Shown: in pieces, positions 1 through 64,000 of the stretch
How the letters are laid out: each line of letters begins with the position of its first letter
How positions within the stretch are numbered: position 1 is the stretch's first letter
NCBI RefSeq assembly: GCF_007970665.1
Contig: NZ_CP042430.1
Location: forward strand, 930,001 to 994,000
Length of the DNA: 64,000 nucleotides
Source of the DNA: Baekduia soli
GTDB lineage: Bacteria > Actinomycetota > Thermoleophilia > Solirubrobacterales > Solirubrobacteraceae
Direction: 5' to 3'
The notes under the pieces: model-generated
Database searches by the model: none
Told to the model about the DNA's origin: nothing
What the model saw: only the letters and a program-made list of their open reading frames with translations
Position numbers and translations under genes: made by a program

Positions 1-2128
1 CGACCGCGGTGAGCCCGAGATCCTCGACGGGTGCCCCCGGCCGTCCGGCGGGGAAGTGGCAGGCCTGCCCGAGCACGGTCCCGCCGTCGCGCAGGGTGGC
101 GACGACGACGTCGTGCGCCGGCGGCCCGAACCTGTAGGCGTAGGCGGCGTCGGCGAACCGGCCCAGAACGCCCTCGGCGTTGCGGCACGCCACGGCGTGG
201 GGCCCGACCTCCAGGTCGGCCTCCGCCTCGGCCACGACGTGCGCGCCGCCGGCCAGCAGCGCGACGTGCAGCCGGGCGCGCAGGGCCTCCGGGCCGTCGT
301 TGGCCACGTGGACGTCCAGCCCACCCAGGCCCTCGTCGGTGATCCAGACCGCGCGCGGCGCCAGGACCCGGCGCAGGTGGGCCAGCGCGACCTTGGGGGC
401 GCCCGTGTGGTCCAGCAGGCCCCAGCCCGCGCCGGGCGCCAGGTCGCGCAGCCACAGCACGATCGCCCCCGCGCACGGCGAGGCCGCGCGGCGCCACTCG
501 CCCATCACCGCGGCCATGACCTCGCCGCCGGCCGTCCGCGACAGCGCGAGGTAGCGCTCGCGGTCGGCGGCCTTCAGCGCGGCGGGATCGACGTCGTGCA
601 GGAGCGCGAGGTAGTGGTCGCGGACGTCGGCGAAGTCCCACGGGGCTCCGACGTCGCGCATGACGCCCTCGCCGTCGGCGACCGGGCCGTCGGGGAGGTT
701 GGCCAGCGCCAGGCACTCCGAGGCGAAGCGCACGCCGGCGCGCCGGGCGTCGTCCAGGGGCCGGCGGTAGCCGCCGACCCCGAAGTAGTTGGCCACGCCG
801 CGCGACGGCTGCATCGGCAGCGCGCCGCCGCAGGGGGCCGAGGGCACGTAGGGGACGTCGGCCCCGGCCCGGGCGGCCAGCGCCGGCAGCAGCTCGCCGA
901 ACAGCTCGCCGCGGCCCAGTGCGGGATCGGCGCCGAACATCGCGGCCTGCTGCTCGACCTCGCTGTTGCCGCACAGCACGGCGAGGCTCGGGCGTCCGGC
1001 CACCCGCGCCAGGGCCTGCTCGGCCTCCTGCACGACCGCGGCCCGGAAGGCCTCGTCGGCGATGGGGTAGTCCAGGTTGGCGAACATGAAGTCCTGCCAG
1101 ACCAGCAGGCCGAGCTCGTCGCACAGGTCGTGGAACGCGTCGTCCTCGTAGACGCCGATGCCGGGGACGCGCACGAGGTTCAGCCCGGCGTCGCGGGCGG
1201 TCTGCAGCGTGGCGCGCAGCCCGTCGGCGGGCACGGGGGTCCACACCGCGCCGCGGGCGAAGACCGGCACGTCGTTGACCGCGAGGTCCAGGCCCTCGGC
1301 GTCGACGTCGTGGCCGGGCCCGGGGGAGAGGTCGCGGAAGCCCGTGCGCCCCAGGCCGGCGACCGTCGTGTCCTGCATGGCGCCGACCACGAGCGCGACG
1401 TCGTGCAGGGCCGGCGCGCCGTGGGTGTGCGGCCACCAGCGCGCGACGGACGGGACGCGCACCGCGCCGTGCAGCGTGCCGTCGGCCTCCAGGGTCAGCG
1501 GGGCGCCGGCGTGCACGCCCTCGGGGCGCCCGACGACGACCGAGACCGGCCCGGGGACCGCCCCGCCGCCGGCCATCCGCACGTGCGCCGCGATCTCCAG
1601 CACGCCGTCGTCGCCCTCCAGGCGCGGGCGCAGCGCCACGTCGGAGACCACGACGCCGCGGCGGCGCACGAGCCACACCGGGCGCCACGGGCCGACGATC
1701 GGCGGCCCGGGCGCGAAGCCCGCCGCTCGCCCCAGGACGGCGGTGCGCACGAAGCGCAGCGCGCCGTCGGCCACGACGCGGGTGCGCCAGCGCTGCCGCG
1801 GGCGCCGGGGCGCCCCGGCGAGCACGTCGGCCAGCGCGCGGCAGTGGATCACCAGCTCGTTGCCGCCGGCGCGCAGCAGGCCGCCGACGTCGGCCTCCAC
1901 GCCGACGAACATCGAGGAGCCCTCGGCCACCCGCGTGCCGTTCAGCGTGGCGGTGAAGACGGTCGCGACGCCGTCGAGGGCCAGGACCACCTCCTCGCCC
2001 GGCGAGGCGGGCTCGGCGTCGAAGCGCAGCCGGAACGTGCGGTCGCAGGCGTCGTCGGGCGGCCCGTCGGCCTCGAAGCCCTCGAGGCGGCGGACGTCGT
2101 GGCCCGGGATGTCAGGCCAGCGCGGCAT
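1..2128 (-). CDS. Glycoside hydrolase family 2 protein, beta-mannosidase-like (3' end outside window)
   Basis: The reverse-strand frame opens at an ATG at 2128 and stays open through base 1, so at least 709 residues are present and the C-terminus is missing. The fold order fits GH2: a jelly-roll sugar-binding domain first, an immunoglobulin-like domain, then a TIM barrel. The acid/base motif CGNSE puts the catalytic Glu near residue 390, and RFASE gives a nucleophile Glu near residue 471. Both match the retaining beta-mannosidase branch. No signal peptide is visible, so it is probably cytosolic. The start overlaps the end of the DUF1839 gene by 17 bases, which ties it to the carrier-protein ligase cluster. 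The true substrate is unknown; beta-mannosidase is a family-level guess. Confidence 0.85.
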   Translation of the reverse strand, partial: MPRWPDIPGHDVRRLEGFEADGPPDDACDRTFRLRFDAEPASPGEEVVLALDGVATVFTATLNGTRVAEGSSMFVGVEADVGGLLRAGGNELVIHCRALADVLAGAPRRPRQRWRTRVVADGALRFVRTAVLGRAAGFAPGPPIVGPWRPVWLVRRRGVVVSDVALRPRLEGDDGVLEIAAHVRMAGGGAVPGPVSVVVGRPEGVHAGAPLTLEADGTLHGAVRVPSVARWWPHTHGAPALHDVALVVGAMQDTTVAGLGRTGFRDLSPGPGHDVDAEGLDLAVNDVPVFARGAVWTPVPADGLRATLQTARDAGLNLVRVPGIGVYEDDAFHDLCDELGLLVWQDFMFANLDYPIADEAFRAAVVQEAEQALARVAGRPSLAVLCGNSEVEQQAAMFGADPALGRGELFGELLPALAARAGADVPYVPSAPCGGALPMQPSRGVANYFGVGGYRRPLDDARRAGVRFASECLALANLPDGPVADGEGVMRDVGAPWDFADVRDHYLALLHDVDPAALKAADRERYLALSRTAGGEVMAAVMGEWRRAASPCAGAIVLWLRDLAPGAGWGLLDHTGAPKVALAHLRRVLAPRAVWITDEGLGGLDVHVANDGPEALRARLHVALLAGGAHVVAEAEADLEVGPHAVACRNAEGVLGRFADAAYAYRFGPPAHDVVVATLRDGGTVLGQACHFPAGRPGAPVEDLGLTAV

Positions 2129-3077
2129 GGAGGCCGCCGGTGGCCTGCTCCCACGCGTCGGCCAGCTCGGCGATGACCGGCCCCGGGTCGAACGCCCGCC
2201 GGCGGGCGAGCTTGAGCGACAGCAGCTTCGTCGCGGCGACGATCCGCGCGGCGGCGTCGGCGACCGGCGCCCCCTCCGGCCCGAGCAGCCAGTCGGCCTG
2301 GGCGCCGATGAGCTCGAAGCCCGAGCCGACCATCCGCACCGTCGCGAACGCGTAGGCGTGGTAGTCCTCGGGCGCGCCGGCCAGCAGCGCGGGCAGGTCG
2401 GCGGCCAGGGCGGCGCCGAAGCGCTCGAACGGGTTGGTCGCCGGGCGCAGCGCCAGGTGGCCGGCCAGCAGCTCGCGGGCCCGCGCGCGCAGCGCGTCGC
2501 CCTCCAGGCGCGGGCCGGCGTCGAAGCGCACGATCTCGGTGTAGGGCGGCAGGATCGCCGGGTCGGCCGGGCCGTCGAGGCGGAACACGCCGCGGTAGTC
2601 GGCGCCCGACAGCTCGTGCAGCCCGGCATTGTGGAAGTAGCGCAGGACCTCGGCCTCGGCGTCGATGGCCTCGACGGCCACCGACGTCTTGACGTGCTCG
2701 CGGTGGTAGCTCGTCGCCGCGGTGTCGGGCAGGTGCCAGGCGTCGAGCTCGACGAGGATCGTGCGGCCCGCCGCGAGCTGGCCGGCGATCTGGCCGGGCA
2801 GGGGCCGGTAGGGCTGCATCTCGTGGATATCGATGCCGAACAGCCGCTCGAGGTCGGCGGGCGCCGGCTTGAAGAACGTCCACTGGTCGCCCTCGAAGTC
2901 CATCCGCACGAGCGAGCCCAGCGCGGCGAGCGGCTCGTCGCCGTGGGCGTGGAGCAGCTCGATGAGCACGTCGGCGTAGCAGTTGGTCTCGACGTAGGTG
3001 CGGTCGCCCGCGACGTGGACCGGGTGCGGGCGGTGGGTCGCCGGATCGGCGCCCAGGAGGGCGATCAGGCCCGCCAC
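2112..3077 (-). CDS. DUF1839 family protein of the carrier-protein ligase cluster
   Basis: This 321-residue protein matches the DUF1839 family, which is known mainly as a neighbour of amino acid:[carrier protein] ligases. It has no recognised catalytic motif. Conserved-looking stretches include YVETNCYADVLIEL near the N-terminus (a Cys in a papain/transglutaminase-like setting) and LDAWHLPDT with YHREH further on. That Cys plus downstream His/Asp would suit a cysteine transferase or peptidase, but this is my inference. The GTG start at 3077 overlaps the ligase stop by 13 bases, indicating translational coupling. A longer in-frame start at 3173 lies well inside the ligase gene and gives an Arg-rich, unlikely N-terminus. 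Confidence 0.8.
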   Translation of the reverse strand: MAGLIALLGADPATHRPHPVHVAGDRTYVETNCYADVLIELLHAHGDEPLAALGSLVRMDFEGDQWTFFKPAPADLERLFGIDIHEMQPYRPLPGQIAGQLAAGRTILVELDAWHLPDTAATSYHREHVKTSVAVEAIDAEAEVLRYFHNAGLHELSGADYRGVFRLDGPADPAILPPYTEIVRFDAGPRLEGDALRARARELLAGHLALRPATNPFERFGAALAADLPALLAGAPEDYHAYAFATVRMVGSGFELIGAQADWLLGPEGAPVADAAARIVAATKLLSLKLARRRAFDPGPVIAELADAWEQATGGLHAALA

Positions 3078-3997
3078 AGCGCGTCGCGCACCTCGGCGGG
3101 CCAGCCGGCGGGGTCGAGCCCGTGGGTCTTCAGGAGCGCCAGCACGATCCGCTCCTGGCCGAAGCCCAGGCACGCGGTGTGCGCCGTCTCACCGGTCGCG
3201 GTCGTGATGCCGTGCAGCGCCCCGAAGTGCTCTTGGTGATAGTTGAACGACGCGATCGCGGTCGGCTCCGGGCCGGCGATCGGGGCCAGGATCTCGAACT
3301 TGAGCTCCTGCTCGCGCTGGCTGGCGGCCATCATGCGGCCGCTGCGCCCGAAGAACGGGTCGCTGGCGACGTCGAAGCGCGCGTCGAGGCCCAGGCCGCG
3401 CAGGAGCTCGAGCGCGCGATCGCGCCAGCCGTCGCGCCAGGCCTGGACGGTGTCGGGCTCGGCGATGCGGACGAGCTCGCGCATGTGGAACATCTGCAGG
3501 CGGGCGGGGTCGCCCGACGGCTCGCGGCGGAACGCGTAGGAGGCGCCCGGGTCGATGATCACGCCGCCGGCCGGCAGCGGGCCGCGGCGGGCGATCGCGG
3601 GGTAGACGGGGTAGCAGACCGCGGGCATGAGCACGAGGTCGCTCATGTGCTGGTGCTCGGACCAGTCCTCGTGGTCGCAGGCCAGGCGCGCCTGCTCCTG
3701 GGCCTGGATCTCGCTGCCCTCGAACGCGTACACCACGCCGGTCAGGTGCGGGAAGCTCTTGAGGTAGCCCGAGGCCTCGAGCTGGCGGCGCGGCAGCACG
3801 GGCGGGAAGCGCAGGGACTCCGCGCCCTCGAACGCGGCGGCCCGCGAGACGTGGTCGTCGAAGCGCGTGCGGATGTCCTCGAACGTCGTGCCGCGTCCGT
3901 AGACGCCCGGCACGCCGCTGGGGATCAGCAGGCCCGCCTCGACGAGCTCGTCGAGGTACTGCGCCTGGTCGGGCGTGGCCTCGCGATAGCCGGCCAC
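3065..3997 (-). CDS. Amino acid:[carrier protein] ligase (SerRS-like)
   Basis: This enzyme activates a small amino acid with ATP and transfers it to the phosphopantetheine thiol of a separate carrier protein. It is a class II aminoacyl-tRNA-synthetase catalytic core with no tRNA-binding arm. The 310 residues fit the family. YLKSFPHL is near residue 78, the motif 2-like FHMRELVRI is at 170-178, and motif 3 CLGFGQERI is at 276-284. C128, E174 and C276 are spaced as expected for the Cys-Glu-Cys zinc site of archaeal-type SerRS relatives. The GTG start at 3997 has AAGGA nine bases upstream and lies two bases after the dehydrogenase stop. Family members charge Gly or Ala; which one is used here cannot be read from the sequence. 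Confidence 0.92.
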   Translation of the reverse strand: MAGYREATPDQAQYLDELVEAGLLIPSGVPGVYGRGTTFEDIRTRFDDHVSRAAAFEGAESLRFPPVLPRRQLEASGYLKSFPHLTGVVYAFEGSEIQAQEQARLACDHEDWSEHQHMSDLVLMPAVCYPVYPAIARRGPLPAGGVIIDPGASYAFRREPSGDPARLQMFHMRELVRIAEPDTVQAWRDGWRDRALELLRGLGLDARFDVASDPFFGRSGRMMAASQREQELKFEILAPIAGPEPTAIASFNYHQEHFGALHGITTATGETAHTACLGFGQERIVLALLKTHGLDPAGWPAEVRDALWRA

Positions 3998-3999
3998 GC

Positions 4000-5169
4000 T
4001 CAGACGTCCTTCGCGATCAGCAGGAGCCCGGCGTTGGTCTGGTGGATGCGCTCGTTGGCGACCATCAGGCACGCCGACATCGAGTCGCGCAGGTGGCGCC
4101 CGACGCTGAACGGCGTGTCGTTCTTGAAGCCGACGATGCCGCACACGCCCATCGCGCCCTGGCAGATGCGGGGCGCCTGCTCGGACGCGGCGATCTTGAG
4201 GTTGTTGAAGCGCAGGATCGCGGCCATCGTCTCCAGGCGCTGGCGGTCGTCGTCGGCGGCCACGAACTCCTCCAGCGCGCCGCGCACCTCGGCGCGCAGC
4301 AGCGAGAGGTCGCTCATGACGTGCGACAGGCGCAGCGCCGCGGGCACGGGCTCCCCGGGCTTCTGGCGGGCCGCGGCGCGCACGAAGGCGCGGGCGCGGT
4401 CGAAGGCGTCGGTGGCGATCCCCAGCCACAGGTGCGCCCACAGCAGGTGCGAGACCGGCACCATCGTCTGGGACATGACCGTCGAGAACGGCGCGGCGAG
4501 GATCTGCTCGGGGCCGAACTCGGCACGCACGACGTAGCCGGGCGAGCAGGTGCCGCGCATGCCCATCGGGTCCCAGGTGCCCTTGGGCTCCAGGGTCGTC
4601 TGGTCCTTGCGCGTGAGCACGACGACCTGGTCGCCGGGCTCGCTGCCGGGGCTCGCCCGCGTCGTGGTCAGCAGGTCGTCGGCGTAGGCGCCGTAGGAGA
4701 CCGTCGGGGCCTGCTTCTCGAAGGTGAGGCGGCCGTCGCCGGCCGGGGTGACGGCGGCGATGGAGCGGCCCATGTCGCCGCCCGTGCCGACCTCGGAGGT
4801 CACCGAGGCGACCAGGCGCTGGCCGGCTGAGAGCTCGCGCAGGTACTCCTCGAACCACGGTGCGCCCTCGAGGTGGCGGACCATCGTGGCGACCTGGATC
4901 TGGTGCATGGCGAAGACCATGGCGCTGCTGCCGCAGCGGCGGCCGAGCTCGAAGCAGGCCTGCGCGATGAGCGCGAAGGGGACGCCGTCGCCGCCCAGGT
5001 GCTCGGGAACGGCGGCCGACAGCGCGCGCGTCTCGCGCAGCGCGTCGAGGGCCTCGGCCGGGAAGCGCGCCTCGCGGTCGACCTCGTCGGCGTGCGGGGC
5101 GGCAACCTCATCGGCGATCCGGCGGATGTCCGCCAGGAAGGCCAGGCCGCGCTCGTCGGCGACGGTCAT
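4000..5169 (-). CDS. Acyl-CoA dehydrogenase-like flavoprotein acting with a carrier protein
   Basis: The 389-residue protein has the three-part acyl-CoA dehydrogenase fold: an N-terminal helical domain, a middle beta domain with SVTSEVGTGGDMGRS, and a C-terminal helical domain ending in ANERIHQTNAGLL. The ANERI Glu sits where the family carries a catalytic base. Its ATG overlaps the carrier-protein stop (ATGA), and the next gene is the amino acid ligase. The natural substrate is therefore more likely an acyl or aminoacyl thioester on that carrier than a CoA ester. Oxidation of a carrier-bound amino acid has precedent in the prolyl-carrier-protein dehydrogenases of pyrrole biosynthesis. The specific reaction here is inferred. 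Confidence 0.85.
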   Translation of the reverse strand: MTVADERGLAFLADIRRIADEVAAPHADEVDREARFPAEALDALRETRALSAAVPEHLGGDGVPFALIAQACFELGRRCGSSAMVFAMHQIQVATMVRHLEGAPWFEEYLRELSAGQRLVASVTSEVGTGGDMGRSIAAVTPAGDGRLTFEKQAPTVSYGAYADDLLTTTRASPGSEPGDQVVVLTRKDQTTLEPKGTWDPMGMRGTCSPGYVVRAEFGPEQILAAPFSTVMSQTMVPVSHLLWAHLWLGIATDAFDRARAFVRAAARQKPGEPVPAALRLSHVMSDLSLLRAEVRGALEEFVAADDDRQRLETMAAILRFNNLKIAASEQAPRICQGAMGVCGIVGFKNDTPFSVGRHLRDSMSACLMVANERIHQTNAGLLLIAKDV

Positions 5170-5411
5170 GCGGCCTGCGCGTCGAGCGCCTGCAGGGCGT
5201 CGGTGATGCTGGCGACGCTCTCGAAGACGCTGCGCTTGAGCATCTCGTCGGGGAACTCGATGTCGAAGGCGTCCTCCAGCGCGAGCATCACGTTCACGCT
5301 GGCGTGCGACGTCATGCCGGCCTCGTAGAGGCTCGCATCGTCGGCCAGGCTGTCGAGGTCCACGGCCAGCCGGCCGTGCTCCTTCAGGATCTCTCGGACT
5401 GCGGCAGACAT
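5166..5411 (-). CDS. Stand-alone acyl/aminoacyl carrier protein
   Basis: An 81-residue, acidic, helical protein of the phosphopantetheine carrier family. The attachment serine is probably S35 in GMTSHASV, followed by the helix VMLALEDAFDIEFPDEML that is typical of carriers. The usual DSL motif of fatty-acid ACP is replaced by TSH. That departure, with the adjacent ligase gene, marks it as the ligase's dedicated partner rather than the housekeeping ACP. The ATG at 5411 is preceded by a weak GGGA. A perfect palindrome lies 34 bases upstream, between this gene and the AcpS gene. The stop overlaps the dehydrogenase start. Confidence 0.9.
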   Translation of the reverse strand: MSAAVREILKEHGRLAVDLDSLADDASLYEAGMTSHASVNVMLALEDAFDIEFPDEMLKRSVFESVASITDALQALDAQAA

Positions 5412-5444
5412 ACATCCCGATTATCGGTGATCGCGCACCACCCT

Positions 5445-5459
5445 TGACCGGACCGGTCA
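5445..5459. promoter_or_regulatory. Perfect palindrome between acpS and the carrier-protein gene
   Basis: The 15-base sequence TGACCGGACCGGTCA has 7-base perfect arms around one central base. It overlaps the acpS stop codon and lies 34 bases upstream of the carrier-protein start. It could be an operator for a dimeric TetR-type regulator controlling the downstream five genes. There is no T-run, so a terminator is less likely. No regulator gene is visible in the cluster. Confidence 0.4.
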
Positions 5460-5834
5460 GAGCTGGGCCACGACCACGGCCGACGCGTACTCCTCCTCGT
5501 GGGTGAGGCTGACCGCCAGGTCGGTGATGCCGGCGTCGCGCGCCAGGGCCGCGGCGTCGTCGTGCAGGGCCAGCTCCACGAAGCCCCCGGGGTCGCGCAC
5601 CACCTCGATCGTGCGCAGGTTGAGCGCCGTGTCGCCGACGCGCAGCACCTTCATCGCGGCCTCCTTGGCGGCGAACCGCGCCGCCAGGCGCAGGGGGTCC
5701 GGCGTGCCGCGCCGGTGGGCGTCGGCGACCTCGGCGTCGGTGTAGACGCGCCGCAGGTAGCGCTCGCCGTGCGCCGCGAGCGCATCGCGCACCTCGCTGA
5801 CGCGGACGAGGTCGATGCCGACGCGGATCCCCAT
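5457..5834 (-). CDS. acpS: Holo-[acyl-carrier-protein] synthase
   Basis: AcpS moves 4'-phosphopantetheine from CoA to the serine of a carrier protein. The 125-residue length is normal. GIDLVRVSEV at residues 5-14 carries the magnesium-binding Asp, and RFAAKEAAMKVL near 48-59 carries the catalytic Glu-Lys pair. LTHEEEYASAVVVA at the end is also typical. It is the first gene of the carrier-protein cluster and presumably primes that carrier; it may also be the only AcpS for fatty-acid ACP. The ATG at 5834 lacks a strong ribosome binding site. The divergent glycosyltransferase gene starts 53 bases away. Confidence 0.92.
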   Translation of the reverse strand: MGIRVGIDLVRVSEVRDALAAHGERYLRRVYTDAEVADAHRRGTPDPLRLAARFAAKEAAMKVLRVGDTALNLRTIEVVRDPGGFVELALHDDAAALARDAGITDLAVSLTHEEEYASAVVVAQL

Positions 5835-5887
5835 GGGCCCATGGTGCCAGCCCCACGGGCGGCGGGGGGCTAGCGTGCTCGGCGCCC

Positions 5888-6979
5888 GTGCGCGTCCACC
5901 TCGTCGATCCCTCCGCGTTCACGCCGCCCTACGACCGCGCGCTGGCGGCGGCGCTGGCCGCCGTGGGCGTCGACGTCACCCTGGTGACCAGCCGCTTCGC
6001 CTACGGGGAGGTCGCGCCGGCGCGCGGTTACGCGGTCGACGAGCGCTTCTACCGCGCCGCGGTCGGCGCGCCGGGCTCGCGGTTGCGCCTGGCGGCCAAG
6101 CTGGCCGGCCACGTGCCGGGCATGCTCGGCTACGCGCGCGCGGCCCGCGCCGCCGACGTGGTGCACTTCCAGTGGCTCACCGTCCAGCCGCTGGACGTGC
6201 ACCTGCTCCCGCGCGGGCGGCCCGTCGTGCTCACCGCGCACGACGTCCTGCCGCGCGAGCCGCGCCGCGGCCAGCTCGCCGCCCAGCGGCGGCTCTACGG
6301 GCGCGTCGACCACGTCGTCGTGCACTCCGCCCACGGCCGCGACCGCCTGACGGGCGAGCTCGGGCTCGATCCGGCGCGCGTCACCGTCATCCCGCACGGC
6401 GCGTTCACCGATCTGGCCGCGCTGCCCGCGCGGCTGCCGCCCGAGCTGGCCGCCGCACCGCCCGACGTGCCGGTCGTGGCGCTCACGGGCCTCCTGCGTC
6501 CCTACAAGGGCCTCGACGTCCTCCTGGAGGCCTGGCAGGGCATGGGGGGTGCCGAGCTGTGGATCGTCGGCCTGCCGCGCATGCCGCTGCCCGTGCGCCT
6601 GCCCCCCGGCGTGCGGCTGGTCGGGCGCTTCGTGGCCGACGCCGAGCTGGCCGGCGTGCTGCGCCGCGCCGACCTCGTCGTGCTCCCCTACCGCGAGATC
6701 GACCAGTCGGGCGTGCTCTACGCCGCCCTGGGTCTCGGACGCCCGCTGCTGCTCAGCGCGGTGGGGGGCTTCCCGGAGGTCGCCGCCGCGGGGGCCGCCG
6801 AGCTCGTGGAGCCCGGCGACCCCGCCGCCCTGCACGCCGCGCTGCGCGCGCTGCTGGACGACCCGGCCCGCCGCGCCGGCCTGGCCGCGGGCGCGGCGCA
6901 CGCCGCCGCCACGACGTTCTCCTGGCCGGAGGCGGCCCGGCGCCACCGCGCCCTGTACGGCATGCTGACCGGCTCGTGA
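5888..6979 (+). CDS. Glycosyltransferase family 4 (GT-B fold)
   Basis: A 363-residue GT-B glycosyltransferase. The N-terminal acceptor domain starts directly with VHLVDPSAFTPPYDRAL, where other family members have a Gly-rich loop. The donor half carries VTVIPHGAF, GLLRPYKGLDVLLEAW and LPYREIDQSGVLYAALGLG, the last matching the E-x7-E-like nucleotide-sugar site. The GTG start at 5888 is the first possible one after the divergent acpS. It is the first of four genes joined by 1- to 4-base overlaps, ending with a phosphoglycosyltransferase and an ATP-grasp protein, so it probably adds a sugar to a lipid-linked glycan on the cytoplasmic face. Confidence 0.85.
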   Translation: MRVHLVDPSAFTPPYDRALAAALAAVGVDVTLVTSRFAYGEVAPARGYAVDERFYRAAVGAPGSRLRLAAKLAGHVPGMLGYARAARAADVVHFQWLTVQPLDVHLLPRGRPVVLTAHDVLPREPRRGQLAAQRRLYGRVDHVVVHSAHGRDRLTGELGLDPARVTVIPHGAFTDLAALPARLPPELAAAPPDVPVVALTGLLRPYKGLDVLLEAWQGMGGAELWIVGLPRMPLPVRLPPGVRLVGRFVADAELAGVLRRADLVVLPYREIDQSGVLYAALGLGRPLLLSAVGGFPEVAAAGAAELVEPGDPAALHAALRALLDDPARRAGLAAGAAHAAATTFSWPEAARRHRALYGMLTGS

Positions 6980-8079
6980 GGAAGGCGATCTTCTGGACCT
7001 CTGCGGCCCTGCTGGCCTGGGCGCAGGCGGGCTACGGCGTGGCCCTGGCGGCGCTGCGCCGTGGCCCGGTGGCCTCCGCCTACCCCGTCGCGCCGCCGGA
7101 GGACGACGCGGCGCTGCCGTCGGTCGCGCTCATCGTGCCCGCGCACGCCGAGCGCGACGTCATCGCCGCGCGGATCGCCAACGCCCGTGCGCTGGACTAC
7201 CCCCGCGACCGGCTCGAGATCGTCGTGGCCTGCGACGGGTCGACGGACGGGACCGTGCAGGCCGCGCGCGCCGCGGGCGCCGACGTCGTTCTCGACCTGC
7301 CGCGCGGCGGCAAGGTCCGCGCCCAGGACGCAGCGGTGGCGCGCACCGATGCCGAGGTGGTGGCCTTCTCCGACGCCAACGCGCTGTGGAAGCCCGGCGC
7401 GCTGCGGGCGCTCGTCGCCCCGCTGGCCGATCCGCGCGTGGGCTACGTCTGCGGGCGCGTGAGGTTCGTCAACCCCGAGGGCGGCTCCAACCAGGAGGGC
7501 GTCTACTGGCACTACGAGATGTTCCTGCGCGAGCGCGAGAGCGCGCTGTGCTCGGTCACCGCCGGCAACGGGGCGATCAACGCGGTGCGCCGCGCGGCCT
7601 ACGTCGAGGTCGACCCGGTGATGGGCCACGACCTCAAGCTGCCGTTCACGCTCGTGCGCGCCGGCTGGCGCTGCGTCGAACAGCCGCTGGCGCGGGCCAC
7701 GGAGCGCATGGTCCCCGACGTCGAGGGCGAGGCCGCCCGCAAGCGGCGGATGATGAGCCACGCATGGGCGATCGTCCTGCACGGCGGCCTGCTGGACCCG
7801 CGCGGCTGGCCGCCGCGCTACCTGGTGATGATGGTCAGCCACCGCTGGCTGCGCTACTTCGGCCCGTTCCTGCACCTCGCCGCCCTGGCCACCGCGCCGC
7901 GCGCGCTGCGCCGGCTGCAGCTGGCCGGGATCGCCCTCGCGCTCGTGCCCGCCCGCGTGCGGCCGCTGCTGCTGGCCCGCTACTACGTGCTGACGCAGGC
8001 TTCGATCGCGCTCGGGCTGGCCGACCACCTGCGCCACGGGACCGCGGCGGGCTGGGACCCGCCCGAAGGCACACGCTGA
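6976..8079 (+). CDS. Membrane glycosyltransferase family 2
   Basis: A 367-residue GT-A enzyme with an N-terminal membrane segment (residues ~5-25) and more hydrophobic helices near 290-345. SVALIVPAHAERDVI opens the nucleotide-binding domain, CDGSTDGT follows, and FSDANALW provides the DxD-type metal site. The usual ED motif is represented by GHDLKLPF. The layout resembles processive or polyprenyl-linked sugar transferases. Its GTG overlaps the previous TGA (GTGA), so it is translated with the GT4 enzyme. Donor and acceptor sugars are unknown. Confidence 0.85.
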   Translation: MRKAIFWTSAALLAWAQAGYGVALAALRRGPVASAYPVAPPEDDAALPSVALIVPAHAERDVIAARIANARALDYPRDRLEIVVACDGSTDGTVQAARAAGADVVLDLPRGGKVRAQDAAVARTDAEVVAFSDANALWKPGALRALVAPLADPRVGYVCGRVRFVNPEGGSNQEGVYWHYEMFLRERESALCSVTAGNGAINAVRRAAYVEVDPVMGHDLKLPFTLVRAGWRCVEQPLARATERMVPDVEGEAARKRRMMSHAWAIVLHGGLLDPRGWPPRYLVMMVSHRWLRYFGPFLHLAALATAPRALRRLQLAGIALALVPARVRPLLLARYYVLTQASIALGLADHLRHGTAAGWDPPEGTR

Positions 8080-8681
8080 TGGCCGAGCCCCTGCGCCGCG
8101 TCTTCGACGTCCTGGTCGCCGCGACCGTGCTGGTGATCACCTCGCCGCTGCTGGCCGCCGCGATCGTGGCGATCCGCCTGGAGTCGCCCGGGCACCCGAT
8201 CTACCGCCAGCGCCGCGTGGGCCGCGACGCCCGCCCGTTCGACGTGCTCAAGCTGCGCACCATGGTCTCCGGGGCGGAGAAGATGGGCGCCGGGCTGGCC
8301 GTCGACGACGGGGACTCGCGGATCACCCGCGTCGGCGCGCTGCTGCGCCGCACGTCGGTCGACGAGCTGCCCAACCTCGTCAACGTCCTGCGCGGCGAGA
8401 TGTCGATCATCGGCCCGCGCCCGACGGTGCCCGTGCAGGTGACGCAGTACAGCGACCGCCAGCGCGGGCGCCTGGCGCTCAAGCCGGGCATCACGGGCTG
8501 GGCACAGGTCAACGGCCGCGCGTCGCTGCCCTGGCCCGAGCGCATCGAGCTGGACCTCTGGTACGTCGAGCACCGGTCCCTGTGGCTGGACCTGCGGATC
8601 CTGTGGCTGACCGCGCGGATGCTCGTCACCGGCCACGGCCTCTACAAGGGGGACACCGGCGGATGGGTGGATCAGGCATGA
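8079..8681 (+). CDS. Undecaprenyl-phosphate sugar phosphotransferase (monotopic phosphoglycosyltransferase)
   Basis: This 200-residue enzyme should start glycan assembly by moving a sugar-phosphate from a nucleotide sugar to a polyprenyl phosphate. It is the short PglC-type, consisting of just the catalytic domain. A re-entrant helix (residues ~8-30) is followed by YRQRRVGRDARPFDVLKLRTM, a basic signature. RTSVDELPNLVNVLRGEMS with the Asp-Glu pair comes next, then GPRPTVP and PGITGWAQVNGR. The ATG shares one base with the previous stop (TGATG), and the next gene overlaps by four bases. This gene makes the operon a lipid-linked glycan pathway rather than loose transferases. Confidence 0.93.
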   Translation: MAEPLRRVFDVLVAATVLVITSPLLAAAIVAIRLESPGHPIYRQRRVGRDARPFDVLKLRTMVSGAEKMGAGLAVDDGDSRITRVGALLRRTSVDELPNLVNVLRGEMSIIGPRPTVPVQVTQYSDRQRGRLALKPGITGWAQVNGRASLPWPERIELDLWYVEHRSLWLDLRILWLTARMLVTGHGLYKGDTGGWVDQA

Positions 8682-9670
8682 GCAGGGCCGTGATGCTGAC
8701 CGGCACAGGCAAGCGCTATGACATCGTCTCGGCCTTCGCCCAGCACGCCACGCTCGTGGCGTGCGACCCCAACCCGCTGGCGCCCGCGCAGTACGCCGCG
8801 ACCGTGCGCACGTCGGTGCCGATGATCAAGGACCCGCAGTACGTACCGGCGCTGGCCGAGCTCGTCGAGCGCCACGACGTCGGCGCGATCGTGCCGCTGA
8901 CCGACCTGGACATCGACGTGCTCGCCCAGGCGCGCGCCGACGGGCTGCTGCCCGCGTTGGTGCCCGATCCGGAGATCGCGCGGCGCACCTACGACAAGTA
9001 CGCCTGCCACGAGCTGCTCGGCGAGCACGGGCTGCCCTCGCCGCCCACGGTGCTGGCCGTCGAGGACGTGGAGTCCTGGCCCGTGATGGTCAAGCCGATC
9101 CACGGCTCGGGGGCGCGCAACATCTTCGTCGCCCACACGCCGGAGCAGGCCGCGTTCTTCATCGACTACATCGACGAGCCGGTCATGCTCCAGCGGCTCA
9201 TGGACGGGCCGGAGTTCTCGGTGGACTGCCTGGGCGATCCCGACGGCCACTGCCTCAATGCGATCCCGCGGACCATGCTCGAGTCGCGCGGCGGCGAGTC
9301 CATCAAGGGCACGGTCATCGCCGACGACGAGCTCGTCGACCTCGGCCGGCGCGTCATGGAGGCCTTCGGCGTGCGCGGGCCGGCGACGATCCAGGCCTTC
9401 CGCGACCGCGAGCTCGGCCTGGGCATCACCGACGTCAACACCCGCTTCGGCGGCGCGTTCCCGGCGCCGATGTACGCGGCGCTGCCCGGTCGCACCTACC
9501 CCGAGCTCATCGTCCGGATGGCCGCGGGGGAGACGATCGAGCCCCACGTCGGAGACTTCACCGCGGGGCGGACGTTCACGCGCTACTTCTGGCAGCTCGA
9601 GCTCGACGAGGACCTGCAGCCCACCGGGCGCGACATCGTCAGCCCGCCCGGGCCGCCCGCGCCCCGCTGA
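8678..9670 (+). CDS. ATP-grasp protein (CarB/PylC-like)
   Basis: A 330-residue ATP-grasp enzyme that should join a carboxylate to an amine or thiol through an acyl phosphate. The N-terminal part (MLTGTGKRYDIVSAF) forms a Rossmann-like preATP domain. WPVMVKPIHGSGARN is the ATP-binding lysine loop, and GITDVNTRFGGAFP carries the metal-binding Asn/Asp of the active site. It overlaps the phosphoglycosyltransferase stop (ATGA). ATP-grasp proteins of this type often accompany sugar transferases, probably attaching an amino acid to a sugar or lipid intermediate. The exact substrate is unknown. Confidence 0.82.
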   Translation: MSRAVMLTGTGKRYDIVSAFAQHATLVACDPNPLAPAQYAATVRTSVPMIKDPQYVPALAELVERHDVGAIVPLTDLDIDVLAQARADGLLPALVPDPEIARRTYDKYACHELLGEHGLPSPPTVLAVEDVESWPVMVKPIHGSGARNIFVAHTPEQAAFFIDYIDEPVMLQRLMDGPEFSVDCLGDPDGHCLNAIPRTMLESRGGESIKGTVIADDELVDLGRRVMEAFGVRGPATIQAFRDRELGLGITDVNTRFGGAFPAPMYAALPGRTYPELIVRMAAGETIEPHVGDFTAGRTFTRYFWQLELDEDLQPTGRDIVSPPGPPAPR

Positions 9671-9682
9671 GGCGCGGAGCGA

Positions 9683-10390
9683 TTACGGGATGAGCTCCGG
9701 GCCCTTGTCGACGAACCGCTCGCGGAACGCGCGGAAGGCGTCGAAGACCTGCGGGTTCATCGTCTTGCAGCCCAGCACGTGCGTCCAGGCCACGGCGGCC
9801 ACCGCGAACGGCATCTTCGTCTGGTTCTGGAACAGGAGCTGGTGGTAGCCCACGACGCCCTTGAGCTTCTCGTTGAACAGCGCGTTGAGCTGCTGGATCG
9901 TCTTCTCCGGCGTCCCCACGGCGAACTGGTACTCGATGCGCCCGTGCTCGAGCGCGTGGACCGTGTTCTCCTTGTCGGGCGTGTTGGCGATCGTGTAGAC
10001 GCCGTCCTGCGCCCACACCGGGCGGTGCGGCCCGGAGTTGGGCGGGTTCGTCCTGTACCGGTTGTAGACGGCCGTGTTGGAGGCCAGGTGCTCGCGGCCC
10101 TCGCTCGGGTAGGTCTTGAACGAGCAGCCCGACGCCTTGATCGCGGCGTCGAAGCCGGTGATCTTCTGGGCCGGGATCGCGGCGGCTCCGATGTCGGCCG
10201 AGGCGTTGCCCTTGTTGTCGGAGCCCCCGGAGACGATCGCGGCCACGACGGCGGCGATCGCCGCGACGGCCAGCACGCCGCCGGCGACGAGCTGCAGGCG
10301 CCGCCGCGACGACGCCTTGGTGCGCTCGGCCTGCTCGCGCTCCTCGCGCTCGCGGCGGCGGCGGTCCTTCTCTTCCTGGCGGCTCGACAC
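9683..10390 (-). CDS. DUF3105 membrane-anchored protein
   Basis: A 235-residue protein with a highly charged cytosolic N-terminus (RRRREREEREQAER), one membrane segment near residues 31-54 and an extracytoplasmic DUF3105 domain. The domain shows NPPNSGPHRPVWAQDGVY, LEHGRIEYQF and an HxxL/H-rich pattern that may bind metal. A Cys occurs in KASGCSF and another in HVLGCKT, which could form a disulfide outside the cell. The GTG start at 10390 begins the charged tail. No function is established for the family. It converges on the ATP-grasp gene with 12 bases between the stops. Confidence 0.8.
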   Translation of the reverse strand: MSSRQEEKDRRRREREEREQAERTKASSRRRLQLVAGGVLAVAAIAAVVAAIVSGGSDNKGNASADIGAAAIPAQKITGFDAAIKASGCSFKTYPSEGREHLASNTAVYNRYRTNPPNSGPHRPVWAQDGVYTIANTPDKENTVHALEHGRIEYQFAVGTPEKTIQQLNALFNEKLKGVVGYHQLLFQNQTKMPFAVAAVAWTHVLGCKTMNPQVFDAFRAFRERFVDKGPELIP

Positions 10391-10442
10391 GGCCGTGAGC
10401 GTAGCGACGTCCCCGGGCCGCCGCGTCGGCTGCGCCGGGCGG

Positions 10443-11294
10443 TCACGCGGCGCCGGCGGCGCGCGGGGCCCGCGGAGCGCGGGCGCGGCCCTTGCCCCGG
10501 GGCATCCAGCACTCGTCCAGGAACCCGGCGATCTCCTCGGTCAGGCGCCTGGGCGTCGTGCGCAGCTCGAGCACCGAGCGGGCCCGCACCAGCCGCCCGC
10601 CGGGCAGCTCGCCGGCCAGCGCGTCGGAGTCCGTGAACGGATGGACCGGGTCGAGCTCGTGCCCGATGACCAGCGCCGGCGCCGCGATCCCGCGCCGGAG
10701 CGCCGCGTGGGGCGCGACGCGGCCGAAGAACAGGCCCTGCAGCACCGCGGCGCTGGGGCTCGGGGCCTGGCGCACGGTGTCCAGCAGCACGTCGGCGCCC
10801 CAGAGCCGGCCCGTCGGGATCCGGCGGGTGATCCAGGAGACGCCCTTCATGACGGGCTCGCCGAACGTGAGCCAGCACATGAGCGGGGTGAAGGCGATCG
10901 CGCAGCCCAGCAGCGCGTGGTCCAGGACGGGCATCTCGAGCACCAGGCCGCGCACGCGCTCGGGCGCGGCGACCGCGACCTCCAGGGCCGTGTTGGCCCC
11001 CAGCGACGCGCCCCCGATGACCGCCTCGTCGACGTCGAGGTGGTCCAGCAGGGCCACGACCTGCTCGCCGTAGAAGATCATGGAGTGCTTGGCCATGTCC
11101 CGGGGGCGGTCCGACTCGCCGTGGCCGAGGAGGTCCATCGTGATGACGCGGTTGCCCCGCGCGGCCAGGGCGTGGGCCAGCGGCTTGTGCATCTTCTGGC
11201 TCAGCAGCAGCCCGTGCAGCAGGACGACGGTGCGGGGCCCGTCCCCGTAGACGGTGTAGGCCAGCCGGTGGCCCGCGTGCAGGAAGGTCGCCAT
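10443..11294 (-). CDS. Alpha/beta hydrolase with no obvious catalytic histidine
   Basis: A 283-residue alpha/beta-hydrolase fold protein. VVLLHGLL gives the oxyanion-hole loop, [12 protein letters not shown] is the usual strand-4 motif, and GGASLGA puts the nucleophile at S97. The acid may be the Asp of GHELDPVHP. Where most members have a GxxH catalytic histidine, this one reads [17 protein letters not shown], with no histidine. It may use another base or be a non-hydrolytic relative. The last ~20 residues are Arg/Ala-rich and probably disordered. The ATG at 11294 is clear. Confidence 0.8.
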
Positions 11295-11413
11295 GGCAGC
11301 GCCGACGGTACCGCCTCGTACCGACGGTCGCGCCCGCCGGACGTTCAGACGGCGGTGGGGATCCGGCCCGCGCCGCCCGGCGGCGGCTCGGAGAAGGCGA
11401 CGCCGATGGGGGT

Positions 11414-11426
11414 TGACACGGTGTCA
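11414..11426. promoter_or_regulatory. Palindrome upstream of the SDR gene
   Basis: TGACACGGTGTCA is a perfect inverted repeat with a single central base. It can be extended outward by GGT/GCC with one mismatch, giving arms of nine. It lies 81 bases before the SDR start, in the 212-base gap between divergent genes. A dimeric repressor site is likely, perhaps overlapping a TTGACA-like -35 element. Confidence 0.4.
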
Positions 11427-11506
11427 GCCCAACCGGCGCAGTCACCCCGAGGGTGATATCGTGACGCCCCCGTCATCTTTGTCTCTCTGTCCCGGAGGAC
11501 CGTCTC

Positions 11507-12391
11507 ATGGCCAAGCAGCACCGCATCCTCGCCGGTCAGGTGGCCGCCGTCACCGGCGCCGCCCGCGGGATCGGCCGCGCGACCGCCGAGGCCTTCCTGC
11601 GCGAGGGCATGAAGGTCGCGATCGGCGACCTCGACCTCGCCGTCGCGCAGCAGACCGCGGCCGAGCTGGGCCACGGGACGATCGCCCTGCCGCTCAACGT
11701 CACCGAGCGCGCCTCGGTCCACGCGTTCGTCGACGACGTCGAGGCGCAGCTGGGCCCGATCGACGTCCTCGTCAACAACGCGGGGATCATGCAGGTCGGC
11801 CATCGCGTGTGGGAGGAGGACGACGCCACGACGCAGCGGATGATCGACATCAACGTCAACGGCGTCATGTTCGGGATCAAGGAGATCGTCCCGCGCATGC
11901 TGGCCCGCGGTCGCGGCCACGTGGTGAACATCGCCTCGACCGCCGGCAAGGGCGGCTTCCCGGGCGGCGCGACCTACTGCGGCACCAAGCACTACGTCGT
12001 CGGGGTCTCCGAGGCGCTGCGGGCCGAGCTGCGCGGCACGGGCGTCGACGTCTCGTGCGTCATGCCCGTCGTCGTCAACACGGAGCTGGCCGCGGGCCTG
12101 ACCGAGTCGCGCGGCGTCAAGCAGGTGCAGCCCTCCGACGTGGCCGACGAGATCGTCACGGCGCTGAAGGAGAACCGCTTCGACGTGTTCGTGCCGCGCT
12201 CGGTCGCGCAGATCACCCGCGTGATGAACGTCCTGCCACGCGGCGGGCGCGAGGCGGTCAGCCGGGCGCTGAAGGCCGACCAGGTCCTCGCCAACGTCGA
12301 CGCGGGCAAGCGCGCGGCCTACGAGCTGCGGGCCGCGAGCTCGGACCCGGCGCTGGACGCCGGCGCCGACCCGCGCCAACTGACGGGCTAG
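11507..12391 (+). CDS. Short-chain dehydrogenase/reductase
   Basis: A 294-residue NAD(P)-dependent oxidoreductase of the classical SDR type. TGAARGIG (residues 16-23) binds the cofactor, NNAG is at 90-93, and the catalytic set is S144, Y157 and K161 in YCGTK. DLD after the second strand suggests preference for NAD(H), though this is weak. The ATG at 11507 has GGAGGAC ten bases upstream. The C-terminal ~60 residues extend beyond the usual 250. Its substrate is unknown. The stop codon overlaps that of the convergent dehalogenase gene. Confidence 0.88.
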
Positions 12392-13287
12392 GCGCCCGCG
12401 CCCCCTGGGCGAGCGTCGCCCAGCCAGGCGGCGATCCGCTGCCCGATCGCCGCGCCCGCGTCCTCCTGCAGGAAGTGCGCGGCGCCCGCGATGACCTCGG
12501 GCTCGGGAGCGCCCAGGGCCTTGGCGAACGCGCGGCCGCCCTCGAGCGGCAGCACGGGGTCCTGGTCGGCCCACAGCACCAGCTTGGGGCGCGTGTCGGC
12601 GCGCATCGCGTCCAGCACGCGGCGGCCGGCCTCGGCGCCGGGCATCGAGGGGTCGGTGGGCAGGATGAGCGGGAAGGCCCGCGCGCCGGCCTTGGACGCC
12701 GGCGTCTCGAACGGCGCGTCGTAGGCCGCCTTCTCCTCGTCGCCCAGCGCGCGCAGGGTGGCGCCGTCGACGAGGAACGAGATCGGCAGGTCCTCCGTGC
12801 GCCGCACGAAGTCGCGGAAGCGCAGCCAGTTGTCGGTCATGCGCTGCTCGCCGGTGAACAGCCCCGTGTCGAGGATGACCAGGCGGGCGATGCGGTCGGG
12901 GTGCTGCACCGCGAGGCGCAGCCCGATGGGACCGCCCCAGTCGTGGACGACCATCGTGAGGTCGTGCAGGTCGAGCTGCTCCAGCAGCGCGCCCATGAGC
13001 TCGGTGTGGCGGTCGTAGGTGTACCACTCGAGGTCCTCGGGCTTGTCCGAGCGCCCGAAGCCCGCCAGGTCGGGCGCGATGCACCGGTGGCCGGCGGCGC
13101 GGACGGGGCCGATGACCTCGCGCCAGAGGTAGGACCACGTCGGCTCACCGTGCATGAACCACACGGGCGGGCCGGCGTCGCCCGCCCCCTCGGGCTCGAG
13201 GTCCAGATAGGCGAGGCGGACGCCTCCGATCTCGGTGTAGCGGCTCGGGTGCGGAAAGCCCTGCAGGGGATGGTCGACGGCGCGCAT
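12388..13287 (-). CDS. Haloalkane dehalogenase
   Basis: A 299-residue alpha/beta hydrolase that should cleave carbon-halogen bonds through an alkyl-enzyme ester. [11 protein letters not shown] places Glu48 in the oxyanion region. VHDWGGPIG has an aspartate nucleophile (D116) in place of serine, with W117 next to it for halide binding. [10 protein letters not shown] and GAAHFLQED supply the acid and the histidine. This pattern matches DhlA/DhmA-type enzymes better than epoxide hydrolases, which share the HDWG core but have HGFP and lid tyrosines. The start at 13287 leaves only 18 bases before the divergent transketolase start. Confidence 0.85.
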
Positions 13288-13305
13288 GCGGGTAGCGTGT
13301 CACGC

Positions 13306-15333
13306 ATGGAAGCCGCCACCTCATCCGCCTCGATCGACCAGCTCAGCGTCGACACCATCCGCACGCTCTCCATGGACGGGGTCCAGAAGGCCAACAGCGG
13401 GCATCCCGGGCTGCCGATGGGCATGGCCCCGGCGGCCTACGTGCTGTTCGCCAAGGTCATGCGCCACAACCCCGAGGACCCCGACTGGCCCGACCGCGAC
13501 CGCTTCGTCCTGTCGGCCGGCCACGGCTCGATGCTGCTCTACAGCGTGCTGCACCTCTCGGGCTACGACCTCCCGCTGGACGAGCTCAAGAAGTTCCGCC
13601 AGTGGGGCTCGCTGACGCCGGGCCACCCCGAGCGCGACCGCGTGCACGTCACGCCGGGCGTCGAGGTGACGACGGGCCCGCTGGGCCAGGGCTTCGCCAA
13701 CGGCGTGGGCATGGCGCTGGCCGAGCGCTTCCTGCGCGAGCGCTACGGCTCCGAGGTCATGGACCACTTCACCTACGCGATTGTCTCCGACGGCGACCTC
13801 ATGGAGGGCGTGGCCTCCGAGGCCGCGTCGCTGGCCGGCCAGTACGGGCTGGGCAAGCTGATCTACCTCTACGACGACAACTCGATCTCGCTCGACGGCC
13901 CGACGTCGCTGAGCTTCGACCGCGAGGACGTCGCCAAGCGCTTCGAGGCCTACGGCTGGCACGTCTCCGAGGTGCACGACGCCAACGACGTCGTCGCGCT
14001 GGAGGCCGCGATCACCGAGGGCCAGCGCATCGCCGACAAGCCCTCGCTCATCCGCGTCACGTCGATCATCGGCTACCCCTCGCCGCACAAGCAGGGCACG
14101 AGCAAGGCCCACGGGGCCGCGCTGGGCGAGGACGAGGTCCGCGCGACCAAGGAGGTCATGGGCTGGGACCCCGACGCCCACTTCCTCGTCCCCGACGGGG
14201 TCTACGAGCAGTTCGCCGGCGACGGCCGCGGGGCCGCGGCCCAGGCCGAGTGGGAGGAGCGCCTGGCCACCTGGCGCTCGGCCAACGCCGAGCTGGCGCG
14301 GGAGTGGGACCTGGCGTGGGAGGGGGGGTCCTACGGCGGGCGGCCGCTGCCGGGCCTGAAGGACGCGCTGCGCTCGATGGACTGGAGCGACAAGGACAAG
14401 ATCGCCACGCGCTCGGCGGGCCAGAAGGTCATGGCCGCCTTCGCGCCGTTCGTGCCCACGATGGTCGGCGGCGCCGCCGACCTCAGCGAGTCCACCAAGA
14501 CGGAGTTCCCGGGTGGCGACGACGAGCGCTACAGCCGCGCGAAGGCCGGGCGCAACATGTACTTCGGCGTCCGCGAGCACGGCATGGGCGGCGCGGTCAA
14601 CGGCCTGGCCGCCCACGGCGGGATCGTGCGGCCCTACGGCTCGACGTTCCTGCAGTTCGCCGACTACATGCGCGGCTCGATCCGCCTGGGGTCGCTGACG
14701 GGCCTGCGCACCGCATGGGTGTTCACGCACGACTCCGTCGCCCTCGGCGAGGACGGCCCGACCCACCAGCCCGTCGAGCACCTCGCCGGGCTGCGCGCGA
14801 TCCCGGGCCTGACGGTCCTGCGCCCGGCCGACGCGCGCGAGACCGCGGAGGCGTGGCGCGTGATCCTCGAGGACCTCGAGGGTCCGGCGGCGCTGGCCCT
14901 CTCGCGGCAGGACCTGCCGATCCTCGAGATCGACCCCGACGGCGTCGGCCGCGGCGCCTACGTCGTGGCGCCCGCCTCCGGCGAGGCGCGCATCACGCTC
15001 GTCGGCACGGGCGCCGAGGTGCACACCGCCATCGAGGCGCAGGCCATCCTGGCCGGCGAGGGGATCGCCGCGCGCGTCGTGTCCATGCCGTCGTGGGAGC
15101 TGTTCGCCGGCCAGGACGACGCCTACCGCGACGAGGTGCTGCCGGCGACGCTGCCCAGCGTCTCCGTCGAGGCGGCGATCACCATGGGCTGGGAGCGCTG
15201 GGTCGACCGCGCGGTCGGGATCGACCGCTTCGGTGCCAGCGCGCCCGGGCCCGAGGTCCTCGAGCGCCTCGGCATCACCGGCGAGCACGTCGCCCAGGTC
15301 GCCAAGGACCTGCTGGGCGCCGTGAGCTCCTAG
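13306..15333 (+). CDS. tkt: Transketolase
   Basis: A 675-residue thiamine-diphosphate enzyme that moves two-carbon units between sugar phosphates in the pentose phosphate pathway. [24 protein letters not shown] and [13 protein letters not shown] form the pyrophosphate and cofactor pocket. DDNSISLDG follows. FGVREHGMG carries the Glu that activates the thiazolium, and [19 protein letters not shown] is the substrate-binding part of the pyrimidine domain. The length is standard. The ATG at 13306 fits the family N-terminus ([20 protein letters not shown]). The stop overlaps that of the convergent wall hydrolase by four bases. Confidence 0.97.
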
Positions 15334-16808
15334 CCGCTCGTCGCGCCGAGCATCGGCCCGACGAGCGCGCCCGCCCGCGGCCCGACGGCGACGTGGATGC
15401 TGTCGGGCCCGCGGGTCCAGGCGATGAGGTCCAGCGCCGTGAGGCGGTCGAGCCAGAACTGGAAGGCCTGCGCCTGGGCGGGCGTGCGGTAGGCGCGGCT
15501 GACGTCGAAAGCGTAGCCCGTCGTGTGCAGCGACGGCGAGGCCTCGATCCCCGCGCCGCCCTCGCCCGACGTCGCCTCGCCGGCCACGCTGCGCGTCGCG
15601 GCGCTGAGCACGAGCGGCGAGGTCCGCGCGATCGCGGCGACGCCCTGGCCGAGGTAGCGCAGCAGCGCCAGCGCCGGAGGGCGCAGCGTGCGCGTGCCGG
15701 CCGGCGCCGCCGCCAGGGCTCGGGAGAGCCGCACCCGCGCGGCGGCCAGCACCGGCGGGTCCAGGGCGACGAGCGCGTCGGAGCGCAGGGCGGCGTCGTC
15801 GCCGAAGCGCGGCGTCGACGCCGGCGGGCGCAGCACGTTCTCGGCCGACGGCGCGGCCTGCAGCCGCGCCTGGCGGGCCAGCGCCGCCGGGTCGCGGCGG
15901 TACAGGGCCATGATCGCCTTGGCCGCGCCGATGCGCCACAGGTACGTCGAGGAGTCGTCGCCCAGGCCGGCGAGGATCCGCCACGCCGCCGCGTGGCGCA
16001 GGGGCGTGCTGTCGAAGAAGAGCTGGGTGTAGGGGATGCCGTCCTCGCCGTAGGCCTTCAGCGCGTTCTGCAGGTTGCCGACGCCCATGTGGTAGCTCTC
16101 GACGGCGAGGTCGTCGCGGCCCAGGCGGCCCTTGGCGAACTCGAGGTAGCGCGTGGTGGCCTCCAGCGCCTTGCGCGGGTCGAAGCGCTCGTCGACGCGC
16201 CGGCGCTGGGCCAGCAGCCGCCGCCGGTGCGCCAGGCTGGTGGAGCGCCCGATGCTGCGCGTGAGCTTCTCGGAGGCGGCGACGTCGACCTTGAGGCCGA
16301 GCAGGCCCGTGGCCGTCTGGGCCAGGATCTGGGTCAGGCCCGCGGCCGAGCTGAGGTCGTCGGAGGCGGCCACGTCGGGCCGGCCGGCGCTCTCGAGGAA
16401 GACGATGGCCTCCAGCGTGTCCGGGTCCTGGTGGGCGCGCCGGGCGACGTCGTCGATCGTGGGTCGCAGGGAAGCCACGCGCCGCGCGGTCGCGGGCACC
16501 CCGCCGGGGCTCTTGTCGTAGAGGACGTGCGACAGCCCGGCCGCGGCGCGCGCCTCGAACTCCGCGCGCCGGCGGCTGTCGTAGGCCAGCGGGTCGGCGG
16601 TGGTGTCCGTGCGGCCCCGGCCGGGCGCCAGGTGCCGAGGCCCGGCCTGCTGGTCGCGGCCCGCGAGCAGCAGGACGACGACCGCGGCGACCGCCACGAC
16701 GACCAGGAAGAGCGCGACGCGCCGGCCGCGCGGGGTCAGGCGGGTGCCGCGTAGACCTGGCGGGCGGTGACCACGATGCGCTTGGCGGCGCTGTACAGGG
16801 GATGGCAT
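15330..16808 (-). CDS. Membrane-anchored wall hydrolase: lytic transglycosylase plus M15-like domain
   Basis: After a single membrane anchor ([20 protein letters not shown]), an SLT domain shows FLESAGRPD with the catalytic Glu, AAGLTQIL, and [12 protein letters not shown]. The C-terminal part has [10 protein letters not shown] and DSIHVAV, which fit the SxHxxGxAxD and HxH metal pattern of M15/VanY-type carboxypeptidases. One protein could thus cut both glycan and peptide of peptidoglycan. The start is uncertain. The ATG at 16808 overlaps the sortase gene by 73 bases; the alternative is a rare CTG at 16739, overlapping the sortase stop as CTGA and leaving a tidy anchor. It is third in the sortase operon. 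Confidence 0.78.
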
Positions 16809-17734
16809 GCCGTGAGCACGAGACGGTGCAGACCCGCCTGGGATCGCAGGGACGCGGCGTCGTCGGGCGTGGTGATCTGCGTGCCCGTCACGCGGTAGAC
16901 GAAACGACCGTACGGCATCCGGATGTCGATCCGCGTTCCCGGGGGCAGGTTGTCGACGTGACGGAACGGCGCGCCGTACGTCGTGCGGTGCCCGGCCAGG
17001 CCGACCGTGCCCGTCATGCCCGGGAGCACGGTGCCCTTGTAGTGGCCGGGACCCTTCGTCAGGGCGTCGTGGTCGGTGGCCTCGACGAAGACGGTCTTCA
17101 GCCCGATGCGCGGGATGTCGATGCTGCCCAGCGCCGAGCCGGCGGGCCGCGGGTGCTCGAGCAGCGTGGTGGCCTGGCGCACCATCCGCCGGGCGTCGCT
17201 CTCGCGCTGCAGGCGCGGGGCCGCGGCGAAGGTCTGCTGCAGCCGGCCGAGGTCGCTGCGCAGCGAGGACTGCGACCGCGACTGCATCAGCGCGGTCAGC
17301 GGCTCCTGCCAGAAGATCGTCAGCACGCCGTCGACGCACGCCAGCAGCCCGGCGGTCAGCCCGGCGGCGAGGACGACGCGGCGGATGCGGCGTGCACGGC
17401 CGCCCCGGCGGGGCGTCACGGGCGGTGTCGCGGCGGCCGCGGTGACCTCGGCGGTCTCCTGCGGGCCGGGATCGGCGGGCGCCTCGGGCGCGGCGGTCAG
17501 GCCGGCCTGGGCCTCGGCCAGGCGCGCGCGGAGGTCCGCGGCGTCGGCCGCGGCCAGCCGCGCGACGTCGAAGAGGGTGCGCTCGGCTTCACGGCGGCGC
17601 TGCTCGGCCTGCTGCAGCGCCGCGGTGAGGCGTTCGATCTCCTGCTGCAGGTCGGCGACGGACGTCCGGCGCGTCCCGATGGGGGTGACGCGCCCGCCGT
17701 CGCCGGCCTGTGGGTCAGGAGATCCCTGGGTCAC
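16736..17734 (-). CDS. Class E-type sortase with coiled-coil N-terminus
   Basis: A 332-residue transpeptidase that should attach secreted proteins to the cell wall. The catalytic set is H249 (AGHRTTYGAPF), C310 (LTACHP) and R319. The TYG after the histidine and TACHP fit class E, which prefers LAxTG signals over LPxTG. Residues 24-75 form a predicted coiled coil (DLQQEIERLTAALQQAEQ), followed by a Pro/Ala linker and a membrane segment at ~119-141. The long cytosolic coiled coil is unusual for sortases. The GTG overlaps the stop of the upstream LAFTG protein (GTGA), its evident substrate. Confidence 0.92.
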   Translation of the reverse strand: MTQGSPDPQAGDGGRVTPIGTRRTSVADLQQEIERLTAALQQAEQRRREAERTLFDVARLAAADAADLRARLAEAQAGLTAAPEAPADPGPQETAEVTAAAATPPVTPRRGGRARRIRRVVLAAGLTAGLLACVDGVLTIFWQEPLTALMQSRSQSSLRSDLGRLQQTFAAAPRLQRESDARRMVRQATTLLEHPRPAGSALGSIDIPRIGLKTVFVEATDHDALTKGPGHYKGTVLPGMTGTVGLAGHRTTYGAPFRHVDNLPPGTRIDIRMPYGRFVYRVTGTQITTPDDAASLRSQAGLHRLVLTACHPLYSAAKRIVVTARQVYAAPA

Positions 17735-18090
17735 CGGTCCTGGGCGGAGCGGCGACGGTCACGCAGCAGCAGCGCGCCCGTCCCGCCGGCGACACCGAGG
17801 CCGAGCACGATCAGCAGCAGCGGGTCCGCGCCCGTGAAGGCGAGGCTGCTGGGAGCCGAGCCGGCGGGCTGCGCGGCGACCGACGGGGCGACGCTCGACT
17901 GCGTCTGGCCCTCGGTCGTGGGCTTGGACTGCGTGACGCCCTGACTCGTCGTGGTCTTGGGCGTGGTCGTGGTCGGGGTCGTGGTGGTGTAGCTGCTGGT
18001 CGGGTCGGTGGTCGTCGTCTGAGCGGACGCGACACCGGCCGCGAGGAGCAGACCGGCGACCATCAGCGCCAGGGCGAAGCGGATACGCAC
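17731..18090 (-). CDS. Secreted cell-wall protein with LAFTG sorting signal
   Basis: A 119-residue protein that is nearly all targeting and linker. It has a signal peptide (1-23, ending VASA), a Thr-rich stalk (residues ~24-60), then LAFTG at 83-87, a hydrophobic helix and the basic tail RDRRRSAQDR. That is a complete class E sorting signal. The GTG at 18090 has AAGGA nine bases upstream. Once anchored, only about 60 residues of low-complexity chain would show at the surface, so it may be a stalk, a glycosylation target or an anchor for something else. It is the first gene of the sortase operon. Confidence 0.88.
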   Translation of the reverse strand: MRIRFALALMVAGLLLAAGVASAQTTTTDPTSSYTTTTPTTTTPKTTTSQGVTQSKPTTEGQTQSSVAPSVAAQPAGSAPSSLAFTGADPLLLIVLGLGVAGGTGALLLRDRRRSAQDR

Positions 18091-18318
18091 GATCGAAAGT
18101 CCTTGGTTCGGTCGGGTGGACGACTGCGGATCGTAACCGGTCACGCGGCCATTGCACCCTGATCGGCCGATCCCTGACCTTCTGCACAGGTATCGCATGA
18201 TCCCGCTGGAGCTTGACGGCACGCCGCTGCACACGATCCTGCAGGCGTTTCGCGGCCGCGAGCGCACCGCGGCCCGGGCCGGCCTCGGGTGCGCGCGCCG
18301 ACATGCGAGGCTGGTGGC

Positions 18319-19497
18319 ATGGACGCCTCCGACCCCCGCCCCCACGATCTCGTCGTCCTCGGGGCGACCGGCTTCACGGGGGCCCTGACCGCCGCCGAGG
18401 TGGCCGCCCGCGCCCCGGAGGGCCTGCGCTGGGCGCTGGCGGGCCGCAACCCGGGCAAGCTCGAGGCGACCCGCGCCGCGCTGGCCGCCGCCCATCCGCA
18501 GGCCCCCGCGCCCGGGCTGCTGGCGGCCGATGTCGCCGACGCTGCGTCGCTGCGCGCGCTGGCGCAGGCCACGCGGGTGCTCGTGACCACCGTGGGCCCC
18601 TACCTGCAGCACGGCGCCGGCGTCGTCGCGGCCTGCGCCCAGGCGGGCACGGGCTACCTGGACCTCACGGGCGAGCCTGAGTTCGTCGACCGCGCCTACC
18701 TCGACCACCATGCCGAGGCGCAGGCCACCGGCGCCCGCCTCGTGCACGCGTGCGGCTTCGACTCCATCCCGCACGACCTCGGCGCGCAGTTCACCGTTGC
18801 CCAGCTGCCCGAGGGCGTGCCGCTGCACGTGCGCGGCTACCTTCGGGCCGCCGGCCGCTTCTCCGGCGGCACGTTCCACTCCGCGATGACCGCGATGTCG
18901 CGGCCCCGCCAGGGTCTGCGGGCCGCCCGCGCCCGGCGAGCCGTCGAGCCGCGCGACCCCTCGCGGCGCGTCCACGTCGAGGCCGGGACCCCGCACCGGG
19001 CGCTGGACGCGTGGGCGGTGCCGCTGCCGACGATCGACCCGCAGATCGTGGGGCGCTCGGCCCGCGCGCTGGAGCGCTACGGCCCCGACTTCACCTACGG
19101 CCACTACGCCGCGGTCAAGCACCTGCCCGTCGCCGTCGGTGGCGCGGCGGGCGTCGGCGCGCTGTTCGGCCTGGCCCAGATCGGCCCGGTGCGCCGGGCG
19201 CTGCTCTCGCGCATCTCGCCGGGCGACGGGCCGACGGAGGCGCAGATGGACGCGGGCTGGTTCTCCGTGCGCTTCGTCGGCGAGGGCGGCGGGCGGCGCG
19301 TGGTCACCGAGGTCGCCGGTGGCGACCCGGGCTACCGCGAGACGTCGCGGATGCTCGCCGAGGCCGCGCTGTGCCTGGCCTTCGACGACCTGCCCGCCAC
19401 GGCGGGTCAGGTCACCACGGCCCAGGCGCTGGGCGAGCCGCTGCGGGCGCGCCTCGAGCGCTCGGGCATCACGTTCCGGGTGCTGCCGGAGGGCTGA
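18319..19497 (+). CDS. Saccharopine dehydrogenase-like NAD(P)-binding protein
   Basis: A 392-residue protein with an N-terminal Rossmann domain (VVLGATGFTGALTAAEV) and the pattern VTTVGPYLQHGAGVVAACAQAG then YLDLTGEPEFV. This is typical of the trans-acting enoyl reductase/saccharopine dehydrogenase-like family of actinobacteria. FDSIPHDLG follows, and the C-terminal half is the catalytic domain. Mycobacterial relatives work in lipid biosynthesis as partners of polyketide synthases. No such synthase is nearby, so the substrate stays open. The ATG at 18319 starts just before the nucleotide-binding strand. Confidence 0.82.
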   Translation: MDASDPRPHDLVVLGATGFTGALTAAEVAARAPEGLRWALAGRNPGKLEATRAALAAAHPQAPAPGLLAADVADAASLRALAQATRVLVTTVGPYLQHGAGVVAACAQAGTGYLDLTGEPEFVDRAYLDHHAEAQATGARLVHACGFDSIPHDLGAQFTVAQLPEGVPLHVRGYLRAAGRFSGGTFHSAMTAMSRPRQGLRAARARRAVEPRDPSRRVHVEAGTPHRALDAWAVPLPTIDPQIVGRSARALERYGPDFTYGHYAAVKHLPVAVGGAAGVGALFGLAQIGPVRRALLSRISPGDGPTEAQMDAGWFSVRFVGEGGGRRVVTEVAGGDPGYRETSRMLAEAALCLAFDDLPATAGQVTTAQALGEPLRARLERSGITFRVLPEG

Positions 19498-20808
19498 GCG
19501 CCGGCGCGACCCGCATGGGCGGCGGGTCGTCGGGGAGCGCGATCGTCCGGCGCGGGGTCGGCCGGTGGCCCATGAAGTCCGGGCGGTTGGCGTGGCCGAA
19601 CAGCAGCGGGAGCAGGTCGGCGGCCGCCACGGCGCCGTACCAGCCCTCGCGGGCGTGGCGCTCGCCGAACGCGCTGACACGGTCCGGGCGCACGCCGGGC
19701 CCGAGGACGAGCAGGGGCGTCGGGTCGCCACTGTGCAGCAGGCCGCCCGACGACGGGGTGGCGTGGTCGCCGGTGATCGCGACGATCGCCCGCCGCGCCA
19801 GGCCGGCCAGCTCGCCCAGCGCCGGGTCGGCCGCCTCGAGGACGCCCAGCTTGGCCCGCGGCTCCTTCGTGTGCCCCGCCTCGTCGGTGGCCTTGCTGTG
19901 CACGTGCACGAACCGCGCGCCGCGGGCGATGAGCGCCTCGGCGGCCGCGAAGCGCGCCCGCAGGTCGGTGGCGACGTCGTCGTCGGCGGCGACGGGCTCC
20001 TGGTCCAGGCCGAGCAGCACCGCGAGCCCGCGGTACAGCCGTGAGCTGGGCACGGCGCCGCCGGCCACGCCGGTCAGTTGCGCGAACGACGGCAGCGGCG
20101 CACGCACCCCGGCCCACTTCGTCGTGAGCACGTCGAGGGCCGGCAGGCCGCGCGCGGTGCGCCCCGCGTTGACGGGATGGGCGGCCAGCGCGTCGCGGGC
20201 CGCGAGCAGCAGTGCGGTCAGGGCCCCGGCGACGGGCTCGCCCGCCGGCTCGGTGGGCAGGACGGCCAGCCACGGGTGCAGGTGCTCGAAGAACGGGTCG
20301 GAGTCGGTGACCGCGGCGCTGGACAGGCCGGGCAGCGACAGGGTCGCCTCGCCGCGCAGGCCCAGCGGCGCGAGCCGCGCGCCGTGGGCGGCGGCGAGCG
20401 GGTCCAGCGCGGCGAGCAGCGCTGCCGTGTCGCCGGCATCGCCGGCCCCGGCGCGGCCCGTCAGCCACACCCGGTCGCCCTCCGCCCGCGAGGTGCGCAG
20501 CGCCGCGTGCAGCGTCGGGACGCCCGCGGCGACCTCCAGGCCCCCGCCGAGCGCCTCGAGGACCGCGCGGCCGCAGAACGGCTCGCCGGCGTAGCCGAAC
20601 ATCGCCCAGTGCGCGACCTCCGACGCCGGCGCGCGCCCCCAGCCGAACGGCAGGTGCCAGCCGCTGGCGCCCGCACGCGTCAGTGCGTCGAGCATCGGCG
20701 TGTCGGCGGCCTCGGCCGGGGTGCGGCCCCGAGCTCGGGCAGCGGGCGGTCGCCGAGCCCGTCCAGGACGACGAGCACGACCGGCAGCCGGTCGTCGGCG
20801 GGGGTCAT
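19469..20808 (-). pseudogene. apgM: Archaeal-type 2,3-bisphosphoglycerate-independent phosphoglycerate mutase, frameshifted
   Basis: Two frames together make one alkaline-phosphatase-superfamily mutase, which would interconvert 3- and 2-phosphoglycerate. The first 27 or so codons from the ATG at 20808 give MTPADDRLPVVLVVLDGLGDRPLPELG, with the metal-binding Asp. The rest, in the next frame, gives TPMLDALTRAGASGWHLPFG, HSKATDEAGHT and ITGDHATPSSGG. The break lies at a run of four C on the plus strand (20727-20730); one extra base there restores GRTPAEAADTP and an unbroken protein. This is either a base missed in sequencing or a recent disabling deletion. The ATG overlaps the adenylyltransferase stop. 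Confidence 0.85.
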
Positions 20809-21356
20809 CCGCCGCCCCGCTGCGCCATGGGGAACGCCTGCAGCAGCTCCGCCAGCAGCCCCACGGTGGCGGGCGGCACCGCGGCGCGCCACGCCTCGTC
20901 CCCGCCGGCCAGCAGGACGCGGAGGTCCGAGGCGCTCAGGCGGCCCGCGGGGTCGCCCTCCAGCACGGTGACCGCGTAGCCCGCGACGGCCAGCGCCGCG
21001 GCCTTGTCGCGCTCCCAGTCGCCGTAGGCGCGCACGTACTGGCGGGCGTGCAGCGGCACGTACTCCGGCCACGTCGCGGGGCGGGTGAGGTCGAACGGCA
21101 CGATCGTCGTGCGCGGCCCCAGGCCCTCGGCCTCCAGCGCGGCGCCCAGCAGGCCGGCGCGCTCGAAGTAGGTGAAGGGGTTGGCCGCCGGGGTGTGGCG
21201 GTGCGCCGAGGCGGGCTCGGGGCGCCGCGCCGCGCTGTCGGGGTTCGTCACGGCGACGACGAGGCGCTCGGCGTCGCGCAGCGCGATCGCGAAGAGCTCG
21301 AGGTGCTGGGCGTGGGGCGGCTGGAAGCGGCCGGTGACGCAGGCCAGGGCGCTCAC
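20805..21356 (-). CDS. Nicotinamide-nucleotide adenylyltransferase-like protein (archaeal NadM type)
   Basis: A 183-residue nucleotidyltransferase of the HxGH family. GRFQPPHAQHLEL (residues 9-21) is the nucleotide-binding loop, with HxxH at 15-18. RLSASDLRVLL near 140 replaces the usual ISSTxIR motif. RQYVRAYGDWERDKA lies between. The length and FQP loop match archaeal NadM, which adenylylates NMN or nicotinate mononucleotide to NAD or its deamido form. The GTG at 21356 overlaps the dehydrogenase stop (GTGA). Like the neighbouring mutase, it has an archaeal-type form. Confidence 0.75.
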   Translation of the reverse strand: MSALACVTGRFQPPHAQHLELFAIALRDAERLVVAVTNPDSAARRPEPASAHRHTPAANPFTYFERAGLLGAALEAEGLGPRTTIVPFDLTRPATWPEYVPLHARQYVRAYGDWERDKAAALAVAGYAVTVLEGDPAGRLSASDLRVLLAGGDEAWRAAVPPATVGLLAELLQAFPMAQRGGG

Positions 21357-22627
21357 GCCGCGGCGCCGGCGTCGGGGTCGGCGCCGGCCGCCGCCCGCAG
21401 CAGGCTGCGGGCGATCGCGTTGTGCTGGATCTCGACGGTGCCGGCCGGGATGCGCAGGTTGCGGGCGATGCGGAAGAGCTTCTCCTCGGGCGAGCCGCGG
21501 AGCAGCCCCGTCGCGCCGTGGACCTGGACCGCGCGGTCGGCGACGCGCTGGAAGGCCTCGTCGTTGACGACCTTGACGAGGCTGACCAGCCGCGGCGCAT
21601 CGCGGTGCAGCGGGATCGCGAACGGCCCGAGCGCGTCGAGCTCGGCCTGGGCCACCAGCGACGTGGCCCGCGCCGCGTAGACGTCGGCGTCCATGTCGGC
21701 CAGCAGGTGCTGGACGGCCTGCAGCTCGGCGATCGGCCGCCCGCCCGACATCCGGGTGCGGGCCCGGCGCACCGAGCGGTCCAGCAGCCACGCGCCCCAG
21801 CCCGCGCACATGCCGCCCCGGCACAGGCGCCGCCAGTTGATCCAGCCCATCGCCAGCGCGAAGCCGCCGCCGATCTCGCCGACGACGTGCTCGGCCGGGA
21901 CGCGCACGTCGGTGAGCTCGAGCTCGCCGGTGAGCCCGTCGTCGATCATCGTCGGGATGTCGGGGCCGCGCCGCAGGCCGGGCGCGGCGCCGTCGACCAG
22001 GAACATGGACAACGAGCGCGTGCCCGCGCCGGGCTCGGTGACCGCGACGACCTGCAGGACGTCGGCGAAGTGCGCGTTGGTGATCCATGCCTTGTGGCCG
22101 TTGAGGATCCAGTCGGTGCCGTCGCGCCGGGCGTGGGTGGTCATCGCCAGCACGTCGGTCCCCACGCCGGGCTCCGTGTTCGCGAACGCCGCGGTGATGC
22201 GGCCCTCGACCAGCGGCCGGACGTACTGCTCGAGCACCGCACCGGAGGCGTGCTCGATCGGCGGCGCGGCGCCCTCGGTCCAGCCGAGAGCCGCCAGCCC
22301 GAGGCCGAGCCCCGAGGCGCGGTAGACGTGCTCCTCGACGTGGTGCATCTCCACGCGGCCCAGGCCGCCGCCGCCCACGGCCGCGGACATGTGCGGGGAG
22401 TACAGGCCCGCCGCGCCGGCGCGGCGCTGGACCTCGCGCCGCGCCTCCCACACCTCCGGGTGCATGCGGCCCTGCGCGTCCTTGGCGGGCTGCCACGGCG
22501 TCCCGGCCCCGCGGCCGGCCAGCGCCTCCTCGACCGGCGCGACCTCGTCGGCCAGGAACGCGTCGAACCGCCGCCGGTAGGCCTCGACCCGATCGGTGGG
22601 GGCGATGTCGCCGGCGGACGCGCCCAT
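21353..22627 (-). CDS. Acyl-CoA dehydrogenase family protein
   Basis: A 424-residue FAD enzyme. AAFANTEPGVGTDVLAMTTHA is the flavin-contacting stretch of the middle domain, DWILNGHKAWITNAHFADV follows, and RIPAGTVEIQHNAIARSLL is the C-terminal region that normally carries the IYEGT motif. Here Gly-Thr-Val-Glu replaces it, so the position of the catalytic base is unclear. AVQVHGATGLLRGSPEEKLFR is also typical. The N-terminal ~70 residues extend beyond the usual start. It overlaps the adenylyltransferase gene and follows the MFS gene by three bases, so the four genes probably share a transcript. Substrate unknown. Confidence 0.85.
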   Translation of the reverse strand: MGASAGDIAPTDRVEAYRRRFDAFLADEVAPVEEALAGRGAGTPWQPAKDAQGRMHPEVWEARREVQRRAGAAGLYSPHMSAAVGGGGLGRVEMHHVEEHVYRASGLGLGLAALGWTEGAAPPIEHASGAVLEQYVRPLVEGRITAAFANTEPGVGTDVLAMTTHARRDGTDWILNGHKAWITNAHFADVLQVVAVTEPGAGTRSLSMFLVDGAAPGLRRGPDIPTMIDDGLTGELELTDVRVPAEHVVGEIGGGFALAMGWINWRRLCRGGMCAGWGAWLLDRSVRRARTRMSGGRPIAELQAVQHLLADMDADVYAARATSLVAQAELDALGPFAIPLHRDAPRLVSLVKVVNDEAFQRVADRAVQVHGATGLLRGSPEEKLFRIARNLRIPAGTVEIQHNAIARSLLRAAAGADPDAGAAA

Positions 22628-22630
22628 GGG

Positions 22631-24127
22631 TCAGCCGGCCTCGGAGTACGCGGGCCGGCCGCCGGCCTCCTCGGCGACCGCCTGCCGGGCGCGCGCCTCG
22701 GGCTCCAGCACGGTCAGCGCGACGCCGATCGCCGCGACGACGAGCCCGGCCGCGATCCAGAACGCCAGGTGGTAGCCGTCGGTCAGGGCCTGGGCCGACG
22801 GGGCTCCGCCGCCGGCCAGGTGGTCGGTGCGCGACGCCGACAGGGTGGCGAGCACGGCGAGGCCCAGCGCGCCGCCGACCTGGGCGGAGGTGTTGACCAG
22901 GCCCGAGGCCAGGCCCGCGTCCTGGGGCGTGGCGCCGGACATCGCCAGGGTCATGAGCGCCGGGAAGGCCAGGCCGGCGCCCGTGCCCAGCAGCACCATC
23001 GTCGGCAGGACGTGCGCGGCGTAGCCGCCGCCGACCGGCGCGCGCGTGAACAGCACGAGCGCGACGACGATCAGCACCAGGCCGGGCAGCAGCGTCGTCC
23101 GTGCGCCGAAGCGCATGACCAGCCGCTCGGAGTAGCGCACCGACAGCGTGCCCATGAGCAGGGTGACGGGCAGGAAGGCGAAGCCGATCTCCAGGGCGTC
23201 GTAGCGCAGGATGCGCTGCAGGTACAACGACCCCAGGAAGAACACCCCGAACATCCCGGCGACGCTGAGCACCTGCACCAGGTTGGCGCCGGCGACGTTG
23301 CGCGAGCGGAAGATGCGCAGCGGCATGAGCGGGGTCGCGGCGGTCGCCTCGCGGGCGATGAACGCGCCCAGGAGCGCGAGGGAGACCGCGCCGAGGCCGA
23401 GCGTGGTGCCGGCGCCCCAGCCGTCCTGAGCAGCCGGGCCGACGATCGTGTAGACGCCGAGCATGAGCGCGCCGATGATGAGCACGGCGCCCGGGATGTC
23501 GGCGCCCGCGCCCAGGCCGAGGCCCCGGTCGCGCGGCAGCCGCCGCAGGGCGTAGGCCGCGGTCCCCAGGCCGATCGGGATGTTGATGAAGAAGATCCAG
23601 TGCCAGTTGATGGTCTGGGTCAGCACACCGCCGGCGAGCAGGCCGACGGCACCGCCGGCCGAGGCCACGAACGCGTAGACCCCGATCGCGCGGGCGCGCT
23701 CGCGGGCGTCGGGGAACATCGTCACGATCATCCCGAGGATGACCGCGGAGGTCAGCGCGCCGCCGATGCCCTGCGTGAAGCGCGCGACGACGAGCACGCC
23801 CTGGCTCTCGGCCAGGCCGCAGGCCAGCGACGCGGTGGTGAACACCGCGAGGCCGGCCAGGAAGATCGTGCGCCGGCCCAGGAGATCGCCGAGCCGGCCG
23901 GCGAGCAGCAGCAGGCCGCCGAAGGCGATGAGGTAGGCGTTGACGATCCAGGCCAGGCTCGAGCTCGAGAAGCCCAGGTCGTCCTGGATCGTCGGCAGCG
24001 CGACGTTCACCACCGTCGCGTCGAGCACGATCATGAGCATGCCGACGCACAGGACGTACAGGTCGATCCAGCGCGAGCGGTCGTGGTCGCGCGGCGGCGC
24101 GGCAGGCGGGGTGGCGGTCTCGGTCAC
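22631..24127 (-). CDS. MFS exporter, DHA2-type (14 membrane segments)
   Basis: A ~498-residue drug:proton antiporter-type transporter. MLMIVLDATVVNVALPTIQDDLGFSSSSLAWIVNAYLI is diagnostic of DHA2 helix 1 with motif D1. GRLGDLLGRRTIFLAGL is motif A. ARFTQGIGGA and GPxxGG-like AVGLLAGGVLT (motif C) support an exporter. I set the start at the GTG at 24127 because GAGGAG lies eight bases before it; the GTG two codons earlier (24133) leaves only two bases. Substrate cannot be read from sequence. Confidence 0.87.
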   Translation of the reverse strand: MTETATPPAAPPRDHDRSRWIDLYVLCVGMLMIVLDATVVNVALPTIQDDLGFSSSSLAWIVNAYLIAFGGLLLLAGRLGDLLGRRTIFLAGLAVFTTASLACGLAESQGVLVVARFTQGIGGALTSAVILGMIVTMFPDARERARAIGVYAFVASAGGAVGLLAGGVLTQTINWHWIFFINIPIGLGTAAYALRRLPRDRGLGLGAGADIPGAVLIIGALMLGVYTIVGPAAQDGWGAGTTLGLGAVSLALLGAFIAREATAATPLMPLRIFRSRNVAGANLVQVLSVAGMFGVFFLGSLYLQRILRYDALEIGFAFLPVTLLMGTLSVRYSERLVMRFGARTTLLPGLVLIVVALVLFTRAPVGGGYAAHVLPTMVLLGTGAGLAFPALMTLAMSGATPQDAGLASGLVNTSAQVGGALGLAVLATLSASRTDHLAGGGAPSAQALTDGYHLAFWIAAGLVVAAIGVALTVLEPEARARQAVAEEAGGRPAYSEAG

Positions 24128-24199
24128 GGTCACGGCTCCTCGTGGGTGGGGTCACCGGTACGGACCGGGCACCTCCGCGGAACTCATCGGTCCCGGGAG

Positions 24200-24337
24200 C
24201 CTACGCGGCGCCGGGCGTCGACCGCGCTTGCGCCGGTGCGCGACGCAGTTCCACGTCCCCAGCTCCCGCAGGACCGCCAGGTCGACGATGGACCGCAGGG
24301 GCGGCCAGCAGCGCGGCTGGGCCGACACGATGTCCAC
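24200..24337 (-). other. Possible small ORF between the PucR and MFS genes
   Basis: The only gap between the MFS and PucR genes holds a reverse-strand frame from a GTG at 24337. Its first ~42 codons almost all end in G or C, as in real genes here, and it encodes a Trp/Cys-containing stretch (DIVSAQPRCWPPL, LGTWNCVAHRRKR). The bias fades after ~24210, although the frame remains open to 24152. It could be a small protein or the remnant of one. No family is recognised. Confidence 0.25.
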
Positions 24338-24359
24338 GTCGTCGCGGGTGTGCCCGACC

Positions 24360-25631
24360 TCAGCGCGCCGCCGGCGCGGCGGCGCGCAGCGGCGTGCCGG
24401 GCGCCGGGCCCAGCCAGGCGACGATCTCCAGCGCCAGCCCGACCTGCAGCCCGTGGTGCTCGAGCGCGACGGGCAGCAGCTCGCGCGCGCGCCCGAGGCG
24501 GTTGAGCACCGTGTTGCGATGGGCGTAGAGCGCCCGGGCCGCCCGTGAGGCGCTGAACTCCTCGCGGATGTAGACGCGCAGCGTCTCGCGCAGCTCGGGG
24601 TCTCCGGCGGCCAGATCGCCGAGCGTGCGGCGCACGAACTCCCAGGCGGCCTCCTCGTCGGCGGCGGTCAGCGCCACGAGCTGGACGTCCTCGTAGCCGG
24701 CCAGGCGCGGGCCGCCGGGCATGCGGTGCATGAGCCGCTGGGTCGCCAGCGCGTCGAGGTGGCTGCGGCGGAAGCCCTCCATGCCCTCCGCGGTGGTGCC
24801 GAGCGCGATCCGCACGCCGGGCGCCTCCTGCAGGTGGGCGCGCACCGCCTCGGCCTGCGGCGCGCCGCCGTCGGCGAACCACGCCCACAGCGTCCGCGTC
24901 CCGGCCACGACGGTGAACGGCCGGCGCGCCCCGGCCGCGCGCGCCAGGGCGTCGGCGGCGGTCTCCAGGCCGCCGGGGTCCCGGGCCTCGCCGTCGCCCC
25001 AGACGATCGCGGCGGTGTGGCGGCGATCGAGCTCGTAGCGCAGGCGCGCCGACGCGCGGGCGCTCGTGATCGGCGCGCCCTCGAGGATGAGGTTGACGGT
25101 CTCCAGGCGCTCGGCGTGCGTGCCGCGCGCCAGGCCCTCGCGCTCGGCGTCGATGCGCTCCTGGATGCCCGCGACCGTCGCGTCGACGAAGGCGAAGATG
25201 GAGCGCGCGGTGACGTCGAGCAGCTCGCGCAGCTCGTCGGGGTCGTCGGTGAGGGTGAACGCCCGGACCATCCAGGCCCGCCACGCGACGTTCTGGCCGA
25301 TCCGGTACGTGTTGAGCGTCGTGTCGTCGAGGCCCCGGCGCACGATGTCGCGGGCCAGGTCGAGGACCTCGGCGCTCAGGTTGGCCGGGACGGGCGCGCC
25401 CGGCCGGCGGACGTTGGCCTGCGCCCAGTGCAGGATGTTGGCGTGGTTGGTCGCGACGGTCGCGGCGGTGATGACCGCGTCGCCGGCGATGCGCTCGGGC
25501 GCGGCCGCCAGCACGGCGGCGTCGACCTCGTCCAGCAGCTCGCTCGGGTCGTCGACGAACGCCTGCGCCGCCGCGCGGATCAGCGCGGTCACCCGCGGCG
25601 ACGGCGGCTCCCAGCGCGCGGTGACGACCAT
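24360..25631 (-). CDS. PucR family transcriptional regulator
   Basis: A 423-residue regulator. The C-terminus LRETLRVYIREEFSASRAARALYAHRNTVLNRLGRARELL is the PucR-type helix-turn-helix. The middle carries a degenerate GGDEF-like regulatory domain, and the N-terminus (ANILHWAQANVRRPGAPVP) is the helical RsbR/PucR N-terminal region. Such proteins usually sense a small metabolite and control neighbouring catabolic genes. It is divergent from the flavin monooxygenase with a perfect palindrome between them, so that enzyme is its likely target. The gene ends 233 bases before the MFS gene on the same strand. Confidence 0.87.
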   Translation of the reverse strand: MVVTARWEPPSPRVTALIRAAAQAFVDDPSELLDEVDAAVLAAAPERIAGDAVITAATVATNHANILHWAQANVRRPGAPVPANLSAEVLDLARDIVRRGLDDTTLNTYRIGQNVAWRAWMVRAFTLTDDPDELRELLDVTARSIFAFVDATVAGIQERIDAEREGLARGTHAERLETVNLILEGAPITSARASARLRYELDRRHTAAIVWGDGEARDPGGLETAADALARAAGARRPFTVVAGTRTLWAWFADGGAPQAEAVRAHLQEAPGVRIALGTTAEGMEGFRRSHLDALATQRLMHRMPGGPRLAGYEDVQLVALTAADEEAAWEFVRRTLGDLAAGDPELRETLRVYIREEFSASRAARALYAHRNTVLNRLGRARELLPVALEHHGLQVGLALEIVAWLGPAPGTPLRAAAPAAR

Positions 25632-25650
25632 CGCCCCACGATATCCTGAC

Positions 25651-25667
25651 CTGGGCGATCCGCCCAG
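25651..25667. promoter_or_regulatory. Palindrome between PucR and the flavin monooxygenase
   Basis: CTGGGCGATCCGCCCAG has 7-base perfect arms and a 3-base centre. It lies 20 bases before the PucR start and 87 bases before the monooxygenase start, where a site controlling both divergent promoters would be expected. Confidence 0.4.
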
Positions 25668-25753
25668 TCACAAGCGGCATTCCTGTGCGGTCTGCCCTGG
25701 CCTCCAAGGGGCCGGACCGGGCACAGTGAGGGCCGACCGAGGAGCATGCAGCC

Positions 25754-27283
25754 ATGACCGCACCGTCCACCGAGCCCCCGCCCACCGCCGCGCCCCACGA
25801 GCACGTCGACGTGCTCATCGTCGGCGCCGGCGTGTCGGGCATCGGCTGCGCCTACCACCTGCAGACCGAGCAGCCCGGCAAGACCTACACCATCCTCGAG
25901 GGCCGCGAGGCCACGGGCGGCACGTGGGACCTCTTCCGCTACCCCGGCATCCGCTCGGACTCCGACCTGCACACGTTCGGCTACGCGTTCAAGCCCTGGC
26001 GGGATGAGAAGGCGATCGCCGACGGCCCGTCCATCCTGCGCTACATCCGGGAGACCGCCAGCGAGAACGGCATCGACCGCCACCTGCGCCTCGGCCACCG
26101 CGTCGTGTCGGCCGCGTGGTCGAGCGCCGACGCGCGCTGGACCGTGGAGGCGGTGCGCTCCGACACCGGGGAGACCGTCCGCTTGACCTGCGGGTGGCTC
26201 TTCTGCGCGGGCGGCTACTACCGCTACGACGAGGGCTACACCCCGCACTTCGAGGGCGCGGAGCGCTTCCGCGGTCCCATCGTGCACCCGCAGCACTGGC
26301 CGGAGGACCTCGACTGCGCCGGCCGGCGCGTCGTCGTCATCGGCAGCGGGGCCACGGCCGTGACGCTGGTCCCGGCGCTGGCGCGCAGCGCCGCGCACGT
26401 GACGATGCTGCAGCGCTCGCCGAGCTACGTGGTCTCCGTGCCCGAGCGCGACCCGATCGCCAACGCGCTGCGGCGCGTGCTGCCGGCCGAGACCGCCTAC
26501 CGCCTCACGCGCCGCAAGAACATCTGGATGCAGCGCACGATCTACAACCTCAGCCGCAGCCGCCCGCGGCTGCTGCGCCGGCTGCTGCGCGCGGGCGTCA
26601 AGCGGCAGCTGCCGCCGGGCTACGCGGTCGACACCCACTTCAACCCGCGTTACGACCCCTGGGACCAGCGGCTCTGCGCGGTGCCCGACGGCGACCTGTT
26701 CAAGGCGATCCGCCATGGCAGCGCGTCGATCGTCACCGACCGGATCGACACGTTCACCGAGGACGGGATCCGCCTGGCCTCGGGCGCCACGCTGCCGGCC
26801 GACGTCATCGTCACCGCGACGGGGCTGAACCTGCTCGCGCTCGGCGGCATCGCGCTGACGGTCGACGGCCGCGCGGTCGACCTCGCCCAGACCATGGCCT
26901 ACAAGGCGATGATGCTCAGCGACGTGCCGAACTTCGCGTTCGCGATCGGCTACACGAACTCGTCGTGGACGCTGAAGGTCGACCTGGTGTGCGAGCACCT
27001 CGGGCGGATCCTGGAGTACATGGACCGCCATGGCCACGACACCTGCGTGCCCCACGACGACGACCCGATGATCGAGACGCGGCCGCTGCTGGACTTCGGC
27101 GCGGGCTACGTCCAGCGCGCTGTGCACGCCTTCCCGCGCCAGGGCTCCAAGGGGCCGTGGACGCTGGCGATGAGCTACGCCGCCGACGTCGAGAAGCTGC
27201 GCCGCGGCCCGGTGGAGGACCCGGCGCTGCGCTTCTCGCACTCGGCGGGCGTGGCCGACGCGCCGCCCGCGCTGGCCGCCTGA
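25754..27283 (+). CDS. FAD-dependent monooxygenase, Baeyer-Villiger/EthA type
   Basis: A 509-residue NADPH-dependent flavin monooxygenase that inserts oxygen next to a ketone or oxidises S/N atoms. VDVLIVGAGVSGIGCAYHL binds FAD, VVVIGSGATAVTL binds NADPH, and FRGPIVHPQHWP is the FxGxxxHxxxWP fingerprint of class B monooxygenases. GGTWDLFRYPGIRSDSDLHTFGY is typical of the EthA branch. The ATG at 25754 has GAGGAG thirteen bases upstream, slightly far, with a second possible site at GCAGCC. It is transcribed away from PucR. Substrate unknown. Confidence 0.9.
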   Translation: MTAPSTEPPPTAAPHEHVDVLIVGAGVSGIGCAYHLQTEQPGKTYTILEGREATGGTWDLFRYPGIRSDSDLHTFGYAFKPWRDEKAIADGPSILRYIRETASENGIDRHLRLGHRVVSAAWSSADARWTVEAVRSDTGETVRLTCGWLFCAGGYYRYDEGYTPHFEGAERFRGPIVHPQHWPEDLDCAGRRVVVIGSGATAVTLVPALARSAAHVTMLQRSPSYVVSVPERDPIANALRRVLPAETAYRLTRRKNIWMQRTIYNLSRSRPRLLRRLLRAGVKRQLPPGYAVDTHFNPRYDPWDQRLCAVPDGDLFKAIRHGSASIVTDRIDTFTEDGIRLASGATLPADVIVTATGLNLLALGGIALTVDGRAVDLAQTMAYKAMMLSDVPNFAFAIGYTNSSWTLKVDLVCEHLGRILEYMDRHGHDTCVPHDDDPMIETRPLLDFGAGYVQRAVHAFPRQGSKGPWTLAMSYAADVEKLRRGPVEDPALRFSHSAGVADAPPALAA

Positions 27284-27285
27284 CC

Positions 27286-28467
27286 TCAGCCGTCGCCGAG
27301 CTCGGCCAGGCGGCGCCGCAGCAGGCGCCGCTCGGCCTCGTCGTGGGCGAGCTCCAGCGCGCGCCCGTAGGCCGCGCGCGCCGGGCCGGTGCGGCCCAGC
27401 CGGCGCAGGAGCTCGCCGCGGGTGGCGTGCAGGTAGCGGTAGTCGCCCAGGTCCAGGGCGTCGGCGATCGCCAGCCCCGCCTCCGGTCCGTCGGCCTCGG
27501 CGACGGCGACCGCGCGGCCCAGCTCGACGACCGCGGACCCCGTCCGCCGCGAGAGCTCGGCGTAGAGGACGGCGATCGCCGCCCAGTCGCGCGGGTCGTC
27601 GGCGTGCCGCGCGGCGATCGCGGCCTGCAGCACGTAGGGGCCGTCGCCCTGCAGCGCCAGTGCCCGCCCCAGCGCCGCGCGCCCGGCGGCGATCTGCGCG
27701 GCGTCCCAGAGCGCGCGGTCCTGGTCGGCGAGCAGCACGAGGTCGCCGTCGCGCACGCGGGCGGCCCGCCGCGCGTCGTGCAGGAGCATCATCGCCAGCA
27801 GGCCGTGGACCTCGGGCTCGTCGGGCATGAGCTCGGCCAGCGCGCGGCCCAGCCGCAGCGCCTCGGCGGCGAGGTCATGGCCGGGCGGGGCGGTGTAGCC
27901 CTCGTTGAAGATGAGGTAGACGACCGCGAGCACCGCGGCGAGCCGGTCGGGCAGGAGGTGGTCGGCGGGCACCCGGAACGGGATGCCGGCCTCACGGATC
28001 TTGCGCTTGGCCCGTACGAGGCGCTGGGCCATCGTCGCCTCGCCGACCAGGAACGCGCGGGCGATCTGCTCCGTGCCCAGGCCGCCGAGCGTGCGCAGCG
28101 TCAGCGCGACCTGGGCCTCCGTCGACAGCGCGGGGTGGCAGCAGGTGAAGACCAGCTCGAGGCGCTCGTCGGGGAACGTCGCGTCGTCCATCTCGTCCTC
28201 GGAGGCCTCGGGCACGTCGAGCAGCGGGAGCTTGGTGGCCAGCGTGCGCTCGCGCCGCATCCGGTCGATGGCCCGGTTGCGCCCGGTCGCCACCAGCCAG
28301 CTGGCCGGGCTGGCCGGGACGCCGTCGCGCGGCCACCGCTCGGCGGCGATCGTGAAGGCCTCCTGCGCGGCCTCCTCGGCGAGGTCGAAGTCGCCGAGGA
28401 GGCCGATGAGGGCCGCGAGCACGCGGCCCCAGTGGTCGCGGAAGGCCTGCTCGGCCGGCGCTACCAC
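27286..28467 (-). CDS. ECF42-type RNA polymerase sigma factor
   Basis: A 393-residue extracytoplasmic-function sigma factor. Region 2 ([35 protein letters not shown]) and region 4 ([33 protein letters not shown]) occupy the first 180 residues. A ~200-residue C-terminal helical, TPR-like extension follows, with [20 protein letters not shown]. This extension and the lack of an anti-sigma gene define ECF42, and members are paired with YCII/DGPF proteins as here. The GTG at 28467 overlaps the YCII stop by seven bases. The C-terminal part is thought to replace an anti-sigma factor. Confidence 0.92.
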
Positions 28468-28817
28468 TCGACGATCGGCCGGATCTCGACCGCGCCGCCC
28501 AGCCGCGCCGCCGGGATCCGGCCGGCGAGCTCGATGGCCGCGTCGAGGTCATCGGCCTCGTAGAGCAGCCAGCCGCCGATCGCCTCCTTGAGCTCGGCGA
28601 ACGGCCCGTCGGTCGTCAGCGTCCGGCCGTCCTGGACGCGCACGGTGGTGGCCGAGTCGGGCGACCGGAGCTGCTGGCCCGGGGTGACGCCCGGCGTCTC
28701 GCTCACGGCCCGGTAGTCCTCGGCGATCTGCGCCTTCTCTTCATCCGGCAGCCGGTCCCACGCCTCCGAGGGCGGGGTCGGGGTGCTGCCGTGGTGGATC
28801 ATCAGCATGTACTTCAC
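28461..28817 (-). CDS. YCII/DGPF-domain protein, ECF42 partner
   Basis: A 118-residue protein of the YCII-related family with KYMLMIHH at the start and the signature [31 protein letters not shown]. The fold is a ferredoxin-like dimer. Such genes sit next to, and are usually activated by, ECF42 sigma factors; biochemical function is unproven. The GTG at 28817 has AGGAGG five bases upstream. Translation runs into the sigma gene. Confidence 0.9.
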
Positions 28818-28903
28818 AGGGTCCTCCTGTCCGGGATGGTCGCAGCTGAGACGAACGGGGGACCGCGGAATCGACAAGGGGCGGCGAACGTGCCGGGGCG
28901 GGG

Positions 28904-29040
28904 TCAGCCCGCCATCATCTGCATCACCGAGAACGTGGCGCCCTGCGGGTCGGCCAGGTCGGCGAAGCGCCGATGGGCATGCCCATGGGCTCGACGGTGA
29001 TCGTCGCGCCGAGCCGCGGGCCGCGGCGGCGGGGCGGCCA
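28904..29040 (-). pseudogene. Remnant of a VOC (glyoxalase-fold) protein
   Basis: The reverse strand encodes GATITVEPMGMPIG, then after a one-base frame change RFADLADPQGATFSVMQMMAG and a stop at 28904. This is the last ~40 residues of a vicinal-oxygen-chelate protein, matching the usual GRFAxLxDPQGAxF ending. No upstream part is present: beyond ~29040 the sequence is the methyltransferase leader. So the gene is both frameshifted and cut at its 5' end. VOC proteins are common partners of ECF42/YCII genes, which suggests a decayed third member of that locus. Confidence 0.65.
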
Positions 29041-29093
29041 AGATAGGGAGTTCTCCCGATGTCCCGGTGCGGGGGTCGCCCTACCGTCGCGCC

Positions 29094-29924
29094 ATGACCA
29101 CTCTCAAGGCTCCCGAAGACACCGAGCTCAAGGCGCGCCATCGCGCGATGTGGGCCTCGGGCGACTACCCCTCGATGGTCGAGGCGTTCCTGCTACCGCT
29201 CGGCCCGCACCTCGCCGAGGCGGCCGGCGCCGGCCCCGGCCGGCGCGTGCTCGACGTGGCCGCCGGCACCGGCAACGCCTCGATCCCGGCGGCCCTGCGC
29301 GGTGCCGACGTCGTGGCCTCCGACCTGACCCCCGAGCTGCTGGAGGCGGGCCGGGCCCGCGCCCAGGCCGCCGGCGTCGAGCTCGACTGGGTCCCGGCCG
29401 ACGCCGAGAACCTCCCGTTCGCCGACGCGTCCTTCGACGTCGTCATGTCGGCGATCGGGGCGATGTTCACGCCCCACCACGAACGGACCGCCGCCGAGAT
29501 GGCGCGCGTCTGCCGCCCGGGTGGCACCGTCGCGCTGCTGAGCTGGACCCCGGAGGGCACGATCGGCGCGCTGTTCCGGGCCATCGGCCCGTTCGCCCCG
29601 GCGCCCCCGCCCGGCGCCCGGCCCGCGCCGCTGTGGGGCTCGGAGGACCACGTCCGCGAGCTGTTCGGCGACACCGTGACGTGGTCGCCCATGACCCGCC
29701 ACACCCTGGACATCACCGCCTTCCCGGAGCGCGAGGCGATCGCCACGCACTTCATCGAGCGCTACGGGCCGACGATCGCCGCGCGGCGCAACGCCGCGGC
29801 CAACGGCCGCGAGGCGGACTTCGACGCCGCGCTGGCCGGCGTGTTCCACGACGCCGACCTCGGCGGCGGCGGCGACTCGCGCTACGCGTTCGAGTACCTG
29901 CTCGGCGTCGGGACGCGCTCCTGA
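29094..29924 (+). CDS. Class I SAM-dependent methyltransferase
   Basis: A 276-residue methyltransferase with a Rossmann core. RRVLDVAAGTGNASIPAALRGADVVASDLTPELLEAG holds motif I and the acidic residue of motif II, WVPADAENLPFADASFDVVMS covers motifs II-III, and MARVCRPGGTVALLSWTPEG is the post-core strand. The UbiE-like layout suggests a small-molecule acceptor. The ATG at 29094 fits the family; an upstream start at 29067 would add nine residues without a better binding site. Its target is unknown. Confidence 0.87.
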   Translation: MTTLKAPEDTELKARHRAMWASGDYPSMVEAFLLPLGPHLAEAAGAGPGRRVLDVAAGTGNASIPAALRGADVVASDLTPELLEAGRARAQAAGVELDWVPADAENLPFADASFDVVMSAIGAMFTPHHERTAAEMARVCRPGGTVALLSWTPEGTIGALFRAIGPFAPAPPPGARPAPLWGSEDHVRELFGDTVTWSPMTRHTLDITAFPEREAIATHFIERYGPTIAARRNAAANGREADFDAALAGVFHDADLGGGGDSRYAFEYLLGVGTRS

Positions 29925-30106
29925 GGGACGGTCGCGCCGCGCGCCGCCGGGCCTGGCGAGGGGCCTGGCGGCCGGGCGTGGGCCGAGCGGCCCGGCCACC
30001 GTCGAGCTGCGTACGCCCCCGCCCCCGGTCGAGCCCGCGCCGGCCACCGAGCGCGCACCTGCGGCGGCCCCGGCGCGGCGGCGGATCCCGGCCCTCCCGC
30101 AACGCA

Positions 30107-30130
30107 GAAGCCCCGCACAGGCGGGGCTTC
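30107..30130 (-). terminator. Hairpin downstream of tRNA-Ala(CGC)
   Basis: GAAGCCCCGC and GCGGGGCTTC form ten perfect pairs around a four-base loop. On the reverse strand it follows the tRNA 3' end by eight bases. A U-tract is absent, which is common for terminators in very GC-rich actinobacteria. Confidence 0.75.
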
Positions 30131-30138
30131 CGTTCCAG

Positions 30139-30211
30139 TGGAGCTAGGGGGACTCGAACCCCCGACCTCCTGGGTGCGATCCAGGCGCTCTCCCAACTGA
30201 GCTATAGCCCC
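30139..30211 (-). tRNA. tRNA-Ala (anticodon CGC)
   Basis: The reverse strand folds into a full 73-base cloverleaf. The acceptor is GGGGCTA paired with TAGCTCC, followed by the A discriminator. The D-arm is GCTC/GAGC, the anticodon arm CCTGG-ATCGCAC-CCAGG, and the T-arm GGGGG-TTCGAGT-CCCCC. The loop gives anticodon CGC, which reads GCG, a frequent alanine codon at this GC content. The CCA end is not encoded. Confidence 0.97.
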
Positions 30212-30293
30212 GAGGTGCCTGGAGTGTAGCCACCCACCATCGGTCCAGGCGGGTCGGGCTGCCCGGCCCCGCGAGTACGCTGCGGGGCGGGAG

Positions 30294-32225
30294 ATGTCCG
30301 ACCGCGGCCCTTTCGGCGACCTCCGGGATCGCCTGTCGAGCTTTCGCACCCGGCTGCGACTCTTCTTCCTGCTCATCGTGATCGTCCCGATGGTCGCGGT
30401 CACCCTCGTCGTCTTCAAGCTCATCGCCGAGAGCGAGCAGGGCCAGGCCGACGCCCGCGTCGCCGGCCGCCAGGAGGCGGCGATCAGCCTGTACTACAAC
30501 GCGCGGTCGCGCGCCGACCGCATCGCCGCGCAGATCGGGCGCGACCCCGGGCTGGCCTCGGCGCTGCGGGCCGGCGACGACGCGGCGGTGCAGCGCGCCG
30601 TCGTCCGGCTGCGCGCGAGCACGCGCGCCGACCGGATCGTCCTCGAGCGCTCGGGGACCGTGCTGGCCCAGGCCGGCGACCCGGGCGCGTCGTTCCCGGC
30701 GCGGCGGACGCTCGTGGCCGACGGCAGGACGGTCGCCGACCTCGAGGTCTCCGTCCAGGACGCGGCGACCTACGCGACGCTCGTGCGCCGGGTCACGCGC
30801 CTGGAGACGCTCGTCCTGCGCAACGACCGGATCATCGCCTCGACGATCCCCGCGCCGGGATCACCGCGGCTGCCGCCCAGCGGGGCCAGCGGCAAGGTCG
30901 AGGTGGGCGGCCAGGAGTTCCAGGCCGCGAGCTTCGCCGCACCCGGGTTCGGCAGCGAGCGCGTCCAGGTCACCGTCCTTGAGCCCCACGCCCAGACGGC
31001 CTCGGCGATCCGGCGCGGGCGCCTGAAGGCCGGCGTCGTGCTCGCGGGCTTCTTCCTGCTGGCGCTCGTCTCGGCGCTCGTCGTCTCCCGGTCGCTGAAC
31101 CGCCAGATCGAGGAGTTCCTCGCGGCCGCGCGGCGCCTGGGCGCCGGTGACTTCTCGGCCCGGGCGCCGACCCGCGGCCGCGACCAGTTCGCCCAGCTCG
31201 GCGGCGAGTTCAACAACATGGCGGCCGAGCTCGACGGGCGGCTGCGCGAGCTCGCCCAGGAGCGCCTGCGCCTCGAGCTCTCCCTGCGGCGCATCGGGGA
31301 GACGTTCGCCTCCAGCCTGGACCGCGACGGCCTGCTGGAGATCGTCGTGCGCACGGCCGTCGACGCCGTCGACGCCGTCGGCGGCCACGCGCTGGCCCAG
31401 CGCGAGATCGACGGCGACCTCGTCCCCGTGGCGGGCGTCGGCGACGGCTCGCTGCCCGCCGCGGTCGCCGAGGCCGAGCGCGAGGTCCTGGCCACGGGGC
31501 AGCCGTCGCTGGCCGAGGTCGACGGCGGTCATGCGCTCGCGCACCCGCTGCGCGCCGGGCCGGCCGCCGGCGAGCGCGCCGACGTGGTCACGGGGCTGAT
31601 CTCCGTGTGGCGCCCCGAGCGCGCGTTCACCCACCGCGAGCGCGAGCTCTTCCACTACCTGGCGGGCCAGGCCGCCGTGTCGGTCGAGAACGTCGGCCTG
31701 CACGAGACCGTCGAGCGCCAGGCCGTCACCGACGAGCTCACGGGGCTGTCGAACCGGCGGCGCTTCCAGGAGACGATGTCGGCCGAGGTCGAGCGCTCCA
31801 AGCGCTTCGGGCAGGAGCTCGGCCTGGTCATGCTCGACATCGACGACTTCAAGGCCGTCAACGACAGCTACGGCCACCAGCAGGGCGATCTCGTCCTGCG
31901 GGAGGTCGCGCGGATCCTGCGGGCCTCCTCGCGCGAGATCGACGAGCCCGCCCGCTACGGCGGCGAGGAGCTCGCCGTCATCCTCCCCGGGACCGGGCTG
32001 CCGGGCGCCTACGAGCTGGCCGAGCGCGTCCGCGAGGGCATCGAGGCGCTGCGCCTGCCGATCGTCGGCGACCCCGGCGCCGAGCCCCTGCAGATCACGG
32101 CCAGCTTCGGCGCGGCGGCGCTGCCCACGTCGGCCGACAGCGTGCGCGGGCTGGTGGCCGCCGCCGACGAGGCGCTCTACCAGGCCAAGCGGGCCGGCAA
32201 GAACCAGACGGTGCGCGCGCCATGA
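30294..32225 (+). CDS. Membrane diguanylate cyclase (sensor-HAMP-GAF-GGDEF)
   Basis: A 643-residue protein likely to make cyclic di-GMP. One membrane helix at ~21-44 and another at ~246-266 bracket an extracytoplasmic sensor of about 200 residues. A HAMP domain (~266-320), a helical linker, a GAF domain (~335-475) and a GGDEF domain follow. The active-site motif is RYGGEELAV (near residue 556), an accepted GGEEL variant. LTGLSNRRRF and DIDDFKAVNDSYGHQQGD are intact, so the enzyme looks active. The ATG at 30294 follows a GGGAG. The signal sensed is unknown. Confidence 0.92.
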   Translation: MSDRGPFGDLRDRLSSFRTRLRLFFLLIVIVPMVAVTLVVFKLIAESEQGQADARVAGRQEAAISLYYNARSRADRIAAQIGRDPGLASALRAGDDAAVQRAVVRLRASTRADRIVLERSGTVLAQAGDPGASFPARRTLVADGRTVADLEVSVQDAATYATLVRRVTRLETLVLRNDRIIASTIPAPGSPRLPPSGASGKVEVGGQEFQAASFAAPGFGSERVQVTVLEPHAQTASAIRRGRLKAGVVLAGFFLLALVSALVVSRSLNRQIEEFLAAARRLGAGDFSARAPTRGRDQFAQLGGEFNNMAAELDGRLRELAQERLRLELSLRRIGETFASSLDRDGLLEIVVRTAVDAVDAVGGHALAQREIDGDLVPVAGVGDGSLPAAVAEAEREVLATGQPSLAEVDGGHALAHPLRAGPAAGERADVVTGLISVWRPERAFTHRERELFHYLAGQAAVSVENVGLHETVERQAVTDELTGLSNRRRFQETMSAEVERSKRFGQELGLVMLDIDDFKAVNDSYGHQQGDLVLREVARILRASSREIDEPARYGGEELAVILPGTGLPGAYELAERVREGIEALRLPIVGDPGAEPLQITASFGAAALPTSADSVRGLVAAADEALYQAKRAGKNQTVRAP

Positions 32226-32282
32226 CCGGCGGGCCGCCGCCCGTCGCCGTCCGGCCCGTTGGCTCGTTACGCTAAGGGCACC

Positions 32283-32858
32283 ATGGGCCTGTTGGATGAC
32301 GCCATCCGGGAGCACCTCGAGCTCAAGCGCCGCCGGGGCGCCGACCCGACCGAGATCGAACGCGAGGAGGTCGAGGCGCTCGGCCCCGTGCGCCGGGGCG
32401 ACGTCGACCTCGCCGACGGCCCGGGCGCGCCGCCCGACGAGGCCGACCTGGAGCCGGCCGCCCACGACGAGCCCGAGTCCGTGCACGTCGGGCACGATCA
32501 CGACGAGCCGGTGCCCGACGAGGGGCTGGTGCACCACGATGCGCCCTACGCCGAGGCCGAGGATCAGACCGCCACGCCGCCCCACGGCGACCCGTGGACC
32601 CAGCAGGCCACGCGGGAGTTCTCCTCCGAGGAGCTCGGGCAGGCGCTCAGCGACCGCGGCGGCGGCCGCCGCGAGGCGGGGCCCGAGCCGCCTGAGGAGG
32701 CGCCGCGCCCCCCCGCCGCGGGCCCGGACCCCGACGTCGTGCCGGCCGACGACGACGCCGAGGACGTGCTGGAGGAGACGCCGGACTTCCTGCAGGAGAC
32801 GCCGGAGCACGACCGGCTCTGGTTCGAGCAGAAGCCGCCCAAGGACTTCGACTTCTAG
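32283..32858 (+). CDS. Acidic, mostly disordered protein with conserved-looking ends
   Basis: A 191-residue protein, not recognised as a characterised family. The N-terminus MGLLDDAIREHLELKRRRGAD forms a short amphipathic helix, followed by EIEREEVEALGPV. The middle ~130 residues are rich in Asp, Glu, Pro and His (HVGHDHDEPVPDEGLVHHD) and look disordered. The end is PEHDRLWFEQKPPKDFDF. The shape suggests a scaffold or adaptor with binding motifs at both tips and an acidic linker, possibly binding metal through the His/Asp cluster; that is inference. It follows the cyclase by 57 bases on the same strand. Confidence 0.75.
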   Translation: MGLLDDAIREHLELKRRRGADPTEIEREEVEALGPVRRGDVDLADGPGAPPDEADLEPAAHDEPESVHVGHDHDEPVPDEGLVHHDAPYAEAEDQTATPPHGDPWTQQATREFSSEELGQALSDRGGGRREAGPEPPEEAPRPPAAGPDPDVVPADDDAEDVLEETPDFLQETPEHDRLWFEQKPPKDFDF

Positions 32859-32862
32859 CCGC

Positions 32863-33324
32863 GTGGCGACCCGCCGCCGGCTGACCTGGCTCGACGTCTT
32901 CACCTCGACCCCGCCGACCGGCGACGGCCTGGCGGTCGTCCACGAACGCGACGGGCTGGACGCCGACACGATGCTGCGGGTCGCGCGGGAGACCAACCTC
33001 TCCGAGGCGACCTTCCTGCAGACGGCGACCCGCGAGGGCGCCGACTACCGCCACCGGACCTTTACGACCGCCCAGGAGATTCCGTTCGCGGGGCACCCGT
33101 CGCTGGGGACCGCGCGCGGGCCGAGATGCTCCAGGAGCCCGCCGGGGTCGGCCGCCGGATCGCTGTGCGCCTTCCTGCACCGCCTGGCCGGCGTCACCGC
33201 GCTGCGCGTCGACCAGGGCCTGGCCATGGGCCGGCCCAGCCGCATCGACACGGCGATGGACGGCGACCGCCTCCGCGTCGGCGGTGAGTGCGTGGTCGTC
33301 CTGCAGGGCGAGCTGCGGATCTGA
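32863..33324 (+). pseudogene. PhzF-family gene with large internal deletion
   Basis: The open frame (GTG at 32863, 153 residues) begins like a PhzF isomerase/epimerase: LDVFTSTPPTGDGLAVVHE, ETNLSEATFLQT, and EIPFAGHPSLGTA. It then jumps to the C-terminal PhzF end GSAAGSLCAFLHRLAG and RVDQGLAMGRPSRID. About 120 middle residues are absent compared with the usual ~280. The junction reads RGPRCSRSPPG, and another frame there encodes EMLQEPAG, a piece of the lost part. The barrel cannot form both halves, so this is a decayed gene. It starts four bases after the acidic protein stop. Confidence 0.75.
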
Positions 33325-33551
33325 TCGGCGCGCCGCTCGTCCAGGCGTCCAGGCGCACCGACCGCCGCTGGAGGCCTGGCGCGCACCGGCCGACACCCAC
33401 CGTGACACAGGCAGCGCGCCGGCATCGGGGAACACTTCCGGCGCGCACGCTCCCTCGCCCCGCGGGGGACGAAGGATGCCGCGAGCGCGCCTGAGGCCCT
33501 CGCCTCGGCGCGCTCGCGCTCCTCCTCGCCGGGCTAGACTCCGAGCCGTCC

Positions 33552-33624
33552 GGGGCCATAGCTCAGCTGGGAGAGCGCCTGCTTTGCAAGCAGGAGGTCG
33601 GGGGTTCGATCCCCCCTGGCTCCA
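33552..33624 (+). tRNA. tRNA-Ala (anticodon UGC)
   Basis: The 73-base cloverleaf has acceptor GGGGCCA/TGGCTCC plus A, D-arm GCTC/GAGC, anticodon arm CCTGC-TTTGCAA-GCAGG and T-arm GGGGG-TTCGATC-CCCCC. The anticodon is TGC. No CCA is encoded. Its 3' half is duplicated 6.5 kb downstream, so this gene is the likely insertion target of the island described separately. Confidence 0.98.
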
Positions 33625-33626
33625 CT
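33580..33626 (+). repeat. Left direct repeat (attL-like), 3' half of tRNA-Ala(UGC)
   Basis: These 47 bases run from the anticodon stem to two bases past the tRNA. They match 40091-40137 in the same orientation at 44 of 47 positions. The differences are T/C at 33584, A/G at 33589 and C/G at 33612. Identity stops immediately after, as expected for an attachment core. Confidence 0.7.
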
Positions 33627-33629
33627 CCA

Positions 33630-33657
33630 CGAAAGCCCCGATGATGCGGGGCTTTCG
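33630..33657 (+). terminator. Hairpin downstream of tRNA-Ala(UGC)
   Basis: CGAAAGCCCCG and CGGGGCTTTCG form eleven perfect pairs around ATGATG, five bases after the tRNA. It resembles the hairpin behind the other tRNA-Ala gene in stem sequence (AGCCCCG/CGGGGCT). No such hairpin follows the decayed copy at 40137. Confidence 0.75.
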
Positions 33658-33908
33658 TCGTTCAGGCGGAGAGCGCTTCGGGGGCCGGCAGAGCGCCGTT
33701 CGGGCCGCTACGGGTCGGGCTCGAGCAGCGCGTCCGGCCATCGTGCACCGATCGTCGACGTCGATGCCGAGCAGCTTCGTCGCCCACGTGGGTGCCGCGC
33801 ACGTGCGGCTCCGGAGGGCATGCGCCGAGCAGCGCCCGTCACATGCTGTTCACCCGTCCGCTCGCTGACGTGCTTAGCCTCGGCCGCCCACTCGCGTCAG
33901 GAGATTCC

Positions 33909-35066
33909 ATGAACAGGGCCGTATTCACAGGACTCGTCGTTGTCGGCTTGCTGTCGGTGCCAGGGGCGGCGATGGCGGGGAACGGCACGCCGGTCAACAC
34001 CGGGTCGGCGAACCCCTTGACCCTCGCGGTCTTCGGCGACGCTCCGTACGGCGCGAGCAACGCGGACACCGCGGCGTTCGACGCGACGCCGGCGTTCGTC
34101 GACGGGGTCAACCGCGACCCGGAGGTGAGCCTGGTGGCGCACGTCGGGGACCTCCACTCGGGCAGCCAGAAGTGCACGGTCGCGTACGACCAGTCGGTCG
34201 CCGACATGTGGACGGCGTTCAAGGATCCGCTGATCTACACGCCCGGCGACAACGAGTGGACCGACTGCCAGAAGAACAAGGAGCTGCCGGGCAGCGACTT
34301 CGGCGGGAACCCGCTGCCGAACCTGGCCGCGGTGCGCTCGATCTTCTTCCCGCGGACCGGGTACACGCTCGGCGGCCGCCCGAAGCAGGTGCTCTCGCAG
34401 GCGCAGGTTGGTACGGGCACCGACGTGGCCTACGCCGAGAACGTGATGTGGCAGCAGTCGCAGACGCTGTTCGTGACGCTGAACATCCCAGGCGGCTCGA
34501 ACAACGACGCCGACAACTGGTTCGGCCAGTCGCGCACGCAGGCGCAGACCGACGAGATCGCCCAGCGCACGCAGGCCGACCTCGACTGGCTCTCCCAGGC
34601 GTTCGCCCAGGCCAGCGCCGACGGCGCCGGCAGCGTCGTCATCCTCGAGCAGGCCGACATGTGGGACCTCGACGGCAAGGCGCCCTCGCACATCGCGGAC
34701 TACAAGCCGTTCATCGACGCGATCGCCGCGAACACGATGTCGTTCGGCAAGCCGGTGCTGCTCTTCAACGGCGACTCGCACGCCTACCGCTCGGACAACC
34801 CGCTGATGCCCGGCGCGCCGTGCGTCGTCGAGACCGGAGCGCCTGACGCCTCGACGAAGCCGTGCGCCGACGATGCCTACGCCAACCAGGCGGCCAACGG
34901 CGGCGCCTACGACGTGCCCAACTTCCACCGGATCGTCGTACACGGCGGCACCACGTTCCCGGCCCAGCCGCTCGAGTACACGCGCCTGACCGACGACCCG
35001 TGGGCATTCAACCCGCCCTCGAGCAGCAGCTTCGGTCCATTCAGCTGGGAGCGCGTCCAGCCGTAA
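33909..35066 (+). CDS. Secreted metallophosphoesterase-like protein
   Basis: A 385-residue exported protein with a signal peptide (MNRAVFTGLVVVGLLSVPGAAMA). Calcineurin-type metal motifs appear in order: FGDAPYG near 43, HVGDLHSG near 78, TPGDNEWTDC near 113 and FNGDSHAYRSDN near 287. HRIVVHGGTT near the end supplies a further histidine. The substrate could be any phosphoester outside the cell. The ATG at 33909 has AGGAG seven bases upstream. It is the first gene inside the tRNA-bounded segment, and the 284 bases before it hold the tRNA hairpin and no other gene. Confidence 0.85.
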   Translation: MNRAVFTGLVVVGLLSVPGAAMAGNGTPVNTGSANPLTLAVFGDAPYGASNADTAAFDATPAFVDGVNRDPEVSLVAHVGDLHSGSQKCTVAYDQSVADMWTAFKDPLIYTPGDNEWTDCQKNKELPGSDFGGNPLPNLAAVRSIFFPRTGYTLGGRPKQVLSQAQVGTGTDVAYAENVMWQQSQTLFVTLNIPGGSNNDADNWFGQSRTQAQTDEIAQRTQADLDWLSQAFAQASADGAGSVVILEQADMWDLDGKAPSHIADYKPFIDAIAANTMSFGKPVLLFNGDSHAYRSDNPLMPGAPCVVETGAPDASTKPCADDAYANQAANGGAYDVPNFHRIVVHGGTTFPAQPLEYTRLTDDPWAFNPPSSSSFGPFSWERVQP

Positions 35067-35217
35067 CGCCTGAGCCGCACCGGCGCGTCGGTCGCTCCCG
35101 CTCCGATCCCGGGTGGCGATGCGCAGGATGAACGACGAATCCCCATGAAGACCGCGGATTCTCGGGGTTCTCGCCGACCTGTCGGCCTGCTTTGCACGCG
35201 ACGGAGAAGCGGCGGGC

Positions 35218-36291
35218 TCAGGCCCCGCGGGTGCGCACGATGCGGATGCTGTAGTGCGTGTGCGTCGAGGTGATGCTGTGGACCCAGACGGTCACGCTCC
35301 CGCGGTAGCGGTCGCGCGCGTAGCGCCAGGACACCACGCAGCGCACGCGAAGCGCCGAGCGGCGGCTGCACGCGCGCCGGTATCCGAGCCCCCGGGTGAA
35401 GCGCGTGCCGAAGCGTCGTGTCAGGGCCCGGCGCACCTCGCTCTGTGCGCGGGTCATCGAGAATGGGCGCGACGAGGTCGGCCCGCCCGGCGCGAAGACG
35501 GCCTCGGCGACCAGGTGCTCGACGCTCGCCTGGCGGGCGTAGAGGCAGAGGCGGATCCTGCCGGAGAACGCGGGCGAGAAGGTGTCGGTCTCCGTCTCGG
35601 TCCCGGAGGTGCTGTGGAGATCCCCGACGTAGGTGAGGTGGGACGTGTCCTCCGAGCACGGCTGGGAGGCGGGCAGCTGCCACGCGTGGGCGTACCAGCC
35701 GCAGTAGCCGGATGCGGTGCACAGGCTGAAGGTGGTGGTGTACGTGGCCGACACGCGGCCGCCGGAGATCACGTGGACGTTGCCGATGGAACCCGACACC
35801 GACCCGCCGGACGGGGCGGGCGTGGGGCTTGGCGTCGGGCCCGGTGTGGGACTGGGCGTCGGCGCCGTGGCCGTCGTCCCGGCAGTCCACGAGCGGGTCC
35901 CGGTGACGCAGCCCTGGTAGGTGATGTTCAGCGTGCCCTGGGCCTGCTGCGGGGAGGGGAAGACGCCGTCGAAGGTGAACCCGCCCGTGGGGTCGGGTCT
36001 GGAGAAGGCGTTGCCGACGATCGGCACACTCAGGGCGTACAGCCCGGCAAGGCTGATGCCACAGGCGCCGGAGCCGTCCTGACCGGGCACATCGAACGCT
36101 CGGAAGCTCTGGATCTCGGTCCCGTTCGACCCCACGGAGAGCTTCACCGTGCCGCCGCCGTTGATGGTCCCGCTGTACTCCGCCCCCGGCACCTGGGCCA
36201 GGGTCGGCGCGGGCGCGCACACCGCGGCGGCCAGCAGCGATCCGGCGACGACCCGACGAACCCTCGCGCGAAGCCTCTGTGCCGGGCTCAT
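35218..36291 (-). CDS. Secreted two-domain protein with Pro/Thr/Ser linker, unknown function
   Basis: A 357-residue protein with a signal peptide ending near APTLAQ. A first beta-rich domain (~35-140: YSGTINGGGTVKLSV, GGFTFDGVFPSPQQAQGTLNITYQG) is followed by a PTPSPTPGPTPSPTPAP linker. A second cysteine-containing domain comes next (SLCTASGYCGWYAHAW, TETETDTFSPAFSGRIRLCLYA), then a basic C-terminus. Six or more cysteines suggest disulfides. I do not recognise a family. The ATG at 36291 has GGAGGG before it. The linker is typical of extracellular multi-domain proteins. Confidence 0.78.
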   Translation of the reverse strand: MSPAQRLRARVRRVVAGSLLAAAVCAPAPTLAQVPGAEYSGTINGGGTVKLSVGSNGTEIQSFRAFDVPGQDGSGACGISLAGLYALSVPIVGNAFSRPDPTGGFTFDGVFPSPQQAQGTLNITYQGCVTGTRSWTAGTTATAPTPSPTPGPTPSPTPAPSGGSVSGSIGNVHVISGGRVSATYTTTFSLCTASGYCGWYAHAWQLPASQPCSEDTSHLTYVGDLHSTSGTETETDTFSPAFSGRIRLCLYARQASVEHLVAEAVFAPGGPTSSRPFSMTRAQSEVRRALTRRFGTRFTRGLGYRRACSRRSALRVRCVVSWRYARDRYRGSVTVWVHSITSTHTHYSIRIVRTRGA

Positions 36292-36489
36292 GGGACCCTC
36301 CGTCCTGTAGCGGTCGTTCGTTCTGCTGTCGGGAGCAGCCTTGCGCCTCATGAGCCCGTCGCCATCCGTGCTCCGATGACGTCGACGACCGTAGTCACCC
36401 ACAACCCAGCGCGACGCGGGGCGTCGCCGGCCAGAGGACCGGCGGCCCTGACACCGCGATACGAGGACGGCCGCCCTCGGCCGCGGCGC

Positions 36490-38928
36490 TCAGCCCTGCG
36501 GTGCCGCCGGTGACTCGGGCGGCGTGAGCAGGGCGGCGGCTCCCGGGGTGAAGCCGCTCAGCGCCAGCGCGAACAGCGAGAGGAGGCTGCCGCAGACCGC
36601 GGTGGCGATGATCCCGGCATTCGGCGGTGCGAGGAGGAAGAAGCGGCGGACCGGCGGCGTGAGCAACGCGACGACGTAGAGCGCGGCGAGGGCCGCGACG
36701 GCCATCGACACGATGGTCAGGCGTTGCGCACCGGTGGCCTCCAGGACGACGATGAGGTACAGGCCGAGGACGATGAGGACCGTGATCGCCACGGTCCGGG
36801 CCTCGATCACCGGCATCGCGAGCGTGTGCAGGCCGAACAGGTAGCTCGCCAGCACGCCGACGCCGACCAGCGTCCCCGCCGGGACGGCGAAGCGTGCGAC
36901 GTCGCGCGAGAAGCTGGCCGAGCGCCACGGCCCGCTGCTGGGCGCCAGCGCCAGGAAGAAGGTCGGGATCCCGATCGTGAGCCCGGCGGCCAGGCTGAAG
37001 TGGCGTGGCAGCAGCGGGTAGGCGGTCGACGTGGTCCCGATCAACAGGATCAGGAAGGCCGCGAACGCGGACTTCGTCACGTACAGCTTGGCCACCCGCT
37101 GCAGGTTGCGCAGCGCCTGGCGGCCCTGCTCGATCATCGGCGGCACGACGGCGAAGCTGCCCCGGACGAGCACGAGATCCGCGACGCTGCGGGCCATCTG
37201 GGCGCCGGTGCCCTGGGCGATCGCCAGCCGGGAGGCCTTGAGCGCGGGCACGTCGTTGACGCCGTCGCCCACCATCGCGACGTAGCGGCCCGCATCGGCG
37301 AGCGCCTGCACGAAGCGGCGCTTGTCGTCGGGGGAGATCCGTCCGACGACGGTCGTGCTCAGCACGACGGCGCGCAGCTGCACCGGATCATCGGGGAGGT
37401 CGGCGCCCACGAGCGCCGGGCCGCCGACGGGGATGCCGGCGTCCCGGGCGATGGCCGCGACCGTCGCGGGAGCGTCGCCGGAGAGCACCTTGAGCTCCAC
37501 GTTCTGGGCCAGGAGATAGGCGACCATCTCGCGCGTGTCGGGGCGCAGCCGCTCGCCGAGGACGACGAGGCCCATGACCCGCAGCCCCACCGGAGGCGGC
37601 GTGTCGCCCCGCGCACCGTCGAGCCGTCCTTCCCCGCGCGCCAGCGCCAGCACGCGGCGGCCCTCGGCCGCGTGCTGCTCGGCGGCGGCCCGCAGCGACC
37701 CGAGCTCGAAGCGCTCGGGCGCTCCGAGCGCGAGGGTCTCGCCCGACAGCTCGAGGGCGCTCCAGCGCCGCTGCGAGGAGAAGGGGACCCGGCTGCCCAC
37801 CGGCTCGGCCTCGGCCGGGAAGGCCTCCGCGATCGCCGCCAGCGTGCCGTTGCGCTCGGGGGTGCTGGCGGCGTACCGGGCGAGGGCCACCGTGAGGGCG
37901 TCGCGCTCGAACGCCGGGGCGGGCATCGCCTCCACCACACGCAGCGCCGCCTCGGTGAGGGTCCCGGTCTTGTCGGTGCAGATCACGTCGACCGCCGCCA
38001 GCGACTCGATCGCGTTGAGCTGCTGCGCGAGCGCCCCGCGACGGGCCATGCGCAGCGACGCCACGGCGTAGGTCAGGCTCACGAGCAGCACCAGGCCCTC
38101 GGGCACCATGCTGAGCACGGCCGCGGTCGACGTCGAGACGGCGTCCGAGAGCCCCGCGTGACGGCGCCAGAGCGCGTAGCCGAGGATCCCACCGAGCACG
38201 AGCATGAGCCCGACGAGCCCGAACAGCAGCCGGTTGACGGCCTGCTCGAGCGGCGAGCGGGGATGGCGGAACCGCCGTGCCTCGCCGGCCACCCGCTCGG
38301 CGTAGCTGTCGGGGCCGACCGCCTCGACGACGAAGGCCCCGCCGCCCTCGACGGCGAACGAGCCGGAGCGCACCTCGTCGCCCGTCCGCACCGCGACCGC
38401 CTCGGCCTCGCCGGTGAGGATCGACGCATCGATCCCCAGTCCCTCCGCCTCCGTGAGCCGGCCGTCGGCCACCACCTGGTCGCCCGGCTTGAGGCGCACG
38501 AGATCGCCGGGCACGAGCTCGGCCACCGCGGCCTCGCGCGGACGTCCGTCGCGCACCACGGTGGCGGTCGGCGCGACGAGCGCGGCGAGCCGGTCGAGCG
38601 CGCGCTTGGCGCGGACCTCCTGGACGATGCCGATCGTCGTGTTCGCGACCAGCACCCCGAGGAACAGCGCATCCCGCCAGTCGGCGAACGCGAGCGTCAT
38701 CGCGCCGAACACGATCAGGATCAGGTTGAAGACCGTCAGCGTGTTGGCCCGCACGATGCTGGCGTAGGAGCGGCTGGTGGCCGGTGGCGCCACCTCACCG
38801 CGCTCGAGCAGTCGCCGGTGCGCCTCGGCCTCGGTCAGCCCCGAGCGGCCGGTCGGGGCGCCCGGCGGTGCGTCGGGTGGCGGCGCCAGGGGGGAGGGCG
38901 GGTCCGAGGAGTGCCGCCGGGGGCGCAT
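36490..38928 (-). CDS. P-type cation ATPase, CtpE-like
   Basis: An 812-residue E1-E2 pump. DASILTGEAEAV (near 171) is the actuator loop, with TGEA in place of TGES. SMVPEGLVLLVSLTYAV is the ion-binding helix M4, TDKTGTLTEAAL (Asp near 316) is the phosphorylation site, and MVGDGVNDVPALKAS (near 554) is the hinge. The PEGL helix and the lack of N-terminal metal-binding repeats match CtpE of mycobacteria, a calcium uptake ATPase. Other P2-like cation pumps are possible. The C-terminal ~200 residues contain about six membrane helices. Confidence 0.88.
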   Translation of the reverse strand: MRPRRHSSDPPSPLAPPPDAPPGAPTGRSGLTEAEAHRRLLERGEVAPPATSRSYASIVRANTLTVFNLILIVFGAMTLAFADWRDALFLGVLVANTTIGIVQEVRAKRALDRLAALVAPTATVVRDGRPREAAVAELVPGDLVRLKPGDQVVADGRLTEAEGLGIDASILTGEAEAVAVRTGDEVRSGSFAVEGGGAFVVEAVGPDSYAERVAGEARRFRHPRSPLEQAVNRLLFGLVGLMLVLGGILGYALWRRHAGLSDAVSTSTAAVLSMVPEGLVLLVSLTYAVASLRMARRGALAQQLNAIESLAAVDVICTDKTGTLTEAALRVVEAMPAPAFERDALTVALARYAASTPERNGTLAAIAEAFPAEAEPVGSRVPFSSQRRWSALELSGETLALGAPERFELGSLRAAAEQHAAEGRRVLALARGEGRLDGARGDTPPPVGLRVMGLVVLGERLRPDTREMVAYLLAQNVELKVLSGDAPATVAAIARDAGIPVGGPALVGADLPDDPVQLRAVVLSTTVVGRISPDDKRRFVQALADAGRYVAMVGDGVNDVPALKASRLAIAQGTGAQMARSVADLVLVRGSFAVVPPMIEQGRQALRNLQRVAKLYVTKSAFAAFLILLIGTTSTAYPLLPRHFSLAAGLTIGIPTFFLALAPSSGPWRSASFSRDVARFAVPAGTLVGVGVLASYLFGLHTLAMPVIEARTVAITVLIVLGLYLIVVLEATGAQRLTIVSMAVAALAALYVVALLTPPVRRFFLLAPPNAGIIATAVCGSLLSLFALALSGFTPGAAALLTPPESPAAPQG

Positions 38929-38980
38929 CTCCGGATCCTAGGCGCGATCGGTCCTGCCGATCGAGATACGGTCGTCGGCG

Positions 38981-40024
38981 ATGGCGGGCCGAGCCCCGGA
39001 TAGTCCGCGGCGCCCGCCATGGTGGTCGATCATCATCGCGGCGGCGGCGGCCGTGGCCCTCTACCTCGGCCTGCCGAAGCTGGCCGGGCTCGGCGACAGC
39101 TGGGGCCGGCTGTCGTCCGGCGACCCGCGGTGGCTGGTCGCCGCCGCGCTGTTCGAGGTCGGGTCCTACGGCTCGTACGTCTGGACGTTCCACCGGGCCT
39201 TCGCGCGTCCCGGGTCGCGGATCGGCTGGCGTGAGAGCTACGACATCGCCCTGGCGGGCGTGGCCGCCTCGCGGCTGCTCGCGACTGCCGGGGCGGGCGG
39301 GATCGTGCTCAGCGCGTGGGCGCTGCGTCGCAGCGGCATGCGGCGCGGCGACATGGTCGCCGGCCTGACGACGTTCTACGTGGCGCTCTACGGGGTCTTC
39401 ATGGCGGCGCTGGTGCTGGTCGGAGCCGGTCTGCGGACGGGAGTGCTGGCGGGGCCCGCGCCCACCGGGCTGACCGTCGTCCCTGCGCTGTTCGGAGGAC
39501 TGGTGATCGTGACCGCGCTGCTGGCGGCCACGCTGCCGCGCGACCTGGGCGGCCGCGTGGGACGACGCCTCCCGGGGACCGGTCGCGCCGCTCGCTGGCC
39601 CCGTGCCGCCGCCGGGTGGATGGCCACCGTGGGCGACGGGGTGCGCGGTGCCATCCTGCTGCTGCGCCGACGCGACCCCGCGCTCCTCGGCGCCCTGGGC
39701 TGGTGGGCGCTGGACATCGCCGTGCTCTGGGCGTGCTTCCATGCGTTCGGTGACACGCCGTCCGGGGGCGTCATCGTCATGGCCTACTTCACCGGGATGC
39801 TCGGGAACCTGCTGCCGCTTCCCGGTGGGCTCGGCGGCGTGGAGGGCGGCATGATCGGCGCGCTGCTGGCATTCGGCGTCGACGGCGGGCTCGCCCTCGC
39901 CGTCGTGCTGAGCTACCGCGCGTTCGCCTACTGGCTGCCGATCATCCCCGGCGCGCTGGCCTATCTGCACCTGCTGCGCACCGTCAGCGCCTGGGGATCC
40001 TCACCCGAGGGCCCTGCGAACTGA
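38981..40024 (+). CDS. Flippase-like membrane protein (LPG synthase TM / UPF0104 family)
   Basis: A 347-residue integral membrane protein with about eight helices. Conserved-looking features are the N-terminal IIIAAAAAVALYLGLPKL, SYDIALAGVAASRLLATAGAGGIVLSAW, and near the C-terminus YFTGMLGNLLPLPGGLGGVEGGM with LSYRAFAYWLPIIPG. This is the YbhN/AglD2-type domain found alone or fused to lysylphosphatidylglycerol synthases, thought to flip or move lipids. The aminoacyl transferase domain is absent. It is divergent from the P-type ATPase with 52 bases between starts. Confidence 0.85.
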   Translation: MAGRAPDSPRRPPWWSIIIAAAAAVALYLGLPKLAGLGDSWGRLSSGDPRWLVAAALFEVGSYGSYVWTFHRAFARPGSRIGWRESYDIALAGVAASRLLATAGAGGIVLSAWALRRSGMRRGDMVAGLTTFYVALYGVFMAALVLVGAGLRTGVLAGPAPTGLTVVPALFGGLVIVTALLAATLPRDLGGRVGRRLPGTGRAARWPRAAAGWMATVGDGVRGAILLLRRRDPALLGALGWWALDIAVLWACFHAFGDTPSGGVIVMAYFTGMLGNLLPLPGGLGGVEGGMIGALLAFGVDGGLALAVVLSYRAFAYWLPIIPGALAYLHLLRTVSAWGSSPEGPAN

Positions 40025-40090
40025 GGCCACGCCGTGGAGGGGTGATGCGGCGCAGGTGGCGGCCGACCTGGGCAGCAGCCGCGGAGCGGA

Positions 40091-40137
40091 TGCTCTGCAG
40101 GCAGGAGGTCGGGGGTTCGATCGCCCCTGGCTCCACT
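40091..40137 (+). repeat. Right direct repeat (attR-like): decayed tRNA-Ala 3' half
   Basis: The anticodon TGC, variable region, T-arm and acceptor 3' strand of tRNA-Ala(UGC) are recognisable. No 5' half that could pair with them is present, though GAGCG just upstream may be a trace. The C-to-G change at 40123 breaks the first T-stem pair. It cannot make a working tRNA. Confidence 0.75.
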
Positions 40138-40175
40138 TCCTCGTATGACGCGCCGCTTCCGGGTATGTCGCGGCC

Positions 40176-40472
40176 ATGGGGACCGTGGTGAGCTGGCGTG
40201 TCGTGGCTCGCGGACCGGCCAGCGTCGAGGAGCTCGGCCGGCTCGACCGGGCGAGGATCGACCATCTCGCCAGCTACGCCGGCGGCGCCCCGGTCCCCGA
40301 GGGGTTCGTCGCGGCACCGCCCGCCCACGCCCTGCTCGTCTGGGCCGCCGACGCCGAGGACGCGATCGCCCGCGTCGAGCGGGCGCTCGGCGCGGCGTCG
40401 GCGTGGGTCGTGGACCGGGCGATCGCCCCGGTCCGGCTGCCGGCGCCGTCGCCCGCCGACGAGACGCCCTAG
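40176..40472 (+). CDS. Small hypothetical protein
   Basis: A 98-residue protein with strand-helix-strand character: SWRVVARGPASVEELGRLD, HALLVWAADAEDAIARVERALG, and ASAWVVDRAIAPVRLP. The alternation suggests a ferredoxin-like or YCII-like fold, but no signature confirms it. The ATG at 40176 is 38 bases after the tRNA remnant, the first gene beyond the island. Its TAG shares CTAG with the stop of the convergent PhzF gene. Confidence 0.6.
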   Translation: MGTVVSWRVVARGPASVEELGRLDRARIDHLASYAGGAPVPEGFVAAPPAHALLVWAADAEDAIARVERALGAASAWVVDRAIAPVRLPAPSPADETP

Positions 40473-41308
40473 ACCGTCGCGGTGCCCGCGAGCACCGTCG
40501 TGGTGTCCCCGCCGATCCAGACCGTCCCGTCCTCGTCGCGGTCCACGTGGATGCGGCCGGCTCGGCCGAGCACGGTGCCCTGGCGCGCGACATAGGGCGC
40601 GGCGAGCCGCCCGGAGCCCAGCAGCCACTGCGCCACCGACGCGTTGAAGCTCCCGGTCACCGGGTCCTCGAGCATCGCCCCGCTCGGGCCGGGGAAGAAC
40701 GCGCGGACCTCGATCGCCTCCGGGTCGCCCGGCGCGCAGAGCGCGACGATCCCGACGTCCTGGCCGATCGGCGCCGGCTGCACGGCGAGCGCGGTCGCGG
40801 CGGAGTCGACCAGCACCGCGATCCACCCCGGGCCGTTGTCGGCCCACTGCAGGTCGAGCACCCGCTCGCGCTCGAGGCCCAGCGCGGCGACGACCTCGGC
40901 GGCCAGCGCCGGCTCCACCGGGCCCGAGCGCAGCGTCGGCGGGGCGGCGAACGCCAGGCGGCCGCCGGTGTCGCGGCGCAGCGGCACGAGCCCGGCCGCG
41001 CACTCCTGGACGAGGCGGTCGCGCCCCTCGCGCCCGGGCACGCCTGCGCTCCACGCGTGGGCGGTGCCGAGCGTCGGGTGCCCGGCGAAGGGCAGCTCGC
41101 GGGACGGCGTGAAGATCCGGACGCGGTAGTCGGCCTCCGGTGTGGTCGGCGTCAGCACGAACGTCGTCTCGGACAGGTTCGTCCAGCGCGCGAGGCGCTG
41201 CATGGCCTCCGTGTCGAGGTCCCCGGCGTCGAGCACGACGGCCACCGGGTTGCCGCCCAGGGGCTCGGCGGAGAAGACGTCGACCTGCACGAAGGGGCGC
41301 GGGCGCAC
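40469..41308 (-). CDS. PhzF family isomerase/epimerase
   Basis: A 279-residue protein of the diaminopimelate-epimerase-like PhzF family, full length. VDVFSAEPLGGNPVAVV opens the first lobe, TNLSETTFVL carries the catalytic Glu, and ELPFAGHPTLGTAHAW and MLEDPVTGSFNASVAQWLL are the family signatures. The GTG at 41308 precedes RPRPFVQVDVF. Substrate is unknown for most family members. It is not a near copy of the broken PhzF gene at 32863: the shared motifs are the same, but the surrounding residues differ widely. Confidence 0.88.
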   Translation of the reverse strand: MRPRPFVQVDVFSAEPLGGNPVAVVLDAGDLDTEAMQRLARWTNLSETTFVLTPTTPEADYRVRIFTPSRELPFAGHPTLGTAHAWSAGVPGREGRDRLVQECAAGLVPLRRDTGGRLAFAAPPTLRSGPVEPALAAEVVAALGLERERVLDLQWADNGPGWIAVLVDSAATALAVQPAPIGQDVGIVALCAPGDPEAIEVRAFFPGPSGAMLEDPVTGSFNASVAQWLLGSGRLAAPYVARQGTVLGRAGRIHVDRDEDGTVWIGGDTTTVLAGTATV

Positions 41309-41318
41309 GTCTCGGAGG

Positions 41319-41438
41319 CTAGCGGCGCGCTCGGTAGACGGCGGGCACGAACGTCTGGTCGCTCCGCCGCGGGGGCTGGGCGCGGTCGTCCTGGCGGGAG
41401 GGCAGCTCGATCGGCCCGAGCGTGAGGTCCTCGTGCAT
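41319..41438 (-). CDS. Possible 39-residue protein
   Basis: A short frame from the ATG at 41438, seven bases after the ABC permease stop (reading on the reverse strand), has GAGGA just before it. It ends eleven bases before the PhzF start. The product starts MHEDLTLGPIELPSRQDD and ends TFVPAVYRARR. Small size and no recognised family make it tentative, but position and binding site favour translation. Confidence 0.35.
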   Translation of the reverse strand: MHEDLTLGPIELPSRQDDRAQPPRRSDQTFVPAVYRARR

Positions 41439-41445
41439 CTCGTCC

Positions 41446-42318
41446 TCAGAGCACGTCACGGCGGTCGAACAGCACGGCGCCGGCGGCCGCGAGCGCCACG
41501 CCGACGGCGGTGAGCGCCACGGCGTGGCTGACGTCGAGGCCGTCCTGCACCGCCGATCCGTAGTAGCGGAACGCCGAGACCGCGCGGACGGGTCGCAGCG
41601 GATCGGAGAGCTTGCCGACGAGGTCGACGACGTACATCGCCACGATCGCGCCCGAGGCGACCCCGGTGACCACGCCCGGCCGGTGGGCCACGCCGGCGAA
41701 GAGCGCCGCCAGGCCGCCGAAGGCCATCGCGATCGGCCACACGTTGAGCACGCCCGCACCGAGCGTGGCCGCCGAGATCCCGGTGCCCGCGATCGTCCCG
41801 GCCAGCCAGGTCAGCGCGAAGAACACCGCGAGGATCGCGGCGAGCGCGATCCCGGCGACGCCGAACGCCGCGGCCATGAGCACGCGCCGCGAGACGGGCA
41901 GCGACAGCAGCGTGTCGAGGTGGCCGCGCTCCTCGGCGCCCGCCGTCGCACGCGTCACGCAGCGGATCACGAAGAAGGCCGCGACGAAGGGCACGATGAG
42001 GCTGAGCATCTCCGCGTCGACGTAGCGCTCGACGGAGTCGAGCTCCTCGATGCCGAAGGCCTGCTTGAGGCCCTCGGGGTAGCTGCGCATGAGCTGGTCC
42101 ATCGACCCCTGGATCGACGGCCAGAGCGCCGCCATCAGGGCGCCCATCGCGCCCAGGCCGCCGCCCCAGGTCAGCGGCGCGCGGGCCTGGTCGCGCACGC
42201 CGCGGCGCACGAGCGCCCACAGCGAGCGCGCGGTGCCCGGCGGCACCGCCGGCGCGGCGGCCGGCCGCGTGCCGCCCGGCGCGCGGGGCGGGGCGACGGG
42301 GTGGGCGGCGGCGCTCAC
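41446..42318 (-). CDS. ABC-2 type transporter permease
   Basis: A 290-residue membrane protein with six predicted helices and a Pro/Ala-rich cytosolic N-terminus. RGHLDTLLSLPVSRRVLMAAAFG is the coupling region found in ABC-2 permeases, just after the second helix. It overlaps the ATPase gene by four bases (GTG at 42318). The pair should form an exporter with two copies of each subunit. Substrate unknown. Confidence 0.85.
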   Translation of the reverse strand: MSAAAHPVAPPRAPGGTRPAAAPAVPPGTARSLWALVRRGVRDQARAPLTWGGGLGAMGALMAALWPSIQGSMDQLMRSYPEGLKQAFGIEELDSVERYVDAEMLSLIVPFVAAFFVIRCVTRATAGAEERGHLDTLLSLPVSRRVLMAAAFGVAGIALAAILAVFFALTWLAGTIAGTGISAATLGAGVLNVWPIAMAFGGLAALFAGVAHRPGVVTGVASGAIVAMYVVDLVGKLSDPLRPVRAVSAFRYYGSAVQDGLDVSHAVALTAVGVALAAAGAVLFDRRDVL

Positions 42319-43208
42319 GCCGTGCCTGCGCGGTAGTAGGACAGGAACAGCTCCTCCAGCGTGGGCCGGGTGACCTCGAGGTCGCCGACCTCGTGGCGCG
42401 CGATCGCCTTGATGACCGGGTCGATCGGACCGCTGACGTGGAAGTGCACCGTGTCGGCCGTCGTGCGCAGGTCCGTCACCCCGGGCAGGGCGGCCAGCTC
42501 GGCCGCCGCGACGGGGCCGGCGAATCGCACGCTGACCTCGCGGTGGGCCCGCGCGCGCATCGCGGCGACGTCCTCGACGGCGATGAGGCGCCCGTCGCGG
42601 ACCATCGCCACGCGATCGCACGCGCGCTGGACCTCGTCGAGGTCGTGGGAGGACAGCAGGACCGTCGCGCCCCGGTCGCGCTCCTCGCCGATGACGGCGA
42701 GGAACTCCTCCTGCATCAGGGGGTCGAGGCCGCCGGTCGGCTCGTCGAGGATGAGCAGCTCGGGCTCGTGGAACAGCGCCTGGATCAGCCCGACCTTCTG
42801 GCGGTTGCCTCGCGACAGGTCCCCGATGCGGCGCGACAGGTCCGCGCGGAAGCGCTCGGCCAGGGCGTCGGCACGGCGCAGGTCGCGCACGCCCCGCAGC
42901 GCGGCGACGTGCTCCAGGGCGGCGCGGCCGGTGACGCGCGGCTCGTAGGAGAAGTCGCCGGGCAGGTTGCCCAGCCGCGCGCGGATGGCCCGGCTGTCGC
43001 GGTGGCTGTCCAGGCCGAACAGCCGGGCGCTCCCGCTCGTCGGGTGCAGGAGGTCCAGCAGCGTGCGGATCGTCGTCGTCTTGCCGGCCCCGTTGGGTCC
43101 CAGGAACCCGAAGATCTCGCCGGGTCGCACGGTCATCGACAGGTCCTCGATCCCGCGCGCGCCGCCGTAGCGCTTCGTCAGGCGATCGGTCTGTACGACG
43201 GCGGTCAT
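42315..43208 (-). CDS. ABC exporter ATP-binding protein
   Basis: A 297-residue ATPase. GFLGPNGAGKTTTIRTLLDLL is the Walker A region, LSRGNRQKVGLIQAL is the signature loop (SRGN in place of SGGQ), and LLILDEPTGGLDPL is Walker B. LLSSHDLDEVQRACDR carries the switch His. The ~75-residue C-terminal extension (SVRFAGPVAAAELAALPGV) is typical of DrrA/CcmA-like exporters. It pairs with the downstream permease. Confidence 0.92.
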   Translation of the reverse strand: MTAVVQTDRLTKRYGGARGIEDLSMTVRPGEIFGFLGPNGAGKTTTIRTLLDLLHPTSGSARLFGLDSHRDSRAIRARLGNLPGDFSYEPRVTGRAALEHVAALRGVRDLRRADALAERFRADLSRRIGDLSRGNRQKVGLIQALFHEPELLILDEPTGGLDPLMQEEFLAVIGEERDRGATVLLSSHDLDEVQRACDRVAMVRDGRLIAVEDVAAMRARAHREVSVRFAGPVAAAELAALPGVTDLRTTADTVHFHVSGPIDPVIKAIARHEVGDLEVTRPTLEELFLSYYRAGTA

Positions 43209-43229
43209 CGGAGCGCGCGCCCCGGGCGC

Positions 43230-43706
43230 TCAGACGCGCCGCGGCACGTTGCCGGTGAGCGTGAGCACGGCGCGCATGGCCTGGTGGCCGGGGTCGGAGG
43301 TCGGGCCGAACATGCAGGGGCAGCCGCCGTCGATCACGGCGATGCCACGCTCGCGGCCCGCGGCGGCGGCGGCCGGGGACACGCTCCCGGACCCCGGGCC
43401 GCGGTGCATCCACACGTGCCCGATCCCGAGCTCGGCGCACTCGCGCATCGTCGCCTCGGCGACCTCCGGCCGCGTCCCGATGACGACGGCCTCGACGCCG
43501 CCGGGGATCGCGCGCAGGTCGCCGAAGCACGGGTCCCCCTCGACCTCCTCGGCGTTGGGGTTGACCGCGAAGACCTCGTAGCCGCGCTGGCGCAGGCGCT
43601 GGTAGACGACGTTGGCCCCGTGGCCCTTGGGCTGCCGCGAGACGCCGGTCACCGCGATGCGCCGGTGGGCCAGGAACGCCGCGGCCGCGTCCTTGATCGA
43701 TTGCAT
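43230..43706 (-). CDS. CoA-binding domain protein (YccU-like)
   Basis: A 158-residue Rossmann-fold protein: IAVTGVSRQPKGHGANVVYQRL, VFAVNPNAEEVEG, AVVIGTRPEVAEATMRECAELGIGHVWMHRG. CPCMFGP follows near the C-terminus. This is the single-domain CoA-binding family related to succinyl-CoA synthetase alpha. The ATG at 43706 precedes a standard QSIKDAAAAFLAHRRIAVTG. Role unknown. Confidence 0.85.
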   Translation of the reverse strand: MQSIKDAAAAFLAHRRIAVTGVSRQPKGHGANVVYQRLRQRGYEVFAVNPNAEEVEGDPCFGDLRAIPGGVEAVVIGTRPEVAEATMRECAELGIGHVWMHRGPGSGSVSPAAAAAGRERGIAVIDGGCPCMFGPTSDPGHQAMRAVLTLTGNVPRRV

Positions 43707-43861
43707 GCGGCGATGGTGCCCCGGCCGCCGCCGCGGCGCATCGGGCCCGGCACGGATGTCGTTGCGCCGGACTACGGACGTGGCCGGCGAGCTCACCGCG
43801 AGCGGCCACCGGCCCAAGCCCCGATGGCCGGCGCCCGGCGGCCTGCGACGGTGGCCGTGGC

Positions 43862-44764
43862 ATGGAGATCACAGGCCTCGAGCTGACGTCGGTGACCAAG
43901 CGCTTCGGGGACATCGTGGCGTTGGACGCCGTCTCGCTGGGGGTCCCGGCCGGTCGCGTGCTGGGCTTCCTGGGTCCGAACGGCGCCGGCAAGACGACGG
44001 CGATGCGCACCGTCTTCGGGCTCGTCGTCCCCGACGCCGGCGAGGTGCGGTGGGGCGGGCGGCCGGTCGGGCCGTCCGAGCGGCTGCGCTTCGGGTACAT
44101 GCCGGAGGAACGCGGGCTCTATCCGCGGATGGCCCTGCTGGACCAGCTCGTCTACCTCGGCCGCATCCACGGCCTCGGCGCAGCGGCGGCACGCGGATCG
44201 GCGGCGCGCTGGATCGAGCGCCTCTCGCTCGGCGATCGCGCGGGGGCGCGGATCGAGGAGCTCTCGCACGGCAACCAGCAGCGCGCCCAGCTCGCGGTGG
44301 CGCTGCTGCACGAGCCGGCGCTGCTCGTGCTCGACGAGCCGTTCGCCGGGCTCGACCCTCTCGCCGTGCGCACGCTCGCCGAGGTGCTGCGCGGAGAGGC
44401 GGACCGCGGCGCCGCGGTGCTCTTCTCGAGCCACCAGCTCGACCTCGTCGAGGACGTGTGCGAGGACGTCGCGATCATCGACGAGGGCCGCCTGGTCGTC
44501 GCGGGGCACATCGACGCGCTGCGACAGGCCTCGACACGGCGCCGGATCGAGGTGCGGCTCGAGGGCGCCGCGCCCGGCTGGCGGCCGGAGGTCCCCGGCG
44601 TCGAGCTCGTCGAGGAGCAGGACGGACGCCTGCGGATCGTGGCGCGCGGCGACGTGGATCCGGCGCGCGTGCTCGACGCCGCGCAGCGAGCGGGGCGGGT
44701 CGCGGCGTTCTCCTACGGCCCGCCCTCGCTCGCGGAGCTCTTCATGGAGATGGTCGGCCGATGA
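43862..44764 (+). CDS. ABC exporter ATP-binding protein, NatA-like
   Basis: A 300-residue ATPase with GFLGPNGAGKTTAMRTVFGL (Walker A), LSHGNQQRAQLAVALLHEP (signature) and LLVLDEPFAGLDPLA (Walker B), then SSHQLDLVEDVCED. FGYMPEERGLYPRMALLDQLVYL is a strong NatA/YhaQ marker. The C-terminal domain (VELVEEQDGRLRIVA) is the regulatory extension. The gene overlaps the permease start (ATGA). Confidence 0.9.
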   Translation: MEITGLELTSVTKRFGDIVALDAVSLGVPAGRVLGFLGPNGAGKTTAMRTVFGLVVPDAGEVRWGGRPVGPSERLRFGYMPEERGLYPRMALLDQLVYLGRIHGLGAAAARGSAARWIERLSLGDRAGARIEELSHGNQQRAQLAVALLHEPALLVLDEPFAGLDPLAVRTLAEVLRGEADRGAAVLFSSHQLDLVEDVCEDVAIIDEGRLVVAGHIDALRQASTRRRIEVRLEGAAPGWRPEVPGVELVEEQDGRLRIVARGDVDPARVLDAAQRAGRVAAFSYGPPSLAELFMEMVGR

Positions 44765-45903
44765 GCGCGTGGCGTGTCGTGGCCCTGGTCGCCGGGCGCG
44801 AGATCCGCGAGCGCCTGCGCAGCCGGGCGTTCCTCGTGGCGACGCTCGTCCTGCTCCTGCTCGTGGGCGGCTCGACCGCGCTGGACCGCTCGCTCTCGGG
44901 ACGGACGACCTACCGCGTCGCGGTGACCGGGCGGATGCCCGCGGGGCTCGAGGCGGCGCTGGCGCGCACCGCCGACCCGTTGCACGCCCGCGTGCGCCTG
45001 CGGGTCGTCGCCTCCGAGGCTGCCGGGCGCCGGACCCTCACGGCCGGGGACGCGGACGCGCTGCTGGTCCTGGATGACGACCGGCTCGTGTTCCGCGCGA
45101 ACGTCGACACCGAGCTCGCAGCCCTCACGGACACGGCCGTGCGGGCTCTCCGTCGCCACCTGCCACCGGCGCCCGAGCTGACGGTCGCGACGCTCGAGCC
45201 TCCCGACGCCGGGTCCAGCGACGCCGCGACCATCGTCGCGATCGTCGGCGCCCTGCTCCTGCTCACGTCGCTGGCCGTGTACGGGCAGTGGGTGGTCAAT
45301 GGCGTCCTGGAGGAGAAGAGCAACCGCGTGGCCGAGCTGCTGTTGTCCGCCGTGCAGCCGAGGCACCTACTCGCGGGCAAGGTGATCGGGATCGGGGTGC
45401 TCGGGCTGCTGCAGCTCGGCGTCGTCGCGGGACTCGCCGCCACCCTGCTCGCGGCCGGTGCGTTCGACGCCCCGGCGACGCTCGGCGGCAGCGTCGCCCT
45501 CGTGGTCCCGTGGTTCGCGTTGGGCTTCGCGCTCTACGCCGTCGCCTTCGCCGCGGCGGGCGCGCTCGCCTCGCGGCAGCAGAACGCCGACACCGCGGCC
45601 CAGCCCGTCACGTTGGTGCTGGTGGCCGCCTACTTCGCGGGCTACGTCGCGGTGTCGGCCGACGCCGAAGGCACGCTCGCGCAGGTGCTGACCGTGTTCC
45701 CGCTGTCGGCGCCGCTCGTGCTTCCCGCGCGCAGCGCGCTCGGGGATGTGCCGCTGTGGCAGCACGCGCTCGCGGTCATCCTCGTGCTGGCGTCGATCTC
45801 CGGCCTCGTCCGGTTCGCCGGACGCGTCTACGCCCACGGCCTCCTCCACGCCGGCTCCGGCCTCGGCGCCCGCACCGTCTGGCGCCTCGGGCGTCGCACC
45901 TGA
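44761..45903 (+). CDS. ABC-2 permease, NatB-like
   Basis: A 380-residue permease. One N-terminal helix (FLVATLVLLLLVGGSTAL) is followed by a ~140-residue extracytoplasmic domain, then five or six helices. VNGVLEEKSNRVAELLLSAVQPRHLLAGKVIG is the conserved cytosolic stretch of the NatB/YhaP family, known in Bacillus as a sodium exporter. The actual substrate here is not evident. A second, unrelated ABC exporter lies 1.5 kb away on the other strand. Confidence 0.9.
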   Translation: MSAWRVVALVAGREIRERLRSRAFLVATLVLLLLVGGSTALDRSLSGRTTYRVAVTGRMPAGLEAALARTADPLHARVRLRVVASEAAGRRTLTAGDADALLVLDDDRLVFRANVDTELAALTDTAVRALRRHLPPAPELTVATLEPPDAGSSDAATIVAIVGALLLLTSLAVYGQWVVNGVLEEKSNRVAELLLSAVQPRHLLAGKVIGIGVLGLLQLGVVAGLAATLLAAGAFDAPATLGGSVALVVPWFALGFALYAVAFAAAGALASRQQNADTAAQPVTLVLVAAYFAGYVAVSADAEGTLAQVLTVFPLSAPLVLPARSALGDVPLWQHALAVILVLASISGLVRFAGRVYAHGLLHAGSGLGARTVWRLGRRT

Positions 45904-46023
45904 CCGCCGGGCCGGCCCGGCGCGACCGCGCTCGGACCGCCCGCGGTTGATCGCGGGGCCGCGCTCTGGTTGGGTCGGTGGTGAGCCGGTCGCCGGGCCG
46001 GTCGCCGACACGAGGAGAACCCG

Positions 46024-47049
46024 ATGGGTCAGGGCAAGACGTTGAAGTACGGCTTCATGACGCTCCCGCGGTCGATGGAGGAGTCGCGTGAGCTGGCCGT
46101 GGTGGGCCAGGACTACGGCTTCGACTGGATCAGCGTCGCCGACTCGCCGACGGTCTACCAGGAGTCCTTCCTGCACCAGCTCGAGATCGCGCGCATCGCC
46201 GAGCGCCCGATGATCGGCCCCCTGGTCAGCCACGTCGTCGTCCGCCACCCGGTCATCGTCGGCAACCTCCTCGCCACCCTGAACGAGTTCACCGGCGGAC
46301 GCGTCATCGGCACGCTGGCCACCGGCAACAGCGCGGCGCGCGGCCTGGGGATGAAGCCCGCCCGCCTGGCCGAGGTCGCCGAGGCCATCACGTGCATCCA
46401 GGGCTACTGGCGCGGCGAGGGCGGGACGTTCGGCGAATCCCGGATCCCCGCCACCGGCATCGAGCGCCAGGGCTGCCCGATCCTCGTCTCCGCCGACGGC
46501 CCGAAGGCCGCCGAGCTCTCCGGGCAGGTCGGCGACGGGCTGCTCTACGGCGGCGTCCTGGACCCCGGCGTGCGCCGCCGGCGGCTGGCGGCCGCGAAGA
46601 TCACCGGCGACCGCGAGGCGTGGATCGCGCCGTCGGTCTCCATGTTCGAGACCTACGAGGACGTCAACGAGGACCTCGGCGCCGTCGTCGTGGCGATGTG
46701 CAACCGCGCGATGCGCGGGGACCTGTCCGAACGCGACATCTCGCCCGAGATCGAGGCCGACATCCTCGCGCTGCGCAAGGCCTATGACTACGGGTTCCAC
46801 GCCGACAACACGCGCGGCGCGCGCAACGCGACGGTCATCGGCGACCGCCTGCGCAACTGGCTCATCGACCAGTTCTGCATCTGGGGCGACGAGGAGCGCT
46901 TCGCCGCCACCCTGGACGACCTCGCCGAGGAGGGCTGGACCGGCATCCAGTTCCTCATCGGCCAGGGCGACCAGGTCGCCACCGTGCGCCGGATCGGCGA
47001 GCGGCTGCGGAAGCTGGGCTACGTGAGCGGTTCCGTCCCGGCGGCGTGA
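46024..47049 (+). CDS. LLM-class flavin-dependent oxidoreductase
   Basis: A 341-residue luciferase-like TIM-barrel enzyme using F420 or FMN. KYGFMTLPRSMEESRELAVVGQDYGFDWISVADSP is the start, HVVVRHPVIVGNLLATLNEFTGGRVIGTLATGNS the middle, and CPILVSADGPKAAELSGQVGDGLL the phosphate-binding strand. It is related to the tetrahydromethanopterin-reductase-like members. The ATG at 46024 has AGGAG nine bases upstream. It precedes an acyl-CoA synthetase, suggesting a catabolic pair. Confidence 0.87.
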   Translation: MGQGKTLKYGFMTLPRSMEESRELAVVGQDYGFDWISVADSPTVYQESFLHQLEIARIAERPMIGPLVSHVVVRHPVIVGNLLATLNEFTGGRVIGTLATGNSAARGLGMKPARLAEVAEAITCIQGYWRGEGGTFGESRIPATGIERQGCPILVSADGPKAAELSGQVGDGLLYGGVLDPGVRRRRLAAAKITGDREAWIAPSVSMFETYEDVNEDLGAVVVAMCNRAMRGDLSERDISPEIEADILALRKAYDYGFHADNTRGARNATVIGDRLRNWLIDQFCIWGDEERFAATLDDLAEEGWTGIQFLIGQGDQVATVRRIGERLRKLGYVSGSVPAA

Positions 47050-47121
47050 TCGCGGCGGTCGCCCTCGGGGCCCCGCGGCGCCCGGTTGCGCTTGAATGCG
47101 GCCGATGAGCCAGGGGCAGGC

Positions 47122-48639
47122 ATGAACTTCGGGAACATCATCGAGCACCACGCCGATCGCTTCGGCGACCGCACGGCGTTCACGTACGCCGACGAGCGCG
47201 TGACCTACGCGGGCCTGCTGGACCGCGTGCAGCGCACGGCCGCGGTGCTGCGCGCGGAGGGCATCGGCAAGGGCGACGTCGTCGGGATGCTGCTGCACAA
47301 CTCGCTGCAGCTGACCGACGTCATGCTCGCGTGCGCGTACCTCGGCGCGATCTGGATGCCGGTCAACTGGCGCCTGGCCGCCGCCGAGCTGCAGTACGTC
47401 GTCGAGCACTCCGGCGCCAAGCTCATCGTCAGCGAGGAGGAGCTGCTCGCGCAGACCAGCCTGCTGGACCCCGCGCTGCCGCGGCTGCAGGCCGGCCCGG
47501 GGGCCGCGGACCCGTGGCGGTCGCTGGACGACCTCGTCGCGGCCGCCGAGCCCGTGCCGGCCGCCGAGCCCGTCGACCTCGACGACGTCGCGCGCATCAT
47601 GTACACGTCGGGCACGACGTCGCGGCCCAAGGGCGTCATGCTCACCCACGGCAACGTCGCCGCAAAGTGCGCGGGCCACTGCGTGGAGATGGGGCTCACC
47701 CAGGACGACCGGGGCCTCATCTGCGGCCCGCTCTACCACGTGGGCGCGCTGGACCTGACGCTGACGAACATGCTCTACCTCGGCGGCTCGACGCACATCA
47801 TGCGCCGCTTCGACGCCGTCGGCGTCCTGCGCGAGATCCAGGAGCGCGGGATCACCACGGTCTGGCTGGCGCCCGCGATGGTCAACATGGTGCTCGCCGA
47901 GCCGACGCTCGGCGACTACGACACGACGTCGATGCGGGTCATCATCGACGGCGGCGAGAAGATGCCGCTCGTCCTCATCCAGCGCCTCCTCGACGCGTTC
48001 CCCAGCGCGTGGTTCGCCGACGCCTACGGGCTGACGGAGTCCGTGGGCGGCGACACGTTCCTGGACAAGGGGCGCTCGATCGACAAGCTCGGCTCCGTCG
48101 GCAAGGCGGTCATCGGGGTGGAGGTGCAGATCGTCGACCTCGACGACGCGCCCGTCCCCGCCGGCGAGGTCGGCGAGGTGTGCCTGCGCGGCGCGAAGAT
48201 CTTCAAGGGCTACTGGCACGACGACGAGGCCACCGCGACGGCCAAGCGCGGGGGCTGGTTCCACACCGGCGACCTCGGCTACCTCGACGAGGACGGCTGC
48301 CTGTTCATCGTCGACCGGCTCAAGGACATCATCATCACCGGGGGGGAGAACGTGGCCTCGCTCGAGGTCGAGCGCGTGCTCTACGAGCACCCGGCGGTGC
48401 TCGAGGCCGCCGTGGTCGGCAGCCCGCACCCGCGCTGGCTCGAGGTGCCCGTCGCCTACCTGGTGCTCAGGCCCGGCGTGTCGGCCACCGACGAGGAGCT
48501 CGAGGCGTTCTGCCGGCAGCGGCTGGCGTCCTACAAGACGCCGAAGGGCTTCCGCATCCTCGACGAGCTCCCGCGCAACCCGTCGGGCAAGGTGCTCAAG
48601 CGCACGCTGCGCGACCGCGAGCACGTCGAGGAGGGCTGA
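47122..48639 (+). CDS. Acyl-CoA synthetase (AMP-dependent ligase)
   Basis: A 505-residue adenylating enzyme that turns a carboxylic acid into a CoA thioester. IMYTSGTTSRPKGVMLTH is motif A3, ADAYGLTESVGGD is A5, GGWFHTGDLGYLDEDG is A7, and the Lys of PRNPSGKVLKRTLR (A10) is present. The protein has the length of fatty/aromatic acid CoA ligases. The ATG at 47122 follows GGGGCAGG. The 72 bases after the LLM gene hold no promoter-like element, so they may be cotranscribed. Confidence 0.92.
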   Translation: MNFGNIIEHHADRFGDRTAFTYADERVTYAGLLDRVQRTAAVLRAEGIGKGDVVGMLLHNSLQLTDVMLACAYLGAIWMPVNWRLAAAELQYVVEHSGAKLIVSEEELLAQTSLLDPALPRLQAGPGAADPWRSLDDLVAAAEPVPAAEPVDLDDVARIMYTSGTTSRPKGVMLTHGNVAAKCAGHCVEMGLTQDDRGLICGPLYHVGALDLTLTNMLYLGGSTHIMRRFDAVGVLREIQERGITTVWLAPAMVNMVLAEPTLGDYDTTSMRVIIDGGEKMPLVLIQRLLDAFPSAWFADAYGLTESVGGDTFLDKGRSIDKLGSVGKAVIGVEVQIVDLDDAPVPAGEVGEVCLRGAKIFKGYWHDDEATATAKRGGWFHTGDLGYLDEDGCLFIVDRLKDIIITGGENVASLEVERVLYEHPAVLEAAVVGSPHPRWLEVPVAYLVLRPGVSATDEELEAFCRQRLASYKTPKGFRILDELPRNPSGKVLKRTLRDREHVEEG

Positions 48640-48700
48640 GCGGCCGCGGCGATGCGCCGGCGCACCTCGGGGAAAGCGCGACGCTGGCATCTCGATTCGC

Positions 48701-49453
48701 TCACGCCTGCAGGCCGGTGCGCTCGCGCACCTCGAGCCAGAGCGCCTCGTAGGCCTTCGCGGCCGGGCTGCGGGGCGCGAAGGCCGCGATCGACGTGCGC
48801 TCGCGGCCCATCCGCTCCACGACGCTGGACGCCGGGATCGCGGTCCGCAGCATCTCGGCGCCGCCGGTCAGCTCGTCGGAGACCTCCCGGTGCAACCGGC
48901 GCCGGCGGTCGACCATGGACAGGAACGCCAGCAGCTGGGGGGCGGCCCCGCCCTGCGCGGCGACATGGTCGCGCAGCTGCGCGAACGTCCGGGCCGAGAG
49001 CGTGGCCGGGATGATCGGAACCAGCAGCGCGTCGGCGGCCTGGAACACGCTCTCGGAGACGAGCGAGACGCTCGGCGGGCAGTCCAGGAACACCACGTCG
49101 TACTCGCCGGCCAGCGGGGCCAGCAGGCGGGCCAGGCGCCGGGTCGGGCGCTTGGCGGCGTCGAGCGCGAGGTCCATGTGGCGATAGGAGAAGTCGGCGG
49201 GCAGGAGGTCCAGCCGCTCGTGGTCGGTGCCCTTGACCAGGCGCCCGATCTCGGTGCGCCCGCGCACGAGCCGCTCCGCGCCGCCCTTGACCCTCGGCCG
49301 CACCCGCAGCAGGTACGTGCTGGCGCCCTGCGGGTCGAGGTCCCACAGCAGCGTCCGGGCGCCGTCGTGCGCGGCGAGGTGCGCGAGGTTGACGGCCGCC
49401 GACGTCTTGCCGACCCCGCCCTTGATGTTGTAGGTCGCCAGGACGAGCGTCAT
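48701..49453 (-). CDS. ParA/MinD-type ATPase
   Basis: A 250-residue ATPase that can form patterns on the nucleoid. KGGVGKTS (11-18) is the deviant Walker A with the signature Lys11, LLWDLDPQGAST is the A' region and VFLDCPPSVSLVS is Walker B. There is no N-terminal DNA-binding helix-turn-helix and no ParB gene next door, so plasmid or chromosome partition is unlikely. Its ATG overlaps the CHAD-protein stop (ATGA), which makes that protein the prime candidate partner or cargo adaptor. Confidence 0.9.
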   Translation of the reverse strand: MTLVLATYNIKGGVGKTSAAVNLAHLAAHDGARTLLWDLDPQGASTYLLRVRPRVKGGAERLVRGRTEIGRLVKGTDHERLDLLPADFSYRHMDLALDAAKRPTRRLARLLAPLAGEYDVVFLDCPPSVSLVSESVFQAADALLVPIIPATLSARTFAQLRDHVAAQGGAAPQLLAFLSMVDRRRRLHREVSDELTGGAEMLRTAIPASSVVERMGRERTSIAAFAPRSPAAKAYEALWLEVRERTGLQA

Positions 49454-51009
49454 CGGAACGTGCGCCGGACGAGGGACCGGGGCGCCCGCTCGCAGAACGC
49501 GGCGAAGCGCTCGGCGAACTCCGCGCGGGCCAGCACCTGCTCGTGGGCCAGCCGGTCGATCAGCGAGCCCATGGCGATGAGCGCCGCCGTCCCGCTCGGC
49601 GCCGCGGAGACGTCGCCGGCCAGGCCGCGGAGCATCGCGACCTGCACGTCGCGGTCCTGGTGGCGCCCGAGCGTGTCCTGCAGGTCCTTCAGTCCGCGGA
49701 CCATCGGCTTGACGACCTCCGGCGGGAACAGGCTGGCGAAGAACTCGAGCAGGTAGCGCAGCTCCTTGCCGCTCTTGCGCAGCTCATGCAGCGCCTCCGG
49801 CGGGCTCGTGGCGTCGATCCGGCGGCCGTCGCGGACCATGCGCCCGTGGACCTTGGCGATCCGCCGTCCGGCCACGGCGACGATGGGGCGGGCCGCATCG
49901 CGGCGGTCGTCCTCCGGCGCGTGGACGAGCCGCTCCAGCAGCGCCTCCCAGCCGTCGAGCGCCGCGGCGGTGGCCGGGGCGCGCAGCGCCCGGACCATCC
50001 GCGTGCGCTCGGCCTCGCGCCGGTCGGCCAGGACGCCGCGCAGAGGCTCGATGTCGGCGGGCGCCGAGCCGGGGAGCCCGCCCACGAGGTGGTCGAAGTC
50101 CAGCAGGGAGACGTCGAGGTCGCGGCTGGGCCCGGTGACCTGCTGCAGGCGGCGGAACGCCCGGCGGTGCGCGTCCAGCTCGCCGGCGGGGAAGACATGG
50201 CGCAGCTGGCGCTGGGCCGAGCGCGTGCGCCGGACGGCGACGCGCAGGTCGTGCAGGAACTCCGTGTCGACGTCGGCCAGCGTCCCGGGCAGGTTGAGGC
50301 GGATGACGGTCACCAGCGGCGCGAGCAGGCGCACGGCGGCGGCGTCGGCGCGCTCGGAGGGGTCCAGCGCGACCCGCAGCTTGGAGGAGACGCCGCCCGG
50401 GACACCACCGCCGGCGCGTACCGCCTCGTCGGCCAGGGACTCGGGCGCCGCCCGCAGGCCCGCCCCGTCCTCGATCGCCGCGCGCGCCGCCGCCAGCGCG
50501 CGGTCGTAGCCGCGCACGCCGGCCACCGTCAGCCGGCCGGCCAGCCGTCGCGGGGGGCCGCCGCCGGCGAGCACGGAGGGCTCCTCGGCGACGAGACGCA
50601 CCACGGTCTTGGCCTCATCGTCGGTGACGCGCAGGGCGCGCCGGCGGCTGCGCGTCCGGGCGATGGCCGTCAGCGCCCGCATGGCGATGAGCGGCGCGAC
50701 CGCGTCGCGCAGCCGGCCCGCGGGCAGGTCGTCCGCCATGAGGTGCTCGGCGGGGGCGGGGGCGCCGGGCGCCGGCGGCGGGCCCGCGGCGACCTGGACG
50801 CCGGCGGCGTCGAGCAGGAGCAGGCGCCCGTCCTGGGCGACGAGCTGCAGGCCGCGGGCGTGCAGCCGGCCGTCGAACGTGTCGTACCACGTGCACGACA
50901 CCGACTCGGTCGGGTCCGCATCGAGGCGGAGGTGGCCCGCCAGCAGCGCCTGGGCGGCCGCCAGGCCGGCGCCGTCGGGCAGCAGGTAGTGGTGCGCCGC
51001 GGCGGACAT
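49450..51009 (-). CDS. CYTH-like plus CHAD domain protein
   Basis: A 519-residue protein. The N-terminal ~200 residues resemble a CYTH/triphosphate tunnel domain (YDTFDGRLHARGLQL, RALRVTDDEAKTVVRLV), with the EXEXK start lost. The C-terminal ~300 residues are a CHAD domain: FLHDLRVAVRRTRSAQRQLRHVF, SRDLDV, LHELRKSGKELRYLLEFF and LQDTLGRHQDRDV. CHAD is a basic helical module that binds polyphosphate granules. Its ATG is at 51009, and translation runs into the ParA gene. Confidence 0.88.
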   Translation of the reverse strand: MSAAAHHYLLPDGAGLAAAQALLAGHLRLDADPTESVSCTWYDTFDGRLHARGLQLVAQDGRLLLLDAAGVQVAAGPPPAPGAPAPAEHLMADDLPAGRLRDAVAPLIAMRALTAIARTRSRRRALRVTDDEAKTVVRLVAEEPSVLAGGGPPRRLAGRLTVAGVRGYDRALAAARAAIEDGAGLRAAPESLADEAVRAGGGVPGGVSSKLRVALDPSERADAAAVRLLAPLVTVIRLNLPGTLADVDTEFLHDLRVAVRRTRSAQRQLRHVFPAGELDAHRRAFRRLQQVTGPSRDLDVSLLDFDHLVGGLPGSAPADIEPLRGVLADRREAERTRMVRALRAPATAAALDGWEALLERLVHAPEDDRRDAARPIVAVAGRRIAKVHGRMVRDGRRIDATSPPEALHELRKSGKELRYLLEFFASLFPPEVVKPMVRGLKDLQDTLGRHQDRDVQVAMLRGLAGDVSAAPSGTAALIAMGSLIDRLAHEQVLARAEFAERFAAFCERAPRSLVRRTFR

Positions 51010-51217
51010 GGACCGCGGCAGTCTGGCACGCGGCGGGTGCGGGCCGCCAGGGGACGACGCCGCAGGTCGCGGCGGCGGACCTGCGACACTCGGTGCATCA
51101 GCCCGACGCGGACCTCCCCCGGAGGGACGGCGCTCGGGACGGTTCCCGCGCGTCGGCGCTTCGCCGTCTTACTCCTGTTGCGTGAGACCTCACCGGGAAG
51201 ACGCCGAGAGGGTGACC

Positions 51218-51652
51218 ATGACCGACCACGAGGGTCCGGCGACACCGCAGCGCGGGTCCCTGAGCGCCGCGATCGCCACGGCGATGGTCCAGCTCGTCCG
51301 CGACTACACGGGCCGCGGGCCGACGAAGGCCCGCGTGATCCTGCGCGACAGCGTGGTCGTCGTCCTGCTGGAGGACACGCTGACCAAGGGCGAGCAGTCA
51401 CTGGTCCGCACCGGGCAGGCCGACACGGTGCTCGCCTACCGGCACTCCTTCCAGGAGGCCATGCGCGACGACGCGACCGCGATGATCGAGCGGCTGACCC
51501 GCCGGCGGGTGACCGCGATGATGAGCGCCAACCACGTCGACCCCGACCTCGGGGCCGAGATCTTCATGCTCGACGGGGCGCCGGAGGCACCCCATCCGGC
51601 GGGTGAGGGCGCGCGGGGCCCGGGCGCCGGGCGATCGTTCGGGCCGAACTGA
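51218..51652 (+). CDS. DUF2294 family protein
   Basis: A 144-residue protein matching DUF2294: AIATAMVQLVRDYTGRGPTKARVILRDSVVVVLLEDTLTKGEQSLV and YRHSFQEAMRDDATAMIERLTRRRVTAMMSANHVDPDLGAEIFML. The family is widespread and without a proven role. The C-terminal 20 residues are Gly/Pro-rich. The ATG at 51218 has GAGAGGG seven bases upstream. It is divergent from the CHAD-ParA operon; the 208-base gap could hold both promoters. Confidence 0.82.
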   Translation: MTDHEGPATPQRGSLSAAIATAMVQLVRDYTGRGPTKARVILRDSVVVVLLEDTLTKGEQSLVRTGQADTVLAYRHSFQEAMRDDATAMIERLTRRRVTAMMSANHVDPDLGAEIFMLDGAPEAPHPAGEGARGPGAGRSFGPN

Positions 51653-51699
51653 TCGCCGGCGTGTGACGCGGGCCGCCTGACCCGCATGGCGGCCCGCGG

Positions 51700-53574
51700 T
51701 CAGGCCTGCCCGGCGACCTCCGGCCCGGAGCCCGACGGATCCGAGATGCCCTCCTCGATCCAGGTGAAGTCGCCGGCCAGCACGTCCTGGGCCAGCGCGT
51801 AGGCCGCGTCGTCGTCGTTGTCGAACAGCGCGGCGAACAGCGCGTCGGCGCGCCGCCGGGCCTGGCGGCAGAACAGGTCGGCCAGGGCGACGGCCTCGTC
51901 GGCGTGGCCCGGGCGCTCGCGCTGCAGCGTGTCGGCGTAGACGACCGCGGAGGAGATCGCGAACAGCTCGGCGCCGATGTCGACCACGCGGCCGAGCACG
52001 GACTGCTTGCGCTCCAGCCTGGCCTGCCAGCGGCCCATGGCGTAGAACGTCGACCGCGCGAGCTTGCGCGAGGCCCGCTCGGCGTAGCGCAGGTGGCGGG
52101 CCAGGGAGCCGAACTCCGCGAACGCCCCGGGCCGCTGCCCCTCGCCCACGGCCAGCTGCGGAAACCACTTCGCGTAGAACCTGCCCGCCTCGACCGCCGC
52201 ACGCGCCTTGTCCTTCATCGCGACGTCGGGCTCGAGCACGTCGCCGGCGACCGCGAGGTGCTGGTCGACCGCCTCGCGCGCGATGAGCAGGTGCATGATC
52301 TCGGTCGAGCCCTCGAAGATGCGGTTGATGCGCATGTCGCGCATGGCCTGCTCGACGGGGATCGGCTTCTCGCCACGGGCCGCCAGCGAGTCGGCGGTCT
52401 CGTAGCCGCGGCCGCCGCGGACCTGCATGAGCTCGTCGACGACCTTCCAGCCCAGCTCGGAGGCGTAGAGCTTGGCGATGGCCGCCTCGATGCGGATGTC
52501 GCGCTGGCGGTCGTCGGCCATGCGGCTGGCCACGTCGAGCATGGCCTCGATGCCGAACGCCGAGGCCGCGATGAACGCGACCTTCTGGGCCACCGCATCG
52601 TGCTTGCCGATGGCCTGGCCCCACTGCACGCGCTCGGCCGACCACTCGCGGGCGACCTTCGTGGACCACTTCGCGGTGCCCAGGCAGATCGCGGGCAGCG
52701 CCAGGCGCCCGGTGTTCAGCGTCGTCAGCGCGATCTTGAGCCCCTGTCCCTCGCGCCCGATGAGGTTCTCGGCGGGGACGCGGACGTCCTGCAGCAGCGT
52801 CACGGAGTTCTCGATGCCGCGCAGCCCCATGAACGCGTTGCGGTGCTCGACGGTCACGCCCTCGGTGTCGTAGGGCAGGATGAACGCGCTGATGCCGCCC
52901 TTGCGCCCCTCGCCCGGGGGGACCTTGGCCATCACGACGACGACGTCGGCGATCGCGCCGTTGGTGGCCCACAGCTTGCGGCCGTTGAGCACGTAGGCGC
53001 TGCCGTCGTCGGTCGGGATGGCGGTCGTCCCGACGCGCGCGGGGTCCGAGCCGACGTCGGGCTCGGTGAGCAGGAACGCGGAGATGTGGGTCGTGGCGAC
53101 CTTGGGCAGCCACTCTCGCTTCTGGGCCTCGGACCCGAAGTGCAGCAGCGGCTCGGCCACGCCGATGGACTGGTGGGCGCTGAGCAGCGCGCCCAGCGAG
53201 GAGTGGCAGGAGCCCACGAGCGTGAGCGCGCGGTTGTAGTACACCTGCGACAGGCCCAGGCCGCCGTACTCCTCGGGCACCTTCATGCCCATGGCGCCGA
53301 GCTCCTTGAGCCCGTCGATGACGGCCTCGGGGATCTTCGCGTCGCGCTCGATGGCCAGCGGGTCGACCTCGTGCTCCAGGAAGGCGCGCAGGCGCTCGAG
53401 GAAGCGCTCGCCCCGCTCCACGGCCTCCGGGTCCAGCCGCGGCTGCGGGTGGATCAGGTCGAGGTTCAGGCGCCCGAGGAAGAGGTCCTTGCCGAAGCTC
53501 GGCAGCGACCACTCGCCCTCGCGGGCCTCCTCGGCGACCTGTCGTGCTTCGCGTTCTGAGACGTCGGTGGCCAT
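51700..53574 (-). CDS. Long acyl-CoA dehydrogenase (VLCAD/ACAD9-like)
   Basis: A 624-residue FAD enzyme that begins beta-oxidation by forming a trans-2-enoyl thioester. Residues ~55-440 form the standard fold: AFLLTEPDVGSDPARVGTTA, YVLNGRKLWATNGAIADVVVV, LMQVRGGRGYETADSL and RIFEGSTEIMHLLIAREAV. FEGST carries the catalytic Glu. The ~170-residue C-terminal helical extension resembles that of mitochondrial very-long-chain enzymes. The ATG at 53574 was preferred because it begins a natural N-terminus; frames upstream are Arg/Pro-rich. Confidence 0.92.
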   Translation of the reverse strand: MATDVSEREARQVAEEAREGEWSLPSFGKDLFLGRLNLDLIHPQPRLDPEAVERGERFLERLRAFLEHEVDPLAIERDAKIPEAVIDGLKELGAMGMKVPEEYGGLGLSQVYYNRALTLVGSCHSSLGALLSAHQSIGVAEPLLHFGSEAQKREWLPKVATTHISAFLLTEPDVGSDPARVGTTAIPTDDGSAYVLNGRKLWATNGAIADVVVVMAKVPPGEGRKGGISAFILPYDTEGVTVEHRNAFMGLRGIENSVTLLQDVRVPAENLIGREGQGLKIALTTLNTGRLALPAICLGTAKWSTKVAREWSAERVQWGQAIGKHDAVAQKVAFIAASAFGIEAMLDVASRMADDRQRDIRIEAAIAKLYASELGWKVVDELMQVRGGRGYETADSLAARGEKPIPVEQAMRDMRINRIFEGSTEIMHLLIAREAVDQHLAVAGDVLEPDVAMKDKARAAVEAGRFYAKWFPQLAVGEGQRPGAFAEFGSLARHLRYAERASRKLARSTFYAMGRWQARLERKQSVLGRVVDIGAELFAISSAVVYADTLQRERPGHADEAVALADLFCRQARRRADALFAALFDNDDDAAYALAQDVLAGDFTWIEEGISDPSGSGPEVAGQA

Positions 53575-53617
53575 GGGGGACCTGTACCCGGGGCCCGCGC
53601 CGCGTGAACGGCGCCGA

Positions 53618-54400
53618 TCACACGACGGCGCCCGGCTCCACGATCCGCGCGGGCACCCCGGCGCCGGCCGCCTCGCGCAGGAACGCCTGCGCGGGCATCG
53701 TGGCCTGGACGTAGGCCGGCGCCCGGTGCAGCGCGTCGTAGTGGATGGGCACCGCCGTCGCGGCCTGCAGGAGGTGGGCGGCCGTCGCGGCCTCGCGCGG
53801 GCCCATCGCGGCGACCAGCGGCGAGGCGGGCCGGCGGTGGGGCAGGCGCACCACGGGGCCGTTGACGGGCAGGAACGCGATGTCGATGGGCCCGACGCGC
53901 TCGCGGATGCTCCACCATGAGCCGTGGAAGAGCGTGTCGCCGGCATGCAGGATCCGCAGCCCCCCGGCCTCGACGACCCAGGAGACCTGCGGGTCGCCGA
54001 GGCCGTCGACCGCCGGGACCGCCGTGGCGCGGAACGGCCCGGCCTCGACGGTCTCCCACGGCGCGACGACCCGCTGGGGCACGCCGAGGCGCAGCAACCC
54101 CTCCTCCGTCGGCGCGACGCCGGCGACCTCCAGCGCCGAGCCCTGCGCGGCGGCCGGCCGCACGAGCACGCCGTCCGGTCCCAGCGCCGCGGCGATGGCC
54201 TGCGGGTCGGCGTGGTCCTCGTGCAGGTGCGTGACGAGCGCCAGCACGGCGGTGCCCGGGCGCGACGGCCCGGGCAGCGGGGTGTGGGGCTCGCCGACGA
54301 AGTCGACCAGCCGCCCAGGGTGCTGGAACAGGTCGATGACGGCCGTCTCGCCAGCGGCCTGCAGCTCGAGGCCGGCCCAACCCAGTCGCACGATCTCCAT
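53618..54400 (-). CDS. MBL-fold metal-dependent hydrolase (UlaG-like)
   Basis: A 260-residue beta-lactamase-fold hydrolase. RLGWAGLELQ starts the fold, VTHLHEDHADP is the HxHxDH metal motif, ILHAGDTLFHGSW carries the bridging Asp, and VPIHYDAL ends it. The layout is closest to the UlaG/RomA-type phosphodiesterase or lactonase group. It is divergent from a TetR gene, with two copies of an operator between their starts, so it is probably repressed by that TetR. Confidence 0.87.
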   Translation of the reverse strand: MEIVRLGWAGLELQAAGETAVIDLFQHPGRLVDFVGEPHTPLPGPSRPGTAVLALVTHLHEDHADPQAIAAALGPDGVLVRPAAAQGSALEVAGVAPTEEGLLRLGVPQRVVAPWETVEAGPFRATAVPAVDGLGDPQVSWVVEAGGLRILHAGDTLFHGSWWSIRERVGPIDIAFLPVNGPVVRLPHRRPASPLVAAMGPREAATAAHLLQAATAVPIHYDALHRAPAYVQATMPAQAFLREAAGAGVPARIVEPGAVV

Positions 54401-54411
54401 GGACGAGGTAT

Positions 54412-54429
54412 AGCGACCGACCGGTCGTC
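54412..54429. promoter_or_regulatory. TetR operator copy 1
   Basis: AGCGACCGACCGGTCGTC has arms AGCGACC/GGTCGTC around GACC, with a flaw in the last two bases of the second arm. It lies 12 bases before the MBL hydrolase start and would block its leader. Confidence 0.6.
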
Positions 54430-54437
54430 AAGTCAAT

Positions 54438-54455
54438 AGCGACCGACCGGTCGCT
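54438..54455. promoter_or_regulatory. TetR operator copy 2
   Basis: AGCGACCGACCGGTCGCT is a perfect 7-base inverted repeat around GACC. It starts 26 bases from copy 1, between the two divergent starts and 13 bases before the TetR ATG. The tandem placement fits one regulator controlling itself and the MBL gene. Confidence 0.65.
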
Positions 54456-54467
54456 ACCATCGCGGCC

Positions 54468-55091
54468 ATGCCACGCCGCTCGGCCGCCGAGGCGCTGCAG
54501 ACCCGTTCGGCCATCGTGGAGCGCTCGGTCGCCGTCGCCTCCGTCGACGGGCTCGACGGGCTGACGATCGGCCGGGTGGCCGGCGAGCTGCACATGAGCA
54601 AGGCCGGCGTCCTGGGGCACTTCGGCACGAAGGAGGGCCTGCAGCTCGCCGCGCTGGAGGCGGCCGTCGGCACGTTCACGCACGAGGTGTGGGAGCCGGC
54701 CGCCGGGGCGACCCCCGGCCGTCCCCGGCTGCTCGCCGTCGCCGACGGCTGGCTGTCCTACCTCGAGCGCGACGTGTTCCCCGGCGGCTGCTTCGTGACC
54801 GCGGCCGCCTGTGAGTTCGACGACCGGCCGGGGCCGGTGCGCGAGGCCCTGGCGCGCCACCAGGCGCGCTGGCTGCGCGCGCTGGCCGCCGACGCGCGCG
54901 TCGCCCTCCGGGCCGGCGACCTGCCCCGCGCCACCGATCCGGCCGACGTGGCCTTCGGGCTCAACGCCGTCGCCATGGGCGTCAACCAGGCCCGCCGCCT
55001 GCTCGCCGACCCGGAGGCCACGGCGCGCGGCTGGCGGGCCATGCGCGCGCTGCTGCACGCGCCGCGCGCGCGACGGCGCACGGGCGTCTAG
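54468..55091 (+). CDS. TetR family regulator
   Basis: A 207-residue repressor-type protein. The N-terminal helix-turn-helix covers [44 protein letters not shown]. The C-terminal domain ([25 protein letters not shown]) is of the group that recognises ligands in lipid and small-molecule catabolism. It is divergent from the MBL hydrolase. The stop shares a TAG with the cold-shock stop. Confidence 0.92.
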
Positions 55092-55291
55092 ACGACGCGC
55101 ACGCCCACGGCCTTGGGGCCCTTGTTGCCGGCCTCGGTGTCGAACTCGACCCGCGCACCCTCGGCGAGGGTGCGGAAGCCCTCGGCGACGATGTCGGAGT
55201 GGTGGACGAACAGGTCCTTGCCCGACTCATCGGGGGTGATGAAGCCAAAGCCCTTCTCGTCGCCGAACCACTTCACGACGCCCTGTGCCAT
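55088..55291 (-). CDS. cspA: Cold-shock protein, CspA type
   Basis: A 67-residue OB-fold protein binding single-stranded RNA and DNA. It contains [13 protein letters not shown] (RNP1 KGFGFI) and DLFVHHSDI (RNP2 LFVHHS), both intact. The ATG at 55291 has AGGAGGT seven bases upstream. It may act as an RNA chaperone. Proteins of this type are often present in several copies; only one is in the window. Confidence 0.96.
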
Positions 55292-55414
55292 CTCGGCACC
55301 TCCTACGAGCTGGTGCTGCGGACGCGGGAGGTACCTCGGACCAACCACTGCGGCGCCAACACACTCTTGCTGCCGGCCTCGCGGGACCGGCTCGGACGCG
55401 GGCACCGTAGCACT

Positions 55415-55455
55415 CCCGCCGAGCCCTGCGGGAGATTTTCCCAAGGCTCGGCGGG
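55415..55455 (-). terminator. Hairpin downstream of the acyl-CoA dehydrogenase operon
   Basis: CCCGCCGAGCC and GGCTCGGCGGG form eleven perfect pairs. The loop holds a second small hairpin (GGGA/TCCC). It lies ten bases beyond the dehydrogenase stop at 55465 on the reverse strand and upstream of cspA, so it probably ends the former transcript. Confidence 0.6.
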
Positions 55456-55464
55456 GGCGTGGAA

Positions 55465-56574
55465 TCAGCCTGCGAGCAGGCGTTCCGCGACGCGGTCGGT
55501 GGCGTCGCCGTGGCCGCCTAGCAGCCGCCGGGAGAGCTGCGCGCGGCGGAAGTACAGCGGCGCGTCGTGCTCCCACGTCGCGCCGATGCCGCCGTGCACG
55601 TTGATGTTCGAGCGGGCGGCGAAGTCCAGCGCCGCGCCGGCGGCGCTGCGGGCCGCGCTGGCCGCCAGCGGGAACTCCGCCGGGGCGTCGGCGCGGGCCC
55701 AGCCGGCGTAGTACAGCAGCGAGCGCGCGTTCTCCAGGCGCCGCAGCACCTCGGTCAGCTCGTGCTTGACGGCCTGGTAGGAGCCGATGGCGCGCCCGAA
55801 CGTGAAGCGCTCCTTGGCGTACTGCACGCTCATCTCCAGCGTCGTCTGGACCGTGCCGACCGACTCGGCGGCCAGCAGCGCCTGCGCGACGTACCAGGCG
55901 TCCTGCGCCACGTCGGCCGTCGTGCCCAGCGCCGTGCCCGGGGCGCCGGCGAACGTCACGTGGGCCAGTGGCCGCGTGATGTCGTAGCGGACGACGCGCT
56001 CGATCGTGACGCCGGGGGCGGAGGCCTCCACGACCGTCGCGGCGCCGTCGGGCCCGACGACGACGATGAGATCCGCACCGGGCGCGTCGGGGACGAACGC
56101 CGCGGTGCCGGTGACCGTCACGGCCCCGCCGCCGGCCATGACGGCCGGGGCCTGCGCGCGGGTCGCGCCATGGGCGTCGACGGTCCAGCGGTCCTCGAGG
56201 TCGCCCGGCGGGCGGGTCGGGATCCACACGGGCCGCACGTCGCCCGCCGCGATCGCGCCGAGCGCCTCGTGCCCGGCGGCGTCGAGGATCGCGGTGGCCG
56301 GCAGCAGGCCCAGCAGCGGCACGGGGGCCAGGACGCGGCCCAGCTCCTCGGCGACGAGCATCGCGTCGAAGACGCCCAGGCCGGCGCCGCCGGCGGCCTC
56401 GCCGATCAGCAGCCCGGCCCAGCCGGCCTCGCGGGCCGCGGCGCCCAGGTCGGGCAGTGCGCCGAGGCCGTCGTCGAGCGCGGTGCGCGCGGCCTCGACG
56501 GTCTTGAACCGCGACAGCGTGCCGCGGGCGGCCTCGCGCAGGAACTCCTGCTCGTCGCTCAGGGCGAGGTTCAC
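55465..56574 (-). CDS. Acyl-CoA dehydrogenase, second subunit of a pair
   Basis: A 369-residue member of the family: [49 protein letters not shown] and [24 protein letters not shown]. The middle domain is more divergent ([20 protein letters not shown]). The HGGIGxTWEHD ending and lack of the usual IYEGT Glu suggest it forms a heteromeric enzyme with the preceding subunit. The GTG at 56574 overlaps the first subunit's stop. Confidence 0.87.
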
Positions 56575-57794
56575 GACGCCACCGCGGCCTTCTCCTGCGC
56601 CCGCAGCTCGTTGAACGGGACGCCCTTGTCCAGGCGCGGCTCGGGCGGGAGGCCCAGGACCCGCTCGCCGATCGTGTTGCGCAGGATCTGCTCCGTGCCG
56701 CCGGCGGACTTCAGGCCGGGGAGGAACGAGATCATGTAGGCCCACTCGCTGTCGTCTTCCAGCGCGTCGGGCCCGAGGACGTCGGCGATCAGGTCGCCGG
56801 CGGCGATCGCCGCGTTGACCGTGGTGACCTTGGCCAGGCCGGCCTCGGGGCCGGGGATCTGGCCCTTGGCCAGCGCCGACAGGGCGCGGTAGCTGGCGAA
56901 GCGCAGGGCCAGCAGCTCGGTGCCGATCTCGCCGAGCGCCTTGCGCACCGACGTGTCGGTGGCCACGGACGGCTCCTGCGCGAGGGCGCGGGCGAAGCGG
57001 TCGGGCCGGTAGCCCATGCTCTCGGAGCCCAGGCCGATCGTCACGCGCTCGTACATGAGCACGGTGAGCGCGGTGCCCCACCCGTTGTCGACCCCGCCGA
57101 CGACGTTCTCGGGGCCGACCCGGACGTCGTCGAAGAAGACCTCGTTGAACTCGGCCTCGCCGGAGATCTGGCGCAGCCCGCGGATCGTCACGCCCGGGGC
57201 GTCCATCGGGACGATGAACATCGTCATGCCCTTGTGCTTGGGCACGTCGGGGTTCGTGCGCGCCAGCAGCAGGCCGTAGGTGGCGAACTGCGCGTTGGTC
57301 GTCCAGACCTTCTGGCCATTGAGCACGAAGCTGCCGTCGTCCTGCACCTGGGCGCGGGTCTGCACCGCGGCGAGGTCGGAGCCGGCGGCCGGCTCGGAGA
57401 AGAGCTGGCACCACACCTCGTCGCCGTGGAGCATGGGCCCGAGGTGGCGCGTCTTCTGCTCGTCGGTGCCGTGGGCGATGAGGCACGGCCCGAGCATCCC
57501 GATGCCGATGACGTCGAGGATCCCGGGGACGCCGGCGCGGCCGAGCTCCTGGTTGACGATGACCTGCTCGATGGGACCGAGGCCCTGGCCGCCGTACTCC
57601 TTGGGCCAGGTGACGCCGGCCAGCCCGCCGGCGGCGAGCTCGCCCTGCCAGGCGCGCCGCGCCTGCAGGTAGGCCTCGTCCTCGGCCCCGGCGCGCGTGC
57701 TGCGCGTCTCGGGGGCCGCGGCCCGGTGCTGCTCGAGCCAGCCACGCACCCCTTGGCGGTATGCGGCCTGCTCGGGCGTGTCGTTGAGGTCCAC
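56571..57794 (-). CDS. Acyl-CoA dehydrogenase, first subunit of a pair
   Basis: A 407-residue protein: [47 protein letters not shown], and at the end [21 protein letters not shown]. This order is like the FadE partners of two-gene dehydrogenases for steroid or branched side chains. The GTG at 57794 has AAGGAG five bases upstream, and a palindrome lies before the promoter region. Confidence 0.9.
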
Positions 57795-57807
57795 GCTCGC
57801 TCCTTCT

Positions 57808-57821
57808 TGGCTGACCAGCCA
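57808..57821. promoter_or_regulatory. Palindrome upstream of the dehydrogenase pair
   Basis: TGGCTGACCAGCCA has six-base perfect arms around AC. It is 14 to 27 bases before the dehydrogenase start and could be the operator of a TetR-type lipid-catabolism regulator. It differs from the AGCGACC-type sites at 54412 and 54438. Confidence 0.45.
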
Positions 57822-57888
57822 GTCGGTGGAGCGTGGACTCTAGCGGCGCGACGCGCCGCCGTGGCGCAGATCGGCGCGCGCGCGGGCC

Positions 57889-59736
57889 TCAGGCCGCGGC
57901 GCAGACCCGGTCGCGCCCGGCGCCCTTGGCGTCGTAGAGCGCGCGGTCGGCACGGGCGAGCAGCACCTCGACCGCCTCCGCGCCGTCCCACGTGGCCACG
58001 CCTGCCGAGCACGTGCGCGCCGCGGGCATGACGCGCCGCAGGCGCTCGAGCAGCGCCACGGCGTCGGGCCGGGCACAGGCAGGCAGCACGATGACGAACT
58101 CCTCGCCGCCGAAGCGGGCCAGCACGTCGCCGCCGCGCAGCTCGCCGGTCCAGGCCGCGCAGCAGGACTTCAGCAGCGCGTCGCCGGCCGGGTGGCCGTG
58201 ACTGTCGTTGTAGGCCTTGAAGTGGTCGAGGTCGAGCACCGCGACCGAGAGCGGCTGATCGGTGACCCGGGCGCGGTGCAGCGCGCGGCGCAGCTCGGCG
58301 TCCAGCGCGCGCCGGTTGAGCACGCCGGTCAGTGGGTCCAGGCGGGACTGCTGGGCCAGCTCGGACACCAGCGCGGCGCGGGCGATGGCCGTCGCGCCCT
58401 CGTGGGCCAGCAGCGGCAGCAGCCGGCCGACGCGCGTGCCCAGGGCCGCGCGCTCCGTGCGCCAGAAGACGGCCAGGACGCCGGCCGCCTGCCCGTCGAC
58501 GAGCACGGGCTGCACGGCGACGGCGCGGGCGCCGTGTCGCGCGGCCAGCGGCCAGCCCTGGGCCGCGGCGTCGCCGGCGAAGCGCGGCACGCACGAGGTG
58601 AACGCCTCCAGCGCCAGCGACCGGCTGGCCGCCGGGATGCGCAGGTCGCGCAGGCGCGGATCGCTCGCGCCGGTGGCGCGCAGCCCCCCGTCCTCGTCGG
58701 CGCCGAAGAGCACGGCGGAGTCGGCCTCGGCGATCTGGGCCGCGGCCTCGCAGAGGTCGTCGCGCAGGACCGCGTCGTCGTGGCCGGCGGCCAGGCGGCT
58801 CGTCACCCCGGCCAGCAGCGCGAGCGCGTCGGCGTCGGCGCGCCGCTCGCGCTCGTGCTCGCGGCGCTCGGTGATGTCGCGGGCGAAGGCGATGCAGCGC
58901 CGGTCGCCGTCCTGCACGCTGCCGACCGCCGCGAGCGTGATCTCGACCGGCACCAGCGTGCCGTCGGCGCGCAGCGCGGGCAGCTCGAGGGCGCGGTGCA
59001 TGAGCCGCGGGGCCTCGCCGGCGGTCAGGCGGGCGAGCGCCTGACGATGGTCCGCGCGCCCCTCGGGCGGGATGACGAGGTCGGCGAGGTCGCGGCCCAG
59101 CGCGTCGGCGCGCGGGCGGCCGAAGAGCTCGTGGGCCTTGGCGTTCCACTCCGTGATCCGGCCGTCGAGGTCGATGGCCACGAACGCGTCGGGGGCCTGC
59201 TCGAGGACGGCGGACAGCTCGGCCGAGCGCCGCGCCGCGAGCGCACGCTGGCGGGCGAGCTCGATGTGCGCGCTCACCGACGCGGCCAGCGTACGCAGCG
59301 TGTCGCGGTCCTGGACCGAGAAGGCCCGCGGCTGCGGGCCGGCGACGCAGAGCGTGCCGATCGCGTGGCCCTCGGCGGTGCGGACGGGGGCGCCGGCGTA
59401 GAAGCCCAGGCCGCCGGTGACGAACGGGTTGTCGGCCAGCCGCGGGTCGGCGGCCAGGTCGGCCACGACCCACAGGTCCTCGCCGGAGGCGATGGCGATG
59501 GCGCACAGGGAGTCCTCGCGCGGGGCCTGGTCGCCGAGCTGCATGCCCACCCCGGCCTTCGTCCACTGGCGGTCGGCGTCGATGAGGTTGACGGCCGCCA
59601 CCGGGAGGTCCAGCAGCCGCGCGGCGAGCGCCACGAGCTCGTCGAGCGCGTGGTCGGCGGGCGAGTCCAGGAGGCGCAGCTCGCGCAGCGCGGCGAGCCG
59701 CGCCCGTTCGTCGGCGGGCATCGGGAGGGCGGACAT
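57889..59736 (-). CDS. Diguanylate cyclase with GAF-PAS-GAF sensor
   Basis: A 615-residue soluble protein likely to make cyclic di-GMP. A GAF domain (~25-160: REDSLCAIAIASGEDLWVV), a PAS domain (~165-290: LEQAPDAFVAIDLDGRITEWNAKAHELFGRPRADAL), a second GAF domain (~310-440) and a GGDEF domain follow. LTGVLNRRALD, DLDHFKAYNDSHGHPAGD and FGGEEFVIVL (near residue 540) are all present, so activity is likely. The N-terminal GAF is like the redox/heme-type family. No membrane segment. Confidence 0.92.
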   Translation of the reverse strand: MSALPMPADERARLAALRELRLLDSPADHALDELVALAARLLDLPVAAVNLIDADRQWTKAGVGMQLGDQAPREDSLCAIAIASGEDLWVVADLAADPRLADNPFVTGGLGFYAGAPVRTAEGHAIGTLCVAGPQPRAFSVQDRDTLRTLAASVSAHIELARQRALAARRSAELSAVLEQAPDAFVAIDLDGRITEWNAKAHELFGRPRADALGRDLADLVIPPEGRADHRQALARLTAGEAPRLMHRALELPALRADGTLVPVEITLAAVGSVQDGDRRCIAFARDITERREHERERRADADALALLAGVTSRLAAGHDDAVLRDDLCEAAAQIAEADSAVLFGADEDGGLRATGASDPRLRDLRIPAASRSLALEAFTSCVPRFAGDAAAQGWPLAARHGARAVAVQPVLVDGQAAGVLAVFWRTERAALGTRVGRLLPLLAHEGATAIARAALVSELAQQSRLDPLTGVLNRRALDAELRRALHRARVTDQPLSVAVLDLDHFKAYNDSHGHPAGDALLKSCCAAWTGELRGGDVLARFGGEEFVIVLPACARPDAVALLERLRRVMPAARTCSAGVATWDGAEAVEVLLARADRALYDAKGAGRDRVCAAA

Positions 59737-59818
59737 CAGGCGGTGAGATCGGCGGCCCGGCCGCCGGGCACAGCCCCGGGGACCGCGCGCGGACGTCGGC
59801 GGCGCGCCGGGCGCCGGG

Positions 59819-60772
59819 TCAGCCGAGCGCGCGGAAGCCGCGGTCCAGCAGCTTGACCGCCTGCCCGCCCGGGTCGGGCGAGTGCAGGAGCACGACGCCG
59901 AGCCGGTGGTCGCCGCGGCGCACGGCGGCGACCAGGCAGCGCCCCGCGGCGTCGGTGAACCCGGTCTTGATGCCCAGCGTGCCCGGGTAGCGCATGCGCA
60001 GGAGCGGATTGTTGTTATACAGGTACAGCTTGCCGCCCTTGATCGGGAAGGGCAGGACGGCCTGGCGGCGGCGCACGATCCTGGCCAGGCGCGGCTGGTC
60101 GAGCACCGCGCGGGCCTCGACGGCCAGGTCGGCGGCGCAGGAGTGGTTGCCGCGGTCGGTGAACCCGCTGGGCGAGGAGTAGTGCGTGCAGCTCAGGCCC
60201 ATCGCCGTCGTGCGGGCGTTCATGTCGGCGACGAAGCGCGGCAGGGTCCCGTCGGCGCGCTGGGCCAGCGCGATGGCCGCATCGTTGCCCGACGGCAGCA
60301 GGAGCCCGTGGAGCATCGCCGACAGCCCGACCGACTTGCCCTTGGGCAGCACGCCGACGCCGGAACCCTGGTAGGCCAGCGCCTCCTTGGTGACCTTCAC
60401 CTTGGCGCCGTCGGGCACCCGTGCGACGACGACCAGCGCGGTCATCATCTTCGTCAGGCTCGCGATCGGCAGCACGCGCGTGGGGTCCTTGCGCCACAGC
60501 ACCCGGCCCGTGTCGAGGTCGAAGAGCAGGCCGCTGCGCGGCGGCCGGCCGAAGCGGATCTGCACCGCGTCGGGCACGCCGCCGAGCTGCAGCGTCAGGG
60601 GCGACGTGGCGGCCGCCGGTGCCAGGGGCCCGTTGGCGGTCTGCAGCGGGGGGCGGGGCCCGGCCGGCGCACTCCCCGCGCCGCCGGCCGGCCGGGTCGA
60701 CGCCGTCCCGCAGCCCGCGGCGCCGGCCGCGAGGGCGAGGAGGGCGCAGAGCGTCGGGCGGGCGCGCACCAC
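59819..60772 (-). CDS. D-alanyl-D-alanine carboxypeptidase (serine type)
   Basis: A 317-residue peptidase S11. The active-site set is SLTK (S105, K108), SGN (S161) and KTG (K269). A signal peptide precedes a Pro/Ala linker; GAAGC near residue 21 may be a weak lipobox. It trims D-Ala from peptidoglycan pentapeptides in the periplasmic space. It lacks the ~90-residue C-terminal domain of PBP5. The GTG at 60772 lies four bases beyond the rhomboid stop. Confidence 0.93.
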   Translation of the reverse strand: MVRARPTLCALLALAAGAAGCGTASTRPAGGAGSAPAGPRPPLQTANGPLAPAAATSPLTLQLGGVPDAVQIRFGRPPRSGLLFDLDTGRVLWRKDPTRVLPIASLTKMMTALVVVARVPDGAKVKVTKEALAYQGSGVGVLPKGKSVGLSAMLHGLLLPSGNDAAIALAQRADGTLPRFVADMNARTTAMGLSCTHYSSPSGFTDRGNHSCAADLAVEARAVLDQPRLARIVRRRQAVLPFPIKGGKLYLYNNNPLLRMRYPGTLGIKTGFTDAAGRCLVAAVRRGDHRLGVVLLHSPDPGGQAVKLLDRGFRALG

Positions 60773-60776
60773 CGCG

Positions 60777-61544
60777 TCAGTACACCGGGTGCCGGGGACC
60801 GCCGCCGACGTAGGCGGGGTTGGTCCGCCGGGCGAACGCGCGGATGAGCAGCAGGCCGAAGACGAAGCCGCCGACGTGGGCGAAGTACGCCACGCCGCCC
60901 CCGCCGCCGGTGGGGTTGGTCAGGCCGAACGCGCCGAAGGCGACCTGCTCCAGGAACCACAGGCCGAGGACGAGCAGCGCCGGGATCTCGATGATCGTGA
61001 AGAACAGGATGATGAACACGACCGTCAGCACTCTCGCCCGCGGGTAGAGGACCGCATAGCCGCCGAGGACCGCGGCGATCGCGCCCGACGCGCCCACGAG
61101 CGGGACCGCGGCGTCGGTGCCGGTGGCGACGAGCGTCTGGCCGGCCAGCGCCGCGACGCCGCCGAGCAGGTAGAACACGATGAACTTCACCGAGCCCATG
61201 CTGTCCTCGACGTTGTTGCCGAAGATCCAGAGGAAGAGCATGTTGCCGGCGAGGTGCAGGATCGAGCCGTGCATGAACATCGACGTCAGGGCGGTCACGA
61301 CGATGGAGGGCTGGCCGTGCACGCCGGTGCCGCAGGCGATCCCGCCGCCCTGGGCGATGCACTGCTGCCCGGGGTGCTTGATCTCGTAGGGGATCCAGCC
61401 GTAGTCGACGACGCCCTTGTCGGCCGGCCCGTGCAGGATCCCGCCCTTCTGCCACAGGAAGTAGGCCAGCGTGTTGAGGACGATCAGCGCGATCGTGACG
61501 ACCGCGGGGCGGCTCGTCGGGATGTTGTCCTTGATGGGGAACAC
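60777..61544 (-). CDS. Rhomboid family intramembrane serine protease
   Basis: A 255-residue protein with six helices. GASGAI (Ser near 151) and HVGGF (His near 222) are the catalytic dyad, MHGSILHLAGNMLFLWIFG is the L1 loop. An extra extracellular loop (YGWIPYEIKHPGQQCIAQGG, with two cysteines near 62-71) is inserted after the first helix, as in actinobacterial members. Substrate unknown. Confidence 0.93.
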   Translation of the reverse strand: MFPIKDNIPTSRPAVVTIALIVLNTLAYFLWQKGGILHGPADKGVVDYGWIPYEIKHPGQQCIAQGGGIACGTGVHGQPSIVVTALTSMFMHGSILHLAGNMLFLWIFGNNVEDSMGSVKFIVFYLLGGVAALAGQTLVATGTDAAVPLVGASGAIAAVLGGYAVLYPRARVLTVVFIILFFTIIEIPALLVLGLWFLEQVAFGAFGLTNPTGGGGGVAYFAHVGGFVFGLLLIRAFARRTNPAYVGGGPRHPVY

Positions 61545-61559
61545 GGGACAGCCCGGAGG

Positions 61560-62549
61560 CTATCCGGCGGCGAGCGGTCCCACGCCGGGCTCGGGCTGGG
61601 GCACATGTTCGTCGGCGTGGTAGCTCGAGCGGACGAGCGGGCCGGCGGCGACGTGGTCGAAGCCCATCTCCATGCCGGCCGCGGCGAGCGCGTCGAACTC
61701 GTCGGGGTGCCAGTAGCGCACGATCGGCAGGTGGCGCTCGGTCGGCCGCAGGTACTGGCCGATCGTGATGACCTGGACGCCGCGCTCGCGCAGCTGGCCC
61801 AGGGCGTCGACCATCTCCTCGAAGCTCTCGCCCAGTCCGACCATGAGCCCGGACTTCGTGACGACCTCGTCACCGCCGAGGTCCTTGGCCGTCTCGAGCA
61901 CCCGCAGCGAGCGCTGCCAGGTCGAGCCGCGGCGCGCGATCGGGTACAGGCGCGGCGCGACCTCGACGTTGTGGTTGAAGACGTCGGGGCGCTCGGCGAT
62001 GACCTTGGCCAGCGGCATGTCCAGGCCCTGGAAGTCGGGGGTCAGGACCTCGACCTTGCAGCGCGGCGCCTGACGGCGGATCTGGCGGATGACGCCGACG
62101 AACGCGTGCGCGCCCTTGTCGGGCAGGTCGTCGCGGTCGACCGATGTGATGACGGCGTGGCGCAGGCCCATCCGGGCGACCTGGCGGGCGACGCGCGCGG
62201 GCTCCAGGGGGTCGTTCCAGGTCGGCTTGCCGGTCTTGACGTGGCAGAACCCGCAGCGCCGCGTGCACGTGTCGCCGAGGATCATGAACGTGGCGGTGCC
62301 GCGCTCCCAGCACTCGCCGATGTTCGGGCAGGCGGCCTCCTGGCACACGGTGTGCAGGTTGTCGTCCTTGATCCGCGTGGTGAGCTCGCGGTAGCTCGGG
62401 CCACCGGGCATGGGGACCTTGAACCACTTGGGCTTGCGGTGCTTGAAGTCCAGGACGTCGGGCCCGAGGACCGTCAGGACGTCCATGCCGCCGGGGTTGG
62501 CCCGGCTGCGGGTCTTGTGCTCGCGCTGCGTCGTGGGTTCGGCGGCCAT
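61560..62549 (-). CDS. lipA: Lipoyl synthase
   Basis: A 329-residue radical-SAM enzyme that inserts two sulfurs into octanoyl-protein to make lipoate. C69, C74 and C80 (CQEAACPNIGEC) hold the auxiliary iron-sulfur cluster that is consumed. C95, C99 and C102 (CTRRCGFC) bind the SAM cluster. RSSYHADEH near the end is the conserved Arg-Ser-Ser-Tyr tail. The start MAAEPTT is consistent with the actinobacterial form. Confidence 0.97.
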   Translation of the reverse strand: MAAEPTTQREHKTRSRANPGGMDVLTVLGPDVLDFKHRKPKWFKVPMPGGPSYRELTTRIKDDNLHTVCQEAACPNIGECWERGTATFMILGDTCTRRCGFCHVKTGKPTWNDPLEPARVARQVARMGLRHAVITSVDRDDLPDKGAHAFVGVIRQIRRQAPRCKVEVLTPDFQGLDMPLAKVIAERPDVFNHNVEVAPRLYPIARRGSTWQRSLRVLETAKDLGGDEVVTKSGLMVGLGESFEEMVDALGQLRERGVQVITIGQYLRPTERHLPIVRYWHPDEFDALAAAGMEMGFDHVAAGPLVRSSYHADEHVPQPEPGVGPLAAG

Positions 62550-62561
62550 CGCCGGCCTAGG

Positions 62562-63014
62562 CTATCGAGCCGCGTCGGCGGCCCCGGGCCACCGGCCGCG
62601 CAGGCGTGCCAGGTCGAGGCTGGCCCGCGCCAGCGCGACGAGGGCGAAGACCCAGAGCGCGACCTGCTCGTGTGGATGGTGCGTGGCGGCCCCGCGCCAG
62701 GACAGGGCGAGCGCCGCGGCCAGCGCGAAGCACGCGTCGCCGGTCAGCGGGCCGGCGAGCAGGATGGCGGTGGCCCGCCGGCGCGACACCGACGGCGCGT
62801 GCAGGCACTCGCCGCCCCACAGCCAGCGGCGTGTCGGGCCGACGACCAGGCGCCCGAGGCGCACGGCGAACACCGGCCGCCCGGCGCCGAGCAGGACGCA
62901 CACCCGGCCGCGGGTCAGCAGGAGCGCGGCGGCGGCGCGGGCCAGCTCCTGGGCCAGCATCGCCGGGACGGAGGCCGCGAGGGCGACGAGGAGGATCAGA
63001 GGGACGCCGTCCAT
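62562..63014 (-). CDS. Small membrane protein resembling a site-2 protease core without HEXXH
   Basis: A 150-residue integral membrane protein with about three helices. LAQELARAAAALLLTRGRVCVLLGAGRPVFAVRLGRLVVG resembles the HELGHALAA stretch plus the following strand region of M50 proteases. Here the metal-binding HExxH reads QELAR, so no zinc site forms. It may be a pseudoenzyme or a lipid/protein-binding relative. Its stop is 13 bases from lipA, and it lies between lipA and lipB. Confidence 0.65.
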   Translation of the reverse strand: MDGVPLILLVALAASVPAMLAQELARAAAALLLTRGRVCVLLGAGRPVFAVRLGRLVVGPTRRWLWGGECLHAPSVSRRRATAILLAGPLTGDACFALAAALALSWRGAATHHPHEQVALWVFALVALARASLDLARLRGRWPGAADAAR

Positions 63015-63069
63015 GGGCCCGGAGTGGATCGGCGCCCGGGCCCGGGCGCTTGACGCGGAGGGCCGGTTC

Positions 63070-63783
63070 CTAGCCGACCGTCAGGCCCGCGAGCTCGCGG
63101 GCCAGGCGCGCGGGCGTCACGAGGCGCTGGCGGGCGCCCAGCGCGCGCGCCAGCTCGTGGCCCATCCGCTTGCGGAAGCACGGCAGCCGCGCGCCCTCCG
63201 CGTCGGTCTCCATGGCCACCGAGGTCATCGCGACGCCGCCCAGGCCGCAGGGCACGATCCACTCAAACGGCGTCATGTCGTTGTCCACGTTGACCGACAG
63301 CCCGTGGGTCGTGACGCCCTTGGAGACGTGCAGCCCGATGCTGCCGATCTTGCGGTCCCCGACCCAGGTCCCGGTGAACTCGCGGCCGTCGCGCGCGCGC
63401 CCGCGGGCCGTCACACCCTCCTGGCCCAGCGCGGCGACCATCGCCTCCTCCAGGCGGGAGACGAAGCCCAGGACGTCGGTCACGCGGGCGATGGGGTAGG
63501 CCACGAGCTGCCCGGGGCCGTGGTAGGTGACCTTGCCGCCGCGGTCGACGTCGACGATCTCGATGCCGCGGTCGCGGTACCAGGCCTCCCCGAGGGGCAG
63601 CTCGGCGGGGTCGCTGCGCTTGCCGCGCGTGTAGACGGGCGGGTGCTCGAGGATGAGGACGGTGTCGGGGATCGCATCGGCCTGGCGGGCGGCGCGCAGG
63701 CGCTCCTGGAGCGCAAGCGCCTCGGCGTAGGGCACGCGGCCCAGCTGCACGGTCCACAGATCCACGACCGGATGGTGGCACAC
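63070..63783 (-). CDS. lipB: Lipoyl(octanoyl) transferase
   Basis: A 237-residue enzyme moving octanoyl groups from ACP to lipoyl domains. GGKVTYHGPGQLVAYPI (82-98) is the acyl pocket, K145 in DRKIGSIG and C179 in VPCGLGG are the catalytic pair. The start is either the GTG at 63783 or an in-frame GTG at 63765; neither has a strong binding site, and the shorter form loses six residues before DLWTVQLG. It works just before LipA, encoded 500 bases away. Confidence 0.95.
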   Translation of the reverse strand: MCHHPVVDLWTVQLGRVPYAEALALQERLRAARQADAIPDTVLILEHPPVYTRGKRSDPAELPLGEAWYRDRGIEIVDVDRGGKVTYHGPGQLVAYPIARVTDVLGFVSRLEEAMVAALGQEGVTARGRARDGREFTGTWVGDRKIGSIGLHVSKGVTTHGLSVNVDNDMTPFEWIVPCGLGGVAMTSVAMETDAEGARLPCFRKRMGHELARALGARQRLVTPARLARELAGLTVG

Positions 63784-63842
63784 GCCCGGCCCGGCGCGGG
63801 GCCGCTCGGTCGGCGGCGCGCGGCCTGCGACACTCGGGGCCG

Positions 63843-64000
63843 ATGCCCGAGCGCGATGCGATCGCGATGTGGGGGGCCCGCCTGCGCTGGCGCCTGCGGG
63901 GCGCGTGGCAGTGGCCGGTGTTCGTGGTGGCCACGGTCGTCGACGCGGTCGTGCTGGCCCGGCTGCCCTTCGCCGGCGGGCGCAGCGACCTGCTCGGGTC
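63843..64000 (+). CDS. Start of an unidentified protein running off the right edge
   Basis: The frame from the ATG at 63843 stays open to the last base, giving 52 residues. It begins MPERDAIAMWGARLRW, followed by a likely membrane segment (WPVFVVATVVDAVVLARLPFAG). This helix suggests a membrane protein. It is divergent from lipB with a 59-base gap. Not enough is present to name it. Confidence 0.6.
   Translation, partial: MPERDAIAMWGARLRWRLRGAWQWPVFVVATVVDAVVLARLPFAGGRSDLLG

What the first reader, a model, noticed from the sequence alone, without database searches (positions are those of the whole stretch)
1..5834. Amino acid:[carrier protein] ligase cluster with its own AcpS, oxidase, DUF1839 and GH2 enzyme
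Seen: six same-strand genes, mostly overlapping, encode acpS, a carrier protein with a non-standard TSH serine site, an acyl-CoA-dehydrogenase-like flavoprotein, a SerRS-like ligase with an intact Cys-Glu-Cys set, DUF1839, and a GH2 hydrolase. Known: homologous ligases of Bradyrhizobium and Agrobacterium load Gly or Ala onto a separate carrier, but the end product is not known to me. Inferred: amino acid is loaded, oxidised on the carrier, then passed by DUF1839 to an acceptor, possibly a sugar; the GH2 enzyme may act on the resulting glycoside. The hydrolase makes an aminoacylated or glycosylated product attractive.
Basis: partly seen in the sequence, partly recalled or inferred. Interest (0 to 1): 0.85.

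Follow-up and report, generated by a model that had tools for sequence, protein, structure and literature searches.

The report
Gene cassette joining amino acids to sugars
Six neighbouring genes, found together across at least seven bacterial phyla, look like a small assembly line that loads an amino acid onto a carrier protein, alters it and attaches it to an amine, probably an amino sugar; the idea was published as a prediction in 2010 and the product is still unknown, but the predicted fold of the key enzyme now supports it and makes it testable.

Summary
On the minus strand lie acpS, ACP, an acyl-CoA-dehydrogenase-like flavoprotein (ACAD), an amino acid:[carrier protein] ligase with intact Cys-Glu-Cys, DUF1839 and a GH2 enzyme that runs past the window's first base. 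They are not chance neighbours. All 17 intact DUF1839 loci in the order adjoin the ligase. Of 43 well-flanked loci from other genomes, 42 carry ACP, ACAD and ligase, 42 carry GH2, 21 carry AcpS. GH2 tracks DUF1839, not the ligase: it is absent from 14 genomes lacking DUF1839, eight of which have a ligase. A seventh gene often follows: a tandem alpha/beta hydrolase with a conserved Cys nucleophile. The predicted DUF1839 structure (pLDDT 95) matches CcbD (Z 19.0, 285 of 318 residues), AziU3 and CtaG. CcbD transfers carrier-bound proline to an amino sugar, so DUF1839 is most likely the carrier-dependent amide-forming enzyme. New here: the CcbD-like match, the strict DUF1839-GH2 coupling, the seventh gene, and an alanine-linked variant. 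The oxidation chemistry, acceptor and product remain unknown; the polysaccharide link is strong only in the window's family.

The parts
5457..5834 (-). acpS, phosphopantetheinyl transferase (125 aa)
   Evidence: TIGR00516 63.9 bits over cut-off 59.8; PF01648. Linked to the cassette in 21 of 43 well-flanked DUF1839 loci. One of three PF01648 hits in the genome.
5166..5411 (-). Aminoacyl carrier protein (81 aa), attachment serine S35 in GMTSHAS
   Evidence: NF005480 111 bits, cut-off 72; best solved relatives are the Agrobacterium carrier Atu2571 (2jq4) and 4h2w_C, E 6e-20; S35 in 73/73.
4000..5169 (-). Acyl-CoA-dehydrogenase-fold flavoprotein (389 aa), presumed to oxidise the carrier-bound amino acid
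   Evidence: PF02771 50.2 bits; AF2 pLDDT 88, Z about 37 to dehydrogenases, ColB1 and flavin monooxygenases alike; Glu-base positions read D351 and S240.
3065..3997 (-). Amino acid:[carrier protein] ligase, SerRS-like, Zn set C130/E161/C278 (numbering of P0004)
   Evidence: NF005479 406 bits over cut-off 357; 4h2w/3mey Bll0957 E 2e-84; Zn set and D215 in 74/74. GTG start inferred from sequence.
2112..3077 (-). DUF1839, papain-like carrier-protein-dependent condensing enzyme, nucleophile C30 (numbering of P0005)
   Evidence: PF08893 300 bits; AF2 pLDDT 95.3; CcbD Z 19.0, AziU3 18.7, CtaG 16.6; N29, C30, K127, H146 in 75/75, T/S at 128 in 75/75. GTG start inferred.
1..2128 (-). GH2 glycoside hydrolase, beta-mannosidase-like, apparently cytoplasmic; continues 236 bases beyond the window
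   Evidence: PF22666 43.3 bits; beta-mannosidase 6byc E 2e-45; catalytic Glu E390 in 42/43 and E471 in 43/43; no signal-peptide-like N terminus in 43/43.
8094..8627 (+). Neighbouring polysaccharide gene: bacterial sugar transferase (PF02397), with GT4 at 5888-6979 and GT2 at 6976-8079; context, not part of the cassette
   Evidence: PF02397 208 bits, GT4 and GT2 Pfam hits; sugar transferase within about 10 kb of DUF1839 in 4/4 near-complete genomes of the family.

Best explanation
The cassette is a carrier-protein assembly line for an amide-linked, modified amino acid. AcpS converts the ACP to its holo form (inferred). The SerRS-like ligase adenylates a small amino acid, glycine or alanine most likely, and loads it on the ACP (shown for relatives, not here). 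The flavoprotein oxidises or hydroxylates the carrier-bound amino acid (inferred). DUF1839 takes the aminoacyl group onto Cys30 and transfers it to the amine of an acceptor, most likely an amino sugar, forming an amide (inferred from predicted fold and conserved residues). The cytoplasmic GH2 enzyme cleaves or remodels the glycoside that is DUF1839's substrate or product (inferred from strict co-inheritance). In this genome the acceptor is probably an intermediate of the neighbouring polysaccharide locus (weakest step).
For: Co-inheritance: 17/17 intact DUF1839 loci in the order adjoin the ligase; 42/43 well-flanked loci elsewhere carry ACP, ACAD and ligase, and 42/43 GH2; 63 of 80 loci hold all five genes in cis, over at least seven phyla. 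Where genes are unlinked they are still in the genome: ligase in 4/4, GH2 in 3/3 at 43-51% identity. GH2 tracks DUF1839: in the order all 16 DUF1839 loci with room have it, and none of 6 ligase loci without DUF1839 do; it is absent from 14 DUF1839-negative genomes, eight of them ligase-positive, save one 22.6-bit hit. DUF1839 fold: CcbD Z 19.0 over 285 residues, next unrelated row Z 8.1; Foldseek matches below E 0.001 are AziU3, CtaG and CcbD only. CcbD moves carrier-tethered proline to the amino group of a thiooctose by a Cys ping-pong mechanism (PMC12945683). Ligase and GH2 active sites are intact. Polysaccharide genes flank the cassette.
Against: No sequence match ties DUF1839 to CcbD, CtaG or BtrH; the case rests on a predicted fold, and a shared fold does not prove a shared reaction. 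The usual catalytic His site reads Thr/Ser in DUF1839 by published modelling, with His moved to the third position (PMC10318531). CcbD accepts varied amines, so the sugar is not proven. Only 10/44 loci of 15 kb or more show polysaccharide-type neighbours in a crude search, and one of two unrelated actinobacterial genomes has no sugar transferase nearby. The ligase also occurs without DUF1839 and GH2 in other cassettes.
Confidence: 0.58

Rival explanations
1. The same chemistry serves a soluble small molecule rather than a surface glycan: the cassette makes a glycosylated amide metabolite, as in lincosamides or butirosin, and GH2 trims or unmasks it.
For: All cassette proteins look cytoplasmic. 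Most loci have no obvious polysaccharide neighbours. The fold relatives CcbD, CtaG and AziU3 all belong to antibiotic pathways. A Priestia variant pairs the ligase trio with an ATP-grasp ligase, a thioesterase, alanine permease and alanine racemase, a natural-product-like set.
Against: In the window's family a polysaccharide sugar transferase lies within about 10 kb in 4/4 near-complete genomes; glycosyltransferases, flippase and O-antigen ligase homologues flank the window cassette; in one Rhizobium the seventh gene is fused to a Wzx-like flippase.
Confidence: 0.25
2. DUF1839 is a hydrolase or editing thioesterase that frees the oxidised amino acid from the ACP, and GH2 acts on an unrelated glycan.
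For: Papain-like folds are mostly hydrolases; the His/Thr swap makes the mechanism unsure. A Priestia variant has a true thioesterase in the equivalent operon.
Against: Closest folds are carrier-dependent biosynthetic enzymes over the whole chain, far above peptidases. Strict DUF1839-GH2 co-inheritance argues that a glycoside is involved.
Confidence: 0.1
3. The ligase and DUF1839 form a nonribosomal peptide-like pathway with a peptide product; the glycoside hydrolase is incidental.
For: Carrier-bound aminoacyl intermediates were first proposed to feed nonribosomal peptide synthesis (as summarised in PMC2922099).
Against: No NRPS, condensation domain or second ligase in the cassette; GH2 is not incidental.
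Confidence: 0.05
4. Chance neighbours: acpS and GH2 merely adjoin a ligase-ACP pair.
For: AcpS is linked in only 21/43 loci.
Against: GH2 in 42/43 loci and present elsewhere in the genome when unlinked, absent from DUF1839-negative genomes.
Confidence: 0.01

Closest known systems
Amino acid:[carrier protein] ligases (Bradyrhizobium Bll0957) and their carriers (Agrobacterium Atu2571), with the cassette prediction around Atu2574 in PMC2922099
   Same: Same ligase family, same Zn set, same carrier type; the 2010 note lists carrier, redox enzyme, the uncharacterised ORF (Atu2574) and a glycosidase, and predicts amide ligation to an amino sugar.
   Different: That prediction had no structural or quantitative test; the window copy adds its own acpS and lies in a Thermoleophilia-type actinobacterium.
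CcbD/LmbD, lincosamide condensing enzymes
   Same: Predicted fold of DUF1839 matches CcbD over 285 residues (Z 19.0); a Cys nucleophile and a carrier-bound aminoacyl donor are shared features.
   Different: No sequence similarity found; CcbD works with an NRPS-type adenylation protein and a Cys-His-Glu triad, whereas DUF1839 sits beside a SerRS-like ligase and has Thr/Ser at the usual His position by published modelling.
CtaG (closthioamide) and AziU3 (azinomycin)
   Same: Same predicted fold (Z 16.6 and 18.7).
   Different: Different substrates; no glycoside hydrolase or SerRS-like ligase known to me in those pathways.
BtrH, acyl-ACP:aminoglycoside acyltransferase of butirosin
   Same: Papain-like, carrier-dependent, amino sugar acceptor; side chain modified on the carrier first (own knowledge).
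   Different: DUF1839 does not match the BtrH_N profile.
Dlt (D-alanyl teichoic acid) and Alm (glycyl lipid A) systems
   Same: Logic: amino acid loaded on a small carrier, then moved to a surface glycan.
   Different: Different ligase fold and different transferase; none of their transferases among the six genes.
Exosortase-A-associated hydrolases 1 and 2 (TIGR03100, TIGR03101)
   Same: The seventh gene resembles the two fused (hydrolase 2 then 1).
   Different: Below both curated cut-offs; N-terminal half lacks the nucleophile.

Membership tests
Amino acid:[carrier protein] ligase (NF005479) | Profile score over curated cut-off | tested here: met
   406 against 357 bits
Amino acid:[carrier protein] ligase (NF005479) | Zn-binding Cys-Glu-Cys and catalytic core without tRNA-binding domain | tested here: met
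   C130, E161, C278 in 74/74; about 310 aa aligned to Bll0957 end to end
Amino acid:[carrier protein] ligase (NF005479) | Loads an amino acid on its carrier protein | not testable with these tools
   Needs enzyme assay
DUF1839 (PF08893) | Profile score over cut-off | tested here: met
   300 against 22.5 bits
CcbD/CtaG/AziU3-type carrier-dependent papain-like enzymes | Shared fold over the whole chain | tested here: met
   AF2 model, Z 15-19 over 267-285 of 318 residues, next unrelated row 8.1
CcbD/CtaG/AziU3-type carrier-dependent papain-like enzymes | Invariant Cys nucleophile at the start of the first long helix | tested here: met
   C30 in 75/75; helix 30-41
CcbD/CtaG/AziU3-type carrier-dependent papain-like enzymes | Catalytic His in second triad position | tested here: inconclusive
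   T/S128 there by published modelling; H125 and H146 are conserved nearby; no coordinates at hand to measure
CcbD/CtaG/AziU3-type carrier-dependent papain-like enzymes | Amide formation from a carrier-bound acyl group | not testable with these tools
   Needs enzyme assay
BtrH_N (PF14399) | Profile match | tested here: not met
   Only DUF1839 hit at E 0.1
Glycoside hydrolase family 2 | Family domain over cut-off and two catalytic Glu | tested here: met
   PF22666 43.3 against 27 bits; E390 42/43, E471 43/43
Beta-mannosidase | Substrate specificity | not testable with these tools
   Nearest solved relatives are beta-mannosidases; specificity cannot be read from this
Acyl-CoA dehydrogenase | Glu catalytic base | tested here: not met
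   E376-type position is D351 (D 36/50, G 10/50); E254-type position is S240, from alignment to SCAD
Flavin monooxygenases of the acyl-CoA dehydrogenase fold (DszC, KijD3 type) | Closer to these than to dehydrogenases | tested here: inconclusive
   Profile scores 88 against 91 bits, Z values tied
AcpS | Profile over cut-off | tested here: met
   TIGR00516 63.9 against 59.8 bits
Dlt/Alm aminoacyl transfer systems | NRPS-type adenylation ligase and dedicated membrane or lipid A transferase | tested here: not met
   Ligase is SerRS-like and no such transferase among the six genes
Exosortase-A hydrolase 1/2 (seventh gene) | Score over curated cut-off | tested here: not met
   109 bits against 202.75 and 168.45

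The most novel reading that the evidence does not exclude
A dedicated pathway spread over at least seven phyla decorates an amino sugar of a cell-surface glycan or glycolipid with an oxidised glycine- or alanine-derived amide. It uses a SerRS-derived ligase, a CcbD-like DUF1839 condensing enzyme and an obligate intracellular GH2 trimming enzyme, often with a Cys-type tandem alpha/beta acyltransferase. That would be a glycan modification route distinct from Dlt, Alm and MprF.
Probability: 0.33. Interest if true: 0.78.

Novelty: new member of a known kind. Interest (0 to 1): 0.58.

Why it matters
The ligase-carrier pair has been known biochemically since 2010 (Mocibob et al., as cited in PMC2922099 and PMC9437257), and I found no report of its product. 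If DUF1839 is a CcbD-like amide-forming enzyme, the missing acceptor step becomes a single in vitro assay. The obligate GH2 partner says the acceptor is probably a glycoside. The answer would apply to many soil, plant-associated and aquatic bacteria, including rhizobial symbiosis plasmids where the cassette lies beside nif genes.

Tried and rejected
DUF1839 sequence and profile searches against solved structures gave nothing; only fold comparison did. The original 2010 ligase paper was not held, so its amino acid specificities are from memory and are not used as evidence. The first all-against-all neighbour search timed out and was redone with longer ORFs; several of its clusters are antisense ORFs and were ignored. 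A general polysaccharide link was tested and is not supported outside the window's family by a simple search: 10/44 loci. A PF02397 link was absent in one of two unrelated actinobacterial genomes and 17 kb away in the other. Structure search on the flavoprotein could not separate dehydrogenase from monooxygenase. Rfam search of the first 12 kb found nothing. Papers on exosortase hydrolases and rhizobial polysaccharides gave no lead.
Full report
Observation. All are on the minus strand in the order acpS, ACP, flavoprotein (ACAD), ligase, DUF1839, GH2. ACP/ACAD, ligase/DUF1839 and DUF1839/GH2 overlap; ACAD and ligase are 2 nt apart; acpS is 45 nt from ACP. The ligase and DUF1839 starts are GTG by inspection. 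GH2 runs off the window; its full length is 787 aa. Family assignments pass curated cut-offs for acpS, ACP, ligase, DUF1839 and GH2; the flavoprotein passes for its N-terminal domain only.

Is it more than chance? In 151 genomes of the order, 22 have the ligase and 18 have DUF1839. In 17 of the 18 DUF1839 lies directly beside the ligase; the eighteenth is cut by a contig end. Fetching the surroundings showed ACP, ACAD and ligase with DUF1839 in 17/17. GH2 follows in 16, one of them cut by a contig end (L055); in the seventeenth (L052) the contig ends right after DUF1839. Across the phylum, 3/396 genomes have DUF1839 and all three have the ligase within 3 kb. A scan of named genomes gave 235 relatives of DUF1839, of which the best 80 were kept. 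These come from Actinomycetota, Acidobacteriota, Pseudomonadota, Myxococcota, Verrucomicrobiota, Planctomycetota and Gemmatimonadota. Among the 43 loci with at least 6 kb on both sides, 42 carry ACP, ACAD and ligase, 42 carry GH2 and 21 carry AcpS. Over all 80 loci, many cut short by contig ends, 63 hold all five genes in cis. The sample is biased to relatives of this window, and MAG labels are not all reliable.

DUF1839 and GH2 are the tightest pair. In the order, every DUF1839 locus with room has GH2 (16/16) and none of six ligase loci without DUF1839 has it (Fisher p about 1e-5, computed on 17 against 6, counting L052). In four genomes with an unlinked or incomplete cassette the ligase is elsewhere in the genome, and in three loci without a neighbouring GH2 a homologue of 43-51% identity lies elsewhere. 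In 14 DUF1839-negative genomes, eight of them ligase-positive, no such GH2 exists apart from one 22.6-bit hit. So the ligase-carrier pair is a general module, and DUF1839-GH2 is one way of using it.

Other uses of the module. A Priestia megaterium plasmid has acpS, ACP, ACAD and ligase followed by a transporter, an ATP-grasp ligase, a thioesterase, alanine permease and alanine racemase, without DUF1839 or GH2. This points to alanine as the loaded amino acid there (inference). A Tsukamurella plasmid has ligase, ACP and a phosphopantetheinyl transferase among glycosyltransferase and polysaccharide genes, without ACAD or DUF1839.

A seventh gene. A tandem alpha/beta hydrolase follows GH2 on the same strand within 400 bases in 43 of 64 loci with room, and lies somewhere in 52 of 64. 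It also accompanies the ligase in several loci without DUF1839. It resembles exosortase-A-associated hydrolases 2 and 1 fused, below both cut-offs. Its N-terminal half lacks a nucleophile (mostly Arg or Gly at the elbow), while the C-terminal half has GxCxG with Cys in 40/41 and a following His in 40/41. A Cys nucleophile fits acyl transfer (inference). In one Rhizobium it is fused to a Wzx-like flippase domain. The window's genome has it unlinked, about 1.5 kb from another sugar transferase.

DUF1839. A 2023 survey placed it in the papain-like superfamily with a Cys-(Thr/Ser)-His arrangement (PMC10318531). In 75 sequences N29, C30, K127 and H146 are invariant and position 128 is always Thr or Ser. 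The AlphaFold2 model has pLDDT 95.3 and pTM 0.92. Foldseek's only matches below E 0.001 are AziU3, CtaG and CcbD. The second aligner gives CcbD Z 19.0 (rmsd 3.5, 285 residues), AziU3 18.7, CtaG 16.6, and then a drop to 8.1. CcbD takes carrier-bound proline on its Cys and hands it to the amino group of a thiooctose; its carrier docks on a C-terminal Arg cluster (PMC12945683). DUF1839 has an invariant Arg (R289) near its C terminus, which could serve the same purpose (inference). No sequence search links DUF1839 to these proteins, so what is supported is 'works like CcbD', not 'is a CcbD'.

Flavoprotein. Its closest curated families and solved relatives are a mix of acyl-CoA dehydrogenases and flavin monooxygenases. 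In the alignment to short-chain acyl-CoA dehydrogenase the Glu base position is D351, kept as Asp in only 36 of 50, and the alternative position is S240. The model ties with dehydrogenases, with ColB1, which dehydrogenates assembly-line-tethered cysteine, and with monooxygenases. Dehydrogenation and hydroxylation both remain open.

GH2. Its relatives are beta-mannosidases. Both catalytic Glu are kept, and there is no sign of a signal peptide in 43 sequences. It therefore probably acts inside the cell.

Acceptor. In the window's family the cassette sits in a polysaccharide locus with a sugar transferase, GT4, GT2, flippase and O-antigen-ligase homologues. The sugar transferase lies 5.1, 6.1, 9.5 and 10.1 kb from DUF1839 in the four near-complete genomes, with 6-7 copies per genome. 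The expected chance is 2-3% each, but three of the four are one genus. Elsewhere the link is weak: 10/44 loci in a crude search, 17 kb or absent in two other actinobacteria. A sugar amine as acceptor is inferred from GH2 and CcbD; that it belongs to a surface polysaccharide is likely only here.

What was known. A note added in proof in 2010 (PMC2922099) lists carrier, redox enzyme, the conserved ORF (example Atu2574), a glycosidase and liposaccharide genes around this ligase. It predicts amide ligation of a mono-oxygenated amino acid to a surface amino sugar, with Atu2574 as the ligase. The paper does not name DUF1839; that Atu2574 is DUF1839 is inferred from its place in the operon. The additions here are the CcbD-type fold, the quantified DUF1839-GH2 coupling across phyla, the Cys-type seventh gene with a flippase fusion, the alanine-linked variant, and the lack of a conserved Glu base in the flavoprotein.

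Verdict. The cassette is real, widespread and functionally coherent, and is already known as a prediction. Most likely it is a carrier-dependent aminoacyl-amide pathway onto an amino sugar. It is worth pursuing because one assay on DUF1839 could now settle a question open since 2010.

Noticed in passing
L144:9311-15403 (Rhizobium acidisoli plasmid pRapFH23a): The cassette lies directly downstream of nifHDKENX and fdxB on a symbiosis plasmid; there the GH2 gene is in pieces in several frames, while ACP, ACAD, ligase and DUF1839 are intact.
   Followed up: partly
L149:15815-19123 (Rhizobium sp. NLR16a p3): A single 1103-aa protein joins a Wzx-like flippase domain to the tandem alpha/beta hydrolase, flanked by two GT4 genes.
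   Followed up: partly
L147:8139-16686 (Priestia megaterium plasmid): acpS-ACP-ACAD-ligase with ATP-grasp ligase, thioesterase, alanine permease and alanine racemase, next to a ComX-like locus: probably an alanine-derived dipeptide-type product.
   Followed up: partly
L148:8068-10900 (Tsukamurella tyrosinosolvens plasmid): Ligase, ACP and a phosphopantetheinyl transferase among polysaccharide genes without ACAD or DUF1839.
   Followed up: no
L061:2145-15712 and L153:1150-13301: Genomes with two ligase-carrier sets within about 10 kb of each other.
   Followed up: no
window:8582-9670: ATP-grasp enzyme (PylC-like N domain, ATPgrasp_Ter) next to the sugar transferase, possibly another ligation step in the polysaccharide locus.
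   Followed up: no
L106, L110, L111 (Ramlibacter MAGs): DUF1839 and GH2 are divergently paired without the ligase nearby; the ligase is elsewhere in each genome.
   Followed up: yes
L065, L071, L088: Contigs labelled Burkholderiales, Chloroflexi and Chlamydiae carry cassettes of 61-66% DUF1839 identity to the window, like Solirubrobacterales; probably misbinned or mislabelled MAG contigs.
   Followed up: no
L151 (G000:C1:1470250-1471845): The window's genome has the Cys-type tandem alpha/beta hydrolase unlinked from the cassette, about 1.5 kb from another sugar transferase gene.
   Followed up: partly
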